From NCBI RefSeq assembly GCF_002105535.1, contig NZ_CP015848.1, forward strand, positions 3,142,926 to 3,206,925: DNA of 64,000 nucleotides, given 5' to 3'. The notes beneath the pieces were generated by a model, which saw only the letters and a program-made list of their open reading frames with translations, was not told the origin of the DNA and ran no database searches. Numbering within the stretch: position 1 is the first letter of the stretch; each line of letters starts with the position of its first letter. Of the stretch, positions 1 through 64,000 are shown piece by piece. The DNA comes from Magnetospirillum sp. ME-1 (GTDB lineage Bacteria; Pseudomonadota; Alphaproteobacteria; Rhodospirillales; Magnetospirillaceae). The position numbers were made by a program, and so were the translations under genes.

Positions 1-320
1 TCCAAAAGGCCGCCCGACAGTTCCAGCTGCCCGCCCGGCTCCAGGCTGATGGCGGCGCCGCAATGGTCGAACAGGGCGATGACGTTGGGGCCTTCGAACA
101 CCGGCTCCCAGCCCAATGCCGCAAGGCCGTCCAGCATGGCCTTGACGCCGTTGTCGCCCTCATAGGGCAGCGGCTTCAGGTCGGCGTTGGAAAAGCCGAA
201 CTTCTCGTGCTCGGTCCCGATGCGCCAGGACGTCTTGGGCTTGCACCCGGATTCCAGGTATTCGACCAGCTGGTGCTTGCCGGCGATGGGCTCGCCGCTG
301 GGCTTGGCGGGTGCGGACAT
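1..320 (-). CDS. gshA: Glutamate-cysteine ligase, N-terminal part (cut by window edge)
   Basis: Reading the minus strand from the ATG at 320 gives about 106 residues before the window ends. They contain an [11 protein letters not shown] stretch and a later GGQLELSG stretch, both typical of the plant/alphaproteobacterial type of glutamate-cysteine ligase, which makes gamma-glutamylcysteine, the first step of glutathione synthesis. The stretch ahead of GTEHEKFGF (about residues 15-30) looks like the usual start of the family. An AGGAT sequence lies about 14 bases before the ATG. The gene is divergent from panD, with 163 bases between the starts. The C-terminal three quarters, including most of the active site, lie outside the window. 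Confidence 0.85.
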
Positions 321-483
321 GGGAGGAGTTATCCTACTGAGCAACTCGGAGCCACAGCAAACGACAGGGCGCATGAGGGCGTCAAGCGCCGAATCCTCGT
401 GCCTGCATTCAATAAGATGTTGCGGAAGAGGGCCCGGTACGTTTACGTCACTGCATTATGCTGCAAGTTTGTTCCGGTGCCCC

Positions 484-1026
484 ATGATGAAGATCATCCG
501 CGCGAAGCTGCATGGCATTCGCGTCACCAATGCCGACCTCAACTATCACGGCTCGATCACCCTCGATCCCGAGCAGTGCGAGATGGCCGGCATCTATCCC
601 ATGGAATTCGTCGACATCTGGAACAAGAACTCGGCGGCGCGAATCTCCACCTACGTCATCTTCGGCGAGCCCGGTTCGCGCTGCTGCGTGCTGAACGGTG
701 CCGCCGCGCGGACCTGCCAGAAGGGCGACGAGCTGATCATCGCGGCGTCCGCCGACATCCCGGGGCCGGAAAAGCTCTACGAGATCAAGCCGCGCATCCT
801 GACCTTCCTGCCCGACAACCACGTGGATCAGGTGCTGTACTACGACGTCTTCCAAAGCGAGAAGCGCCCCTACGACTTCCGCATCGTCGACGCCGACAAG
901 CACACCATCGAGAGCTGCCATACCTGGCCCAACGTGGACGTCTTCAAGGTCCGCGCCGATCTGGCCGCCAAGGGTTGGTCCGAGGCGGAGATCGATTCCT
1001 TCATCAAGTCCCACTTCTCGCTTTGA
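484..1026 (+). CDS. panD: Aspartate 1-decarboxylase with an unusual C-terminal extension
   Basis: PanD converts aspartate to beta-alanine for pantothenate and CoA synthesis, using a pyruvoyl group made by self-cleavage between Gly and Ser. The self-cleavage pair is present (G23-S24, after Y21), as are K8, H10 and the R53-x-S-T-Y57 stretch that corresponds to catalytic residues of the E. coli enzyme. The NGAAAR segment also matches. The protein is 180 residues, whereas E. coli PanD has 126; about 60 residues after the usual end (from about 118) have no counterpart that I recognise. Two adjacent ATGs (484, 487) could start it; I chose the first, and neither has a strong ribosome site. queC follows 4 bases after the stop, so the two are probably cotranscribed. 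Confidence 0.85.
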
Positions 1027-1030
1027 GATC

Positions 1031-1714
1031 ATGAAGCCGGCGATCGTCCTGCTGTCCGGTGGCCTCGATTCCGCCACGGTGCTGGCCATCGCCAAGGCCG
1101 AGGGCTTTGCGCCCGCCGCGCTGACCTTCCGCTACGGCCAGCGCCACGCGGTCGAGATCCGCGCCGCCCAGCGGGTGGCCGCCGCCCTGGGAGTGAATGA
1201 CCACCGCATCGCCGACATCGATCTGCGGGTGTTCGGCGGTTCGGCCCTGACGTCGGACATCGCGGTACCCAAGGGCGAGCTGGACGAGGCGATTCCGGCG
1301 GGCATTCCGGTCACCTACGTGCCGGCGCGCAACACCATCATGCTGTCCTTCGCCCTGGCCTTCGCCGAGGTGATCGGCGCCGCCGACATCTTCGTCGGCG
1401 TCAATGCCGTGGATTATTCCGGCTATCCCGATTGCCGCCCCGACTACATCAAGGCGTTCGAAGCCATGGCCAACCTCGCCACCAAGGCGGCGGTGGAAGG
1501 CACGCCCCTGCGGCTGCACACCCCGCTGATCGACCTGACCAAGGGCCAGATCATCCGGCGGGGGCTGGATCTCGGCGTGGATTATTCCATCACCTCCACC
1601 TGCTACGACCCGGACGGGCAGGGCCGCGCCTGCGGTCATTGCGATTCCTGCCGGCTGCGGCTCAAGGGCTTCGCCGAGGCCGGTCTGGCCGACCCGGCGG
1701 AGTACGCGCCATGA
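1031..1714 (+). CDS. queC: 7-cyano-7-deazaguanine synthase
   Basis: QueC converts 7-carboxy-7-deazaguanine to preQ0, the precursor of queuosine in tRNA. The N-terminal ATP-binding PP-loop SGGLDS is at residues 9-14. Four cysteines near the C-terminus (about 191, 201, 204, 207; C-x9-C-x2-C-x2-C) form the family's zinc site. At 227 residues the length is normal. The gene starts 4 bases after panD and its stop overlaps the next start (ATGA), giving a three-gene unit. No other queuosine gene lies in the window. Confidence 0.95.
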
Positions 1715-2445
1715 GGTGGGCGGCGCCCGCCGTCCTCGCCCTGGCCGTCGGGCTGGCGGCGGGGCCGGGCGTCGCCGCCGATCTTCATGTCATCTCGCAG
1801 ATTCAGGGCGATCACCTCAGCAACCGGGGCTTCGAGGTGGTGCGCGAGGCCTATCGCCGCATCGGGCTGGAGGCGGCGGCCGACCTCCGCCCCAACGAGC
1901 GCGCCATCATCTCGGCCGACAGCGGCGACACCGACGGCGACACCATGCGCATGGCGGGACTGGAGAGCCGCTACCCCAATCTGGTTCGGGTTGCCGAGCC
2001 GGTCATGACCTTCGACACCATCGCCTTCACCGCCGGCTTGAGTTTTCCGGTGACCGGCTGGGAAAGCCTGCGCCCCTACTCCATTTGCGTGGTCCGGGGC
2101 TTCAAGCTGGGCGAGGCCGCCACCGAGGGCATGACCCGCGAGCTGGTCGCCACCAACGGGGCGGCTCTGCGCATGCTCAAGGCCGGGCATTGCCAGGTGG
2201 CGGCGCTGGGCGAGGCGGTGTGGCTGACCGTCGAGGAGCTGAAGCTGGGGCCGGTCCGGGCGCTGAACACGCCGGTCGCGGTCACGCCCCTTTACCATTA
2301 TGTCAATGCCCGCCATGCCCATCTGGCGCCCAAACTGGCCGAAGCCTTGAAAACCATGCGCCGGGACGGGACCATCGACGGCATCCTGGCCACCGACCGG
2401 GCGGCCGTCCAGGCGGCGCGCGAGCGCAATTCGGTCAGGGACTGA
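1711..2445 (+). CDS. Periplasmic amino-acid-type solute-binding protein
   Basis: A 244-residue protein with a hydrophobic, alanine-rich signal peptide (about residues 1-23, cleavage after GVAA). It is followed by a domain that looks like the family 3 solute-binding fold: an early segment about becoming a receptor of small ligands, a middle TFDTIAF segment and a late segment describing repeated cycles of short helices. There is no membrane segment after the signal peptide and no transporter permease or ATPase gene nearby. Similar orphan proteins are often periplasmic sensors or feed a distant system; the ligand cannot be told. The start overlaps the queC stop as ATGA. The last 11 bases overlap the 3' end of the convergent asparagine synthetase gene. 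Confidence 0.65.
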
Positions 2446-4351
2446 CGCTTTCCGCCCAAGCCTGGAACATCAGGGCGTGCCAGATCTCGTTCTGCCAGTT
2501 CTTGGCGCCCGAGCGATGCTCGCGCCAGCACCTCGCCACCAGGGACGCGTCGAGGAAGCCCTGGCGGCGCAGCCTGTCCTCGGACAGCAGGTCGTCGGCC
2601 CAGCCCTTCAGTTCGCCGTTCAGCCAGCGGCGCAGCGGTACCTCGAAGCCCATCTTGGGGCGGTCCACCAGGGGGCGCGGCACATGGCGGTAAAGAACGT
2701 TGCGCAGCACCGCCTTGCCCACATCGCCCTCGATTTTTAGCGCGGTGGGCAGGCTCCAGGCGAATTCGGCGATGGCCAGCGCCAGGAAGGGCAGGCGGGC
2801 CTCGAGCGAGGCGCCCATGGTGGCGCGGTCGGTCTTGACGCACAGATCGTCGGGAAGATAGCCCATGGCGTCCAGCACCATGGTGGCCAGGGCATCGTCA
2901 CGCATTCCCGGCGTCGGCGCGGTGAACAGGCTTTCGACCCGGCCGGCGCCCGGCACCACGTCGGCGATGCCGCGCCAGCGGCAATAGTGCAGGCCCAGCA
3001 ATTCGGCCAGCGACCGGGTCTCCAGACGCTCGGCCTCGCGCCCCAGGCGGTGGCCGGGATGGCTGCGGCGTTTGGCGAATCCTCCGGCCAGGGCGGCCAG
3101 GCCTTCCGCCGGTCGGCTCAGGCAGCGGGCCGCCGCCGCGCCCAGGCTCTTGACGCCGCCGGGCAGGCCTTGCAGGGCCTGCCAGTCCTTAGGGATGGAA
3201 CGGTAGATGCCATAGCCGCCGAACAGCTCGTCGGCGCCGTCGCCCGACAGGGCCACCGTGACGCTTTTGCGCGTCACCTGGGCCAGCAGGGCGGTGGGCA
3301 GGGCGGCGGCATCGGCGAAGGGTTCGTCGTACAGGTGGGGCAGGTGCGGCACCACGTCCAGGGCTTCGCGGTCGCTGATCCGCACCTCGGTGTGAATGGT
3401 GCCCAGGTGATCGGCCACGGCGCGGGCGTGGGGGCTTTCGTCCAGGCCCGCCTGGTCGAAGCCGATGGTGAAGGAATGGACCGGCTCGGACGACAATTGC
3501 CGCATCAGGGCGGCGGTGATGGAGGAATCGATGCCGCCCGACAGGAAGACCCCCACCGGCACGTCGGCCTGCATGCGAAGCGCAACCGAATCCCGCAGCA
3601 GCTCTTCCAGCCGGTCGGCGGCCTGTCGGGCGGAGCCGGTGAAGCCCCCCTCCTGCCGGGCCGCGCATTGGGCGGCCGACCAGTAGGGCCGGACCGCGAC
3701 CTCGCCCGCCTTCACCCGCATCACATGACCGGGCGGCAGCTTGAACACGCCGGGATGGATGGTGTGGGGCGCCGGAATCCAGCCCAGCCGCATGAACAGC
3801 GCCAGGACGTCGCGGTCGATGCCGCCTTGCCAGCCGGGATGGGCGGCCAGCGCCTTCAACTCCGAGCCGAACAGCAACGCGCCGCCCGCTTGCGTCCAAT
3901 ACAGCGGCTTCTCGCCGAAGCGGTCGCGGGCCAGGGTGAGGGTGCGCTCAAGGCGGTCCCACAGGGCAAAGGCGAACATGCCGTCGAAGGCGGACAGCGC
4001 CTCGTCCACGCCCCAGGCGGAAACCGCCTCCAGCAGCACCTCGGTATCGGAATGGCCGCGCCAGGCGGTGGTGCCGCCCAGGCGTTCGCGCAAGGCGGCG
4101 TGGTTGTAGATCTCGCCGTTGAAGCTGATCACCCAGCGCCCGTCGTGGGACGCCATGGGCTGGTGGCCCTGGGGGGACAGGTCGAGAATGGCCAGCCGGC
4201 GGAACCCCAGCGCCACGCCCGCCTCGTCATCCACCCAGGCGCCGTCGTCGTCGGGGCCGCGATGGACCAGGGTGCCGGCCATGGCGCGCACCACCCTGTT
4301 CCGGTCGGGGGTGGCGGCGGTCAGATCAAGGAAGCCGGCGAAGCCGCACAT
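2435..4351 (-). CDS. asnB: Asparagine synthetase (glutamine-hydrolysing)
   Basis: The 638-residue protein begins MCGFAGF, so Cys2 becomes the N-terminal nucleophile of the class II glutaminase domain. RGPDDDG and the NGEIYN segment also fit that domain. The synthetase half has the PP-loop SGGIDSS around residue 270 and a later SGDGADELFGGY segment. It makes asparagine from aspartate, glutamine and ATP. Relatives of this size also occur in polysaccharide or lipopeptide clusters, where they amidate other substrates, but no such genes lie next to it. The TPR-methyltransferase gene is 32 bases upstream on the same strand, so cotranscription is likely. Confidence 0.9.
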   Translation of the reverse strand: MCGFAGFLDLTAATPDRNRVVRAMAGTLVHRGPDDDGAWVDDEAGVALGFRRLAILDLSPQGHQPMASHDGRWVISFNGEIYNHAALRERLGGTTAWRGHSDTEVLLEAVSAWGVDEALSAFDGMFAFALWDRLERTLTLARDRFGEKPLYWTQAGGALLFGSELKALAAHPGWQGGIDRDVLALFMRLGWIPAPHTIHPGVFKLPPGHVMRVKAGEVAVRPYWSAAQCAARQEGGFTGSARQAADRLEELLRDSVALRMQADVPVGVFLSGGIDSSITAALMRQLSSEPVHSFTIGFDQAGLDESPHARAVADHLGTIHTEVRISDREALDVVPHLPHLYDEPFADAAALPTALLAQVTRKSVTVALSGDGADELFGGYGIYRSIPKDWQALQGLPGGVKSLGAAAARCLSRPAEGLAALAGGFAKRRSHPGHRLGREAERLETRSLAELLGLHYCRWRGIADVVPGAGRVESLFTAPTPGMRDDALATMVLDAMGYLPDDLCVKTDRATMGASLEARLPFLALAIAEFAWSLPTALKIEGDVGKAVLRNVLYRHVPRPLVDRPKMGFEVPLRRWLNGELKGWADDLLSEDRLRRQGFLDASLVARCWREHRSGAKNWQNEIWHALMFQAWAESVSP

Positions 4352-4383
4352 GCGGTGTCAATCCAGGTGGAGTCGCCCGGACC

Positions 4384-6003
4384 TTATCCCTTGCGCAAGA
4401 CCACGACAAGGCCGGGGACGTCCTCACCCGCCTCCTGGCGGGTGGAGGCGCGCTCCATGGAGGTCACGGCGAAGCCGTTTTCGGTGGCCGCCGTCTCGAC
4501 GTAATCGGGCGAGTGGGCATAGCGGTTCTTGGCCCCCAGGACGTAGGAGGCGCAATCCTCGGCCCGCTCCACCGTGAAGGCGAAGATGCCGCCTGGCCGC
4601 AAGGCGCGCGCCGTGGCGGCCATGATGTCGCTCAACTCGCCGAAATAGACCAGGACGTCGGCGGCTACCACCAGGTCATAGGCCTCGGGCCGCCGCTTGA
4701 GGCCGGCGACCAGTTCGCCCACCTCCAGCCCGTCATAGAGGCCGCGGGCGCGGGCCTTGTCCACCATGGCGCCCGACAGGTCGATGCCGTCCAGGCGGGC
4801 GGCCAGGGGGCGCAGCACCGGGGCGGCCAGCCCGGTGCCGCAGCCGGCATCCAGCACGTCCAGCCCCCGGCGGCCGTCCAGGGACTTGTCCAGGGCCTGG
4901 GCCAGCAGGGCGGGGGCGCGGTAGGCCAGCTTGTTCACCAGGGCGGTATCGAACTTCTCGGCGTAATCGTCGAACAACTGGCGGACATAGGCGTCGGGGG
5001 CGCGGTCCGGCGTGGCCCTGGCCCCGGCCTGGGCCAGTCCCAGGGCCGCTCCGTGGCGGTCCTCGGGATCGAGGTCGAGGCAGCGGCGGAAATGCTTGGC
5101 CGCACGCTCCTTCTGGCCCAGTGCCAGACGCTCCTCGGCCAGGCAATACTGGGCATGGACCGAATCGGGGGCGGCGGTGACCGCCCGCTCGAAGGCGGCG
5201 GCGGCGGCCTCGGGCATGCCCAGGGAGCGGCGGACCAGACCCAGTTCCAGCCAGCCGGAGGGGTCGCGGGAATTGAGCTTGGTGGCGCGCTCGGCGTGGA
5301 CCCTGGCGTCGTCCAGCCGGCCCTGGGCACGCAGCGCGGCGGCCAGATTGGCCCTGGTGCCCGCATGGTCGCGGCGCAGATCCGCCGCGCCCGACAGCAC
5401 CGCCACCGCCCGGTCGTGCTGGCCCAGCGCCCCCAGCACCAGCCCGTAATTGTTCAGCGCCACCGCCCAGTCGGGGCGGAGCTCCAGGGCACGTTCCAGC
5501 ATGCCCGCCGCCTCGGCGTGCCGGCCCTCCTGATGCAGCAGGGTGCCCAGCGTGCACAGGGCCTCGGCGTGGCGGGGCGCCACCTCGACCGCCCGCCGCG
5601 CGTGCTCCAGGGCCTCGGCCTTGTTGCGGCCCAGCCGGCCCAGCAGATCGGCCAGCCGGGCGTTGGCCTCGGCGTGGTTGGCATCCTGGGACAGGATGGT
5701 GCGGTAATGCAGGATGGCGCTGTTGAAATTGTCCTGGGCCTCCAGGGCGCGCCCCAGCGCCAGGCGCGGCACCGTCTGGTTGGGGTCGGCGGCCACCGCC
5801 CGGGTCAGGTGGTCGGCCGCCCGCTTGGCCTGACCCTGGTTCAGGGCGATGAGGCCCAGCAGGTAATGGGCTCCACCGAAATCGGGGCGCGCCTCGACGA
5901 TGGTGCGCGCCAGGCGCCGGGCTTCGGCAATGTTGCCGTCGTCCCAGGCCTGCATGGCGCGGCCGAAAGCCTCGCCGATATTCAGCGGCTTGTCGCTAGA
6001 CAT
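4384..6003 (-). CDS. TPR-repeat protein fused to a SAM-dependent methyltransferase
   Basis: About the first 340 residues are tandem TPR helices, with repeated alanine-rich pairs such as LGLIALNQGQ and YGLVLGALGQ. The last 190 residues form a class I methyltransferase: the SAM-binding loop is LDAGCGTGL at about 385-395, followed by the acidic GIDLSGAM strand. The target is unknown; the TPR part suggests a protein partner or substrate. The open frame extends to a TTG at 6012, but a GAGGAG site sits 9 bases before the ATG at 6003, which decides the start. asnB follows closely on the same strand. Confidence 0.8.
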   Translation of the reverse strand: MSSDKPLNIGEAFGRAMQAWDDGNIAEARRLARTIVEARPDFGGAHYLLGLIALNQGQAKRAADHLTRAVAADPNQTVPRLALGRALEAQDNFNSAILHYRTILSQDANHAEANARLADLLGRLGRNKAEALEHARRAVEVAPRHAEALCTLGTLLHQEGRHAEAAGMLERALELRPDWAVALNNYGLVLGALGQHDRAVAVLSGAADLRRDHAGTRANLAAALRAQGRLDDARVHAERATKLNSRDPSGWLELGLVRRSLGMPEAAAAAFERAVTAAPDSVHAQYCLAEERLALGQKERAAKHFRRCLDLDPEDRHGAALGLAQAGARATPDRAPDAYVRQLFDDYAEKFDTALVNKLAYRAPALLAQALDKSLDGRRGLDVLDAGCGTGLAAPVLRPLAARLDGIDLSGAMVDKARARGLYDGLEVGELVAGLKRRPEAYDLVVAADVLVYFGELSDIMAATARALRPGGIFAFTVERAEDCASYVLGAKNRYAHSPDYVETAATENGFAVTSMERASTRQEAGEDVPGLVVVLRKG

Positions 6004-6093
6004 GATGATCAACTCCTCATTCCAGCATAGGCCGCCCGGCCAAGGGCGAGCAATGCGGGAAAAGAGAGGGCTGTGTTAGGGCTTGCGAATAGG

Positions 6094-6110
6094 AACGGTA
6101 TTTGTTACAT
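6094..6110. promoter_or_regulatory. Operator-like sequence upstream of the Rrf2 gene
   Basis: The sequence AACGGTATTTGTTACAT ends 7 bases before the Rrf2 start codon. It resembles AACAGGTACCATTACAT ahead of the wrbA-like gene (6576-6592): both have AAC, a GGTA core and TTACAT, allowing a one-base shift. Shared sites ahead of a regulator and its neighbour suggest autoregulation. This is a reading by eye. Confidence 0.35.
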
Positions 6111-6117
6111 ATCCCCC

Positions 6118-6540
6118 ATGGCCAGAAACTGCCGCTTCGCCGTCGCCGTCCACATCGCCTCGCTGCTCGCCACCATGGAGGGGCAGGCCTGCACGTCGGA
6201 ATGGATCGCCGGTTCGGTCAACACCAATCCGGTGGTGGTGCGCCGCCTGCTGTCGGCCCTGGCCAAGGCCGGTCTGGTCAGCTCGACGCGGGGCAGCGCC
6301 GGCGGATCGGTGCTGGCGCGGCCCGCCGACCGTATCTCGCTGCTCGACATCCATCGGGCGGTGGACGAGGACGATGAGCCGGCGTTGCACAACCAGCCGC
6401 CCAATCCGGCCTGTCCGGTGGGGCGCAACATCCAGACGGTGCTGCTTCGGGTGATCGAACGCGCCGACGCCGCCCGCGACGCGGTGCTGTCCACCACCAA
6501 ACTGTCCGAGGTGGTCGGCGCCCTGAAGGCCGAGGCGTAA
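6118..6540 (+). CDS. Rrf2-family transcriptional regulator
   Basis: A 140-residue Rrf2-type DNA-binding protein. The winged helix lies in the N-terminal 75 residues, with the recognition region SVNTNPVVVRRLL and wing TRGSAGGSVLARP. The C-terminal part has NPACPVGRNIQ, typical of the YwnA-like branch. It lacks the three clustered cysteines that bind iron-sulfur clusters in IscR and NsrR, but has scattered cysteines (about 5, 24 and 100) that could sense redox state. I chose the ATG at 6118, where homology begins, over upstream in-frame starts. The wrbA-like gene follows 65 bases later in the same direction and is the likely target. Confidence 0.85.
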   Translation: MARNCRFAVAVHIASLLATMEGQACTSEWIAGSVNTNPVVVRRLLSALAKAGLVSSTRGSAGGSVLARPADRISLLDIHRAVDEDDEPALHNQPPNPACPVGRNIQTVLLRVIERADAARDAVLSTTKLSEVVGALKAEA

Positions 6541-6570
6541 GAGGTCCCTATTTTTTTAGGGTTAAACGTA

Positions 6571-6592
6571 ACAGTAACAGGTACCATTACAT
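6571..6592. promoter_or_regulatory. Partly palindromic operator-like site upstream of the WrbA-like gene
   Basis: ACAGTAACAGGTACCATTACAT is centred on GGTACC, with GTAA and TTAC arms on either side (slightly unequal spacing). It lies between a T-rich stretch (6549-6557) and the AAGGAGA ribosome site of the following gene. Its similarity to 6094-6110 suggests binding by the Rrf2 protein. Confidence 0.4.
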
Positions 6593-6605
6593 CAAGGAGA
6601 GCAAC

Positions 6606-7169
6606 ATGACTTCCATCGCCATCGTGTTCCATTCCGGCTACGGCCACACCAAGGTTATCGCCGAGGCGGTCGCCGAAGGAGCCGCCCAGGTCGCCGGGGC
6701 GGAGGTTCACCTGATTCCCGCCGACGAGGCCGAGGCCAAGGCCGCCGTGCTGGACGCGGCCGATGCCATCGTCTTCGGCTCGCCCACCTACATGGGCTCG
6801 GTCTCGGCCAGGTTCAAAGAGTTCATGGAGTGGAGCTCCAAGACCTGGTACGGCCGCGGTTGGACCGACAAGGTGGCGGCGGGCTTCACCGTTTCGGCCA
6901 GCCAGAGCGGCGACAAGCTGAACGCCCTGATCCAGCTGTCCATCTTCGCCGCCCAGCACGGCATGGTCTGGGTGGGCCTGGACCTGCTGCCCGGCAACAA
7001 CAATTCCAAGGGCAGCGTCGAGGATCTGAACCGGCTGGGCAGCTTCCTCGGCGCCATGGCCCAGGCCAATGCCGACCAGGGACCGGAAGGCGTCACCGAA
7101 GCCGACCGCAAGACCGCCGCCCACCTGGGCAAAAGGGTGGCCGAGGCGGCGGCGCGGTGGAAGAAGTAA
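6606..7169 (+). CDS. WrbA-like flavodoxin-fold NAD(P)H:quinone oxidoreductase
   Basis: The 187-residue protein has a flavodoxin fold. The FMN phosphate loop follows the first strand (HSGYGHTKVIAEA), and GSPTYMGSVSARFKEFME is the typical second flavin-binding loop. This family reduces quinones by two electrons and limits redox cycling. It is close to WrbA, although true WrbA proteins have a longer insertion, so I leave the symbol empty. An AAGGAGA site lies 6 bases before the ATG. The upstream Rrf2 gene and shared operator-like sites point to redox- or quinone-responsive control. A hairpin follows the stop. Confidence 0.8.
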   Translation: MTSIAIVFHSGYGHTKVIAEAVAEGAAQVAGAEVHLIPADEAEAKAAVLDAADAIVFGSPTYMGSVSARFKEFMEWSSKTWYGRGWTDKVAAGFTVSASQSGDKLNALIQLSIFAAQHGMVWVGLDLLPGNNNSKGSVEDLNRLGSFLGAMAQANADQGPEGVTEADRKTAAHLGKRVAEAAARWKK

Positions 7170-7176
7170 GGGACAA

Positions 7177-7198
7177 GGGGACGGCTCCGGCCGTCCCC
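7177..7198 (+). terminator. Hairpin after the WrbA-like gene
   Basis: GGGGACGGC and GCCGTCCCC form a perfect 9-bp stem with a 4-base loop, 8 bases after the stop. There is no clear T run, so termination may be weak or need Rho. Confidence 0.5.
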
Positions 7199-7255
7199 GC
7201 TTCTCGGGGTTTCGGTGTATTGACGAAAGTACAATCGCACACTTAACCTGAGGTT

Positions 7256-9430
<2,175 letters not shown>

Positions 9431-10714
9431 AGGCTGCCGCAGATCAAGATGCGGGCGGGACCGGGGCCCGAGGCGGTCAGCTCGGCGATGGCCGCCGCCA
9501 CCGATGCCGAGGGCCGGGCGTCCAGGCAGAAGTGCCGGGTGGCCGCCGCGGCGGCGTCCTCGGCCGCCAGCGTCGCCGCCTCGCCGGGAATGGCGACGGC
9601 GCGCAAGGAATGGAAGCGGGCCGCCAGCGGTTCCAGATAGCCGTCCACATCCTTGGTGGACAGGATGCCGAACACCGCCATCAGCGGCTTGTCGCGCCAC
9701 GAGCGGGCGTGCTGGGCGATGGCCTCGGCGGCGTGGGGATTATGGCCGCCGTCCAGCCACAGCTCCCACCCCCCTGGCAGCATGTCCACCAGCGGACCTT
9801 TGGTAAGGCGCTGCAGCCGGGCCGGCCACTCCACCGAGCGCAGCCCCAGGCCCAGCGCGCCTTCAGGGAAATCGGGAAAGACCGGAACCGGCGCGGTGCG
9901 CGACAGCCGCTCGACCGCCGCCAGGGCCAGGGCGGCGTTGCGGTACTGGAAGGCCCCGGCCAGGGCGGGGGCGGGCAGGCACCATTCCACCGACGGGCCG
10001 CGATAGACCAGGCCGCCATCGGGCGAGGTGCGGGCGAAGAAGTGCTCGCCCTCCTTGATCAGCGGCACGCCCAGTTCCAGCGAACGGGCGTCCAGCACCT
10101 TGGCCGCCTTGCGCCCCTGTTTGGCCACCACGCAGGCCACGCCCCGCTTCATGATGCCGGCCTTTTCGGCGGCGATGGCCTCGATGCGCCCCCCTAGGAA
10201 GCTTTCGTGGTCCATGGCGATGGGGGTGATGATGGTGAGCGCCGGGCGCTCAACTACGTTCGTTGCATCCAGGCGCCCGCCCAGTCCGGTCTCCAGGATG
10301 CACACTTCGGCGGGGGTCCGGGCGAAGGCCAGGAAGGCGGCCGCCGTGGTAATCTCGAAGAAGGTGACGGGGTTGCCCGCATTGGCCGCCTCCACCTCTT
10401 CCAGCAGGGCCAGCAGTTCCGGGTCGGTGGGCAGGGTTCCGGCGACGCGGATGCGTTCGGCGAAGCGCACCAGATGGGGGGAGGTGTAGACATGGGCCCG
10501 CATGCCCGCCGCCTCGAACAGGGCGCGCAGGGTGGCGACGGTCGAGCCCTTGCCGTTGGTGCCGGCCACATGGATGACCGGCGGCAGCCTGTCCTGGGGA
10601 TTGCCCAGCGCCTCGAGCAGGCGAGCCACGCGCTCCAGCGAGAGGTCGATGACCTTGGGGTGCAGCCGGGTCAGACGGTCGAGAATGCTGTCGATCATTG
10701 CGGGCCGAAAAGGG

Positions 10715-12607
10715 TCAGGCGCGATCCGGCAGGGTGAAGGTGAAGGTGCTGCCCTCGCCGGGGACCGACACCACGCGGATGCGGCCGCCGTGACGTTCCA
10801 CGATCTTGCGGCAGATGGCAAGGCCTATCCCGGTTCCCTCGTAACGGTTCAGGGGGTGGAGGCGCTGGAACACCATGAAGATCTTGTCCCAGTATTCCTG
10901 GTCGATGCCGATGCCGTTGTCGGTGACCGAGAACTCCCAATGATCATCGTGGCGGCTTGCCGTCACCGTGATCTCGGGCTTGCGCTCCGGATGGCGGAAC
11001 TTGATGGCGTTGCCGAGCAGATGTTGGAACAGGGCCCGCAATTGCGCCGCATCGGCGTTGAGGGTGGGCAGCGAGCCCCTGACCACCACCGCCTTGGTTT
11101 CGTCCAGGCCGGGCTTCAGGTTCTCCAGCGCCTCGGCCAGGATGGTGCCCGTTTCCACCACCGGGAAGACCGGGTCTCCGCGGTCGATCAGGGTATAGTC
11201 CAGCAGGCCGCTCAGTTGGGCGCGCATGCGGTGGGCCCCTTCGACGGCATAGGCGATGTACTGGTCGGCGTCCTCGCCCAGCCGGTCGCCGTAGCGCATC
11301 TGCAGCAGTTGCAGGAAGCTGGCGATGGTCCGCGCCGGCTCCTGCAGGTCGTGGGCGGCCACAGCGGTAACCATCTCCAGGTCGTAATGGGCCCGGCGCA
11401 GCTTTTCCTCGGCCGTCTTGCGTCCCGTGATGTCGCGGCTGATGCCGACCATGCCCAGCAGCGTCCCCTTGTCGTCTTGGACCGGCGCCTTGATGGTTTC
11501 CAGCAGCACCCGCCTGCCGTCGGGATAGTCGATCCACTCCTCGTTGCTGGTGGGCCGCCCGGCGGCCATGGCCTCGCGGTCCTTGGCGCGGTAGAAGTCG
11601 GCAATGTCGGGGGGGACGAACTCGTCGTCGGTCTTGCCGGCCATCTCGGATTCGGGGCGGCCGCAATAGGCGGCGAAGGCCCGGTTATAGCCGAGATAGC
11701 GCGATTGGGCGTCCTTGAAGAAGATCAGGTCGGGGACCGAATCCATCAGGGCACGCAGCAGGGCCCGCTCCTTGGCCAGGGCGTCGTAGGGGGCCTGGAC
11801 GCCGGAGGCGAACAGGGAGTCGTAGATCAGGGCGTAGGCGCAGGCCTTGCCCACATGGCCGGCCAGGTTGAACACGTCGCCGGCATCGGCGTAGAGGGTG
11901 AGCAGAACGCCGGTCACAGCCAGAATCCAGGCCGCGGCGGCCAGCTTCAGGTCATTGCGGTCGCCGGACCGGCGGAATTGCAGGCACAGCAGGCTGGAGG
12001 CCGTCACATAGGCGGCGGACAAAACGTATTCGGCGCCGATCTTGAAGCCGGTCAGCCCGCTGCCGGGAACGAAGGTCCGGGGGAACCAATCCGGGTGGAA
12101 CAGGCCCGCCAGGACCAATGCCGATGTCAGCAGGCCGACGATTCCAAGCCACCGGCGGCGCCTGTTCTCGCTCCAGTGCCGCTCGGCGGTGGTCACCGCC
12201 AGGACCAGGCCGACCGCCGTCGCCAGCCGGCCGAGAAGCCAGAGATTGATGCCCTTCTCGGTGCTGCTGGGCGAAAAGATGTCCGGCATGCCCGGAAAGG
12301 ACACGGTGTGCGCCATGTCCAGGACCGCCGCCGCCAGGGCGGCCAGCCCTAAAATCAGGTTGCGATGCCCCTTGTCGGCCCGGCGCGCCGCCCAGCCCAG
12401 CGAGAACACCATCAGCGACACGGCGATGCTGAGCAGTTCCAGGATGGAGTGGACCGGCAGGTAATCCCTGGGATCGGCGAAAATTTGGCCCGGCGGAGTG
12501 ACGCGGACGGCAAGGCCGCAAACGGCTGCGGCAGCCAGCAGCAGCAGCGGTGGCGCCGCCAGCGAGGAAACCGTCTCGAACCGGGAGGTCTGTTTCGGCA
12601 CGTCCAA
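10715..12607 (-). CDS. MASE3-PAS histidine kinase
   Basis: A 630-residue sensor kinase. Residues 15-255 hold about seven hydrophobic helices with an LPVHSILELLSIAVSLMVF stretch and a DMAHT motif, features of the MASE3 membrane sensor domain. A PAS domain follows (about 265-385, with FFKDAQSRYLGYN and VGISRDITGRK). The kinase core has its phospho-acceptor His in AAHDLQEP at about 419, the N box with LLGNAIKFR, then DNGIGI and GTGIGLAI. No receiver domain is attached and no response regulator is adjacent. The kinase core resembles that of the kinase at 47743-50226. The gene sits between accD and folC on the same strand, which is not the usual order. Confidence 0.85.
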   Translation of the reverse strand: MDVPKQTSRFETVSSLAAPPLLLLAAAAVCGLAVRVTPPGQIFADPRDYLPVHSILELLSIAVSLMVFSLGWAARRADKGHRNLILGLAALAAAVLDMAHTVSFPGMPDIFSPSSTEKGINLWLLGRLATAVGLVLAVTTAERHWSENRRRRWLGIVGLLTSALVLAGLFHPDWFPRTFVPGSGLTGFKIGAEYVLSAAYVTASSLLCLQFRRSGDRNDLKLAAAAWILAVTGVLLTLYADAGDVFNLAGHVGKACAYALIYDSLFASGVQAPYDALAKERALLRALMDSVPDLIFFKDAQSRYLGYNRAFAAYCGRPESEMAGKTDDEFVPPDIADFYRAKDREAMAAGRPTSNEEWIDYPDGRRVLLETIKAPVQDDKGTLLGMVGISRDITGRKTAEEKLRRAHYDLEMVTAVAAHDLQEPARTIASFLQLLQMRYGDRLGEDADQYIAYAVEGAHRMRAQLSGLLDYTLIDRGDPVFPVVETGTILAEALENLKPGLDETKAVVVRGSLPTLNADAAQLRALFQHLLGNAIKFRHPERKPEITVTASRHDDHWEFSVTDNGIGIDQEYWDKIFMVFQRLHPLNRYEGTGIGLAICRKIVERHGGRIRVVSVPGEGSTFTFTLPDRA

Positions 12608-12624
12608 TCCCCAGGGCTCAAAAA

Positions 12625-12653
12625 TAATACCGAGGCCATAAGCCCCGGTATTA
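12625..12653. promoter_or_regulatory. Inverted repeat upstream of the MASE3 kinase
   Basis: TAATACCG and CGGTATTA form a perfect 8-bp inverted repeat with a 13-base gap, in the 112-base space between accD and the kinase gene. It lies 18 bases upstream of the kinase start. It could be an operator for the kinase or a stem-loop after accD; there is no strong T run. Confidence 0.35.
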
Positions 12654-12719
12654 CCATCCTCCTAAGATACGGAATCGGACGCGAAATTTCCAGTCCCGAA
12701 GGGCTACGTTTTCTCTGGA

Positions 12720-13646
12720 TCAGTCCTGATCGACGTTGTCGGGGGTGTCGATGGGCAACGCCACCAGATCCCCGGCCGCACCGCGATTGCGCAACAGCGA
12801 CAGGACGCGGACCAAGGTGGCGCGGAGCTCGCGGCGCGGCACCACCATGTCCACCATGCCGTGCTCCAGCAGGTATTCGGCCTTCTGGAAACCCTCGGGC
12901 AGCTTCTCGCGGATGGTGCTTTCGATGACGCGGGCGCCGGCGAAGCCGATCACCGCGCCGGGCTCGGCGATGGCGATGTCGCCCAGCATGGCGAAACTGG
13001 CCGAGACGCCGCCGGTGGTGGGGTCGGTCAGCAGCACGATATAGGGCAGCCGCTTCTCCTTGACCTTGTCCACCGCCACGGTGGTCCGGGCCATCTGCAT
13101 CAGCGACAGGATGCCTTCCTGCATGCGCGCGCCGCCCGAGGCCGGAATGACGATCAGCGGCGCATCCTGCAGCACCGCCAGTTCGGCCGCCGCCACGATG
13201 CCCTCGCCCACGGCGATGCCCATGGAGCCGCCCTGGAAGTCGAAGTTGAAGCAGGCCGCCACCACGTTCATGCCGCCCATGCGGCCGTGGGCGACCACGA
13301 TGGCGTCGGTCTCGCCGGTCTTGGAACGGGTGTCCTTGAGGCGGTCGGTGTAGCGCTTCTGGTCCTTGAACTTCAGCGGATCATCGGGAACCTTGGGCAG
13401 CTCGATGCGCTGGAACTGCCCGTCGTCGAACAGCATGCCGAGGCGCTTCTTCACCGGCAGGCGCAGATGGTGGCCGCAATGCTGGCAGACGTTCAGCGCC
13501 TTCTCCAGGTCGCGGTGGAAGATCATGTGGCCGCAGCCCGGGCATTTGAGCCACAGGTTGTCGGGCACCTCCTTGGGCGCCACCAGCCCGACCAGACGCT
13601 CCTTGAGCGAGCGGCGGGTCTCGTTGAGATTGGTCAGCCAATTCAT
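12720..13646 (-). CDS. accD: Acetyl-CoA carboxylase carboxyltransferase beta subunit
   Basis: The 308-residue protein has the N-terminal four-cysteine zinc ribbon (CPGC near 35 and CQHC near 54). The carboxyltransferase domain follows, with SGGARMQEG and the TTGGVSASFAMLGD segment. AccD pairs with AccA, which is not in the window, to transfer the carboxyl group from biotin to acetyl-CoA for fatty acid synthesis. It starts 11 bases after trpA on the same strand, so trpB-trpA-accD look cotranscribed. Confidence 0.95.
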   Translation of the reverse strand: MNWLTNLNETRRSLKERLVGLVAPKEVPDNLWLKCPGCGHMIFHRDLEKALNVCQHCGHHLRLPVKKRLGMLFDDGQFQRIELPKVPDDPLKFKDQKRYTDRLKDTRSKTGETDAIVVAHGRMGGMNVVAACFNFDFQGGSMGIAVGEGIVAAAELAVLQDAPLIVIPASGGARMQEGILSLMQMARTTVAVDKVKEKRLPYIVLLTDPTTGGVSASFAMLGDIAIAEPGAVIGFAGARVIESTIREKLPEGFQKAEYLLEHGMVDMVVPRRELRATLVRVLSLLRNRGAAGDLVALPIDTPDNVDQD

Positions 13647-13657
13647 GGGAAATGCTC

Positions 13658-14466
13658 CTACTTGCGCGCGGTCCGCACGCCCAGGGCCAGGTCCTTGACC
13701 AGGGCCAGGGGGGCGGAGACGGCGGAAGGCTTGCCGATATTGTCGGCCAGAACCGAAACGATGGCCGAGCCCACCACGGCGCCGTCGGCGATGCGGGCCA
13801 CTTCGGCCGCCTGAGCCGGGGCCTTGATGCCGAAGCCGACGCAGACGGGAAGGTCGGTGTGGCGGCGGATGCGCGAAACCGCCTCGTCGATGGCCGACTG
13901 GGCCGCCGACGCGGTGCCGGTGATGCCGGCGATGGACACGTAGTAGACGAAGCCGGACGCGTTGGCGAGAACCACGGGCAGGCGCCTGTCGTCGCTGGTC
14001 GGCGTGGTCAGCACGATGAAGTCGATGCCCTGGGCCTTGAGGTGGGGGACCAGTTCGTCGGCTTCCTCGGGCGGCAGGTCGACGATGATCAGCCCGTCCA
14101 CCCCGGCGCTAGCGGCGTCCTTGGCGAACGTTTCCGGTCCCCAGGCGTAGACGGGATTGTAGTAGCCCATCAGGATGATCGGAGTCTCTGCATCGGTCTT
14201 GCGGAAGGCCGTCACCATCTCCAGGGTCTGGCGGAGCGAGCCGCCGGCCTTCAGGGCCCGGCCCGCCGCCAGCTCGATTACCGGGCCGTCGGCCATGGGA
14301 TCGGTGAAGGGCATGCCCAGTTCGATGATGTCGGCGCCCGCCTGGGGCATGCCATCGAGCAGGGCCTGGCTGGTGGCGCGGTCGGGGTCGCCGGCGGTGA
14401 TGAAGGTCACCAGGGCGGCGCGGTTCTCGGCCCGAAGCTTCTCGAACCGCTTGGCGATGCGCGACA

Positions 14467-14467
<1 letters not shown>
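13658..14467 (-). CDS. trpA: Tryptophan synthase alpha subunit
   Basis: A 269-residue TIM-barrel enzyme that splits indole-3-glycerol phosphate to indole. The general acid/base residues are seen: Glu in [18 protein letters not shown] and Asp in [13 protein letters not shown]. The phosphate-binding GFGI segment lies near the C-terminus. The start overlaps the trpB stop by one base (TGATG), which favours translational coupling of the two subunits of the same complex. Confidence 0.96.
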
Positions 14468-15690
<1,223 letters not shown>

Positions 15691-15785
15691 TGCTTTGTCA
15701 GGACCCTGGGGCGGAAAGGCGCCAATAAAGCAGAAAGCGTTGTCCCTGAGGAGGGGTTTTGTAAGGGGGAGGGGCCTTAACAGGA

Positions 15786-15956
15786 ACAGGCTGCGAAAAA
15801 TGCCGTTTCCCTCGTCGTCATTCCCGCGCAGGCGGGAATCCATGCATCGGCACACTGTATCTTGCGGCCATGACGCAGCTTTGCCGCAGCATGGACCCCC
15901 GCCTGCGCGGGGGTGACGACAAAAGATGGTGGGGCGAGAGTTTTTCCGCAGCCTGT
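15786..15956. repeat. MITE-like palindromic element, copy A
   Basis: The 171-bp element has terminal inverted repeats: ACAGGCTGCGAAAAA at the left and, on the other strand, ACAGGCTGCGGAAAAA at the right. Inside are two strong hairpins, TTCCCGCGCAGGCGGGAA (15821-15838) and CCCCCGCCTGCGCGGGGG (15896-15913). A second copy with the same order of parts is at 59478-59637. The inner hairpins belong to a widespread proteobacterial REP type. It carries no gene. Its right end supplies the last base of the stop codon of the neighbouring EAL gene. Confidence 0.8.
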
Positions 15957-17716
15957 CAAGCCGGGCAGGGATGCACGATGGCCAGATGGTCGGCGGCCTG
16001 CTTGGCGGCCTTCTTGTGGTCGGCCAGCAGGCGGGAAATGTCGTCGGACGAACAGGTTCCGCATCCCGGCGTCAGGTGGACGGCGACGCAGCTCACCGTC
16101 ATCAGGGGAAAGCGCACCGTGTTGCCCAGGCGGTCCTGGCCGACGATGTGGCCCCGCGCCCTCGTCTCGTCGTCGTAGAAGCTTTCCACGTCGTGGGCGA
16201 AGTCGGCGATCAGCTTGCGGCAGGTGTCGGCGGCGCTCTCCACCGATTCGCCTAAGAACCCGGCGAAGAAATCGTCACCGCCGATATGGCCGGCAAAGCC
16301 GCCTGCCGCCGCCATGGCCTTGGCCAGCAGGTCGCCGAATAGCAGGATGGCGCGGTCGCCGAGGCGGAAGCCGTATTTGTCGTTGAACGGCTTGAAGTTG
16401 TCGAAGTCGAAATAGGCCAGCAGGCAGGCCTGGGCGCGGCTCTCCAGCGCCTCGCACACCCAGGACAGGATGCGGGCGTTGCCGGGCAGCCGGGTCAGCG
16501 GGTTCTGGTCGCGGGCCGTGGCCAGGTTCTTCTCGTTGATGACGCGCAGCAGCGAATCCGCCGACAGGAAGCCCACATAGCGCATGTCCTCGACGATCAG
16601 GATGCCTTCCGAGCGCTCCACCGCCGAATAGGCTTCCAGGATCTGCTCGGCCTTGGCGGCGATGTCGGCCACCGGGCAGCGCACGGCGAAATCCTTGAGC
16701 GAGCGGCCCAGGCATTTGTTGGCGATCAGCTCGCGGCCGAAGGGGGAATAGGTGTAGTCCTTCAGTTCCTGGTCCCGCACGATGCCGACGGGCGCGCCCG
16801 CGCCGTCCACCACCGGAAAGAAGGTGGCGGACTTATCGGCGCGGAAGCGTTCGAACACCTTTTCCATGGGGGTGTCGAGGCCAAGGGGCTCGGGGCGGGC
16901 GATCTGGTCGGCGATGATGCGCTGGTCCGATGTTCCGGCCCGGCGGTCCTGGCGGGCCAGGCGCTCGATCTCGGGATAATGGGGCTGCAGGCTGTCCCAA
17001 TGGATGGTCGGGCGGCTTACCAGCCAGCCCTGGACCATGTCGCAGCCGATTTCCTTGCAGACGCGGAACTCCCGCTCGGTCTCGACGCCCTCGGCCACCA
17101 CCACGGCGCCCAGCAGGTGGGCGATGGTGACGATATGGGCCAGGAACACCTTCTTCTTGGAATCGGTGGCGATGTCGGCCACGAAGAAACGGTCGATCTT
17201 CAAATAGTCGGGCTCGGAATAGTAAAGCAGCTGCAGCCCCGAAAAGCCGGTGCCGAAATCGTCGATGGCCAGCCGGAAGCCCTGGCGCTTGAAATGGCGG
17301 AAGGTGGCGACGGCGTCCAGGCCGGAATCCAGCGGATGGCGCTCGGATATCTCGAACACCACCGCCGAATCGGGAACGCCGTGCCGGTCCAGGATGGCCC
17401 GGGTGCGGCGCGCCGTGTCCCCTTCGATGCCTAAGACCCGGTTGTCGATGTTGAGGAACAGCTTGGTCCGGGGATGGTGGGCCAGGCTGGCGAAGGCCGC
17501 CACCGCCTTGTCGCGCAGCGCCAGTTCCACCTCGGCCAGGCAGCCGGCGGCATGGCAATGGTCGAAGAAGGCCTGGATGGATTCGAAGCCCGCCGCCTCG
17601 GTGCCGCGCAGCAGCGCCTCGTAGCCGTGGCAATCGCCGGAATGAATCCCGACCACCGGCTGAAGCGCCATGGTCAGGCCGTCCGTTATGCAAGGGTCGT
17701 CGATTCTACGGGTCAT
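15956..17716 (-). CDS. EAL-CBS-GGDEF c-di-GMP protein
   Basis: A 586-residue cytoplasmic protein with the uncommon order EAL first, GGDEF last. The EAL domain (about 10-250) has [24 protein letters not shown] and KIDRFF, and AEGVET near its end, so phosphodiesterase activity is plausible. Two CBS motifs follow (about 260-395), a likely nucleotide-binding control unit. The GGDEF domain (about 405-570) has [11 protein letters not shown] but the signature reads GGDDF, near 480, and there is no RxxD inhibition site, so cyclase activity is doubtful. No membrane segment or PAS domain was seen. The stop codon abuts repeat copy A. Confidence 0.85.
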
Positions 17717-17905
17717 CCCGATCGCTCCGGCCGGTCATCCCGGTGCGGATTCATCCGCCGAAGGCGGGGCGGCGGTCAATGCGGCGATGATTGCGGGGGA
17801 TGAAATTCACGGCGCTGTCATAACCGTCGAACGGCACGGACATAAACGATATTTAAACGAATGGCATACGAAGTTACACGGAGCATGTTGAAATGTTCTT
17901 ATCCG

Positions 17906-17917
17906 ATTGATATCAAT
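17906..17917. promoter_or_regulatory. ATTGATATCAAT palindrome upstream of the Aer-like operon
   Basis: A perfect 12-base palindrome lies 49 bases before the PAS gene start, in an AT-rich 249-base gap between divergent genes. A further ATCAAT follows at 17925-17930. The half-sites look like FNR/CRP-type TTGAT-ATCAA but without the normal 4-base spacer, so the binding protein is uncertain. Confidence 0.35.
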
Positions 17918-17965
17918 TTACAGGATCAATCCGATTTAGCTAAGTCATTGGGTTAGGGGAGTCGA

Positions 17966-18490
17966 ATGGCAAGCAAGGGTATTCAACCCTCGGGGCGGGA
18001 ACGGACCTTTGCCGAGGATGAGATCATCGTCAGCAAGACCGACACCACCGGACGGCTCACCTATGTGAACGACGTCTTCTTGTCGGTATCCGGCTTCACT
18101 GAGGCCGAGCTGATCGGCCAGCCGCACAGCCTGATCCGTCACCCCGAGATGCCGCGCTGCGTCTTCAAGCTGCTGTGGGACACCATCGCCTCGGGCAAGG
18201 AGCTGTTCGCCTACGTGGTCAATCTGGCCAAGAACGGCGACCATTACTGGGTGCTGGCCCACGTCACCCCCGATTTCGGCCCCGACGGCAAGATCGTCGG
18301 CTACCATTCCAACCGCCGCGTGCCCCGGCGCGATGCGCTGGCCAAGGTTCAGCCCCTGTACCAGAGCCTGCTGAAGATCGAGGCCGCGGCCGCCGACCGC
18401 AAGCAGGGCATGGAGGCGGCGTTCGCCGCCTTAGGTGATCAGTTGAAGCGCGAAGGAAAGCCCTATGCAGAATTTGTCCTCGGTCTCTAA
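17966..18490 (+). CDS. Aer-like PAS-domain protein
   Basis: A 174-residue soluble protein. A PAS domain (about 20-125) has TDTTGRLTYVN, GFTEAELIGQPH, IRHPEMPR and the NGDHYWVLAHVTP segment, which closely resembles the FAD-binding PAS of the aerotaxis receptor Aer. A short helical tail follows. The next gene, an MCP without a periplasmic sensor domain, overlaps the last 26 bases, so the two proteins together contain the parts that Aer has in a single chain. Cofactor binding is inferred from resemblance. Confidence 0.85.
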   Translation: MASKGIQPSGRERTFAEDEIIVSKTDTTGRLTYVNDVFLSVSGFTEAELIGQPHSLIRHPEMPRCVFKLLWDTIASGKELFAYVVNLAKNGDHYWVLAHVTPDFGPDGKIVGYHSNRRVPRRDALAKVQPLYQSLLKIEAAAADRKQGMEAAFAALGDQLKREGKPYAEFVLGL

Positions 18491-19763
18491 GGCCATCCGC
18501 GCCGCCTGGATCGCCGTCGGCATCGCAGGCGCTCTCGCAATCCTCGCCCTGATCCTGCAGAACTGGGTGGCCGCCGGCATGGCCGTCATCCTGGCGGTCG
18601 CCGCCTGGATGCCCATCCAGCACCTGGCCCGCACCAACACCAGCATCGAGAAGGCGGTGAAGGTCTGCCAGGGTGCCGCCAACGGCAATCTCGGCGTGCG
18701 CATCATGGATATCCGGGGCAGCGGCAATCTGGCCGTCATGCTGCGCTCCATCAACCGCCTGCTGGACCTGACCGAGGCCTATTGCCGCGAGTCCCAGGCC
18801 GCCATGGAACACGCCAACCAGCGCCAGTACTTCCGCAAGATCATCCAGACCGGCCTTCGGGGCGATTTCGCCCGCTATGCCGGCATCATCAACGCCTCGC
18901 TGGACCTGATGAAGCAACGTGACGCCGAGGCGCTGGACTTCGCCGAGCAGAAGGTGCGCGTCCTGGTCCAGGAGGTCTCGTCGGCCTCGACCCAGTTGCG
19001 GCAAAGCTCGGACCGCCTGATGAACAACGCCACCCAGACGGTGAGCCAGGCCATGACCTCGGCGGCCGCCGCCGAGGAGGCCTCGGTCAACGTCCAGTCG
19101 GTGGCCGGTGCCGCCGAGGAGCTGGCCGCGTCGTTCGGCGAGATCAACATGCAGACCACCCGGGCCACCGCCATCTCGTCGGAAGCCATGGTCACCGCCC
19201 AGCGCACCGACGAAACCGTCCGCGATCTCGGCAACGCCGCCGCCCAGATCGGCAGCGTGCTGTCGCTGATCCAGGACATCGCGTCGCAGACCAACCTGCT
19301 GGCGCTCAACGCCACCATCGAGGCGGCCCGCGCCGGTGAAGCCGGCAAGGGCTTCGCCGTCGTCGCCAACGAGGTCAAGACCCTGGCCAACCAGACGGCG
19401 CGTGCCACCGAAGAGATCTCCACCCATGTCAGCCAGATTCAGCTGGCCTCGGAAGGTGCGGCCGCCGCCATCCGCGAGATCGCCCAGATCGTCGGCACCA
19501 TTCAGGAGACCTCGACCGCCGTGGCCGGCGCCGTCGAGGAGCAGAACGCGGTGACCATGGAAATTTCGCGCAATGTCCAGGAGGCCGCCACCGGCACCGC
19601 CTCGGTGTCGGAAGCGGTGGCCTATGTGAAGGACACCGCCGAGACCACCGACCAGGAAGCCAAGGACATCTCGGCCGCCGCCGCCAGTCTGGCCCGGCGC
19701 GCCGACGACCTGGAACTCCAGATCAACGGCTTCATCGCCAAGATCAAGGGCCAGGCCGCCTGA
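18465..19763 (+). CDS. Methyl-accepting chemotaxis protein without a periplasmic domain
   Basis: A 432-residue receptor. Two hydrophobic helices (about residues 12-55) are joined by only a few residues, so there is no periplasmic ligand domain. A HAMP-like helical region follows, then a cytoplasmic signalling domain with the conserved hairpin tip ([20 protein letters not shown], about 278-300) that binds CheA and CheW. The signal is presumably supplied by the overlapping upstream PAS protein. A terminator hairpin follows 8 bases after the stop. Confidence 0.9.
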   Translation: MQNLSSVSKAIRAAWIAVGIAGALAILALILQNWVAAGMAVILAVAAWMPIQHLARTNTSIEKAVKVCQGAANGNLGVRIMDIRGSGNLAVMLRSINRLLDLTEAYCRESQAAMEHANQRQYFRKIIQTGLRGDFARYAGIINASLDLMKQRDAEALDFAEQKVRVLVQEVSSASTQLRQSSDRLMNNATQTVSQAMTSAAAAEEASVNVQSVAGAAEELAASFGEINMQTTRATAISSEAMVTAQRTDETVRDLGNAAAQIGSVLSLIQDIASQTNLLALNATIEAARAGEAGKGFAVVANEVKTLANQTARATEEISTHVSQIQLASEGAAAAIREIAQIVGTIQETSTAVAGAVEEQNAVTMEISRNVQEAATGTASVSEAVAYVKDTAETTDQEAKDISAAAASLARRADDLELQINGFIAKIKGQAA

Positions 19764-19771
19764 TAACGATC

Positions 19772-19797
19772 CGGGAGGGCTCTTTTGGGCCCTCCCG
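19772..19797 (+). terminator. Terminator hairpin after the MCP gene
   Basis: CGGGAGGGC and GCCCTCCCG form a perfect 9-bp stem around an 8-base loop. Only CTT follows, not a long T run. Confidence 0.6.
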
Positions 19798-19852
19798 CTT
19801 GCCCCCGCACGCCCGACGCGGTAAACCGGGTGACGGCAATCGCGGGGTCTTC

Positions 19853-20845
19853 ATGAACAGAATCGGTGTGATCGGCGGAGGGGCCTGGGGCACGGCATTG
19901 GCGCTGACCGCCCGCCGGGCGGGGCGCGACGTGGTGCTGTGGGCCCGCGAGCCCCTTGTGGTCGAGGTCATCAACACCCGCCACGTCAATCCCGACTTCC
20001 TGCCGGACGTCGATCTCGACCCTGGCCTGCGCGCCACCGGCGACCTGGCCGAAGTGGCGGAGTGCGACGCCGTGCTGCTGGTGTCGCCCGCCCAGCATCT
20101 GCGCGCCGCCGCCCGCGCCCTGGCGCCCCATTGGCGTGCCGGCGTTCCCGCCGTCATCTGCGCCAAGGGCATCGAGCTGGCCACCTGCGCCCTGATGGCC
20201 GACGCCGTCACCGCCGAGTTGCCCCATGCCCCCATCGCCGTGCTGTCGGGTCCCACCTTCGCCATCGAGGTGGCCAGGGGCCTGCCCACCGCCATCACCC
20301 TGGCCTGCGCCGATGCGGAGCTGGGGCGCAAGCTGGTGGACGCGCTGGGCACGTCCACCTTCCGGCCCTATCTCTCCGATGATCTGGTGGGCGCCCAGAT
20401 CGGCGGCGCGGTGAAGAACGTGCTGGCCATCGCCTGCGGCATCGTCGAAGGCCGCGGCCTGGGCGACAATGCGCGCGCCGCCCTGATCACCCGCGGGCTG
20501 GCCGAGCTGACCCGTCTGGCCATGGCCAAGGGCGGCCGTCCCGAGACCCTGATGGGGCTGTCGGGATTGGGCGACCTGATCCTTACCGCATCCTCCACCC
20601 AGTCGCGCAACTACTCGCTGGGCTTCGCGCTGGGCCAGGGCCGCGCCCTGGCCGACATCCTGGGCGAGCGCCATTCGGTGACCGAGGGCGTCTACAGCGC
20701 CGGGGCCGTGGTGGACATGGCCGGGCGCCTGGGCGTCGAGATGCCCATCTCGGCGGCGGTGGACGCGGTGATCAACAAGGGCCAAAGTCTGGACGAGGCC
20801 ATCCGCGCCCTGCTGTCGCGCCCGTTCCGCAACGAAGGACTATAG
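19853..20845 (+). CDS. gpsA: NAD(P)-dependent glycerol-3-phosphate dehydrogenase
   Basis: A 330-residue enzyme that reduces dihydroxyacetone phosphate to glycerol 3-phosphate for phospholipids. The N-terminal dinucleotide loop GGGAWGTALA is near residue 7, CAKGIE and GPTFAIEVARG follow, and the catalytic Lys lies in GAVKNVLAIACG. The ATG at 19853 was chosen because it gives the standard N-terminus; an in-frame extension upstream lacks similarity. The lipoprotein gene starts 2 bases after the stop. Confidence 0.95.
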   Translation: MNRIGVIGGGAWGTALALTARRAGRDVVLWAREPLVVEVINTRHVNPDFLPDVDLDPGLRATGDLAEVAECDAVLLVSPAQHLRAAARALAPHWRAGVPAVICAKGIELATCALMADAVTAELPHAPIAVLSGPTFAIEVARGLPTAITLACADAELGRKLVDALGTSTFRPYLSDDLVGAQIGGAVKNVLAIACGIVEGRGLGDNARAALITRGLAELTRLAMAKGGRPETLMGLSGLGDLILTASSTQSRNYSLGFALGQGRALADILGERHSVTEGVYSAGAVVDMAGRLGVEMPISAAVDAVINKGQSLDEAIRALLSRPFRNEGL

Positions 20846-20847
20846 CC

Positions 20848-21342
20848 ATGCGCAAGACCGCCTTCGCCCTTTGCGCCCTCGCCGCGCTTGCGGGCTGCGC
20901 CGAGAATCCCACCGAGGGCCAGGTGTGGGGGACCGGGGCCGGCGCGGTCATCGGCGGCGGCATCGGGCGGGCGGCGGCGCTGGGCGCGCCCCATCTGGCG
21001 TCGACCTTCACGCCGGTGGGCGCCGTGGCCGGCGCCGCCGCCGGCTATATGATCGGCGGCTGGTTCGATCCCCACGCCAACCGTCTGTGGTCGGCGGCCA
21101 CCATCGAGGCGGCCGAGACCGGCAAGGATGTGTACTGGGCCGAGCGCGGCCTTGAAGGCTCGGTCATTCCGCTGGGCAAGGACTGGACCGATGGCGGCGG
21201 GCGCTGGTGCCGGCGGCTGGCCCAGACGGCGCGGCGCACGGGCGAGGCGGCGGATTCCTATTCCCGCGAGGTGGTGGCCTGCCGGCTCCACGAGGCCACC
21301 TGGGAGGTGGTCGCTCCGGCCGAGGACGACCCCAAGGGCTGA
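20848..21342 (+). CDS. Glycine-zipper lipoprotein of unknown function
   Basis: A 164-residue protein with a lipoprotein signal: a positively charged start, a hydrophobic stretch and the lipobox LAGC at about 14-17. A glycine-rich, membrane-prone segment (about 33-75, with GAGAVIGGGIG and GAAAGYMIGG) resembles the glycine-zipper proteins of the outer membrane. The rest, with several tryptophans, is not recognised. Residue 18 after the Cys is Ala, which fits outer-membrane sorting. It starts 2 bases after gpsA. Confidence 0.7.
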   Translation: MRKTAFALCALAALAGCAENPTEGQVWGTGAGAVIGGGIGRAAALGAPHLASTFTPVGAVAGAAAGYMIGGWFDPHANRLWSAATIEAAETGKDVYWAERGLEGSVIPLGKDWTDGGGRWCRRLAQTARRTGEAADSYSREVVACRLHEATWEVVAPAEDDPKG

Positions 21343-21435
21343 AAAACCGTTCGGGCTCAGAGACTTGCTTGACGCCGCCGGGGGCGTTGGGCATGCTGGC
21401 CCTCAACCTGAAGCACAACCAAGGACTTGAAATCC

Positions 21436-21726
21436 ATGACCAAGTCGGAGCTGATCGCCCGTCTGGCCGAGGCCAACCCCCATCTCTACCAGCGGGATGT
21501 GGAGCGCATCGTCACCACCATCTTCGACGAGATCGCTTCGGCGCTGGCCCGGGGCGACCGGGTCGAACTGCGCGGCTTCGGGGCTTTCTCGGTGAAGAAG
21601 CGCGATCCGCGCACCGGCCGCAACCCCCGCACCGGCGAGACGGTGTCGGTGGAGGGCAAGGCGGTTCCCTTCTTCAAGACCGGCAAGCAGCTGCGCGAGA
21701 AGCTCAACGTCGGCGGCGGCTCGTGA
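21436..21726 (+). CDS. ihfB: Integration host factor beta subunit
   Basis: The 96-residue HU/IHF-family protein has [20 protein letters not shown]-like residues at about 55-75, the DNA-bending arm with the intercalating Pro. The early residues and the GRNPRTGE segment fit IhfB better than HU. With IhfA it bends DNA at replication, transcription and recombination sites. An in-frame TTG lies at 21427, but AAGGA at 21421-21425 is spaced for the ATG at 21436. The next start overlaps the stop (GTGA). Confidence 0.92.
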
Positions 21727-21992
21727 GGCTGCTCGCCTGGATAATCGGTCTGCCCCTGGCCGTGCTGGTGACGGTGTTCGCCGTCGCCAACCGGGCGGAG
21801 ATTCGTTTCGACCTGTGGCCCCTGCCCTTCGGCGTGGACCTGCCCGCCTATCTGGCGGTGCTGGTGCCGCTGGCCTTGGGCCTTGCCGCCGGTTTCCTGC
21901 TGGGGTGGGCATCGGGGCTGAGGGCTCGGCTCCGCGCCGGTTCCCTGCGGCGTCAGCTGGACGCCATCGAAAAAAACCAGTCTCAAGCTTGA
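21723..21992 (+). CDS. LapA-domain (DUF1049) small membrane protein
   Basis: An 89-residue protein starting at a GTG that overlaps the ihfB stop. Two hydrophobic helices (about 2-20 and 38-62) enclose a [14 protein letters not shown] segment typical of the LapA domain family, and a basic, helical tail follows. In E. coli LapA works with LapB in control of lipopolysaccharide assembly; no lapB gene is adjacent, so the same role is only inferred. The ihfB-lapA-pyrF-trpF order is common in alphaproteobacteria. Confidence 0.8.
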
Positions 21993-22005
21993 GGTATCCG
22001 TTCCC

Positions 22006-22713
22006 GTGACCAATCCCGTTTATGTCGCCATCGACACCACCGAGGCCGCCCGCGCCATCGCCCTTGCCGAACGCCTGAAGGGGCTGGTCGGCGGCTTCAA
22101 GCTGGGCCTGGAATACTTCACCGCCAACGGACCGGCCGGCATGGAAGCGGTGTCGGGTCTCGGCATGCCGCTGTTCGTTGATCTCAAGCTGCACGACATT
22201 CCCAATACCGTGGCCGCCGCCATGAAGGGCGTGGTCCGGCTCGAGGCCGCCATCACCACCATTCACGCCTCGGGCGGGGCCGCCATGATCCGCGCCGCCG
22301 TGGACTCCGCCAATGACGAGGCCGCTAAGCTCGGCGTCGCGCCGCCCGCCGTGGTGGCGGTGACCGTGCTGACCAGCCTGGACCAGGAAGGGGCCGAACA
22401 GGTGGGCTTCGAGCGCCCGGTGCTGGACCAGGTCAAGCGTCTGGCCGCCCTGGCCCAGGAAAGCGGGGCCGCCGGCATCGTCTGCTCGCCGCTGGAGGTG
22501 GACGCGGTGCGCGCGCTCTGCGGTCCCGACTTCAAGCTGGTGATCCCCGGCATCCGCCCCGCCTGGAGCGAGGCCGGCGACCAGAAGCGCTTCCTCACCC
22601 CCGCCGAGGCCCGCGCCAAGGGGGCCGACGTGCTGGTGATCGGGCGGCCCATCACCGGCGCCGCCGACCCGGCCGAGGCCGCCGGCCGGATCAAGGCCGA
22701 ACTGGGGCTTTAG
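22006..22713 (+). CDS. pyrF: Orotidine 5'-phosphate decarboxylase
   Basis: A 235-residue TIM-barrel enzyme that makes UMP. The catalytic Asp-Lys array appears as FVDLKLHDIPNTV at about 62-74, and the phosphate-binding end has GRPITGA. The start is a GTG 13 bases after the LapA gene stop; no ATG fits. trpF follows after 4 bases. Confidence 0.95.
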   Translation: MTNPVYVAIDTTEAARAIALAERLKGLVGGFKLGLEYFTANGPAGMEAVSGLGMPLFVDLKLHDIPNTVAAAMKGVVRLEAAITTIHASGGAAMIRAAVDSANDEAAKLGVAPPAVVAVTVLTSLDQEGAEQVGFERPVLDQVKRLAALAQESGAAGIVCSPLEVDAVRALCGPDFKLVIPGIRPAWSEAGDQKRFLTPAEARAKGADVLVIGRPITGAADPAEAAGRIKAELGL

Positions 22714-22717
22714 CGCC

Positions 22718-23359
22718 ATGCCGGTCGAGGTCAAGATCTGCGGCATCATCGACGAAGAGGCCATGGATGCTGCCATCGAGGGGGGCGCCGATTACGTCGG
22801 GCTGGTGTTCTTTGCCAAAAGCCCGCGCAACGTCACTCCCGACCGCGCCGCCGAGCTGGTGGAGTTCACGCCGGGCGACGTGACCAAGGTGGGCCTGTTC
22901 GTCGATCCCGACGACGCCACCCTGGATTCCGTGCTGACCCGGGTGCGGCTCGACCTGCTGCAACTGCACGGGAGCGAGACGCCGGAGCGGGTGGAGGCCA
23001 TCCGCCTGGAATACGGCCTGCCGGTGATGAAGGTGCTGTCGGTGTCCGAAGCCGCCGATCTCGATGCCGCCGAGCCCTATCTGGCGGTGGCCGACCGCCT
23101 GCTGTTCGACGCCAAGCCGCCCAAGGGCGCCCTGCTGCCCGGCGGCAACGCGGTCAGCTTCGACTGGACTATCCTCGCGGGCCGCAAATGGGGCCTGCCG
23201 TGGATGCTGGCCGGCGGCCTGACGCTCGCCAACGTGGCCGAGGCCATCCGCATCAGCGGCGCGCCCTGCGTCGATGTCTCGTCGGGCGTGGAAAGCGCGC
23301 CGGGCATCAAGGACGCGGAAAAGATCAACGCCTTCATCAAAGCGGCGCGGGGCGAATAA
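22718..23359 (+). CDS. trpF: Phosphoribosylanthranilate isomerase
   Basis: A 213-residue TIM-barrel enzyme of tryptophan synthesis. It starts VEVKICGI, with the catalytic Cys at about 8, and has the catalytic Asp region at FDWT; LAGGL and DVSSGVE bind phosphate near the end. The other late trp genes, trpB and trpA, lie 7 kb away on the opposite strand. A palindromic repeat starts 6 bases after the stop. Confidence 0.95.
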   Translation: MPVEVKICGIIDEEAMDAAIEGGADYVGLVFFAKSPRNVTPDRAAELVEFTPGDVTKVGLFVDPDDATLDSVLTRVRLDLLQLHGSETPERVEAIRLEYGLPVMKVLSVSEAADLDAAEPYLAVADRLLFDAKPPKGALLPGGNAVSFDWTILAGRKWGLPWMLAGGLTLANVAEAIRISGAPCVDVSSGVESAPGIKDAEKINAFIKAARGE

Positions 23360-23364
23360 AGCCC

Positions 23365-23469
23365 GTCATCCCGAACGACCGCAGGGAGGAGGGATCTCAT
23401 CCTGGCGCGAGGTTTCAGAATCGGCGCGACCTTTCCAGGCGGAGATCCCTCGGCTTCGCTCGGGATGAC
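23365..23469. repeat. Palindromic REP-like repeat, second family, copy 1
   Basis: The 105-bp unit begins GTCATCCCGA and ends TCGGGATGAC. It has inner arms GAGGGATCTC and GAGATCCCTC. The same ends and arms occur at 26210-26313. It lies between trpF and a convergent cyclase gene, where it may fold as a terminator. Confidence 0.8.
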
Positions 23470-23490
23470 CGATGGTGTGGGGGCGGTCCC

Positions 23491-24489
23491 TCAAGCCTCC
23501 GCCAGTTCCTCGATGCGGTCGGTGCTGACCACCCGGTTGCGGCCCTGGTGCTTGGCGCGGTAGAGCGCCGCGTCGGCGGCGGCCACCAGATCCTCGGCCC
23601 GGTGTTCCTCGGTGGGCACGAAGGCGGCGGCGCCGATGGACAGGGTGACGCAATCGGCGGTCAGGCTGGCGCCGTGGGGCATGGCGAGGGCCAGGACCGC
23701 GTCCCTGATGCGCTCCGCCACGTGCAGGGCGCCGTCCAGGCCGGTGTTGGGCATGATCACCGCGAATTCCTCGCCGCCGTAGCGCGCCGCCAGGTCCGAG
23801 GGACGGAACACCTGTTCGCCCAGCGCGCTGGCCACCGCCTTCAGGCAGGAATCGCCCTTCTGGTGGCCGTAGGTGTCGTTGTAGAGCTTGAAATGGTCCA
23901 CATCGACCAGCAGCACCGCCATGGAGGTGCCTTCGCGCTGGTTATGCAGCCACTCGGCCTCCAGCTTCTCGTCGAAGGAGCGGCGGTTGGCCAGTCCGGT
24001 CAGCCCGTCCTTGACCGCCAGGCTTTGCAGCGCCATCTGGGCCAGTTTCTGTTCGGTCTGGTCGCGCAGGGTTTCCACTACCGCCAGCAGGTTGCCGTCC
24101 TCGTCGAAGATGGGGCCGGCGTCCACCGCCAGATACAGCCGCTTCTTGACCTGGGGCATCACGCACCAGTTCTCGGCCCTGAGACCGTGGGAACAGTCGC
24201 TGGGCTCGGTATGGGTGACGTAGAGCTCGTCCATGGATTCGGGGCGGCCCAGCGCCACCAGATCGGCCAGGCAATAGCGCTCCTCGTCGTAGAAGGCCCG
24301 CCAGTGGTCGGAGGTGCCGATCACCTCGTGGGCGGCGACGCCGGTCAGGCGCTCGCAGGCCTTGTTCCAGATGATCACCCGGCGCTCGGCGTTGAGCACG
24401 AAGGTGGGGACGACAAGATGCTGCATCAGGCGCACGGCGAAGACGTGCGCGGATTCGGTATTGCGCGAGGTGGGCACCGCTTCCCCCAT
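23491..24489 (-). CDS. PAS-GGDEF diguanylate cyclase
   Basis: A 332-residue cytoplasmic protein. The N-terminal PAS-like domain (about 20-165) has VPTFVLNAERRVIIWN and a late DEDGNLLAVVETLRD segment. The GGDEF domain (about 170-330) has DVDHFKLYNDTYGH and an intact GGEEF signature near 238. RPSD five residues before it is the inhibition site, so it should make c-di-GMP and be inhibited by its product. I chose the ATG at 24489; the frame continues to a TTG at 24543 and the ribosome site is poor for both. It ends in the repeat-bearing gap after trpF. Confidence 0.85.
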   Translation of the reverse strand: MGEAVPTSRNTESAHVFAVRLMQHLVVPTFVLNAERRVIIWNKACERLTGVAAHEVIGTSDHWRAFYDEERYCLADLVALGRPESMDELYVTHTEPSDCSHGLRAENWCVMPQVKKRLYLAVDAGPIFDEDGNLLAVVETLRDQTEQKLAQMALQSLAVKDGLTGLANRRSFDEKLEAEWLHNQREGTSMAVLLVDVDHFKLYNDTYGHQKGDSCLKAVASALGEQVFRPSDLAARYGGEEFAVIMPNTGLDGALHVAERIRDAVLALAMPHGASLTADCVTLSIGAAAFVPTEEHRAEDLVAAADAALYRAKHQGRNRVVSTDRIEELAEA

Positions 24490-24607
24490 TGACGTGTTCG
24501 GCCGGCCGCTTCTGTGGCGGTCCTGGCGACTCCCTTGTCTCAATCATGCATGGAACCGGCATCTGATTCCACCGGTTCGGTCAATTCCGGGCTCAATCAG
24601 AGCGATT

Positions 24608-26188
24608 TCAATGTCCGCCGCCACCCGCGCTGGGGTGTCGGACCGGCTGCAGCAGGGGCAGCAGCAGCAGGCCCAGGGCGAACACCGCCCCCATCAGCAG
24701 CAGGGCGTCGCCGAAGGCCATGGTCATGGCCTCGCGCCGGGCCAGCTGCGACAGGAGCTTCAGCGCCGCCCGCTCGGCGCCGCCGTCCAGCAGGGGCGTC
24801 AGGCGGCCGACGAGGCCGTCCAGCATCAGCTGCGCCGACCCCCTTGCCGCGGTCAGGGTCTCGGACAGGCGGTTCAGGTGAAGGTCGAGGCGGTGGGTCA
24901 GCACCGTGTTGATGGCGGCCAGCCCGATGGCTCCCCCCAGATTGCGCATCAGGTTGTAAAGGCCCGACGCGTTCTGCACCTTGTCGGCGGGCAGATGCCC
25001 CAGCGCCACGGCGTTGATGGGCACGAAGCAGAACATCAGGGACAGGCCGCGCACCGCCTGGGGCAGGAACATCTCCCAATAGCCCCATTCCGAGGTGAGA
25101 TGGCTGTTCAGCCACAGACCGCCGCCGAACAGGGCAAGGCCCAGGCCCAGCATGTAGCGCAGGTCCATGTGGCGAGCCAGATTGCCGGCCAGCGGCGCCG
25201 ACAGGGCCTGGAAGGCGCCGGTGACCATCATGGTCAGCCCGATCTCCAGCGCGGAATAGCCCCGTACCCTTCCGAGATAAAGCGGGATGACGTAGACCGA
25301 GCCGTAGAGCCCGATGCCGATGATGAAGGAATAGAGGCAGCCCACCGTGAAATTGCTGTCGGAAAAGGCGCGCAGGTCCACCACCGGATTGCGCGCGGTC
25401 AACTCCCGCCAGACGAATCCCAGCCCGGCCAGGGCCGAGATCAGCGACACCAGCACGATGCGGCGGTCCTCGAACCAGTCGTCGCCGGGGCCTTCCTCCA
25501 GCACGTATTGCAGTGCGCCCAGGAACACCGCCACCAGAATGATGCCGGTCAGGTCGAAGCCCTTCAGCATATGAAGCTGCGGCTTGTCCCGGCGGCCGAA
25601 CAGCCAGACCAGGGTGGCGACCGCCGCGCCCGGCACCACGTTGACCAGGAACAGCCAGTGCCAGCTCCAGGTCTCGGTCAGCCAGCCGCCCAGCGTCGGG
25701 CCGATGGTGGGCGCCATGGTGGCGGTGAGCCCGATGACCACCGACATGCCGGCCTGCATGCGCGGCGGAAAGATGATGTAGGTGGACGCGAAGACCGTGG
25801 GAATCATGGCGCCGCCCAGAAAGCCCTGGACGGCGCGGAAGGCGATCATGGATTCGATGCTCCACGACACGGCGCAGGCGGCGCTGGCCAGGGTAAAGGT
25901 GACGCAGGAGGCGAAGAACAGGTAGCGGGTGGACACCACCCGGGCCAGCCAGCCCGACAGCGGGATCATCACCACCTCGGCGATCAGATAGGCGGTCTGC
26001 ACCCAGCTGATCTCCTCGGCCGAGGCCGAGATGCCGGCCTGGATCTGGGCGATGGACGACGCGACGATCTGGATGTCCAGGATCGCCATGAACATGCCCA
26101 CCACCATGGCCATGAAGCCCACCCAATCGTGCAGCGTGACAACGCGGTCGTTGGGATTGATGGAGGGGGGCGCTGGCGTGGTTGTCAT
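24608..26188 (-). CDS. EmrB-type multidrug efflux permease (MFS, DHA2 family)
   Basis: A 526-residue inner-membrane protein with about 14 hydrophobic helices. Early WVQTAYLIAEVVMIPLSGWL and the later helix with PTLGGWLTETWSWHWLFLVN are typical of DHA2 drug:proton antiporters. It should work with the upstream HlyD-type adaptor (26334-27362) and an outer-membrane channel encoded elsewhere to export drugs. The 145-base space between the two genes is unusual for this pair and is mostly filled by a palindromic repeat. Confidence 0.88.
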   Translation of the reverse strand: MTTTPAPPSINPNDRVVTLHDWVGFMAMVVGMFMAILDIQIVASSIAQIQAGISASAEEISWVQTAYLIAEVVMIPLSGWLARVVSTRYLFFASCVTFTLASAACAVSWSIESMIAFRAVQGFLGGAMIPTVFASTYIIFPPRMQAGMSVVIGLTATMAPTIGPTLGGWLTETWSWHWLFLVNVVPGAAVATLVWLFGRRDKPQLHMLKGFDLTGIILVAVFLGALQYVLEEGPGDDWFEDRRIVLVSLISALAGLGFVWRELTARNPVVDLRAFSDSNFTVGCLYSFIIGIGLYGSVYVIPLYLGRVRGYSALEIGLTMMVTGAFQALSAPLAGNLARHMDLRYMLGLGLALFGGGLWLNSHLTSEWGYWEMFLPQAVRGLSLMFCFVPINAVALGHLPADKVQNASGLYNLMRNLGGAIGLAAINTVLTHRLDLHLNRLSETLTAARGSAQLMLDGLVGRLTPLLDGGAERAALKLLSQLARREAMTMAFGDALLLMGAVFALGLLLLPLLQPVRHPSAGGGGH

Positions 26189-26209
26189 GGCGCTTTCCCG
26201 GACCAGCCT

Positions 26210-26313
26210 GTCATCCCGAGCGCAGGCGAGGGATCTCGGTCTGGACAGTCTGTTTCGATTCGGAAATGCCGTGCCAGGAGGAGATCCCTCCTCCCGATGA
26301 TCGTCGGGATGAC
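26210..26313. repeat. Palindromic REP-like repeat, second family, copy 2 (inside the efflux operon)
   Basis: The 104-bp unit has the same ends as the copy at 23365 (GTCATCCCGA and TCGGGATGAC) and the same inner GAGGGATCTC/GAGATCCCTC arms. It lies between the adaptor and permease genes of one apparent operon, so any mRNA carrying both includes a long hairpin. Confidence 0.8.
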
Positions 26314-26333
26314 ATGGCTAAGGGGAGGGCGCA

Positions 26334-27362
26334 TCACTTCTGCTCCCGCGTGTCCACCTTGACCACCACCGACAGGCCGGGGCGCAGTTGTCCGGCCAGC
26401 GGGCTGTCATGGTCGACCCGAATGCGGACGGGAATGCGCTGCACCACCTTGGTGAAGTTGCCGGTGGCGTTCTCGGGCGGCAGCAGGCTGAACTTGGCCC
26501 CGGACGCCGGGGCGAAGCTGTCCACCCGCCCGCCGATCACCGCGTCGGGGAAGGCGTCGACCTTGATCTCCACCCGGTTGCCGGGTTTCATGCGGCCGAT
26601 CTGGGTTTCCTTGAAATTGGCGTCGATCCACACATCGGAGAGCGGCACCACCGCCAGCAATTGCTGGCCGGGCCGCACGTACTGGCCGTCGCGCACCGCC
26701 CGATTGCCGACCACGCCGTCCAAGGGGGCGCGGATGGTGGTGGCCTCCAGCTCGGTCTCAGCCACGCTCAGGGTGGCCTTGGCCTGCTCCAACTGGGCCA
26801 GGGCCACATGGCGCTCGGAGCTCAGCACCGCCAGCTGGCGGCGCGCCGCCTGCAATCCCGCCCCCGATCCGGTCAGGCCGGCCTCGGCGCGGGCGGCGTC
26901 GGCCTGGGAAATGTCGAAGCGCTGGCGGCTGACGTAATCCTCGCGCACCAGACGCCGCGACCGCTCGTAATCGGCCTTGGCGCGCACCATCTCGGCCCGG
27001 GCGGCGGAGATGGAGGCTCCCGACTGGGTGATCACCGCTTCTTGCACCGCCACCTTGTCGTCGATCTGGATCAACTGGGCCAGCCGGGCCTTGACCTGCC
27101 CCGTGGCCTCGTCCACCCGGGCGCGGTAGTCGCGGGGATCGATGCGCAGCAGCACGTCGCCCTTGGCCACCGGGCGGTTGTCCCGGGCCACCAGTTCCAC
27201 CACATGGCCCGCCACCTTGGGGGAAACGGTGGTGATGTCGCCGTCCACATAGGCGTCGTCGGTGGATTCCATCCAGCGCCAGTCCTGGGACCAGCGATAG
27301 GCGCTCCATCCCGCGACGGAAGCGAGGGCAAGGGCGGCGGCAAGGGCGATGGGCTTCTTCAT
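26334..27362 (-). CDS. EmrA-type membrane-fusion adaptor (HlyD family)
   Basis: A 342-residue periplasmic adaptor. One N-terminal membrane helix (about 5-22) is followed by STDDAYVDGDI, the hallmark of the EmrA/VceA branch, then a lipoyl half, a long coiled coil (about 85-195) and a second lipoyl/beta-barrel part with ATTIRAPLDGVVGNRAVRDG. It links the DHA2 permease to an outer-membrane channel. The frame opens at a TTG (27374), but the ATG at 27362 gives MKKP and a sensible N-terminus. An operator-like array lies 12 bases before it. Confidence 0.88.
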   Translation of the reverse strand: MKKPIALAAALALASVAGWSAYRWSQDWRWMESTDDAYVDGDITTVSPKVAGHVVELVARDNRPVAKGDVLLRIDPRDYRARVDEATGQVKARLAQLIQIDDKVAVQEAVITQSGASISAARAEMVRAKADYERSRRLVREDYVSRQRFDISQADAARAEAGLTGSGAGLQAARRQLAVLSSERHVALAQLEQAKATLSVAETELEATTIRAPLDGVVGNRAVRDGQYVRPGQQLLAVVPLSDVWIDANFKETQIGRMKPGNRVEIKVDAFPDAVIGGRVDSFAPASGAKFSLLPPENATGNFTKVVQRIPVRIRVDHDSPLAGQLRPGLSVVVKVDTREQK

Positions 27363-27374
27363 GGCAGCGTCCAA

Positions 27375-27398
27375 AAACTGAACCGTTCAGTTCAGTTT
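27375..27398. promoter_or_regulatory. TetR-type operator array at the efflux gene start
   Basis: AACTGAAC-C-GTTCAGTT (27376-27392) is a perfect 8-bp inverted repeat. A third overlapping half-site, GTTCAGTTT, follows at 27390-27398. This is the kind of site bound by TetR-family repressors of efflux pumps. No tetR gene is adjacent; the only one in the window (44484) has a different upstream palindrome. Confidence 0.6.
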
Positions 27399-27440
27399 AT
27401 AGCCTCGCCACCCCGGCCGAGTCAACGAATCCCACATTGC

Positions 27441-27460
27441 AACTTTGAATTACCAAAGTT
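27441..27460. promoter_or_regulatory. Inverted repeat between the efflux operon and the zeta gene
   Basis: AACTTTG and CAAAGTT surround a 6-base AATTAC centre, 98 bases before the zeta start. It is AT-rich, unlike the surrounding sequence. It could serve either divergent promoter. Confidence 0.3.
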
Positions 27461-27557
27461 TAAGCCGGCGGCAGACTTCCTCCGGGGATAAAACGCCTTA
27501 ACTCATACTCAACGGCCCTGCCACGCGGCGGGGCGGATATCAGCAAGGGAGAGACCG

Positions 27558-27857
27558 ATGTCCCTGGACAAGGCGCTTCACGACAGCAAACTGGCCCACG
27601 ACCATGATCGGGCGTTCAGGGCCCGGGCCCGTGGCGTCAAGAAGACGGGATTGTGGGCGGCGGAACGGCTGGGCCTGTCGGGCGCCGCCGCCGAGGAATT
27701 CGCCCGCAGCGTGGTCGCCACCGATTTCGACGAGCCGGGCGACGAGGACGTCATCGGCCGCCTGCGGGTTGACCTGGCCGATACCGGCGTATCCGAGGCC
27801 GACATCCGTGCGACCCTGATCCGCTGCCTGACCGAGGCGGAGACCGGTACGGCCTAG
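27558..27857 (+). CDS. ATP synthase zeta subunit (DUF1476), F1 inhibitor
   Basis: A 99-residue protein with the DUF1476 pattern: a helical N-terminus with KLAHDHDRAFRARAR, then KKTGLWAAERLGLSGAAAEE-like residues and DFDEPGDEDVIGRLR. In Paracoccus the zeta subunit inserts its N-terminus into F1 and blocks ATP hydrolysis. A GGGAGAG-like site lies 7 bases before the ATG. The F0 genes are about 2.1 kb downstream on the opposite strand. The family match is by eye but the motifs are distinctive. Confidence 0.85.
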   Translation: MSLDKALHDSKLAHDHDRAFRARARGVKKTGLWAAERLGLSGAAAEEFARSVVATDFDEPGDEDVIGRLRVDLADTGVSEADIRATLIRCLTEAETGTA

Positions 27858-27871
27858 CGGGATAAAACCAT

Positions 27872-27900
27872 GGGGCCGCCTGCCGACGCAGCGCGGCCCC
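27872..27900 (+). terminator. Two-part hairpin between zeta and TerC genes
   Basis: GGGGCCGC pairs with GCGGCCCC, and inside it CTGC pairs with GCAG around CGAC. The hairpin is 14 bases after the zeta stop. No T run follows, so it may act as an attenuator or mRNA stabiliser instead of a full terminator. Confidence 0.5.
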
Positions 27901-27927
27901 CAGTGATGACAGGAGGGGGCGAGGCTC

Positions 27928-28932
27928 ATGGAAGTTCTTCTCGGCGGGTTGGCCGTCACGTTTCTGGGCAAGGCGGCGTGGCTGTGGCTGGTGTTCCTGG
28001 GGCTGGTCGTCGTGCTGCTGGTGCTCGATCTGGGCGTCCTGCACCGCAAGGAGCGCGAAATCGGGGTGGGCGAAAGCCTGGTGCTCAGCCTGGGCTACAT
28101 CACGGTCGGCCTGGCCTTCGGGGCGTGGATCTGGTCCACCATGGGGGCCGAGGCCGGGCTCAACTACCTGACCGGGTTCGCCGTGGAAAAGAGCCTGGCG
28201 CTGGACAACATCTTCGTCATCTCCATGATCTTCTCCTACTTCGCGGTCCCCCGGCGGCACCAGCACAGGGTGCTGTTCTGGGGCGTGCTGGGGGTGATCG
28301 TCCTGCGCGGCATCATGATCGCCCTGGGCGCCGCCCTGGTGGAACGCTTCGACTGGATTCTGTGGCTGTTCGGCGCCTTCCTGGCCATCACCGGCATCAA
28401 GATGCTGGTCATGGCCGACAAGCCGCCCTCGGACCTGGCCGACAATCCCGTGCTCCGCTTCCTGCGCCGCCGCATGCGGGTGACGCCCGAACTTCGCGGC
28501 AACCACTTCTTCGTGCGGGAAGCCACTGCCGACGGCCGCGTGGTGTGGTGGGCGACGCCCCTGTTCCTGTGCCTGATCCTGGTGGAACTGGCCGACATCG
28601 TCTTCGCGGTGGACAGCGTGCCCGCCATCTTCGCCATCACTACCGATCCCTATATCGTCTACACCTCGAACATCTTCGCCATCCTGGGGCTGCGGGCCCT
28701 GTACTTCGCCCTGGCTGCCATGATCCTCCGCTTCGCCTATCTCAAATACGCCCTGGCCCTGGTGCTGGTGTTCATCGGCGGCAAGATCTTCTGGGCGCAA
28801 GTTTACGGCAAGCCCGATCCGGCCATCGCCCTGGCCGTCACCATCGGCCTGATCGGCGGCGGCGTCGTGGTTTCCCTGTGGCGGTCGCGCAACGACGCCC
28901 CGCCGGTGCCCGAAGACGGGAGGGCCGGGTGA
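27928..28932 (+). CDS. TerC-family integral membrane protein
   Basis: A 334-residue protein with about nine hydrophobic helices. The conserved family segments are present: EKSLALDNIFV near 90, and ELADIVFAVDSVPAIFAIT near 215, whose acidic residues probably bind a metal ion. Family members (TerC, Alx, YkoY) are linked to tellurite resistance, alkaline response and manganese export. A GGAGGGGG site precedes the ATG. I looked for the manganese yybP-ykoY riboswitch that often controls this family and did not find one. Confidence 0.9.
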   Translation: MEVLLGGLAVTFLGKAAWLWLVFLGLVVVLLVLDLGVLHRKEREIGVGESLVLSLGYITVGLAFGAWIWSTMGAEAGLNYLTGFAVEKSLALDNIFVISMIFSYFAVPRRHQHRVLFWGVLGVIVLRGIMIALGAALVERFDWILWLFGAFLAITGIKMLVMADKPPSDLADNPVLRFLRRRMRVTPELRGNHFFVREATADGRVVWWATPLFLCLILVELADIVFAVDSVPAIFAITTDPYIVYTSNIFAILGLRALYFALAAMILRFAYLKYALALVLVFIGGKIFWAQVYGKPDPAIALAVTIGLIGGGVVVSLWRSRNDAPPVPEDGRAG

Positions 28933-29087
28933 TCCGGGAATGCTCTCCGGTCCGTCGCCTCGCCGGCTTGTGCCGGCTGGGCGATGGTTCGGGCCCCACC
29001 CTGGCCCAGGTGATCTAAGTTTCATCATAAGCAACGGTGTTGTGAGTTTCTGCCGGATTGTTGAATTCCATCCGGCGTCTTAGATGT

Positions 29088-29101
29088 CGTGTCAGGACAC
29101 G
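29088..29101. promoter_or_regulatory. CGTGTC-AG-GACACG palindrome before the pirin gene
   Basis: A perfect 6-bp inverted repeat with a 2-base centre lies 20 bases before the pirin start. It has the size of a repressor site. The bound regulator is unknown. Confidence 0.35.
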
Positions 29102-29121
29102 CTCGTTTGAAAGGACCGGAC

Positions 29122-29823
29122 ATGACACTCTCCCTGCGCCCCGCCGCCGCCCGCGGCCACGCCGAGCATGGCTGGCTCAGCAGCCGCCATACCTTTTCCT
29201 TCGCCGATTACTTCGATCCGGCCCAGATGGGGTTTCGCACCCTGCGGGTGATCAACGAGGATTGGGTGGCGCCCCAGACCGGTTTCGGCACCCACCCCCA
29301 CCGCGACATGGAGATCCTGACCTACGTCATCGCCGGGGCGGTGGCCCACAAGGACAGCACCGGCGGCGAAGGCATCATCCGCCGGGGCGAGGTCCAGGTG
29401 ATGAGCGCCGGCACCGGCATTCGCCATTCCGAGATGAACCCGCTGGCGGACGAGACGCTGCACCTGCTGCAGATCTGGATTCTGCCCGAAGCGCAGCGTC
29501 TGCCTCCCCGCTATGACCAGGCGGTGTTCGACGACGAGGACAAGCGCGACCGGCTGCGGCTGATCGCGTCGCGCGACGGACGGGAGGGATCGCTGGTGCT
29601 GCACCAGGACGCTTCGGTTTATGCCGCCATCCTCAGCCCCGGTCAGCGTCTGTCCCATGACCTGGGGGCGGGGCGCGGCGCCTGGGTCCAGGTGGTGGCG
29701 GGCGCCCTGGCGGTCAACGGCCATGTTCTGTCGGCCGGCGACGGCCTCGCCATCGAGAACGAGGCGGCGGTGAGCCTGGCGTCGGAGAACGGGGCGGAGA
29801 TCGTGCTGTTCGACCTGGGGTGA
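29122..29823 (+). CDS. Pirin-family bicupin protein
   Basis: A 233-residue protein of the YhhW-like pirin family. The metal ligands appear as THPHRDMEI (two His, near 60) and later GIRHSEMN with a His and Glu near 105-108. Members bind iron or another metal; some have quercetin dioxygenase activity and others act as regulators or redox sensors. An AAGGA site sits 8 bases before the ATG at 29122, which argues against the in-frame GTG at 29089. Confidence 0.88.
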   Translation: MTLSLRPAAARGHAEHGWLSSRHTFSFADYFDPAQMGFRTLRVINEDWVAPQTGFGTHPHRDMEILTYVIAGAVAHKDSTGGEGIIRRGEVQVMSAGTGIRHSEMNPLADETLHLLQIWILPEAQRLPPRYDQAVFDDEDKRDRLRLIASRDGREGSLVLHQDASVYAAILSPGQRLSHDLGAGRGAWVQVVAGALAVNGHVLSAGDGLAIENEAAVSLASENGAEIVLFDLG

Positions 29824-29900
29824 GGTGCGCCTTGTTGGGGTATCGCCCAAACCCATCCGGGGCGGTGCCCCGCAGGAGGGCTTTCGTCGTTTCCAAAACA

Positions 29901-29930
29901 AAACCCCCGCCGGTCGCCCGGCGGGGGTTT
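29901..29930 (-). terminator. Strong terminator of the F0 operon
   Basis: AAACCCCCGCCGG and CCGGCGGGGGTTT form a perfect 13-bp stem around TCGC. On the minus strand it is followed by TGTTTTGG, which suits termination of the atp genes. It also lies after the convergent pirin gene and may act both ways. Confidence 0.8.
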
Positions 29931-29954
29931 CGCAATGGTCCGGTTCGGGCTGGC

Positions 29955-30488
29955 TTAGTGCAGCTTGCCCGGCAGGTCCTTGATGGCGTTGTCGACCAGG
30001 GTACCGGTCTGGGCGGCAGACAGGCTGTCGCCGATGACCTTCTGGGCGGCGCCGATGGCGACGTCCACGGCCAGGTTCTGGACCTCGCGCAGCGCCTGGG
30101 CCTCGGCCTGGGCGATGCGGTCCATGGCCATCTGCTCGCGGCGCTTCATGGAGACTTCGAGATCCTTCGCCGCCTGCTTGGCGAGGCGCTCGGCCTCGGC
30201 CTTGGCGTGGGCGATGATCTCCTCGGCTTCCTTCATGGCGTCACGCTGCTTGCGCTGATAGGTGGCCAGCATTTCCTGGGCCTCCTCGCGCAGCTTGTGG
30301 GCCTCGTCCAGCCGGGCCTTGATCTTGGCCGAGCGGGCGTCCAGGGCGGCGGCGATGGCGCGGCTGACCGGCTTGAAGGCCAGGGCCACCACCAGGATGA
30401 AGGCCAGGTCCACCCAGAAATGGGCCTGCTGGTAGAAGGCGCCATGGGCGGCGCCGGCGGCGTCGGCGGCGTAAGCGACGGAAATCAT
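29955..30488 (-). CDS. atpF: ATP synthase F0 subunit b
   Basis: A 177-residue protein with one N-terminal membrane helix (about 22-42, with [15 protein letters not shown]) and a long charged helix that forms the peripheral stalk to F1. It is the last gene of the F0 cluster, and its start overlaps the stop of the b' gene. Having both b and b' is typical of alphaproteobacteria and phototrophs. The terminator lies 24 bases after the stop. Confidence 0.93.
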
Positions 30489-30979
30489 TTGCCGTGCTCC
30501 TTGAGGGCGGCGGCGACGGCGGCCTCGAGCCGGGTGTTGTCGGCGGGGCTGCCCACCAGACGGGCGATGGTCGCGCCGGCGACGTCGAGGGCGACGTCAC
30601 GGACGTTGGCCAGGGCCTTGTCCTTGGCTTCGGCGATGCGGGCCTCGCCGGCCTTGACCTGATCGGCCAGACGGGCGGCAAGCTCGCGGTTGCGGGTCTC
30701 GGCTTCGGCCGACAGGCGGTCCGAGGCTTCCTTGATCACCGACTGGGCGTGGGCGCGGGATTCGGCCAGGGCCTTTTCATAGGCGGCCACGGCGGCCTCG
30801 GCTTCGGCCTTCAGCTGAGCGGCCTTGTCGAGGTTGTCGTCGATCTTGCGCTGACGCTCGTCGAGAACGGCGCCGATCTTGGGCAGGGCCACCGTCGACA
30901 TCACGAAGTACAGAGTGACGAAGGTGAGCGCCAGCCAGAACAGCTGCGGCGCAAAGAAGGTGGGATCGAATTGAGGCAT
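30485..30979 (-). CDS. atpG: ATP synthase F0 subunit b'
   Basis: A 164-residue stalk subunit: one N-terminal membrane helix (about 10-32, with [18 protein letters not shown]) and a long helix rich in Ala, Glu, Lys and Arg. It pairs with subunit b as a heterodimer. The ATG at 30979 gives MPQFDPTFF, the usual start; an upstream in-frame extension is not conserved-looking. The atpG name is used for b' in some alphaproteobacteria (atpF2 or atpX elsewhere), so it should not be confused with F1 gamma. Confidence 0.92.
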
Positions 30980-31100
30980 CCCAAAGCTCCCAAACGGGGA
31001 AGGCCCGAAAAACTGTGCGGAGCGGCGGTTGACCCGCGGCAAGGCGCCTTATCAGCGCCCGGCCGCGGATTCTACCGTCCCGTCGGATAACTCTTCGCGA

Positions 31101-31325
31101 TTAGGCGAAGAGGACCATCAGAGCGACGACCAGGGCGAACAGCGCGATCGCCTCGGTCACCGCGAAGCCGATCCAGCCGTACAGCTCGACATTGGCCTTG
31201 GCGGAGGGGTTGCGGCCAACGGTGGCGATCAGGTTCGCCCAGATGTTGCCCACGCCGATACCCGAACCGATCATGCCGATGGCAGCCAGACCGGCACCGA
31301 TGAACTTAGCAGCGCTCGCTTCCAT
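31101..31325 (-). CDS. atpE: ATP synthase F0 subunit c
   Basis: A 74-residue hairpin of two membrane helices. The first has GIGVGNI, the glycine-rich packing motif, and the second has the proton-binding carboxylate in FAVTEAIALFALVV. The polar loop is RNPSAKANV. Ten or more copies form the rotor ring. It lies between the a subunit gene (79-base gap) and the b' gene (121-base gap), room for extra ribosome sites given the high copy number needed. Confidence 0.95.
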   Translation of the reverse strand: MEASAAKFIGAGLAAIGMIGSGIGVGNIWANLIATVGRNPSAKANVELYGWIGFAVTEAIALFALVVALMVLFA

Positions 31326-31404
31326 TTACTCAACTCCTTCAGGACAAAACGGAACAGATTGAAACTCGAAACGTCCTCAGCCGGCAAACCGCCCGGCCAG
31401 CCAC

Positions 31405-32148
31405 TTAGTGCATGTGGATGGCGTCGTGCAGATAGATGCAGGAGAGGATGGTGAACACATAGGCCTGCAGCAGCGCGATACCGAATTCCAGCACCGTGAT
31501 GGCCGACAGGAAGGCGAAGGGAACAACGCCCGGGATCAGGTAGAACGCGCCCAGCGACACCACGAAACCGCCCATGACCTTGAGGATGATGTGACCCACG
31601 GTCATGTTGGCGAAGAGACGGACGGCGAGGCTGAAGGGGCGCGAGAAGTACGAGATCAGCTCGATGGGGATCAGGATGACCGCCGTCGCTATGGGCGCGC
31701 CGTGCGGGAAGAACATGCGGAGGTAATGGGTGCCGTGGCGGGCGAAGCCGATGGCGGTGACGCCGACGAACACCACCAGCGCCATGGCAAAGGTGACGAT
31801 CACGTGGCTGGTGTAGGTGAAGCCGATCACCGGGATCGGCAGCATGCCCAGCAGGTTGCCGAACAGCACGAACATGAACAGCGAGAAGATGAAGGGGAAA
31901 TACTTCCGGCCTTCGGAGCCCACGTTGTCGCGCAGCATTCCGGCGATGAATTCGTAGAACACCTCGGCCATGGACTGCCAGCGGCCGGGCACCAGGGCGC
32001 GGGACCGGACCGACAGCGTCAGGAACAGGGTGATCAGGCAGATGGACAGCACCATCATGGCAGAGGAATTGGTGAACGAAATGTCCACGCTCCCTACCTT
32101 GAGCGGAACCAACGGCTGGATCTTGAACTGCTCGATCGGATTAGCCAC
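31405..32148 (-). CDS. atpB: ATP synthase F0 subunit a
   Basis: A 247-residue membrane protein with about six helices. The essential Arg lies in FSLAVRLFANM near 175, and further conserved residues are seen in the last helix. The protein forms the proton half-channels beside the c ring. The start is a GTG at 32148 with an AGAGAGG site about 8 bases ahead; an in-frame ATG at 32193 would overlap atpI. Confidence 0.93.
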   Translation of the reverse strand: MANPIEQFKIQPLVPLKVGSVDISFTNSSAMMVLSICLITLFLTLSVRSRALVPGRWQSMAEVFYEFIAGMLRDNVGSEGRKYFPFIFSLFMFVLFGNLLGMLPIPVIGFTYTSHVIVTFAMALVVFVGVTAIGFARHGTHYLRMFFPHGAPIATAVILIPIELISYFSRPFSLAVRLFANMTVGHIILKVMGGFVVSLGAFYLIPGVVPFAFLSAITVLEFGIALLQAYVFTILSCIYLHDAIHMH

Positions 32149-32161
32149 CGCTTTGCCTCTC

Positions 32162-32530
32162 TTAATGGTCCTTCGCCGGGTCGTCTCCGGCACCTTCGGC
32201 TCTCCGCTGCGCCTGGCCCAGGCCCACCGTCTCGTCCATGCCGCGCATAAGGCGGTACACGTTCATGACGCCGGCCGCTCCGCCAAGGAGCAGGAAAACC
32301 ACCATCAGCCAGGGGGCGGTCTTCAGCCAGGCGTCCAGCGCCCAGCCGATGCCGGTCCCCACCAGCACGCTCGTCACCAATTCGACCCCGATGCGCATCC
32401 CCAGACCCATTCCGGTAGGGCGCCCGCGCGCCTCCGGTCCGCGACCCGAGTCCTCTTCCTCCCTGGCGCGCGCGGCGCGCAGACGGGCGTCGAGGTCATC
32501 GAAAGACGGGGGAGTCTCGCGGTCAGCCAT
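32162..32530 (-). CDS. atpI: ATP synthase assembly protein I
   Basis: A 122-residue protein with a charged N-terminal half and two membrane helices (about 45-65 and 72-90), with GIGWALDAWLKT between them. AtpI helps assemble the c ring and may be involved in magnesium uptake. As first gene of the cluster, 14 bases before the atpB start, it sets the promoter region at 32531-32729. The AtpI/AtpZ family is short and divergent; the genomic position supports the call. Confidence 0.85.
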   Translation of the reverse strand: MADRETPPSFDDLDARLRAARAREEEDSGRGPEARGRPTGMGLGMRIGVELVTSVLVGTGIGWALDAWLKTAPWLMVVFLLLGGAAGVMNVYRLMRGMDETVGLGQAQRRAEGAGDDPAKDH

Positions 32531-32729
32531 GGGTCGTCCTCGAAATTCCCCCTTCTGGCCCCTTGGTGCCAAAAGCGCGGGCACCATAAGGTCTGGACCC
32601 ACCCGTGTCAAGGACTCAAACCGGCGGGGGCAATATGCTGATTTGCATTGTGAAATCAGGGGATTTGCCGGATCGCGGGGTAGGGGATGCTGCGATGCGA
32701 AAAGATTCTTCCCACCCGAGGGGGTGGCG

Positions 32730-33452
32730 TCACCGGCTGTCGTCCCCTTCCCGGGGCTGGGCCAATGTCAGGCGGTTGCGCCCGCTCTCCTTGGACTGGT
32801 AGAGCATGGCGTCCGCCGCCTCGATCAAGCCTTTGGCGGTCAGGGAGGCGTCGGGCACCATGGAGACGCCGCCGATGCTCAGCGTCACGATGGGGATCGC
32901 CTTGGAGAAGGCGTGGGGAATGGCCAGGCCGCGGACGGAATCCAGGACGGCGTTTCCCACCGCCTCGACGCCGTCCAGGCTGGTGTCGGGCAGGATGCAG
33001 ACCAGTTCCTCGCCGCCATAGCGCGCCGCCAGATCGGGGGGGCGCTTGACGACCTCGTGAATGGCGCGGGCGACCTGGATCAGGCAGTCGTCTCCGGCGG
33101 CATGGCCGTAATTGTCGTTGTAGAGCTTGAAGCAGTCGATATCCATCAGCAGCAGGCCGATGGGAGTCTGTGAGCGCTGCGCCCGGGCCAGTTCCTGGGC
33201 CAGGCATTCGTCGAACCAGCGGCGGTTGGCGATGCCGGTCAAGGCGTCGGTGCGCGACATGGCCAGGACGGCGGCATGGGCCTCGGCGAGCTTGCGTTCC
33301 GATTCGACGAACTGGGCCACCAGTTCGCCCAGCAGATGCTGGTTGAGGTCCTGATCGGCCAACTGGGCCTGCTGTTCCAGCAATCTGGTGACCAGTTCGC
33401 CGTGACGGCTGTCGCCCCCGTCGAAGGAGATCGGCTCGGGCCGCCGGGTCAT
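32730..33452 (-). CDS. Soluble diguanylate cyclase coupled to the ODP gene
   Basis: A 240-residue protein. The first 70 residues form a helical, Gln- and Glu-rich region that probably dimerises. The rest is a GGDEF domain with DIDCFKLYNDNYGHAAGDD and the signature GGEEL near 147, where Leu replaces the usual Phe; the catalytic Glu pair is kept. The inhibition site RPPD is exactly five residues before it. Its start overlaps the stop of the upstream ODP gene (ATGA), so the proteins should be made together. A small helical region and no other sensor domain means the ODP protein may be the input. Confidence 0.85.
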   Translation of the reverse strand: MTRRPEPISFDGGDSRHGELVTRLLEQQAQLADQDLNQHLLGELVAQFVESERKLAEAHAAVLAMSRTDALTGIANRRWFDECLAQELARAQRSQTPIGLLLMDIDCFKLYNDNYGHAAGDDCLIQVARAIHEVVKRPPDLAARYGGEELVCILPDTSLDGVEAVGNAVLDSVRGLAIPHAFSKAIPIVTLSIGGVSMVPDASLTAKGLIEAADAMLYQSKESGRNRLTLAQPREGDDSR

Positions 33453-34306
33453 AGCTTGCCCCACCGGCCCGATGACATGCCATCGATGCCGATGTCGTCC
33501 ATGGCCTTCAGGGCGTCGATGGCGGCCTTGATGTCGGCGGTCCGATGCAGGATGGAACCGTGCTGGGGCGCCACCATCCGGGCGCCCACCGACTCGACCA
33601 CCGTCATGGCATGGCGCAGTTGGGCATTGCCCGGCATGATGCGGCGGTGAAAGTGATGCATTCCGCTCCAGGGGCACGGGGCCTCCGTGACCTCGCAGGG
33701 CTCGTCGGGCATGGCGGGCTTGTTGATCTGGCAGCCCTGGCAGCACTGCTCCATCTCGGCGAACAGCTTCCAGTAGTTGAAGGCTCCGGCGCTGCCGAAC
33801 AGGTCGCTGGTGAACAGGATTCCCGTGGCTTCGTCATAGGTGATGAAGCTGCCGGCGGAATGGGCGTAGGGCGTGCGGAAGAAACGGAGCGTCCGGCCCG
33901 AACGCAGCGTCAGGCGGCGTTCCATGCGGTCGATGCACAGCAGAGGGGAGCAGGGGGCGTAATGGCGGATGAAGGGATTGTTTTCCGCGTGGGAGACGAT
34001 CCTGAGATCAGGGGAGCCGATGATGCTCTCCAGATTGGGAATCGAGCCGCACAGATCCGGATCGTAATGCTGGTAGATCAGGTGGCTGATCTGGCGCGGC
34101 GTCACCCCGGTCTGGAGCACCTTGCGCATCACCGTGCTGAAATCGGGGCGCGAGCCTCCGTCGATCAGGACGGCCTCGTCGCCATCGACGATCAGGTAGG
34201 GGTTGCATTGCAGCCGCCCCTCGGTATCGGCGAATCCAACCCAATAGACCGAATCCGCAAGCTTCACTGGCCGGTCGTAGTCGATATTGATGCCAAGAAT
34301 GTCCAT
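33449..34306 (-). CDS. ODP-type diiron metallo-beta-lactamase-fold protein
   Basis: A 285-residue protein with the fold of flavodiiron oxygen reductases but no flavodoxin or rubredoxin domain. Likely metal ligands are H80, D82 and D84 (HYDPD, where flavodiiron proteins have HxExD), then H149, D168 and H249. H106 in HAENN is also notable. Cys188, 189, 192, 204 and 211 form an unusual cluster. In Treponema denticola an ODP protein binds oxygen at a diiron site and signals to chemotaxis. The overlapping downstream cyclase gene suggests that here the output is c-di-GMP. An 18-base inverted repeat lies upstream. Confidence 0.8.
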   Translation of the reverse strand: MDILGINIDYDRPVKLADSVYWVGFADTEGRLQCNPYLIVDGDEAVLIDGGSRPDFSTVMRKVLQTGVTPRQISHLIYQHYDPDLCGSIPNLESIIGSPDLRIVSHAENNPFIRHYAPCSPLLCIDRMERRLTLRSGRTLRFFRTPYAHSAGSFITYDEATGILFTSDLFGSAGAFNYWKLFAEMEQCCQGCQINKPAMPDEPCEVTEAPCPWSGMHHFHRRIMPGNAQLRHAMTVVESVGARMVAPQHGSILHRTADIKAAIDALKAMDDIGIDGMSSGRWGKL

Positions 34307-34329
34307 GCGATCCCCCCAAATCCGAGGGC

Positions 34330-34347
34330 TATCCTAATCCAAGGATA
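34330..34347. promoter_or_regulatory. TATCCT-N6-AGGATA inverted repeat upstream of the ODP gene
   Basis: A perfect 6-bp inverted repeat with a 6-base centre lies 23 bases upstream of the ODP start, in the 71-base space after smc. It could be an operator for the ODP-cyclase pair. Confidence 0.4.
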
Positions 34348-34377
34348 TAGGCGTGTCGATGCGTCTCGGCAGGGGGA

Positions 34378-37300
34378 TCAGGCGGTGACCCTGTCCCTCA
34401 GCAGTTCCGCCTGGGCGAGGTCCACCGAGACCAGTTGGGAGACCCCGCGCTCGGCCATGGTGACGCCGTAGAGGCGGTCCATGCGGGCCATGGTCATGCG
34501 GTGGTGGGTGACGATGAGGAAGCGGGTCCTGGTGGCGCGCGCGATGCCTTCCACCAGCGAGCAGAAGCGGTCCACATTGGCGTCGTCGAGCGGCGCGTCC
34601 ACCTCGTCCAGCACGCAGATGGGGGCCGGGTTGGTCATGAACACCGCGAACAGCAGGGCGAGAGCGGTCAGCGCCTGCTCGCCGCCCGACAGCAGCGAGA
34701 GCTGCTGCAGGCGCTTGCCCGGCGGGCTGGCCATGATCTCCAGGCCGGCTTCCAGGGGATCGGCGGATTCGGTCAGCGCCAGATGGGCGCGGCCGCCGCC
34801 GAACAGTTTCACGAACAGGTCGCGGAAATGCTGATCCACCGCCTGGAAGCTGGCCAGCAGGCGCTCGCGCCCCTCGCGGTTGAGGTCGCCGATGGCGTGG
34901 CGCAGCTTGGCGATGGCGGCCAGCAGGTCTTCCTTTTCCGCCACCATGGTGCCGATGCGGGCTTCCAGCTCCTCCACCTCCTGCTCGGCGCGCAGGTTGA
35001 CCGGGCCCATGTTGTCGCGCTCGCGTTGCAGGCGGTCCAGCTTGCGTTGCAGCTCCTCGGGGTCGGGGCGTTCCTCCTCCACCAGACCGGCCACCTCGCG
35101 CAATTGCTCGGGCGTCATGTCCAGGCGCTCGCCGATGCGTACCGCCACGGCGCGGCAGGCCTGGTCGGCGGCGGAGACGGCGGCTTCGCGGCGGATGCGT
35201 TCCTCGCGGGCATTGGCCAGCAGCGCCTCGGCTTCGCGCATGCGGCGATCGGCCTCGGCCAGACGCTGCTCGGCGGCGACCAGGGAATCGGCGGCGGCCT
35301 TGCGCGCACTTTCCGCCGCCTCCAGGCGATTGAACAGCTCGTCGCGGCGCCTGGCGATGGTGTCGGGCAGGCTGGCCAGGCGCTCGATCTCCAGCGCGAT
35401 TTCCTCGCGGCGCTCGGCCAGTTCCTCCACATGGGCCCTGGCGGCCTCGGCGCGGGCCCGCCAGGATTTGGCGTCGCCGTCCAGGGCGTCCAGGCGGCGG
35501 CGGCGCTCGGCCCCTTCGCGGGCCACGCCGTCCAGGGCGGAGCGGGCCTCCACCAGCACCGAGCGGCGCTCGGCCAGGGTGGCGCGCAGCATGTTGACCT
35601 TGTCGCGGCCATCGCTGGATTCGGGGAAGGCGGCCACCGCCTCGCGGGCCTCGGCCAGTTCCGCCCCGGCCTGGGCGTGGTCGGCATGAGCGTCGGTCCA
35701 GGCCTGGGTGGCGGCGGCCAGCCGGGTCTCGAAGGCGGCGAAGCGCTGGGACAGTCTGGCGTGGGACTCGCGGGCCTTGGCGGCCTCGGATTCGGCCTGT
35801 TTGACGGAATCCTTGGCGCGGCGCTCGGCCTCGGCGGCGGAGTCCACCTCGCGGGTGGCGGCCTCCACCTTCTCCTCGGCCTCCTCCACCCCGATGGCGG
35901 CGTCATCCAGGGCGGCATCCAGCTCGCGCAGGCGGTTGCGCTGGGCAAGGCGCAAAGCCATGGGGGAGGGGGCGCCCGAGCGGGCCACATAGCCGTCCCA
36001 GCGCCACAGATCGCCGTCCGGCGTCACCAGGCGCTGGCCCACCGCCAGCAGGGGGCGCAGACGCTCGCCCGCCGCCACGTCCTTGACCACGCCCACCTGG
36101 GACAGGCGGCGGGCCAGTTGCGGCGGGGCGGCGACGAAGCGGGACAGCGGCTCGGCCCCTTCGGGCAGCGCGGGGGGATGGTCCAGCGGCCCCAGATCCT
36201 CCCAATGCAGCGGCGCGGAGGCGTCGAGCGGGGCGGAGAGGTCCTCGCCCAGGGCGGCGGCCAGGGCCGGCTCGAAGCCGGTACGTGCCGAGACGTCGTC
36301 CAGCACCGGGCGATGGTCGCCGGCCTTGCCTTGGGCCAGAACCTGACGCAGCCCGTCGGCCTCGGCGGCAAGGCGGGACCGGGCGGCGCTGGCGGCCTGG
36401 AAGGCGTCGCGCGCCGATTCGCGGGCCGCCAGGGCCTCCACCCGCCGGCGGTCGGCGCTTTCGGCCTGTTCCCGGGATTCCTCCAGGAATTCCAGCGTCT
36501 CCTCCAGCTCCATCTCCAGGGCGGTTAGGTCGGAGCGGTCGATGCTCTCGCCCTCCACCTCGGCCTTCTGGCGTTCGGCCTGGGCGAGGCGCTCGGCCTG
36601 GCGGCCAAGGCGGGTCTCGCATTCGCCCAGGCGGCGCAGCGCCGCGGCGCGTTCGGCGTCGGCGGCGGCCACCTCCTCCATCAGGGCGGACAGTTCGTGT
36701 TCCACCTGGACCACCGCCTCGGCGGCGAGATCGACGGCTTCCTCGGCGCGCAGTTTGGCCTCGGCCTCGCCCTCGCCGGCCTCGGCCAGCAGGGCGCGTT
36801 CGTCCTCGAGGCGGGCCAGCGCCTGGGTCGCGTCGGCGGCGCGGGCGTGTTCGCGCTGCAGATCGGCCCCGGCCTGCTCCAGGCGGCGTTCCAGATCGCG
36901 GCGCAGTTCGGCGAGGCGGCCTTCCTCGGCCTCCAGCTGCTCGCGCTCGGCCATCACCTTCTGCAGGACGCTGGCGGCATCGGCCTCGGCGCGGCGCAGA
37001 TCGGGCAGGCCGGCGGCGGTTTCCGCCTGGATGGCCGAGGCGGAGGCGGCGTGGCCGGTGGCCTCCTCCACCTTCATCTCGGATTCGCGAAAAGCGCTGC
37101 GCGCCGCGTCGACGGTGACCAGGGCCTCCAGCCAGCCGAGATACAGCACCTGGGCCTCGATGCGGCGGATCTGCTCGGACAGGGTGCGGTAGCGGTTGGC
37201 CTGCCTCGCCTGCTTTTGCAGTGACTTCAGTTGCTCGTCCAGGGTGTTGAGCACGTCGTCGAGGCGCGACAGGTTGAGCTCGGCGTTCTTCAGGCGCAGC

Positions 37301-37842
37301 TCGGCCTCGTGGCGGCGGGAGTACAGGCCCGAGATGCCCGCCGCCTCTTCCAGCAGCGAGCGGCGGTCGGCGGGCTTGGCGTTGATCAGGGCGCCGACGC
37401 GGCCCTGGCTGACCAGCCCGGAGGAGCGCGCCCCCGTGGCGGCGTCGGCGAACAGCAACTGGACGTCGCGGGCGCGGGTGTCGATGCCGTTGATGCGGTA
37501 GTTGGAGCCGTTGCCCCGCTCGATGCGGCGCATGACCTCGATCTCGTCGCGGTCGAACTGGGGCGGCGCGGTGCGTGCCGTGTTGTCAAGGCCCAGCATC
37601 ACCTCGGCCACGTTGCGGGCGGGACGCCCCGACGTGCCGCCGAAGATGACGTCGTCCATCTCGCCGCCGCGCATCTGCCGCGCCGAGGTCTCGCCCATGA
37701 CCCAGCGCAGCGCCTCGATGAGGTTGGACTTGCCGCAGCCGTTGGGGCCGACCACGCCGGTCATGCCGGGCTCGATCAGGAGCTCCGCCGGATCGACGAA
37801 GGACTTGAAGCCCGACAGACGCAGCTTGGTGAACTGGATCAC
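34378..37842 (-). CDS. smc: Chromosome segregation ATPase SMC
   Basis: A 1154-residue SMC protein. The N-terminal Walker A is GPNGCGKSN (near 33), the coiled-coil arms run from about 170 to 490 and 660 to 990, and the hinge is between them. The C-terminal ATPase half has the signature LSGGEQALTALALLF and Walker B ICVLDEVDAPLDD. With ScpA and ScpB it loads on DNA and organises replicated chromosomes. It is followed by the ODP gene on the same strand and preceded by the dsbA-like gene 22 bases upstream. Confidence 0.96.
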   Translation of the reverse strand: MIQFTKLRLSGFKSFVDPAELLIEPGMTGVVGPNGCGKSNLIEALRWVMGETSARQMRGGEMDDVIFGGTSGRPARNVAEVMLGLDNTARTAPPQFDRDEIEVMRRIERGNGSNYRINGIDTRARDVQLLFADAATGARSSGLVSQGRVGALINAKPADRRSLLEEAAGISGLYSRRHEAELRLKNAELNLSRLDDVLNTLDEQLKSLQKQARQANRYRTLSEQIRRIEAQVLYLGWLEALVTVDAARSAFRESEMKVEEATGHAASASAIQAETAAGLPDLRRAEADAASVLQKVMAEREQLEAEEGRLAELRRDLERRLEQAGADLQREHARAADATQALARLEDERALLAEAGEGEAEAKLRAEEAVDLAAEAVVQVEHELSALMEEVAAADAERAAALRRLGECETRLGRQAERLAQAERQKAEVEGESIDRSDLTALEMELEETLEFLEESREQAESADRRRVEALAARESARDAFQAASAARSRLAAEADGLRQVLAQGKAGDHRPVLDDVSARTGFEPALAAALGEDLSAPLDASAPLHWEDLGPLDHPPALPEGAEPLSRFVAAPPQLARRLSQVGVVKDVAAGERLRPLLAVGQRLVTPDGDLWRWDGYVARSGAPSPMALRLAQRNRLRELDAALDDAAIGVEEAEEKVEAATREVDSAAEAERRAKDSVKQAESEAAKARESHARLSQRFAAFETRLAAATQAWTDAHADHAQAGAELAEAREAVAAFPESSDGRDKVNMLRATLAERRSVLVEARSALDGVAREGAERRRRLDALDGDAKSWRARAEAARAHVEELAERREEIALEIERLASLPDTIARRRDELFNRLEAAESARKAAADSLVAAEQRLAEADRRMREAEALLANAREERIRREAAVSAADQACRAVAVRIGERLDMTPEQLREVAGLVEEERPDPEELQRKLDRLQRERDNMGPVNLRAEQEVEELEARIGTMVAEKEDLLAAIAKLRHAIGDLNREGRERLLASFQAVDQHFRDLFVKLFGGGRAHLALTESADPLEAGLEIMASPPGKRLQQLSLLSGGEQALTALALLFAVFMTNPAPICVLDEVDAPLDDANVDRFCSLVEGIARATRTRFLIVTHHRMTMARMDRLYGVTMAERGVSQLVSVDLAQAELLRDRVTA

Positions 37843-37864
37843 CCGGGTTGGACCCTTGAGATGG

Positions 37865-38467
37865 CTACTTGGACGCGGCCTTCAGCGCCTTGTCCAACTG
37901 GTCGTAGGGAAGGGCGCCGGGGATGACCTTGCCGTTGATGATCAGCGAAGGCGTGCTTTCGATGCCCAGCTTCTCGTTGCCGTCCTTGGCACGCTCGTTG
38001 ATGGCGTTGGCCAGGTCCTGGCGCTTCAGGCAATCGTCCACCTTGTCCTCGCCCATGCCCGCCAGCTTGGCCAGCTTCTTCAGCTCGACCAGCGGGTTGG
38101 CGGAGCTCATCCACTTCTCCTGCTGCTCCATGATCAGGGCCAGCAGGCCGAAATAGCGGTCGGGACCGGCGCAATGGGCGATCATGGAGGCGCCCACCGA
38201 CAGGCCGCGCGGACCGGTGGGGAAGTCGCGGTAGATCAGCCTGGCCTTACCGGTCTCGATCCACTCGCTCTTGAACTTGGGGAGCGTGGTCTTGTGGAAG
38301 GTGGCGCAGTGCGGGCAGGTGGTCGAGGCGTACTCGATCACCGTGATGGGCGCGTCGGGCTTGCCCAGGACCTGGTCGATGGGATAGCTGAGATCGGCGG
38401 CGGCGGCGGGCTGAGCCACCAGGAACAGCGCCGCGACGGCACCAAGCAGACGAATGAACGGCTTCAC
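37865..38467 (-). CDS. DsbA-family periplasmic thiol-disulfide protein
   Basis: A 200-residue protein with a signal peptide (about 1-23, ending AAA) and a thioredoxin fold interrupted by a helical domain. The active site CPHC lies in STTCPHCATFH near 51-54, and the cis-Pro is in ESTPSLIING. It is of the DsbA/DsbG-like class often found just before smc in alphaproteobacteria. It could oxidise or isomerise disulfides; a DsbB partner is not in the window. Confidence 0.88.
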   Translation of the reverse strand: MKPFIRLLGAVAALFLVAQPAAAADLSYPIDQVLGKPDAPITVIEYASTTCPHCATFHKTTLPKFKSEWIETGKARLIYRDFPTGPRGLSVGASMIAHCAGPDRYFGLLALIMEQQEKWMSSANPLVELKKLAKLAGMGEDKVDDCLKRQDLANAINERAKDGNEKLGIESTPSLIINGKVIPGALPYDQLDKALKAASK

Positions 38468-38549
38468 CTTGAGGTCCCTCCGGGAAACGGAAATCCGGGC
38501 GGGATATTAGGAGGTGAGGCGCCCGCGCACAAGGCGTAGGGACTCTGGC

Positions 38550-38753
38550 TCAGTAGGAAGAGGGAGCGGTGGAGGGGGGCTGCGGGGTGGGGGCGACGGC
38601 CTGCGGGCTGGCGGGCTGGCTCTCTCCTTCAGGAACGTGGCCCCACAGGAACAGGATCAGCACCAGCACCGCCACCGCCGCCGTGACCATGATGAAATAG
38701 CGGATCAGCCCGTAATCGCGGGTCATGTCGGCGAGATCCTGAAACGCATTCAT
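38550..38753 (-). CDS. Small membrane protein of unknown function
   Basis: A 67-residue protein with one membrane helix (about 18-37), an acidic N-terminus and a Pro/Gln/Ser-rich tail of about 25 residues. An AAGGTGG site 7 bases before the ATG supports expression. The size and form recall small inner-membrane proteins of unknown role. It lies between the dciA-like and dsbA-like genes on the same strand. Confidence 0.55.
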   Translation of the reverse strand: MNAFQDLADMTRDYGLIRYFIMVTAAVAVLVLILFLWGHVPEGESQPASPQAVAPTPQPPSTAPSSY

Positions 38754-38823
38754 CCGGCCACCTTCGTGCGGCGCTGGGTGTTGACGGAACAGTATATGGG
38801 ATGGGGTTAGCATTTGGTTAGCC

Positions 38824-39318
38824 CTATCCTTGGGCCAGCCGGCGGCCCAGGCGTTCCAGCACCTCGCGCAATTCCGGGTCTTCGACCTGGGCCAGCCGCT
38901 CCAGCGCCGGCGGCGGCGCGGACGGGGCGGCGGGCCTGGCGGGCGGCGGCCTGGCGACGTCGGGGAGCGGACCCTGGCGCAGTTTCAGGCGCGCCACCGC
39001 CTTCCAGCCGAAATAGCCGTTGATGCGCTCGAGGATCAGCGGTTCCAGGTGCTGCATCTCCAGCGCGAAGGCGCCCGAATCCACCTTGACCGTCAAGGTG
39101 CCCTCGGTGCGTTCCTTCGGGGGGAACTTGATGCCCAGCGGCAGGGTGTGGCTGGCCACCGCCGATCCCACGATGGCCGGCCAGTCCACCACCAGGGTGC
39201 CGCCGGCGAAACCGTGGCGGCCGAAGACGGGCCGCGTCACCCGGTCGCTGGGCACGGCGATGGACACCAATCCGTGGGTGCGGCGCTCGGGGTCGGGCTT
39301 GGGCTTGCTGTCGGCCAT
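38824..39318 (-). CDS. DUF721 (DciA-like) protein
   Basis: A 164-residue protein. The N-terminal 100 residues fit the DUF721 fold, with VVDWPAIVGSAVASHT and a basic, KH-like segment GTLTVKVDSGAFALEMQ; the tail is Pro/Ala rich with a charged helix. DciA proteins with this domain load the replicative helicase in bacteria that lack DnaC. Which role this member plays cannot be told. It is divergent from mutY, with 45 bases between the start codons. Confidence 0.75.
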   Translation of the reverse strand: MADSKPKPDPERRTHGLVSIAVPSDRVTRPVFGRHGFAGGTLVVDWPAIVGSAVASHTLPLGIKFPPKERTEGTLTVKVDSGAFALEMQHLEPLILERINGYFGWKAVARLKLRQGPLPDVARPPPARPAAPSAPPPALERLAQVEDPELREVLERLGRRLAQG

Positions 39319-39363
39319 GGGCTAAGCATACCCCAGCGTCGGGTTTTGCACTATGGTCGGGGC

Positions 39364-40434
39364 ATGTCTTCTCCGGACCTCGCCCCGATCCTGCTTTCCT
39401 GGTACGACCGCGACCGCCGCGTCCTGCCCTGGCGCTATGCCCCCGGCGTGGCGGCCGATCCCTATCACGTCTGGCTGTCCGAGGTGATGCTGCAGCAGAC
39501 CACGGTGGCGGCGGTGATTCCTTATTTCCAGGACTTCACCCGCCGCTGGCCGAGGGTCGAGGATCTGGCCGCCGCGCCGGTGGATGAGGTGATGGCCGCC
39601 TGGGCGGGGCTGGGCTATTACGCCAGGGCGCGCAACCTGCACGCCTGCGCCAGGCTGGTGGCGGAATGGCGGGGCGGGCGCTTCCCCGACGACGAGGATG
39701 CGCTCCGCCAGTTGCCGGGCATCGGCGAGTATACGGCCGCCGCCATCGCCGCCATCGCCTTCGGCCGGCCTGCGGTGGTGATGGACGGCAATGTGGAGCG
39801 GGTGATGGCGCGGCTGTTCGCGGTTTCCGAGCCGCTGCCCGGCGTCAAGCCGCGTCTCAAGGAACTGGCCGCCTCGCTGACCCCCGCCTCCCGTCCGGGG
39901 GACTACGCCCAGGCGGTGATGGACCTGGGGGCCACCATCTGCACGCCGAAAAGCCCGGCCTGCGGCCTTTGCCCCTGGCGGCCCGCCTGCAAGGCGCAAG
40001 GACTGGGCATCGCCGAGACCCTGCCGGCCAAGACGGCCAGGCCCGAACGCCCGACACGCAAGGGGATCGCCTTCTGGCTGACGGCGCCCGACGGCTCGGT
40101 GCTGCTGCGCCGCCGTCCGCCCGCGGGCCTGCTGGGCGGCATGATGGAGTTCCCCTCCACCGAGTGGCGCGAGACGGGGTGGAACCTGGACGAGGCGGTC
40201 CCCGCCGCGCCGCTGGCCCCGAAGTCGTGGACGCTGCTGCCCGGGCTGGTGAGGCACACCTTCACCCATTTCCATCTGGAACTGGCCGTCGCCGCCGGGC
40301 GCACCCCTGCCCAGGCGGCGGTTCGTGGTGTATGGTGCCCGCTGGACCGGCTGGAGGAGCAGGCGCTGCCCACCCTGATGCGCAAGGTGGCCCGCCATGC
40401 TCTTTCCAAGGCTTACTCAAGGGATCGGGAATGA
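39364..40434 (+). CDS. mutY: Adenine DNA glycosylase
   Basis: A 356-residue enzyme that removes adenine paired with 8-oxoguanine. SEVMLQQTTV carries the catalytic Glu; the helix-hairpin-helix LPGIGEYTAAA and the catalytic Asp in VVMDGNVERV follow. Four cysteines of the 4Fe-4S cluster (C-x6-C-x2-C-x5-C) are near 198-214. The C-terminal NUDIX-like domain recognises 8-oxoguanine. The ATG at 39364 gives the standard start. The next start overlaps the stop. Confidence 0.95.
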   Translation: MSSPDLAPILLSWYDRDRRVLPWRYAPGVAADPYHVWLSEVMLQQTTVAAVIPYFQDFTRRWPRVEDLAAAPVDEVMAAWAGLGYYARARNLHACARLVAEWRGGRFPDDEDALRQLPGIGEYTAAAIAAIAFGRPAVVMDGNVERVMARLFAVSEPLPGVKPRLKELAASLTPASRPGDYAQAVMDLGATICTPKSPACGLCPWRPACKAQGLGIAETLPAKTARPERPTRKGIAFWLTAPDGSVLLRRRPPAGLLGGMMEFPSTEWRETGWNLDEAVPAAPLAPKSWTLLPGLVRHTFTHFHLELAVAAGRTPAQAAVRGVWCPLDRLEEQALPTLMRKVARHALSKAYSRDRE

Positions 40435-41066
40435 TGATGCGAACCTTTGCCCTGCTCTGCGCCCTGTCCCTGGCCGCCGCCACGGCGCTTCCCGCCGCCG
40501 CCCAGATGCGCCAGCCGGGCCGCCCCGCCCAGACGCCCGAGGCCTCCAAGGGCACCGAGCTGACCGAGCGCCTGCTGCTGCTGCCCCCCGCCGGGTGGCA
40601 GGAAGCCGGCACCGCCCGCGGGCAGAACGCGCTGACCACCCACATGTTCCCGCCCGGCCAGAATGCCGAGAAGTGGAACGAGATGCTGTCCATCCAGGTG
40701 ATGGGCGATGCGCGGGCCGATGCGCGCGAGCACATCCAGCGGATCGTCGAGGCCAGCCGCACTAACTGCGAGGCTTCGGGCCCCAGCCCGGTGACCGAGG
40801 GGATGGTCAACGGCTATCCCGTCTCGACGCTGACCGTGACCTGCACCAAGGGGCGCCAGAGCGGCCTGGGCGGTCTGGTGGCGGTCAAGGCCATCCGGGG
40901 CTCCCAGGCGCTTTATGTGGTCCAGCGCATCTGGCGCGGCCAGCCGTTCGAGCGCAATTCCACCGCGCCGGTGCCGCCCGATATGCTGAAGGAATGGTCC
41001 GAATTCCTGCGCGGCGTCGCGGTCTGCGACGAGGCCGATCCGCAAAGGCATCCCTGCCCGAAGTGA
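40431..41066 (+). CDS. Secreted protein of unknown function
   Basis: A 211-residue protein with a signal peptide (about 1-25, ending AAAQ) and a Pro-rich linker. The mature part has a PPAGWQEAG segment and a FPPGQNAEKWNEM segment, a pattern seen in alphaproteobacterial periplasmic proteins of unknown role. Three cysteines are in the mature part. Three tandem ATGs (40431, 40434, 40437) can serve as start. It overlaps mutY by 4 bases and converges on the next gene, 6 bases away. Confidence 0.65.
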   Translation: MMMRTFALLCALSLAAATALPAAAQMRQPGRPAQTPEASKGTELTERLLLLPPAGWQEAGTARGQNALTTHMFPPGQNAEKWNEMLSIQVMGDARADAREHIQRIVEASRTNCEASGPSPVTEGMVNGYPVSTLTVTCTKGRQSGLGGLVAVKAIRGSQALYVVQRIWRGQPFERNSTAPVPPDMLKEWSEFLRGVAVCDEADPQRHPCPK

Positions 41067-41072
41067 GAGGGG

Positions 41073-42547
<1,475 letters not shown>

Positions 42548-42565
42548 ATTGCCACAGGTAGTGGG

Positions 42566-42574
42566 TTATCCACA
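42566..42574. promoter_or_regulatory. Perfect DnaA box between rnhB and ccrM
   Basis: TTATCCACA matches the strongest DnaA box. It lies 103 bases before the ccrM start, just after the rnhB stop, and close to the GANTC cluster. Confidence 0.6.
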
Positions 42575-42576
42575 GG

Positions 42577-43182
42577 TTAGAACAGCATATGTTGGGCCAC
42601 GGGGGCGAAAGAGCGGCGGTGATGGGGAGTGGGGCCGAGGCGTTTCAGGGCCTCCAGATGCTCGGCGGTGCCGTATCCGGCGTTCCGCTCCCAGCCGAAT
42701 TCGGGGTGGGCAAGGGCCAGTTCCGCCATCAGCGCGTCGCGTCTGACCTTGGCCACCACCGAGGCGGCGGCGATGGACAGCGAGATGCCGTCGCCGCCCA
42801 CCACGCAGCGCACCGGGCAGGGCAGCCTTGGCGGGCGGTTGCCGTCCACCAGGGCAAGGGCGCAGTCCCGGCCCAGGGCGTCATAGGCCCGGCGCATGGC
42901 GAGAAAGGTGGCCTGCAGGATGTTGAGGCGGTCGATTTCCTCCACCGAGGCTTCGCCGAAGCCGATGATCGCCGTGGCCGGCACCAGTTCGGCCAGTTCT
43001 TCCCGCAACCGCTTGGACAGCTTCTTGGAATCGTCGAGCCTGTCCAGCAAGGTCCGGGGCAGGCGGGCGGGGTCGAGGATCACGGCGGCGGTCACCACCG
43101 GCCCGGCCAAAGGCCCGCGGCCCACCTCGTCGATGCCGCAGACCGCGCCGGTGATTTCAGATTCCAGAGCCAGGTCCGGCAT
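42577..43182 (-). CDS. rnhB: Ribonuclease HII
   Basis: A 201-residue enzyme that cuts RNA at ribonucleotides in DNA. The catalytic DE pair is in GIDEVGRGPLAGP near 18, DSKKLSKR follows, and a later ALVDGN Asp and the AAASVVAKV segment complete the site. Two start ATGs are possible; GGAGGG touches the one at 43191 and is 9 bases from the one at 43182, so I chose the latter. The first 26 bases overlap the end of the antiporter gene. Confidence 0.93.
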   Translation of the reverse strand: MPDLALESEITGAVCGIDEVGRGPLAGPVVTAAVILDPARLPRTLLDRLDDSKKLSKRLREELAELVPATAIIGFGEASVEEIDRLNILQATFLAMRRAYDALGRDCALALVDGNRPPRLPCPVRCVVGGDGISLSIAAASVVAKVRRDALMAELALAHPEFGWERNAGYGTAEHLEALKRLGPTPHHRRSFAPVAQHMLF

Positions 43183-44461
43183 TGGGGTCATCCCTCCATG
43201 AGGCGCGATGGGCCAGCATCCGGGCCCGCCGGGCGGCGCGGCCCATGGCGCGGGCCTCGTCGCCGTAGAGCCGCGAGACCAGATCGCGGAACGAATGGAC
43301 ATGTACCGCCGCCACCCGGTGCATGCGCCGCATGGTGAACAGCCAGAAGGGCGACAGCACCAGGGACAGCACGGTGACGGCCACCACCAGCTTGGTCTCC
43401 TGGGCGCTGATCAGCTTCACCGCCTTGCCGGTCTCGGCCAGCAGGAACGAGAACTCGCCGATCTGGGCCAGGGCGACGCCGGCCAGGAAGGCGCTGGGCC
43501 AGTCCTGGCGGGCAAGGCGCAGCGCCGCGACGTTGAGCGCCGTCTTGAACAGGGTGACCATGGCCAGCAGGGTGAGAACGGTGCCGAGATTCTTCCAGAT
43601 GAACTTGAAGTCGAGCAGCAGCCCGATGGACAGGAAGAACACCATCAGCAGCACGCTGCCGATGGGTTGGGCGCGCTTCAGCAGCACGTCGCGCTGGGCG
43701 GAATTGCCCAGCACCACGCCGCCGAGGAAGGCGCCATAGGCCGGCGACAGGTCGAGAACGCCCGAGATGGCCGCCGTGCCGAAGCACCAGGCCAGCGCCG
43801 ACAAGGTGGCGAGGTCGGAATCCCGAGAAAGCCGGGCGGTGAGCGGCAGGTCGACGCGGCGCTTGGACAACCACCAGAACAGCACCGCCAGGAACAGCAC
43901 CGAAAGGACCACGCGGGCCATGTCGGCGGGCAGCAGCGCCTTGGTCTGCATGGATTCCAGCACCAGCATCATGGGCACCACCGCCATGTCCTGGGCGATC
44001 AGGATGCCCAGCGTGGTGCGTCCCACCGGCGTGTCCAACTCGTCGGACGCCTCCAGCACCTTGATCACCACGGCGGTGGACGACACCGCCACGGCGCAGC
44101 CCAGCACCACCGACATGCCCAGACTCCAGCCCAGGACGTGGCGCAGCGCCAGGGCGGTGCCGACGCTGCCCATGATCTGCAGCAGCGTGGTGAACACCGC
44201 CACCTTCCACACGCCGAGGAAGCGCGAGATGTCCAGCTTCATGCCGATGACGAACAGCAGCATCAGCACGCCGAACTCGGCCAGGACGGCCACCGCGTCG
44301 CGGTTGCTGACCAGCCCGAAGCCGCTTGGTCCCAGCACCACGCCGGCCAGGATGTAGCCGACGATGGCCGGCTGTTTCAGGCGCGTCATCAAACCGCCGC
44401 ACAGCACGGCGGCCAGGGCGACGATGGCGGCGTAGGTCAGTTCGGGATGATGCAGGTCCAT
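43157..44461 (-). CDS. Kef-type (CPA2) cation:proton antiporter
   Basis: A 434-residue membrane protein with about 12 helices. The family ion-binding region reads LIAQDMAVVPMML (near 155), and the GMKLD helix fits. It lacks a C-terminal TrkA-N nucleotide domain and instead ends in a short, basic tail. It likely exchanges K+ or Na+ for protons. The tetR gene lies 22 bases upstream in the same direction, so it is probably the regulator of this transporter. Confidence 0.88.
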   Translation of the reverse strand: MDLHHPELTYAAIVALAAVLCGGLMTRLKQPAIVGYILAGVVLGPSGFGLVSNRDAVAVLAEFGVLMLLFVIGMKLDISRFLGVWKVAVFTTLLQIMGSVGTALALRHVLGWSLGMSVVLGCAVAVSSTAVVIKVLEASDELDTPVGRTTLGILIAQDMAVVPMMLVLESMQTKALLPADMARVVLSVLFLAVLFWWLSKRRVDLPLTARLSRDSDLATLSALAWCFGTAAISGVLDLSPAYGAFLGGVVLGNSAQRDVLLKRAQPIGSVLLMVFFLSIGLLLDFKFIWKNLGTVLTLLAMVTLFKTALNVAALRLARQDWPSAFLAGVALAQIGEFSFLLAETGKAVKLISAQETKLVVAVTVLSLVLSPFWLFTMRRMHRVAAVHVHSFRDLVSRLYGDEARAMGRAARRARMLAHRASWRDDPNAGPGSGI

Positions 44462-44483
44462 GGCGGCGTTCTTGGCACGGAGG

Positions 44484-45062
44484 CTACAGCATGCGCACCG
44501 CCATGAACTTGGCCTCGGCGGCGGCCAGGCAATCGCCGGCGATGGTGGCGTCGGCGATGGCGCCTTCCTTCAGCAGGACCAGGCGCCGCGCCAGGCGTTC
44601 GGGCTCGGGCAGCTCGGCCTTGTGGCACATCTCGCCCAGGGTCTCGACGATGCGCCGCTTGTGGTCGGCGGCCACCCGGTGGATGGGGTCTGCCCCCTCG
44701 GCATATTCGGCCGCCGCCTTGACGAAGGGGCAGCCGCGGAAGGCCTCGGGCTCGGTGCCGCCGATCACCGCCTCGCCCCGGAACCACTCGCTTAAGGCCT
44801 CGAACATGTTCAGCACCTGGGCGCGCGGCGTGCCGCCCATGGATTGCATGCGGCCGAACAGCCAGTCGCGGAACTGCCGGTCGCGCAGTTCCAGGGCGGC
44901 GACGATCAGCTCTTCCTTGGACTTGAAGTGGTGATAGAGCGTCATCTTGGTCAGCCCGGCCTCGTCCAGGATGGCGGCGATGCCGGTGGCGTGGAAGCCG
45001 TCGCGCAGGAACAGGCGGAGCGCCGAGGCCACCAGATCGTCGCGGCGAGAGGGAGGGGGCAT
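44484..45062 (-). CDS. TetR-family repressor
   Basis: A 192-residue regulator. The N-terminal helix-turn-helix covers about 8-55, with [20 protein letters not shown] and [14 protein letters not shown]. The C-terminal half is all-helical and should bind a ligand; it has a single notable [12 protein letters not shown] segment seen in a TetR subgroup with Cys. The Kef-type antiporter follows 22 bases downstream. A TAGACC palindrome lies upstream of its start. Confidence 0.88.
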
Positions 45063-45077
45063 CCGTCATCTCCATTC

Positions 45078-45093
45078 TAGACCAACCGGTCGG
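45078..45093. promoter_or_regulatory. TAGACC-AACC-GGTCGG operator-like site
   Basis: The imperfect inverted repeat, with GACC-N4-GGTC core, lies 15 bases before the tetR start. It resembles TetR-family operators of the TAGACC-N4-GGTCTA type and suggests autoregulation. Confidence 0.45.
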
Positions 45094-45189
45094 GCAAGCA
45101 TGATGCCAGCGTTATGTCAGGTTCCACAACACCCCTTTGCGCACGCCGCCATTGCTTTAGGGCGCGCCGATCCTTATGTGTTGCCCACC

Positions 45190-46317
45190 ATGGACGACAC
45201 CAAGACCAATCTCATCGGCCTGTCGCGCGACCAGTTGATCGCCGAGATGGCCGCCATCGGCGAAAAGCCCTTCCGCGCCAAGCAGCTGTGGCACTGGATG
45301 TACAATCGCGGCGAAACCGATTTCGCCAAGATGACCTCCATCTCCAAGACCATGCAGTCGGCCCTGGCCGAGCGCTATGTTGTGCGCCGCCCGCAGGTGA
45401 CCAAGGAGCTGACCAGCACCGACACCACGCGCAAGTGGCTGCTGAAGTTCGACGATGGCCACGAGGCCGAGACCGTCTACATCCCCGATGCCGACGAGGA
45501 GCGCGGCGCGGTGTGCATCTCCACCCAGGTGGGCTGCACGCTCACCTGCCGCTTCTGCCATACCGGCACCCAACTGCTGGTGCGCAACCTGTCGGCGGCC
45601 GAGATCGTCGGCCAGTTCATGGTGGCCCGCGATTCCTATGGCGAGTGGCCCACCCCCGACGACGGCGGGCGCCTGCTCTCCAACATCGTGGTCATGGGCA
45701 TGGGCGAGCCCCTCTACAATTTCGAGAACGTGGCCACCGCGCTGGAAATCGCCATGGACGGCGAGGGCATCGGCATTTCCAAGCGCCGCATCACGCTGTC
45801 GACCTCGGGCGTGGTGCCCATGATGAAGGAATGCGGCGAGCGCCTGGGGGTCAACCTGGCCATCAGCTTGCACGCGGTCACCGACGAGATCCGCGACCGC
45901 ATCATGCCCATCAACAAGAAGTATCCCTTGAAGGAGCTGATGGCCGCCTGCCGCGACTATCCCGGCGCCTCCAATGCGCGCCGCATCACCTTCGAATACA
46001 TCATGCTGAAGGGCGTCAACGATTCCCCCGCCGACGCCCGGGCGCTCCTGAAGCTGGTCAAGGGCCTGCCCGCCAAGTTCAACCTGATCCCGTTCAATCC
46101 CTGGCCGGGCTCGGAGTTCGAAACCCCCGACATCAAGACCACCAAGGCCTTTTCGGACATCCTGCAGGATGCCGGCTATTCCGCCCCCATCCGCATGCCC
46201 AGGGGCCGCGACATCCTGGCCGCCTGCGGCCAGCTGCGCTCGGAAAGCCAGCGGGAACGGGCCAGCCTGGCCAAGGCCCGCGCCGCCGCCGGCATCGTGG
46301 ACGAACATCACGGCTGA
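45190..46317 (+). CDS. rlmN: Dual-specificity RNA methyltransferase RlmN
   Basis: A 375-residue radical SAM enzyme that methylates C2 of adenine 2503 in 23S rRNA and A37 in some tRNAs. The iron-sulfur motif is CTLTCRFC near 115-122. Further signatures are [12 protein letters not shown] and NVRRITF-like residues at [11 protein letters not shown]-terminal Cys lies in DILAACGQL. The ATG at 45190 was chosen; in-frame TTG or GTG codons just upstream are possible, and no clear ribosome site settles it. argG follows after 74 bases. Confidence 0.93.
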
Positions 46318-46391
46318 ATCTGTTGCCAGCGGCGCGGCTTTGCCTATACTGCGCCGCCAAATCCCTCCCCCATCTCGGAAAGGCGTTTGCC

Positions 46392-47606
<1,215 letters not shown>

Positions 47607-47639
47607 GTAGAACTACCTGAGTGCGGTTATTTATTTGAA

Positions 47640-47661
47640 GGGCTCCGCCATGGCGGAGCCC
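47640..47661 (+). terminator. Terminator after argG
   Basis: GGGCTCCGCC-ATGG-type palindrome: the 22 bases are fully self-complementary (GGGCTCCGCCA/TGGCGGAGCCC), followed by TTTCCTT. It lies 33 bases after the stop. Confidence 0.75.
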
Positions 47662-47742
47662 TTTCCTTATGGGGAATTTGATCTATCCGCTTTACGTCCC
47701 TAACCGCCTTTTATACCATTGGTTAGCAGTCCCTCCCCCGGA

Positions 47743-50226
<2,484 letters not shown>

Positions 50227-50285
50227 TCGACCTGGAGTTTGTCCGAGTTTGGCCGGGTCGATGCCGTCAGGCTCGGACAACCCCT

Positions 50286-50318
50286 AGAGCGTGATGCCCA
50301 AAATGTGCATCACGCTCT
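50286..50318. repeat. Palindrome AGAGCGTGATGC / GCATCACGCTCT
   Basis: A perfect 12-bp inverted repeat with a 9-base loop (CCAAAATGT), 60 bases after the kinase stop. It resembles palindromic elements dispersed in rhizobial genomes. It may also act as a terminator. Confidence 0.6.
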
Positions 50319-50780
50319 CTCAGTTTATTCGCCGCCCCTCTGCCTTAGCGCGCGCCTTCGTGCGCTTGGCCGCGCCCTCAATGGGCGCAGGAGCACCGCG
50401 CCTCATATTTGAGGCTCGATGCCCTAAATATGCGCCCAGACAAACCGAAGCCCCGCCGGAGACATCGCGTTCCGTGCGGGGCTTATGGTTTGGGGACCCA
50501 CAGGTCCTATATGGTCGGCGCAAGGGCCGATAAGTTGTAGTGCAGAGATGTAAAAGTCTTTTGTGCCACTATATCGGCACCTCAAACTCGACCCGGTGGC
50601 GTCATGCTGTCAACATCCTCCTGTCCGGTGTTGCCTTTGCCTCGGGTGAGGCGATTGGAGCATCGGATACTGTCGTGACAACCTTCCAATCCCGGCTCGC
50701 CTCCTTCTCTGTTACGGGTTCATTATCTCCAACTGGAGGGTAATTGTCAAGAATTAGCCCCTCATCCAGGGCAAGCAAAA
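50319..50780. other. Gene-free region with inverted repeats, possible remnant of a mobile element
   Basis: Between the sensor kinase and clpA no convincing gene exists. The open frames here have no coding character and no ribosome sites. At 50448-50484 AAGCCCCGC pairs with GCGGGGCTT, and outside this AAACC (50442-50446) pairs with GGTTT (50487-50491). From about 50530 the sequence is more AT-rich than its surroundings. It could be the worn end of an insertion sequence, but I recognise no transposase fragment. Confidence 0.4.
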
Positions 50781-50802
50781 GGGCGCTCCGAAGGGAGCGC
50801 CC
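50781..50802 (-). terminator. Terminator of clpA
   Basis: GGGCGCTCC and GGAGCGCCC form a perfect 9-bp stem around GAAG. On the minus strand TTTTGCTTGC follows. It lies 27 bases after the clpA stop. Confidence 0.8.
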
Positions 50803-50829
50803 TGGTTGCGATTGCCCGGGGGCAAGTCC

Positions 50830-53124
<2,295 letters not shown>

Positions 53125-53167
53125 GGGGCCGATCCTTATCCTGGGGGAACGCGCCGCGACAGGCGGG

Positions 53168-53500
53168 CTATTCCTTTTCTATCGTACACTGCAGCGGATG
53201 CTGGTTCTGGCGCGCCAGGTCCATGACCTGGGTCACCTTGGTCTCCGCCACCTCATATGTGTAAACACCGCAAATCCCGACACCCCTGGTATGGACATGC
53301 AGCATGACGCGGGTCGCATCCTCTCGGCTCTTGTTGAAATAGCGTTCGAGGACATGCACGACGAACTCCATGGGCGTGTAGTCGTCGTTCAGCATCAGGA
53401 CCTTGTACATGGACGGCTTCTTGGTTTTCGGGCGGGTCTTGATGACCACCCCCGTCTGACCGTCGTCGCCGCCGTGCTTGTCGTTACCGTTTTCGCTCAT
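53168..53500 (-). CDS. clpS: ClpA adaptor ClpS
   Basis: A 110-residue adaptor. A charged, disordered N-terminal arm of about 25 residues is followed by the core, with [15 protein letters not shown], the pocket that binds N-degron residues. [19 protein letters not shown] completes the fold. It delivers N-end-rule substrates to ClpA, encoded just downstream. Confidence 0.94.
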
Positions 53501-53607
53501 GCCTGTGTGCTTGGGCCTTGGTTGACTTTACACCCCTATCATATTGGGTGCGGATGCCCGGCGAAAAGGCCCCTTTTTCCGCATGAGGGGATTGCGGGCA
53601 TGAAAAA

Positions 53608-53633
53608 GGCCCGGCGGGTGTTTCCGCCGGGCC
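53608..53633 (-). terminator. Terminator of the phasin gene
   Basis: GGCCCGGCGG and CCGCCGGGCC form a perfect 10-bp stem with a 6-base loop. On the minus strand TTTTT follows. It lies 27 bases after the phasin stop. Confidence 0.85.
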
Positions 53634-53660
53634 TCTGTCTTGACAGGAAGGCTTGCCGAA

Positions 53661-54524
53661 TTAAGCGGCGGCCTTCACCAGCTTGTCGACGGTGGCGTTG
53701 ACGCGGTCGCCGATGGGGGCCAGGGCGTCCTCGACCAGCTTCACCGACTGCTCGGCGAGAAGGGTGGACTCGGCCACCAGCTTGTCGACGCCGGCCTTGG
53801 TCAGGTCGGTCTGCAGGTCGATGAATTCCTTCAGGGTCTTGGCCGACAGCAGGGCCTTGGAGGCGGCGACCTGCTCCTCGATGCTGGCCTGGGTCAGGCC
53901 GACGAAGGCCTTGGAGATGTCCTGCAGGCCCTTGGTCAGGATGGTGCCGGCCTTGACGAAGGCCTCGACGTTCTCCTTGCCGAAGGACAGCACGTCCTCG
54001 TAGCCCTTGTAGGCGGCGGTCTGCGCCTTGACGGCGGCCTCGACCTGCTCCTTGCTGATGGCGACGGCCTTGTCGTAGCCCTTGGCGGCGGCCTCGGACG
54101 ACGCCTTCACCACGGATTCCACGGCTTCCTTGGAGGCGGCGACGGCGACGTCCACCTGCTCCTTGGACAGCGCCACGGCCTTGTCGTAGCCCTTGGCGGC
54201 CACGTCGGCGGACGCCTTGACCACGGTCTCGATGGTCTCCTTGGAGACGGCGACGGCGGCCTCGACCTGCTCCTTACCGATGGCGACGGCCTTGTCGTAG
54301 CCCTTGGCGGCCTTGTCGTAGCCCTTGACGGCGGCGTCGGCGGAGGCCTTCACCACGGTCTGGATGGTCTCCTTGCCGACGGTGACCGCCTCTTCGATGG
54401 TCTTGACGGCGTCGGCGTGGGCGGCGGCGATGGGGGCGGGGGCCTTGGTGGCCTTCACGGGGGCGGCGGCGGGGGTGGTGGCGGCGGTCTTGGCGGCGGC
54501 CGGCTTGGCCTTGGCGGTGGTCAT
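53661..54524 (-). CDS. Phasin with internal tandem repeats
   Basis: A 287-residue helical protein rich in Ala, Lys, Val and Glu. The C-terminal 120 residues fit the phasin family that coats polyhydroxyalkanoate granules (GYEDVLSFGKENVEAFVKAG, then LQDISKAF and ASIEEQVAASKALLSAKTLKE-like residues). Ahead of it, three tandem repeats (51-94, 95-131, 132-168) of about 37 residues share KETI-VVKASAD-AAKGYDKAVA-SKEQV. The first also has an 8-residue KGYDKAA duplication. The N-terminal 35 residues are Ala/Pro/Lys rich, as in histone H1-like phasins. GGGAGA lies about 8 bases before the ATG. Confidence 0.82.
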   Translation of the reverse strand: MTTAKAKPAAAKTAATTPAAAPVKATKAPAPIAAAHADAVKTIEEAVTVGKETIQTVVKASADAAVKGYDKAAKGYDKAVAIGKEQVEAAVAVSKETIETVVKASADVAAKGYDKAVALSKEQVDVAVAASKEAVESVVKASSEAAAKGYDKAVAISKEQVEAAVKAQTAAYKGYEDVLSFGKENVEAFVKAGTILTKGLQDISKAFVGLTQASIEEQVAASKALLSAKTLKEFIDLQTDLTKAGVDKLVAESTLLAEQSVKLVEDALAPIGDRVNATVDKLVKAAA

Positions 54525-54570
54525 GGAAGGAATCTCCCTGGTTGGGTTCGCGCAGCCGGGACAAACAGAC

Positions 54571-54599
54571 CGCCCCATGCTGCAATGCAACATGGGGCG
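54571..54599. promoter_or_regulatory. 29-base palindrome with TGCA core upstream of the phasin gene
   Basis: CGCCCCATG and CATGGGGCG flank CTGCAATGCAA, with one mismatch in the whole palindrome. TGCTGCAATGCAACA (54578-54592) resembles the TGC-rich sites that the polyhydroxybutyrate-responsive repressor PhaR binds at phasin genes in Paracoccus. Related GCTGCAAT occurs at 54643-54650. Confidence 0.6.
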
Positions 54600-54680
54600 T
54601 ATCATGCGAGTCTGGTTGCAGCGAGTCAATAGGGTTTGTTGCGCTGCAATATATCCGTAATCGTAGAGGCGGCCCCGCCG

Positions 54681-57107
54681 TCAGGCGGCATGCCTTTCCG
54701 CCATGAAGCGGGCCATGACCAGGTCTTCCTTGCGGATGTGCTGGACCAGCCAGGTCGCCACATAATCGAACAGCTCGGCCCCGGCGGAGGCGTTGCCCGA
54801 CGCGATGGCGGCGCGCAGCTGGTCGATCCGCTGGAAGAAGGCGCGATGGCTGCGGGCATGGGCATCCGCCTCGGGATAGGCGTGGCGCTTCATCAGGCCT
54901 TCCTCGTCGTCGAAATGGGCGTGCATGGAGCGGTCCAGCTCGGCCAGCAGATCCGCGGCGGCCACCTGGCCGTCGCCGCTCATCATGGCGCGATAGGCCT
55001 TGTTGACCAGATCGTAGAGGTCCCGGTGGTGCTGGTCCACCGAGGCCTGGCCGGTCTCCAGGGCGGCATCCCAGCGCAGCAGCACCATGTCCTTCTTCTC
55101 GGCCCGCACCTGGGCCAGGAAGGTGGAAACCTCGTGGCGCAGGAATTCCGCCTGCCGGGACAGGTCGGTGGCTGATTCGCGGATCTGTTCGGCGGCGGCG
55201 CCGGTTTCGCGGGCCGCCTGCTCCACCGAGACGATGTTGCCCGAGACCTCGGAGGTGCCGGCGGCGGCCTGTTCCACGTTGCGGGCGATTTCGGCGGTGG
55301 CGGCGGTCTGCTGCTGCACCGCCGAGGCCACCGAGGTGCCGATCTCGCCCATTTCGCCGATCACCGCGGAAATGCTGTCGATGGCCGACACGGCGGCCGA
55401 GGTGCTCTGCTGCACGGCGGAGATCTGGCCGGCGATCTCGCTGGTGGCGCGCGCCGTCTGGTTGGCGAGGTTCTTGACCTCGTTGGCGACCACGGCGAAG
55501 CCTTTGCCGGCATCGCCGGCGCGTGCCGCCTCGATGGTGGCGTTGAGCGCCAGCAGGTTGGTCTGGGCGGCGATGTCGTTGATCAGGTTGACGATCTCGC
55601 CGATGCGTCCGACGTTCTCGGACAGCGAGCGGACCTGATCGGTGGTGTGGCTGGCCTCCTCGCGGGCGCGTTCGGCCACCGCCTGCGAGCGCTCCACCTG
55701 CTGGGAGATCTCGTTGATGGAGGACGACAGCTCCTCGGTGGCCGAGGCGACGGTCTGGACGTTGGCCGAAGCCTGGGTCGCCGAGGAGGCGACGGTGGTG
55801 GCCTGGGCGCTGGTCTCGGTGGCGGTGCCGGCCATCTGGCCCGAGGCGGCCTGAAGCTCGGTGGCGGCCGAGGTCACCGTCTCGATCACCTTGCCTACGC
55901 TGTCCTCGAAGGTGTCGGCCATCTTGCGCATGGCCATCAGGCGGTCGGCTTCGGCCCTTTTCTTCTGCTCCTCCTGCTCGGCTTCCAGCTGCTTGACCCG
56001 GATCAGCTGATCCTTGAAATGGGCCACCGAGCGGGCCATGGTCCCGATCTCGTCGCCGCGTTCGGCATAGGGGACGTCGATGGCGAGGTTGTTGCGGGCC
56101 AGCTGGTCCATCACCCCGGTCATGGCGCCCACCGGGCCGAGGATCGAGCGGGCGATCAGCATGGCGAAGATCAGGCCCAGCACCACCGCCACCGTCGATA
56201 CCGCCTTGGACCAGGCTTCCTGGCTGTCGATGGTGGCCTCGGTGCTGCTGCCCAGCGCGGTCATGACCTCCATCTGGGCATCCTTGACCTTGACGGCCAG
56301 GTCGGCGAACTCGGCGCCGAGGCGTGCCGCCTCCTTGGAGACCAGCCGGTCGATCTCCAGGGTGCCGTTCAGGATCACCACGAAGTCGGCGCGGTAGGCG
56401 GGCAGGATCTGCCCGACGGTATCGACGGCCTTGCGGCTGCGGGCGTCGCGGGCCTGCGCCGCCAGGACCTTGAGCGCCGCCTCGGTGGCGGCCAGCTCGG
56501 CCAGGGTGGAATCGGCGAATTTCTGGTCCGGCGTGGCGAGGAAGCGGTTGGCGCTGACCCGGGCCAGCAACAGGTGCTGCAGCGCCTTGCCGGCGTGCGC
56601 GGCCGTCTGGTACTCGCCATCGGCCATGGCGCCGTCCACCACGCCGCCCAGCGCATCGACCATGGCGGCGCCCGCCGGGGCGGCCCGCTCGACGAGCGCC
56701 TTGTCGCGTTCACCGCGCAGCACCGTGATCTTGTCGAAATTGGCGTTGTACTCCTCGAACAGCGCCTTCATGCGCGTCAGGGTCGCCTTGCGCTCCGTAT
56801 CGATGGTGGCGGCGATGGCGTCGCCCAGGTCCTTCTCCAGGCTGCCCTGCAGCGCGCGAATCCGGCTCAGCGCGCCCGCGTCGCCCTGGCTGCCGGTATA
56901 GGCCAGGACGTTGCGCCGCAATCCCACCACGTTGCGGTCGATGGTCAGAACCCGGATGGTGTTGGCGTTGACCCGCTGGAATTCCGAGACGTTGCGCTCG
57001 ATGGTCACGAGGCCGATGCCCACCATCACGGCGACGATCACCAGGAAGGCGAGAATACTGAGGAAGCCGCCATAGATGCGGGTCTTCACCGTCAGGGTCG
57101 CGGCCAT
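54681..57107 (-). CDS. Methyl-accepting chemotaxis protein with C-terminal hemerythrin domain
   Basis: An 808-residue receptor. Membrane helices near 12-32 and 305-330 enclose a large helical periplasmic domain. HAMP is near 330-385 and the signalling hairpin tip [20 protein letters not shown] is near 515. The last 130 residues form a bacteriohemerythrin: [34 protein letters not shown] and HIRKEDL supply the diiron ligands. In Desulfovibrio DcrH a similar domain senses oxygen. ATGs at 57116 and 57107 are both possible; GAGG spacing favours 57107. Confidence 0.9.
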
Positions 57108-57259
57108 GTCTGTCATCCTCGGCTTGAGATGGCGGTCGTGCCATCGGGGCAAGCGTATCTTGAGGACATAAGGTTAACGTGGTGCGAACTTATACGTATC
57201 TCTTTCGGCTGGCATCGAGGCAGGGCGTAGCTCGGAAGCCATAGTCCCGCCCGGCTCGG

Positions 57260-57937
57260 CTACAGCCCGTAATCGAGGCCGTCGGCTCCAACCTTCAGGG
57301 TGAACTCGCCCAACCCGCCGCGCTTGCGGTCGTTCTCGCGGAAGGGGTCGAAGGCTACGGGGCCGGGGGGGACGATCTTGTCGCGGCCGGGATCGAGGGC
57401 GGCCAGGGCGGCGGGGAAACGGGCGGCGTCGTAGGCGGCCGAGGGGTAGGCCCAGGCGGTGAAGGTGTACCTGCCCTGGCGGCAGCTGGCGGCGGTCCAG
57501 TAATAGGAGTGGGACGGCAACTGCAATCCCACCGCCGGCGCCCCAAAGGCGCCGGACTGGTCCAGGGCGGCGGACAACCCGTCCCGCGCCGCCTGATCCA
57601 GGGGAGCCGAGGCGGTATCGGCCCGCCAGGGCGACAGCGGGTCGGTCAGCTCGATGGTGGCGACATTGCCCGGGCGGGTGATGGCGCTGATCTTCAGGTT
57701 CGGGGCTGTGGACTCCCATTCGTAGAACCGCACCTGCTGGTCCCACAGGGCATTGTAGACCAGGCGGAAACGCTCGGGCGAACCCGGCGCGCAGGCTTCC
57801 CGGATGTCCGCGCCCTCGACGAAGGAGAACCACTGGACCTTGCGGAACAGCGGGTTGCCGACATCACCGCCGGTATAGGCGCATCCCGACAGGGCGGCGG
57901 CGAGGGCGAGCGTGGAGAGGGCGAGGCGGCGGGGCAT
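57260..57937 (-). CDS. Lipoprotein of unknown function
   Basis: A 225-residue protein with signal peptide and lipobox LSGC at about 16-19. The mature part is rich in aromatic residues (WFSFVEG, YYWTAASC and TAWAYP) and has three further Cys. I do not recognise the family. It is divergent from the carboxypeptidase gene, with 157 bases between starts, and its 3' end faces the hemerythrin-MCP promoter. Confidence 0.65.
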   Translation of the reverse strand: MPRRLALSTLALAAALSGCAYTGGDVGNPLFRKVQWFSFVEGADIREACAPGSPERFRLVYNALWDQQVRFYEWESTAPNLKISAITRPGNVATIELTDPLSPWRADTASAPLDQAARDGLSAALDQSGAFGAPAVGLQLPSHSYYWTAASCRQGRYTFTAWAYPSAAYDAARFPAALAALDPGRDKIVPPGPVAFDPFRENDRKRGGLGEFTLKVGADGLDYGL

Positions 57938-58094
57938 GGCGGTTTTCCGTTGGCGAGGGGCGGGACCTGCAAGGATGGGCAGGGAAATATGGCGGGAATC
58001 GGGCGGTTCGCGAAGCTTTACACAGATTCGCAAAATCTTTAAGGTTTCGGCGATACCCTAAGCCAACTCAGTCGCTGAACGGAAGGTCGAGACG

Positions 58095-59375
58095 TTGCAC
58101 CTGAGCCGCACCGGATTCCTGAATCGTGTCCGCCTGTTGGCCGTCGCCGTGGCGGCGGTCCTGACGCTGTCGGCCCAGCCGGCGCTGGCCGGGCGCTACG
58201 CCTCCATCGTCATCGACGCGGAATCCGGTTCCGTCCTGCATGCGGCAAGTCCCGACGCCAAATCCTATCCGGCGTCGCTGACCAAGGTGATGACCCTGTT
58301 CCTGCTGTTCGACGAGCTGGATGCGGGGCGCATCCGCCTCGACACCAAGTTTACCACCTCGGCCCATGCCGCCGCCCAGTCGCCGTCCAAGCTGGGGCTC
58401 GAGCCCGGCGAGAAGATCTCGGTGGAAAGCCTGATCCTCGCCCTGGTCACCAAGTCGGCCAACGACGCCGCCGTGGTGGCGGCCGAAGGCGTGGGCGGCA
58501 CCGAGGCCAATTTCGCCCAGATGATGACCCGCAAGGCCCATGCGCTGGGCATGCGCTCCACCACCTACCGCAACGCCTCGGGCCTGCCGGATCTCGGCCA
58601 GGTGTCCACGGTGCGCGACCAGGCGACCCTGGCCCGCGCCCTGATCCGCCATCATCCCGGCTACTACAAGTATTTCTCCACCCGCCAGTTCGTCTATGAC
58701 GGCCAGCCCATCAACACCCATAACCGCCTGATGCTGCGCTACCAGGGTGCCGACGGCATCAAGACCGGCTATATCCACGCCTCGGGCTTCAATCTCATCT
58801 CGTCGGCCAAGCGCGGCGACAAGCGCATCATCGGCGTGGTGTTCGGCGGCAACACCGCCGCGTCGCGCGACAAGCACATGGGTCAGCTGCTGGACAAGGG
58901 CTTCGCCAAGCTGCGGAAGGGCGAAAGCGTCGAGATGGCCGAGGCCGAGGCCGACGACCTGCCCGACCTCGACGAGCTGGTGGCCGCCGCCCAGGCGGCC
59001 AAGGCTCAGCCTAAGGCCAAGGCCGCCGCCAAGCCGGCTCCCGCCAAGAAGGTCGCCATGCGCGCCCCGGCCCGCGCCGCCAAGGATGACGACGACGACG
59101 ACGACGCGGTGGGCGATGCCGACCCGGCGGGCTGGGCCATCCAGGTGGGCGCGTTCAACGAGTACCGGCCGGCCCACAAGGCGGCCAGCGATGCCGCCAA
59201 GAAGCTGGGCGGGCTGGTGTCCAAGGCCTCCATCGACATCGACAAGGCGGGCAAGGGCGCCAAGACGGTCTATCGCGCCCGCATCTCCGGCTTCACCGAG
59301 GACCAGGCCCGCGCCGCCTGCAAGCGCCTGGGCAAGGCCGGCAAAGCCTGCAAGCCGGTCAATCCCAACGCCTGA
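58095..59375 (+). CDS. D-alanyl-D-alanine carboxypeptidase with SPOR domain
   Basis: A 426-residue periplasmic enzyme that trims peptidoglycan peptides. After a signal peptide (about 1-32) the catalytic motifs are SLTK (near 60), SAN (near 123) and KTG (near 223). A Lys/Ala-rich linker with a run of six Asp (near 335) leads to a C-terminal SPOR domain (about 350-426), which binds denuded peptidoglycan at division sites. The start is a TTG with GGAAGG 8 bases upstream; no ATG gives the signal peptide. Confidence 0.9.
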   Translation: MHLSRTGFLNRVRLLAVAVAAVLTLSAQPALAGRYASIVIDAESGSVLHAASPDAKSYPASLTKVMTLFLLFDELDAGRIRLDTKFTTSAHAAAQSPSKLGLEPGEKISVESLILALVTKSANDAAVVAAEGVGGTEANFAQMMTRKAHALGMRSTTYRNASGLPDLGQVSTVRDQATLARALIRHHPGYYKYFSTRQFVYDGQPINTHNRLMLRYQGADGIKTGYIHASGFNLISSAKRGDKRIIGVVFGGNTAASRDKHMGQLLDKGFAKLRKGESVEMAEAEADDLPDLDELVAAAQAAKAQPKAKAAAKPAPAKKVAMRAPARAAKDDDDDDDAVGDADPAGWAIQVGAFNEYRPAHKAASDAAKKLGGLVSKASIDIDKAGKGAKTVYRARISGFTEDQARAACKRLGKAGKACKPVNPNA

Positions 59376-59477
59376 TCGCGCTGTCATGGCTTGAGCGTTT
59401 TCAGCCTGAGGCGGTTGCCGTCTGTGCCTGAAAGACCCTTCGCTTTAGGCTCGGGGTGACAATCCGTCTTGGGTTTA

Positions 59478-59637
59478 GCGGGCTGCGGAAAAAGTCCCGT
59501 CATCCCCGCGAAGGCGGGGATCCATGCATCCACCAGCCACATCTTGTGTTGAGATGGTAGAATTGCGTCAACATGGCCCCCGCCTTCGCGGGGGGTGACG
59601 GGTAAAAGGGTGGCGGGCGAGTTTTTCCGCAGCCTGC
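59478..59637. repeat. MITE-like palindromic element, copy B
   Basis: The 160-bp element has terminal inverted repeats GCGGGCTGCGGAAAAA and, on the other strand, GCAGGCTGCGGAAAAA. Inside are the hairpins CCCCGCGAAGGCGGGG (59504-59519) and CCCCCGCCTTCGCGGGGG (59577-59594). Order of parts matches copy A at 15786-15956, including a GGATCCATGCATC-like middle. Its right end stops just before the stop codon of the next gene. Confidence 0.8.
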
Positions 59638-59638
59638 T

Positions 59639-60055
59639 CTAATCCCGCCATCCCGCCATCAGGGCGCGGATGCGGGTGAGCGCCGCCCGCTTGTGGCGCA
59701 GGCGCCAGGTTTCGAGCCGCCATTCCTCGCGGCCGCCGGTGACACCCGGCGGGCAGAGGTAGCTTTCCGCCATCGCCTCGGTTCCGTCGCGCCTGCGGAC
59801 CATCAGGCAGCCTACCCGGTATTCCGGCCCCTCGTAATGGTCGAGGCGGCGGCAGTCCCGCTCGTCCAGGCCGCGGACCAGAAGGCCCTCCACCGCGCCG
59901 GTGGGGTGGGGGATCAGCATGGGATAGGTGCGGCCGGCGATGTTGGTCCGCCGCCAGCCGCCCAGCCGGGCCGGCTCCATCAGCGCGGGGTCCGCCGTGC
60001 GCCCCAGCACCGCGGCCAGAACCTCTTCGTCCATCAGGGTGCCGAAGAAGAACAT
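59639..60055 (-). CDS. Gamma-glutamylcyclotransferase (AIG2-like) family protein
   Basis: A 138-residue protein. It begins MFFFGTLMDE, the usual FGTL phosphate-binding turn of this fold, and has LDHYEGPEYR with the likely catalytic Glu. Members remove gamma-glutamyl amines or other gamma-linked groups; the substrate here is unknown. I chose the ATG at 60055, which starts the fold; an in-frame GTG a little upstream would add about 10 residues. The stop lies next to repeat copy B. Confidence 0.82.
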   Translation of the reverse strand: MFFFGTLMDEEVLAAVLGRTADPALMEPARLGGWRRTNIAGRTYPMLIPHPTGAVEGLLVRGLDERDCRRLDHYEGPEYRVGCLMVRRRDGTEAMAESYLCPPGVTGGREEWRLETWRLRHKRAALTRIRALMAGWRD

Positions 60056-60132
60056 GGGCAGGGATTGGGGGGGATGGGGCGGCACTGGTCGGTCTCCGGA
60101 CGCGGCTGGGCCGGAGCATAGCGTCCCGGGGC

Positions 60133-60690
60133 TTAGTCGGAAAGGCCCCTCGCCCGCTCGATGAGGATGCCGAAGGCCTCGGTGAAGGTCACCAGGGTGT
60201 CGCAGACCGGGGCGGTGAAGAAATTGGGAATGGCGGCTCCGAAAATCACGAAGCCCAACAGATGGCCATCCACGAGGATGGGGGCCGTCATGCTGGAGCG
60301 GGTGTCGGAATTGCGCGCGCCGCTGGTATGGAACCGGCCTTCCCCGCCGAACGCCGCCAGATCGTTGACGATTCTGGGCTCGTGGCTGTCGGCCAGCATG
60401 ACCAGGGACGGGACGTCGGTCATCACGATCTCGTTCACATCGGGAGGGCCGGCGCCGTCCGAATTGCACGAGAAGGCCCAAAGCATGTCGTGTTGGGCGT
60501 CATAGACCGACAGCGAGGCATGGCGCAGGGGGGCGAAGCCCGGAAGCTGGCGGATCATGCCGTGCAGGCGACGGGCCGGTTCGCTCAGCCAGGCCACCAC
60601 CCGGTCCATGGCCGGACCATCCGGCGGACCGAACGGGGCGGTGGGGGAAATGGGGGCGGCAAGGGGGGTGTCTGCGTTCATGATCATCAT
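60133..60690 (-). CDS. GAF-domain protein
   Basis: A 185-residue soluble protein. About residues 45-180 form a GAF-like domain, with LSVYDAQHDMLWAF, a SSMTAPILVDGHLLGFVIFG strand pair and a late helix. It has no output domain, so it may act as a small-ligand sensor for a partner. Several ATGs (60690, 60687, 60681) could start it; none has a strong site. The next gene downstream is 77 bases away on the same strand. Confidence 0.7.
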   Translation of the reverse strand: MMIMNADTPLAAPISPTAPFGPPDGPAMDRVVAWLSEPARRLHGMIRQLPGFAPLRHASLSVYDAQHDMLWAFSCNSDGAGPPDVNEIVMTDVPSLVMLADSHEPRIVNDLAAFGGEGRFHTSGARNSDTRSSMTAPILVDGHLLGFVIFGAAIPNFFTAPVCDTLVTFTEAFGILIERARGLSD

Positions 60691-60765
60691 GCTAACCCCA
60701 GGGATTCCGCCGGGGGAAGGCACGACTTTAGTCCGATCGTGATGATTTCGGGTAAGCCCCCGACA

Positions 60766-60987
60766 TCAATGAATGTCGGTCTGGAAGGCCCGGTGTATGC
60801 TTTTGCATGCATCCCAAAGAATGCAGGGGCGCTCCTCGGCGCAGCGGCAGCCATCGGCGATCAGCGGGGCGATGGAGTCGGAAGCCGCCATATGGCTGAG
60901 CAATCCGACGATGGCCCGAATCCGGTCCGGCAGGCAGTGGCGCAGGTCCTTGTCCATGGCGGCGTCCATCGGGCGGAGTTTGCTCAT
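60766..60987 (-). CDS. Small cysteine-bearing protein of unknown function
   Basis: A 73-residue reading frame with DKDLRHCLPDRIRAIVGLLS and a CRCAEERPC segment plus a C five residues on; four of its five Cys are in the last third. The Cys could bind metal or form disulfides. It has no recognised family and only a weak ribosome site. A frame on the opposite strand also exists but looks less protein-like. It is divergent from the Crp-family gene. Confidence 0.4.
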   Translation of the reverse strand: MSKLRPMDAAMDKDLRHCLPDRIRAIVGLLSHMAASDSIAPLIADGCRCAEERPCILWDACKSIHRAFQTDIH

Positions 60988-61062
60988 TCCATGGTATTAG
61001 GGTGTTCGACCGGGGGGAATGTCCGAATTGTCGCCATCCTCGACCAAGTGTGACGGGGTGGC

Positions 61063-61857
61063 ATGGCGGCGGGCGATGGGGCCAAGCCCGTATTGAAAAG
61101 CGGCCGGCCCGGGCCGATACTCCAAGACGGGGAACGGGCGTTGATGACGGGTTCGCAGATGATGGACGTGATCGATGGCGGCTTGGCCCGCGTATCCCTG
61201 TTCTCCGACATGGACGAGACGGCGCTGGGCGATATCGAGGCCCGCTGCAACTGGTCGCGGGTTCCCACGGGCGCCCAGATCTTCGACAAGGACAGCGACA
61301 CGCTGGACGTCTATTTCGTCGTCGAGGGGGCGGTGCGCATCCTGACCACCGGCTCGGACGAGCGCGAGGTCGCCCTGGCCGACGTCATCGCCGGCAATTA
61401 CTTCGGCGAGCTCGCCGCCATCGACGGCATGAAGCGCTCGGCCCGCGTGGTGGCCACCAAGGATTCGGTGCTGGCCTCGCTGGAGGGCGGCGCCTTTCTC
61501 GAACTGATGCGCCAGTACCCGGTCATCGCCATCAAGGTGGTGGAGCGCCTCACCCGCATCGTGCGCAGCCTGGACAGCCGGGTCGCCCAGCTCTCCAGCC
61601 AAAGCGAAAGCCAGCGCGTGTGGGGCGAGATCCTCCGCCTCGCCCAGCCCGATCCGGCCAAGCCGGATTCGTGGCAGATCGCCGATCTGCCCAACCACAA
61701 GGAAATCGCCGCCTGGGCGGGCACCACCCGCGAAAAGGTGGCCCAGGCCATCGGCGAGCTGGCCCGCGAAGGCGTGGTGCGGCGCCGCTCCATGGGGCTG
61801 GTCATCTGCGACCTGCCCCGCCTGCAGCTGATGGCGGCGGCCCGCGGCGCCGCTTAA
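61063..61857 (+). CDS. Crp/Fnr-family transcription regulator
   Basis: A 264-residue regulator (230-237 if a later start is used). The cyclic-nucleotide-binding fold spans about 40-155, with GNYFGELAAIDG and a RSARVVA segment, where the Arg-Ser pair resembles the phosphate clamp of CRP. The C-terminal helix-turn-helix has NHKEIAAWAGTTREKVAQAI. It lacks the four-Cys cluster of Fnr, so a cyclic nucleotide is the likelier ligand. Start could be 61063 or the ATG at 61144 (MTGSQ), which has GGGGAACGG upstream. Confidence 0.88.
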   Translation: MAAGDGAKPVLKSGRPGPILQDGERALMTGSQMMDVIDGGLARVSLFSDMDETALGDIEARCNWSRVPTGAQIFDKDSDTLDVYFVVEGAVRILTTGSDEREVALADVIAGNYFGELAAIDGMKRSARVVATKDSVLASLEGGAFLELMRQYPVIAIKVVERLTRIVRSLDSRVAQLSSQSESQRVWGEILRLAQPDPAKPDSWQIADLPNHKEIAAWAGTTREKVAQAIGELAREGVVRRRSMGLVICDLPRLQLMAAARGAA

Positions 61858-62121
61858 ATCCCGCCAATTCCCACCGGGAGTCCCGCCCGTCCGGCCACAT
61901 GGCCGGGCGATGGGGGCGGCTTTTGCTAAAATTTGAACTAATCTGCACAAATAAAACTTATGTCTCTGTGCGAGTCTTCACAGAAAGATTTGGTATGGTA
62001 TGGCAAATATTGTCTCACGAGATAGGGGCGGGAACGCGAAACGCAGTTCAGACCCGGGACACTCGAACGGAAGCGATGAGATGGTTCAGAGTTTCCGCGA
62101 ACAGATTAAAGGAGATGACAA

Positions 62122-62295
62122 ATGTTTACTTCGATCCGCAACACCATGACCAAGATCTCCCGTGACGAGCAGGGCGCCACCGCCATCGAATACGGTCTGA
62201 TCGCCGCCCTGATCTCCATCATCGCCATCCCCGGCATGCTGCTGGTCGGCCCCCGCATCCTGACGGCTTTCAATACCATCGCCGGCAGCATGTAG
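62122..62295 (+). CDS. flp: Flp/Fap-type pilin
   Basis: A 57-residue prepilin. Residue Gly18 is followed by ATAIEYGLIAALI, so the TadV/CpaA-type peptidase should cut after G18 and leave E5 and Y6, the Flp signature. A hydrophobic helix covers about 23-45. It is the structural subunit of an adhesive tad pilus. A strong AAAGGAGATG site lies 7 bases upstream, and a terminator follows. It is below 60 residues and so easily missed. Confidence 0.92.
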   Translation: MFTSIRNTMTKISRDEQGATAIEYGLIAALISIIAIPGMLLVGPRILTAFNTIAGSM

Positions 62296-62338
62296 CAGGA
62301 GATGCGGCCGCCAAGGCTGCGCAGCAGAATATAAACAG

Positions 62339-62368
62339 GGCGCCCTGGATCGGGGCGCCTTTTTTATT
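62339..62368 (+). terminator. Terminator of the pilin gene
   Basis: GGCGCCC and GGGCGCC form a stem around TGGATCG, followed by TTTTTTATTT. It lies 43 bases after the pilin stop, so cpaA needs its own promoter or read-through. Confidence 0.8.
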
Positions 62369-62414
62369 TTGATTGGAATGAATGCGCCTGTTGTAAGTGT
62401 AATTCTTTGGTATC

Positions 62415-62423
62415 TGTGGATAA
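62415..62423. promoter_or_regulatory. Perfect DnaA box upstream of cpaA
   Basis: TGTGGATAA is the exact reverse complement of TTATCCACA. It lies 106 bases upstream of cpaA, after the pilin terminator, in AT-rich DNA. Confidence 0.5.
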
Positions 62424-62529
62424 TTTCACTGTGCGCCATGATGGTGGCCGCTAGGATTAATGTAGGAAGCGGGATGAAGTCGGGTCGTGAATCTTCCGGA
62501 TGGAAGCATATCGGCCCCTGGAGGCGGGA

Positions 62530-63012
62530 ATGGGCAATATCATCCTCATGATTTCGGCGATTGTTTTCGTCGCGGCGCTGCTGGACGCGGCCTGGGGCGA
62601 CCTGCGCGCCTTGCGCATCCCCAACCGCGTGCCGCTCACCGTGCTGGCGGCCTTCGTGCCGGCCGCCCTGGCCATGGGCCTGGACGGCGAGGCCTGGCTG
62701 GCGCATCTGGGCACCGGCGTCCTCTCCTTCGTCGCGGCGGCCATGCTGTTCAGCCTGGGGGTGTGGGGCGGCGGCGACGCCAAGCTGGTGCCGGCCGTGC
62801 TTCTCTGGGTCGGCCCCGCCGAGCTGCCGCGTTTCCTGCTGGTCATGGCCCTGGTCGGCGGCCTGGTGGCGCTGGCCGCCCTGGTGCGGCGCCGCGCCGA
62901 GGCCGGGGACTTGCGCCCGGTGATGCGCGGCCATGTTCCCTACGGCGTCGCCATCGCCGCCGGCGGTCTGGACTGGGCGGCGGTGAGCCTGCTGCCCCGG
63001 CTGGCCGGCTGA
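62530..63012 (+). CDS. cpaA: Prepilin peptidase CpaA/TadV
   Basis: A 160-residue membrane protein with about five or six helices. The two catalytic Asp are in LLDAAWGDLRALRIPN and GGGDAKLVPA. It is the short form of type IV prepilin peptidase without a methylase domain. It cuts the Flp prepilin encoded just upstream. GGAGGCGGGA touches the ATG at 62530, which decides between this and an upstream in-frame ATG at 62500. cpaB follows 19 bases on. Confidence 0.88.
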   Translation: MGNIILMISAIVFVAALLDAAWGDLRALRIPNRVPLTVLAAFVPAALAMGLDGEAWLAHLGTGVLSFVAAAMLFSLGVWGGGDAKLVPAVLLWVGPAELPRFLLVMALVGGLVALAALVRRRAEAGDLRPVMRGHVPYGVAIAAGGLDWAAVSLLPRLAG

Positions 63013-63031
63013 GTTCGGGGAGAGGTGCGTC

Positions 63032-63937
63032 ATGCGACCCATCGTCATCATCGTCGTGGTGGCCGCCCTGGCGGCCGGGGGCACCGCCATGCTGGCCAAG
63101 TCCTGGCTCGACCGCCAGGAGGCGCGCCGCGCCAAGGCGGCCGACGAGCCCGCCACCGTGGAGGTCCTGATCGTCGCCCGCGACGTGCCGTCGGGCGCCG
63201 CCCTGGTCGGCGACGACCTGCGCTATGACGTCTGGCCGAAATCGGCGGCGGGCGACCGCCTGGCGGTGCGCAAGCCGGGCGAGGACACCAAGGCGGCCTT
63301 CGTCGGCATGATCGCGCGCCGGCCGCTGGCCGAGGGCGAGCCGGTCTCCGCCGCCACCACCTTCCGGCCCGAGGCGTCGGGCGTGCTGGCGGGCATGCTG
63401 GGGGCGGGCATGCGCGCCGTCTCCATCGCCATCACCAACCCCACCGCCGTGTCGGGCTTCATCACGCCCGGGGACCGGGTGGACGTGGTGCTGGCCACCG
63501 ATATCAAGAAGGCCGACGAGGGCGGCCCTGCCATGGAATCGGGCAGCGGGCTGCTGCTTCGCTACGGCGCCGAGACGGTGCTGGCCGATCTTCGGGTGCT
63601 GGCCATCGACCAGCAGATCACCAGGGGGCGCGACGGCGCGCCCATCCAGGGCAAGACCGCCACTCTCGAGGTTACGCCGAAACAGGCCGAGGTGCTGACC
63701 GTGGCCGGCATGATGGGCAACCTGCAACTGTCCCTGCGGCCGCCGCGCGGCTCGGAATCGGCGCCGTCGCCCGCGTCGGCCGAGACACTGGACTTCACCG
63801 CCGACCTGGAAGCTGGCAAGGTGCTGCAAGCGGTGGTCGGCTTCAAGCCGAAGGCCGAGCGCGCGGCGCCGCCCGCTCCCAAGGGTGTGCGGGTCAACCG
63901 CGCCGGCCAGATCAGTTCGGAAGGGGTGGGACGATGA
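63032..63937 (+). CDS. cpaB: Flp pilus assembly protein CpaB/RcpC
   Basis: A 301-residue protein anchored by an N-terminal helix (about 4-22). An SAF domain follows (about 42-110), with VLIVARDVPSGAAL and ITPGDRVDV later, as in RcpC/CpaB. It sits in the periplasm and assists the secretin. The stop overlaps the start of cpaC (ATGA), and the four genes from flp have the usual tad order. Confidence 0.9.
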   Translation: MRPIVIIVVVAALAAGGTAMLAKSWLDRQEARRAKAADEPATVEVLIVARDVPSGAALVGDDLRYDVWPKSAAGDRLAVRKPGEDTKAAFVGMIARRPLAEGEPVSAATTFRPEASGVLAGMLGAGMRAVSIAITNPTAVSGFITPGDRVDVVLATDIKKADEGGPAMESGSGLLLRYGAETVLADLRVLAIDQQITRGRDGAPIQGKTATLEVTPKQAEVLTVAGMMGNLQLSLRPPRGSESAPSPASAETLDFTADLEAGKVLQAVVGFKPKAERAAPPAPKGVRVNRAGQISSEGVGR

Positions 63938-64000
63938 TCCGGCGTCAGTTGTTTGCCGCCTTGCTGGCGGTGCTCGTGGCCGCGCCCGCCCTGGCGCGGG
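63934..64000 (+). CDS. cpaC: Start of the CpaC/RcpA-type secretin (cut by window edge)
   Basis: Only the first 22 residues are visible: MIRRQLFAALLAVLVAAPAL, a clear signal peptide. The call relies on position, overlapping the cpaB stop, where cpaC normally lies in tad loci. The rest is outside the window. Confidence 0.6.
   Translation, partial: MIRRQLFAALLAVLVAAPALAR

Follow-up and report, generated by a model that had tools for sequence, protein, structure and literature searches.

What does a flavodiiron-like protein do when its gene overlaps that of a diguanylate cyclase? This question is raised by a locus on a stretch of 64,000 nucleotides of the Magnetospirillum sp. ME-1 genome (referred to here as the window), at which a first-pass annotation had proposed a candidate oxygen-to-c-di-GMP switch. 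The bases 33452-33449 are shared by the two reading frames, as that annotation had stated; the cyclase frame starts with the ATG at position 33452, and its stop codon ends at position 32730. This overlap suggests a translational coupling of the ODP and cyclase genes. The features on which our argument is built are compiled in Table 1.

Table 1. Positions of the features of the ODP/cyclase locus in the window, and of the partner genes with a class III cyclase domain in other loci (given as locus:positions)
Feature	Position	Strand	Basis
ODP-family (flavodiiron-like, MBL fold) diiron protein, predicted sensor subunit	33449..34306	-	285 aa; PF19583 E=1.9e-55
Ligand motif HYDPDLC, residues 80-86 (H80, D82, D84, L85, C86)	34049..34069	-	81-member alignment
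Cys4 insertion, ODP residues ~176-216 (C189, C192, C204, C211); candidate metal/docking site	33659..33781	-	conservation
ATGA stop/start overlap of the ODP and cyclase genes	33449..33452	-	sequence
Predicted diguanylate cyclase, 240 aa, GGEEL active site, RxxD inhibitory site	32730..33452	-	PF00990 E=2.5e-46
N-terminal helical coupling module (predicted), cyclase residues 10-64	33261..33425	-	module HMM, alignment, AlphaFold model
Module + class III nucleotide cyclase, upstream of ODP	L111:3782-4597; L126:1456-2253; L127:886-1674; L128:886-1722

The ODP protein: family, putative ligands and cysteines

The product of the upstream gene scores 188.2 bits against the Pfam model PF19583, for which the cut-off is 27.2. 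The solved structures nearest to it by sequence are the ODPs of T. maritima and T. denticola (6qrq, E=1.9e-19; 6qnm, E=2.4e-12), and chains of these same two proteins make up the top eight Foldseek matches of its AlphaFold model (mean pLDDT 90.9; best E 2.1e-18). Hydrolases of the MBL fold carry the signature HxHxDH, whereas the diiron ligand set of ODPs is H-x-D-x-D...H...D...H, without the third histidine of these hydrolases. HxHxDH is not found in the window ODP; the corresponding stretch reads H80-Y-D82-P-D84-L85, and its H, D, D and L are kept in 81 of 81 members of an alignment that comprises the window protein and the best 80 of 315 relatives. L85, which occupies the position of the third histidine, is followed by a cysteine (C86) in 80 of these 81 proteins. 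The six putative iron ligands named by the first-pass annotation (H80, D82, D84, H149, D168, H249) are likewise invariant throughout the alignment (81/81). By its sequence, the window protein belongs to the ODP family and is predicted to bind iron and oxygen. The T. maritima ODP is treated in PMC7785958.

Could the protein instead be a metal-dependent hydrolase that makes or removes a small molecule for its partner protein? Its MBL fold and a number of weak hydrolase matches would be in keeping with such a role, which is nevertheless hardly credible, given that ODPs and flavodiiron proteins rank ahead of the hydrolases both by sequence and by fold, and that an acidic H-x-D-x-D-L set replaces HxHxDH in every aligned member.

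When the window ODP and the cyclase were searched against Pfam at E<=0.1, the only match beyond the ODP and GGDEF models was the parent Lactamase_B model on the ODP. No flavodoxin (FMN), rubredoxin or other electron-carrier domain was detected in the ODP, in agreement with the first-pass annotation, and a hemerythrin domain is absent from both proteins by the same search. The annotation had also pointed to an odd group of five cysteines between residues 188 and 211. All five are present (C188, C189, C192, C204, C211), but only four of them are conserved, as C189 and C211 are found in 81/81 members of the alignment, C192 and C204 in 79/81 each, and C188 in the window protein alone. A search for the resulting Cys4 pattern (C..C-C-C) gave no match in any of 26 other ODP loci, two of which (L017 and L036) hold the same protein.

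The cyclase and its N-terminal helix

The downstream gene encodes a protein that is predicted to make c-di-GMP. The active-site residues G146, G147, E148 and E149 and the residues R137 and D140 of the RxxD site (R137-P-P-D140), which the first-pass annotation had regarded as intact, are invariant in 18/18 aligned proteins that combine the helical module with a GGDEF domain, the window protein included. AlphaFold, run with 18 sequences, predicts for residues 15-67 of the cyclase one continuous helix that runs into the GGDEF domain (mean pLDDT of the model 89.1, pTM 0.77). The first-pass annotation was right in that the protein possesses no domain other than GGDEF besides a helical N-terminus, but it passed over this helix as a potential coupling module. 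Two positions of the module, D33 and L55, are nearly invariant in the module alignment. The window copy has no Pfam match at E<=1, and 75 module copies gave scattered weak matches; BID is the commonest of these (7/75, best E 0.0082), and the lowest E value among the 25 families listed is 0.0049, reached by one member. The best match in a profile search of the PDB with the module has E=0.48. Because the module is conserved and, in the genomes searched, found only beside ODPs of the Cys4-type subfamily, the helical N-terminus is likely the docking and transmission element of the cyclase.

A branch of Cys4-type ODPs paired with a shared helix

The search for the gene pair in other genomes, which the first-pass annotation had proposed, was carried out at several taxonomic depths. 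A search of 40 genomes, among them that of the window, gave some ODP match in 26. Close ODP orthologues (63-77% identity) are represented by seven genes in five genomes besides that of the window (G001, G003, G007, G026 and, with three copies, G009), and an orthologous cyclase lies directly downstream of all seven. A wider scan of genome contigs with the ODP alignment and two short patterns yielded 315 relatives, the best 80 of which define the loci L045-L124. According to record titles and NCBI ranks, with many metagenome-assembled genomes and possible binning errors among them, these 80 stem from the Pseudomonadota, Nitrospirota, Nitrospinota, Desulfobacterota, Spirochaetota, Bacillota, Synergistota, Fusobacteriota, Riflebacteria and Chloroflexota. 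In 78 of the 79 testable loci among these best 80 of 315 relatives, the ODP gene is paired with an adjacent gene for a protein that carries the helix of about 50 residues; L109, whose contig ends 78 bases past the ODP gene, stands outside this count, and the contigs of L100 and L115 end inside the partner gene. The single exception (L113 = G375:C2) is an ODP without an adjacent module, and the same genome has a second, complete pair. A specific link of the pair to magnetotaxis was considered and rejected; many of the nearest relatives are magnetotactic by record title, but the many relatives in the Clostridia and Desulfobacterota argue against it.

A hidden Markov model of the module, seeded with the N-termini of only eight cyclases and then iterated, reached 76 of the 78 downstream genes as called. 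The true partner in L099, which lies in another frame, matches this model at 1e-13, and the partner in L111 is located upstream of the ODP gene; these two were the only matches (E<1e-3) among 2,946 further open reading frames of the 80 loci. In 50 genomes, that is, the window's own and 49 reached through the loci, the model found 54 modules, each of them near an ODP of the Cys4-type branch: 52 directly downstream of the ODP gene within 150 bp, and two upstream, at 643 and 986 bp. Conversely, 54 of the 55 branch ODPs of these genomes have a module; the 55 were picked by their scores (374-451 bits, the next highest match reaching 177 bits), and their cysteines were read only where they are also among the 81 aligned proteins. 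As 48 of the 54 module copies were already part of the model, the independent support within the 50 genomes consists of the lack of stray matches and of four extra pairs. The latter (G343:C1, two in G357, and G375:C13) are, together with the previously seen L099 and L111, the six copies outside the model.

Two genome samples that were drawn independently of the ODP, comprising 198 genomes of the phylum of Desulfoluna and 291 genomes of the class of Kineothrix (centres included, both of which belong to the 50 genomes), added five further module matches (3 + 2), again all beside a branch ODP. The pair is present in 4/198 and 3/291 of these genomes, respectively, with the centres counted. At E<=1e-40 with the ODP model, no branch ODP without a module was found in the samples, where the branch occurs only in the two centres and in the five genomes with the further modules. 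All other ODP matches in the samples lack the Cys4 pattern; they are three proteins of fusion length (G405, G483, G825) and two frames of 261 aa (G401) and 339 aa (G462). In total, 59 module copies were found in about 537 genomes, 59/59 of them beside a branch ODP, with 11 of the 59 lying outside the model; beside the 26 other ODP loci, the module was not found at all. The pairing of this ODP subfamily with the module is more than chance, and since the Cys4 group and the module co-occur, the simplest reading is that they touch.

The evolutionary distances of ODPs and modules are correlated (r=0.78, 75 pairs). Within one output class the correlation amounts to 0.84, with a shuffle maximum of 0.25, and between classes to 0.41, with a shuffle maximum of 0.33. 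Such a mirror-tree correlation shows joint inheritance, not contact. It also bears on the objection that the shared N-terminus might be a generic coiled coil and the pairing an ordinary operon neighbourhood without any contact, an objection to which the shortness and helicity of the module and its mere two nearly invariant positions lend some weight. Against it stand the correlation within an output class and the finding that none of the 59 modules in about 537 genomes is located away from a branch ODP; we reject this explanation as the main reading and judge it very unlikely.

Several genomes contain more than one pair, with three each in G009 and G357 and two each in G337 and G343. One pair of G337 has a kinase (L058) and the other a cyclase (L066), while G343 has one pair with a cyclase (L065) and another whose partner is a 463-aa frame. 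The ODP of L126 (positions 2262-2919; G501) is spread over two overlapping frames; the gene is either broken or affected by an error in the sequence.

At least five kinds of output domain on one helix

Among 76 proteins scanned with Pfam (the window protein and 75 downstream partners), an HD domain (HD-GYP-like) is found in 22, GGDEF in 20, SpoIIE in 16 and HisKA in 16. A motif-based classification, with seven assignments made by eye, agrees with these totals and leaves only L108, where the contig ends, and the miscalled frame of L099, the true partner of which carries a SpoIIE domain according to Pfam. A class III nucleotide cyclase domain was detected by Pfam in all three scanned partners of a further group (L111, L126, L127), and the partner in L128 is of the same kind by sequence; these pairs possibly provide an oxygen or redox input to the formation of cAMP or cGMP. 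Beside this one ODP subfamily, the helix is thus shared by at least five kinds of output. The pairing of an ODP with c-di-GMP output that the first-pass annotation envisaged is conserved, but its reading as an oxygen-to-c-di-GMP switch was too narrow, as c-di-GMP synthesis is one of at least five outputs. At least ten changes of output class are required on a tree of the ODPs, which was computed by a quick method and is drawn with 33 of its 78 inner branches open. The output classes are nonetheless clustered on this tree, with none of 500 shuffles giving a value as low for any of the four large classes.

Not every pair shows the exact ATGA overlap. Of the 78 downstream genes as called, 29 have a gap of -4, a count that may be off, as the calls take the most upstream start, and gaps of 6-9 bp occur in L045-L049. 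Translational coupling is not obligatory either, as the partner gene precedes that of the ODP in L111, one G357 pair and the loci with class III cyclases.

ODP domains also occur fused to signalling domains, for which the first-pass annotation had suggested to look. Thirteen different fusion proteins were examined (L031, L032, L036, L044, L133-L141), and 11 of them end in a GGDEF domain (10 of the 12 proteins scanned with Pfam, and L044 by sequence). In L135, a weaker GGDEF match (E=8.1e-8) precedes a receiver domain; L139, a hybrid kinase, extends as far as the contig end. The fused ODPs form a second ODP branch, and the roughly 200 residues in the middle of these proteins match no Pfam model; the Cys4 pattern was looked for in L031, L032, L036 and L044 and is absent from all four. 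The existence of such fusions provides independent support for the notion that ODP domains feed c-di-GMP enzymes.

These observations also bear on the possibility that the ODP is a reductase of oxygen, NO or peroxide, with the Cys4 group serving as a rubredoxin-like entry point for electrons and with a signalling neighbour that is merely co-regulated or in control of the same stress response. Flavodiiron reductases share the fold of the window ODP in the Foldseek comparison, and the four cysteines could form a redox centre. Yet a flavodoxin or rubredoxin domain is missing, what the direct neighbours surveyed have in common is a short helix, borne by signalling proteins of five kinds, and not a redox partner, and elsewhere the ODP is fused to GGDEF or kinase domains. 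We consider a reductase unlikely. Of the first-pass annotation's reading, the lack of an electron-carrier domain, the probable role of the ODP as a sensor and the conserved pairing in relatives are supported, and fusions of ODP to GGDEF are found elsewhere.

Genomic setting of the pair

The ODP-module pair is accessory and rare. The close ODP type is present in 5 of 17 genomes of the genus (the window's included), and among 289 sampled genomes of the class it was detected at E<=1e-20 only in the window's own, the sole other match being a fusion protein. The genes next to the pair are presumably smc on one side and atpI-atpB on the other (window 32611-34378). Nine of 15 other genus members have the end of smc less than 1.5 kb from atpI with no ODP gene in between, and in the remaining six there is no smc within the 1.5-kb flank of atpI; an ODP gene near atpI was found in none of the 15 other members whose atpI neighbourhood was read. 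Conversely, 17 loci that hold orthologous or near ODPs, a few of them representing the same place twice, show neither smc nor atpI beside the pair. As the setting of the pair thus varies and the smc/atpI site exists elsewhere without it, the ODP and cyclase genes seem to move between places as one unit.

The genome has 48 GGDEF matches, 47 of them above the cut-off. Within the same 64-kb window, further GGDEF matches are located at 16190-16501 and 23533-24015 on the minus strand. Two ODPs are encoded in this genome, the second of which (L009) lacks the Cys4 pattern, and its gene directly follows that for a protein with an MCP signalling domain (Pfam, 36.3 bits against a cut-off of 34.6). The second ODP thus sits in a chemotaxis-like arrangement, so that the window's ODP is the unusual one of the two. 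The gene of the second ODP lies outside the window (G000:C1:980051-980809; locus L132:3552-4310).

A proposed split sensor and its signal

We consider it probable that the pair constitutes a split one-component signalling system, in which the ODP docks on the helix and the state of its diiron site gates the output. The upstream gene would provide a diiron ODP that reads oxygen or another signal that reacts with a diiron centre, such as NO, the redox state or the iron supply. Helices of the kind found in the cyclase pair in the dimers of diguanylate cyclases and set the distance between the two active sites; the nearest analogue of the module is the signalling-helix concept. In the window pair, the cyclase would form a dimer whose paired N-terminal helices make up a stalk, onto which the ODP, probably itself a dimer, would dock. 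A change at the diiron site may then alter the register or packing of the helices, by which c-di-GMP synthesis would go up or down, and the RxxD site would add product inhibition. As the Cys4 insertion is seen only in ODPs of the partnered branch, it is our first candidate for the docking surface, or else for a second redox or metal switch. Other bacteria would use this kind of ODP and helix to drive HD-GYP-like proteins, histidine kinases, SpoIIE-type phosphatases and class III cyclases. Docking, oxygen as the signal, the sign of the effect, the enzymatic activity and the dimer stalk are all predictions of this model. The near one-to-one association of ODP and module is its firm part, and the oxygen switch is the part that we infer.

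The same split sensor might respond to a physiological signal other than oxygen, namely to ferrous iron supply, NO, peroxide or the general redox state. The chemotaxis ODP is reportedly a reporter of both iron and oxygen, as the title of the work by Muok et al. in 2019, which PMC7785958 cites, also says. To judge by the record titles of the best 80 of 315, the window ODP has relatives in sulfate reducers, in Clostridia and in magnetotactic bacteria. Furthermore, hemerythrin-DGC and hemerythrin-HD-GYP proteins respond to the redox state and not to ligand binding, according to PMC9388753. Sequence separates none of these signals, and oxygen is simply the most parsimonious assumption, given that it is bound by the solved ODP relatives. 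A signal other than oxygen thus appears possible to us, without being the reading that we prefer.

With regard to the wider branch, we lean towards the view that an undescribed family of trans-acting diiron gas or redox sensors is distributed over many phyla, in which a Cys4-type ODP and a docking helix of about 50 residues would form an interchangeable input cassette that is mobile as a unit and serves at least five outputs, with the Cys4 group as a docking or second sensing element. These outputs would be the synthesis of c-di-GMP, its breakdown, the synthesis of cAMP or cGMP, histidine kinases and PP2C-type phosphatases. If the ODP binds the helix and its diiron state alters it, the input of 78 paired proteins would be explained, and probably also that of numerous further orphan proteins (cyclases, phosphodiesterases, kinases and phosphatases) of anaerobes, sulfate reducers and magnetotactic bacteria. 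Such a detachable oxygen/redox input with a short recognition helix would amount to a natural tool-kit.

To our knowledge, ODPs have previously been known only as chemotaxis sensors. The first-pass annotation had held the pairing of an ODP with c-di-GMP output to be undescribed; no ODP-cyclase pairing was found in the literature searched, but a diiron input to diguanylate cyclases is already known from hemerythrin-DGC. Nor did this literature contain an ODP paired with a kinase or phosphatase, and any of these pairings may be mentioned in the 2019 PNAS paper on ODP or in subscription papers. In the main text of a 2022 census of sensors in c-di-GMP networks, the words ODP, lactamase and flavodiiron are absent (PMC8846402). 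A diiron oxygen/redox input to a diguanylate cyclase is not new in itself. The combination of a Cys4-type ODP and one helix that is common to five kinds of output, in contrast, was not found in the literature searched, and it suggests a so far undescribed route for wiring an oxygen or redox signal into cells.

Comparison with known systems

The ODPs of T. denticola (TDE2498) and T. maritima resemble the window ODP in family and fold, and their ligand stretches HxDPD, H, D and QH align with it. The T. denticola ODP works, according to PMC7666581, with a sensor-less chemoreceptor encoded by another gene, TDE2496. This partner is not a protein known for the module, whereas the partner of the window ODP is a predicted diguanylate cyclase. 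In addition, the Cys4 stretch of the window ODP (about residues 177-215) is unaligned in both proteins, and HQDPDV stands in place of HYDPDLC. It is the genome's second ODP, beside an MCP-domain protein, that resembles the T. denticola-type chemotaxis arrangement, and not the window pair. Flavodiiron reductases of oxygen and NO (ROO, flavorubredoxin, FprA) share the MBL-type diiron core of the window ODP, which lacks their flavodoxin and rubredoxin domains.

The solved complex of PqsE with the signalling protein RhlR ranks 50 in the Foldseek list of the window ODP model. PqsE, which we take to be the MBL-fold protein of that entry, acts by binding, and its partner is, unlike that of the window ODP, a quorum-sensing receptor.

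Hemerythrin-DGC proteins contain their sensor domain within one chain, and the hemerythrin fold is unrelated to the MBL fold; in the window pair, an MBL-fold protein is provided by a separate gene. Like the proposed pair, hemerythrin-DGC and hemerythrin-HD-GYP proteins convey a diiron oxygen/redox input to the synthesis or breakdown of c-di-GMP, as PMC8846402 and PMC9388753 describe for the hemerythrin-DGC of Vibrio cholerae. A parallel for one type of sensor with several outputs is offered by the globin-coupled sensors, in which, according to PMC13401364, one type of oxygen sensor occurs with cyclase, kinase, chemoreceptor and phosphodiesterase outputs. The globin-coupled sensors use heme and combine input and output in one chain, whereas the ODP pairs are non-heme and would act in trans through a shared helix.
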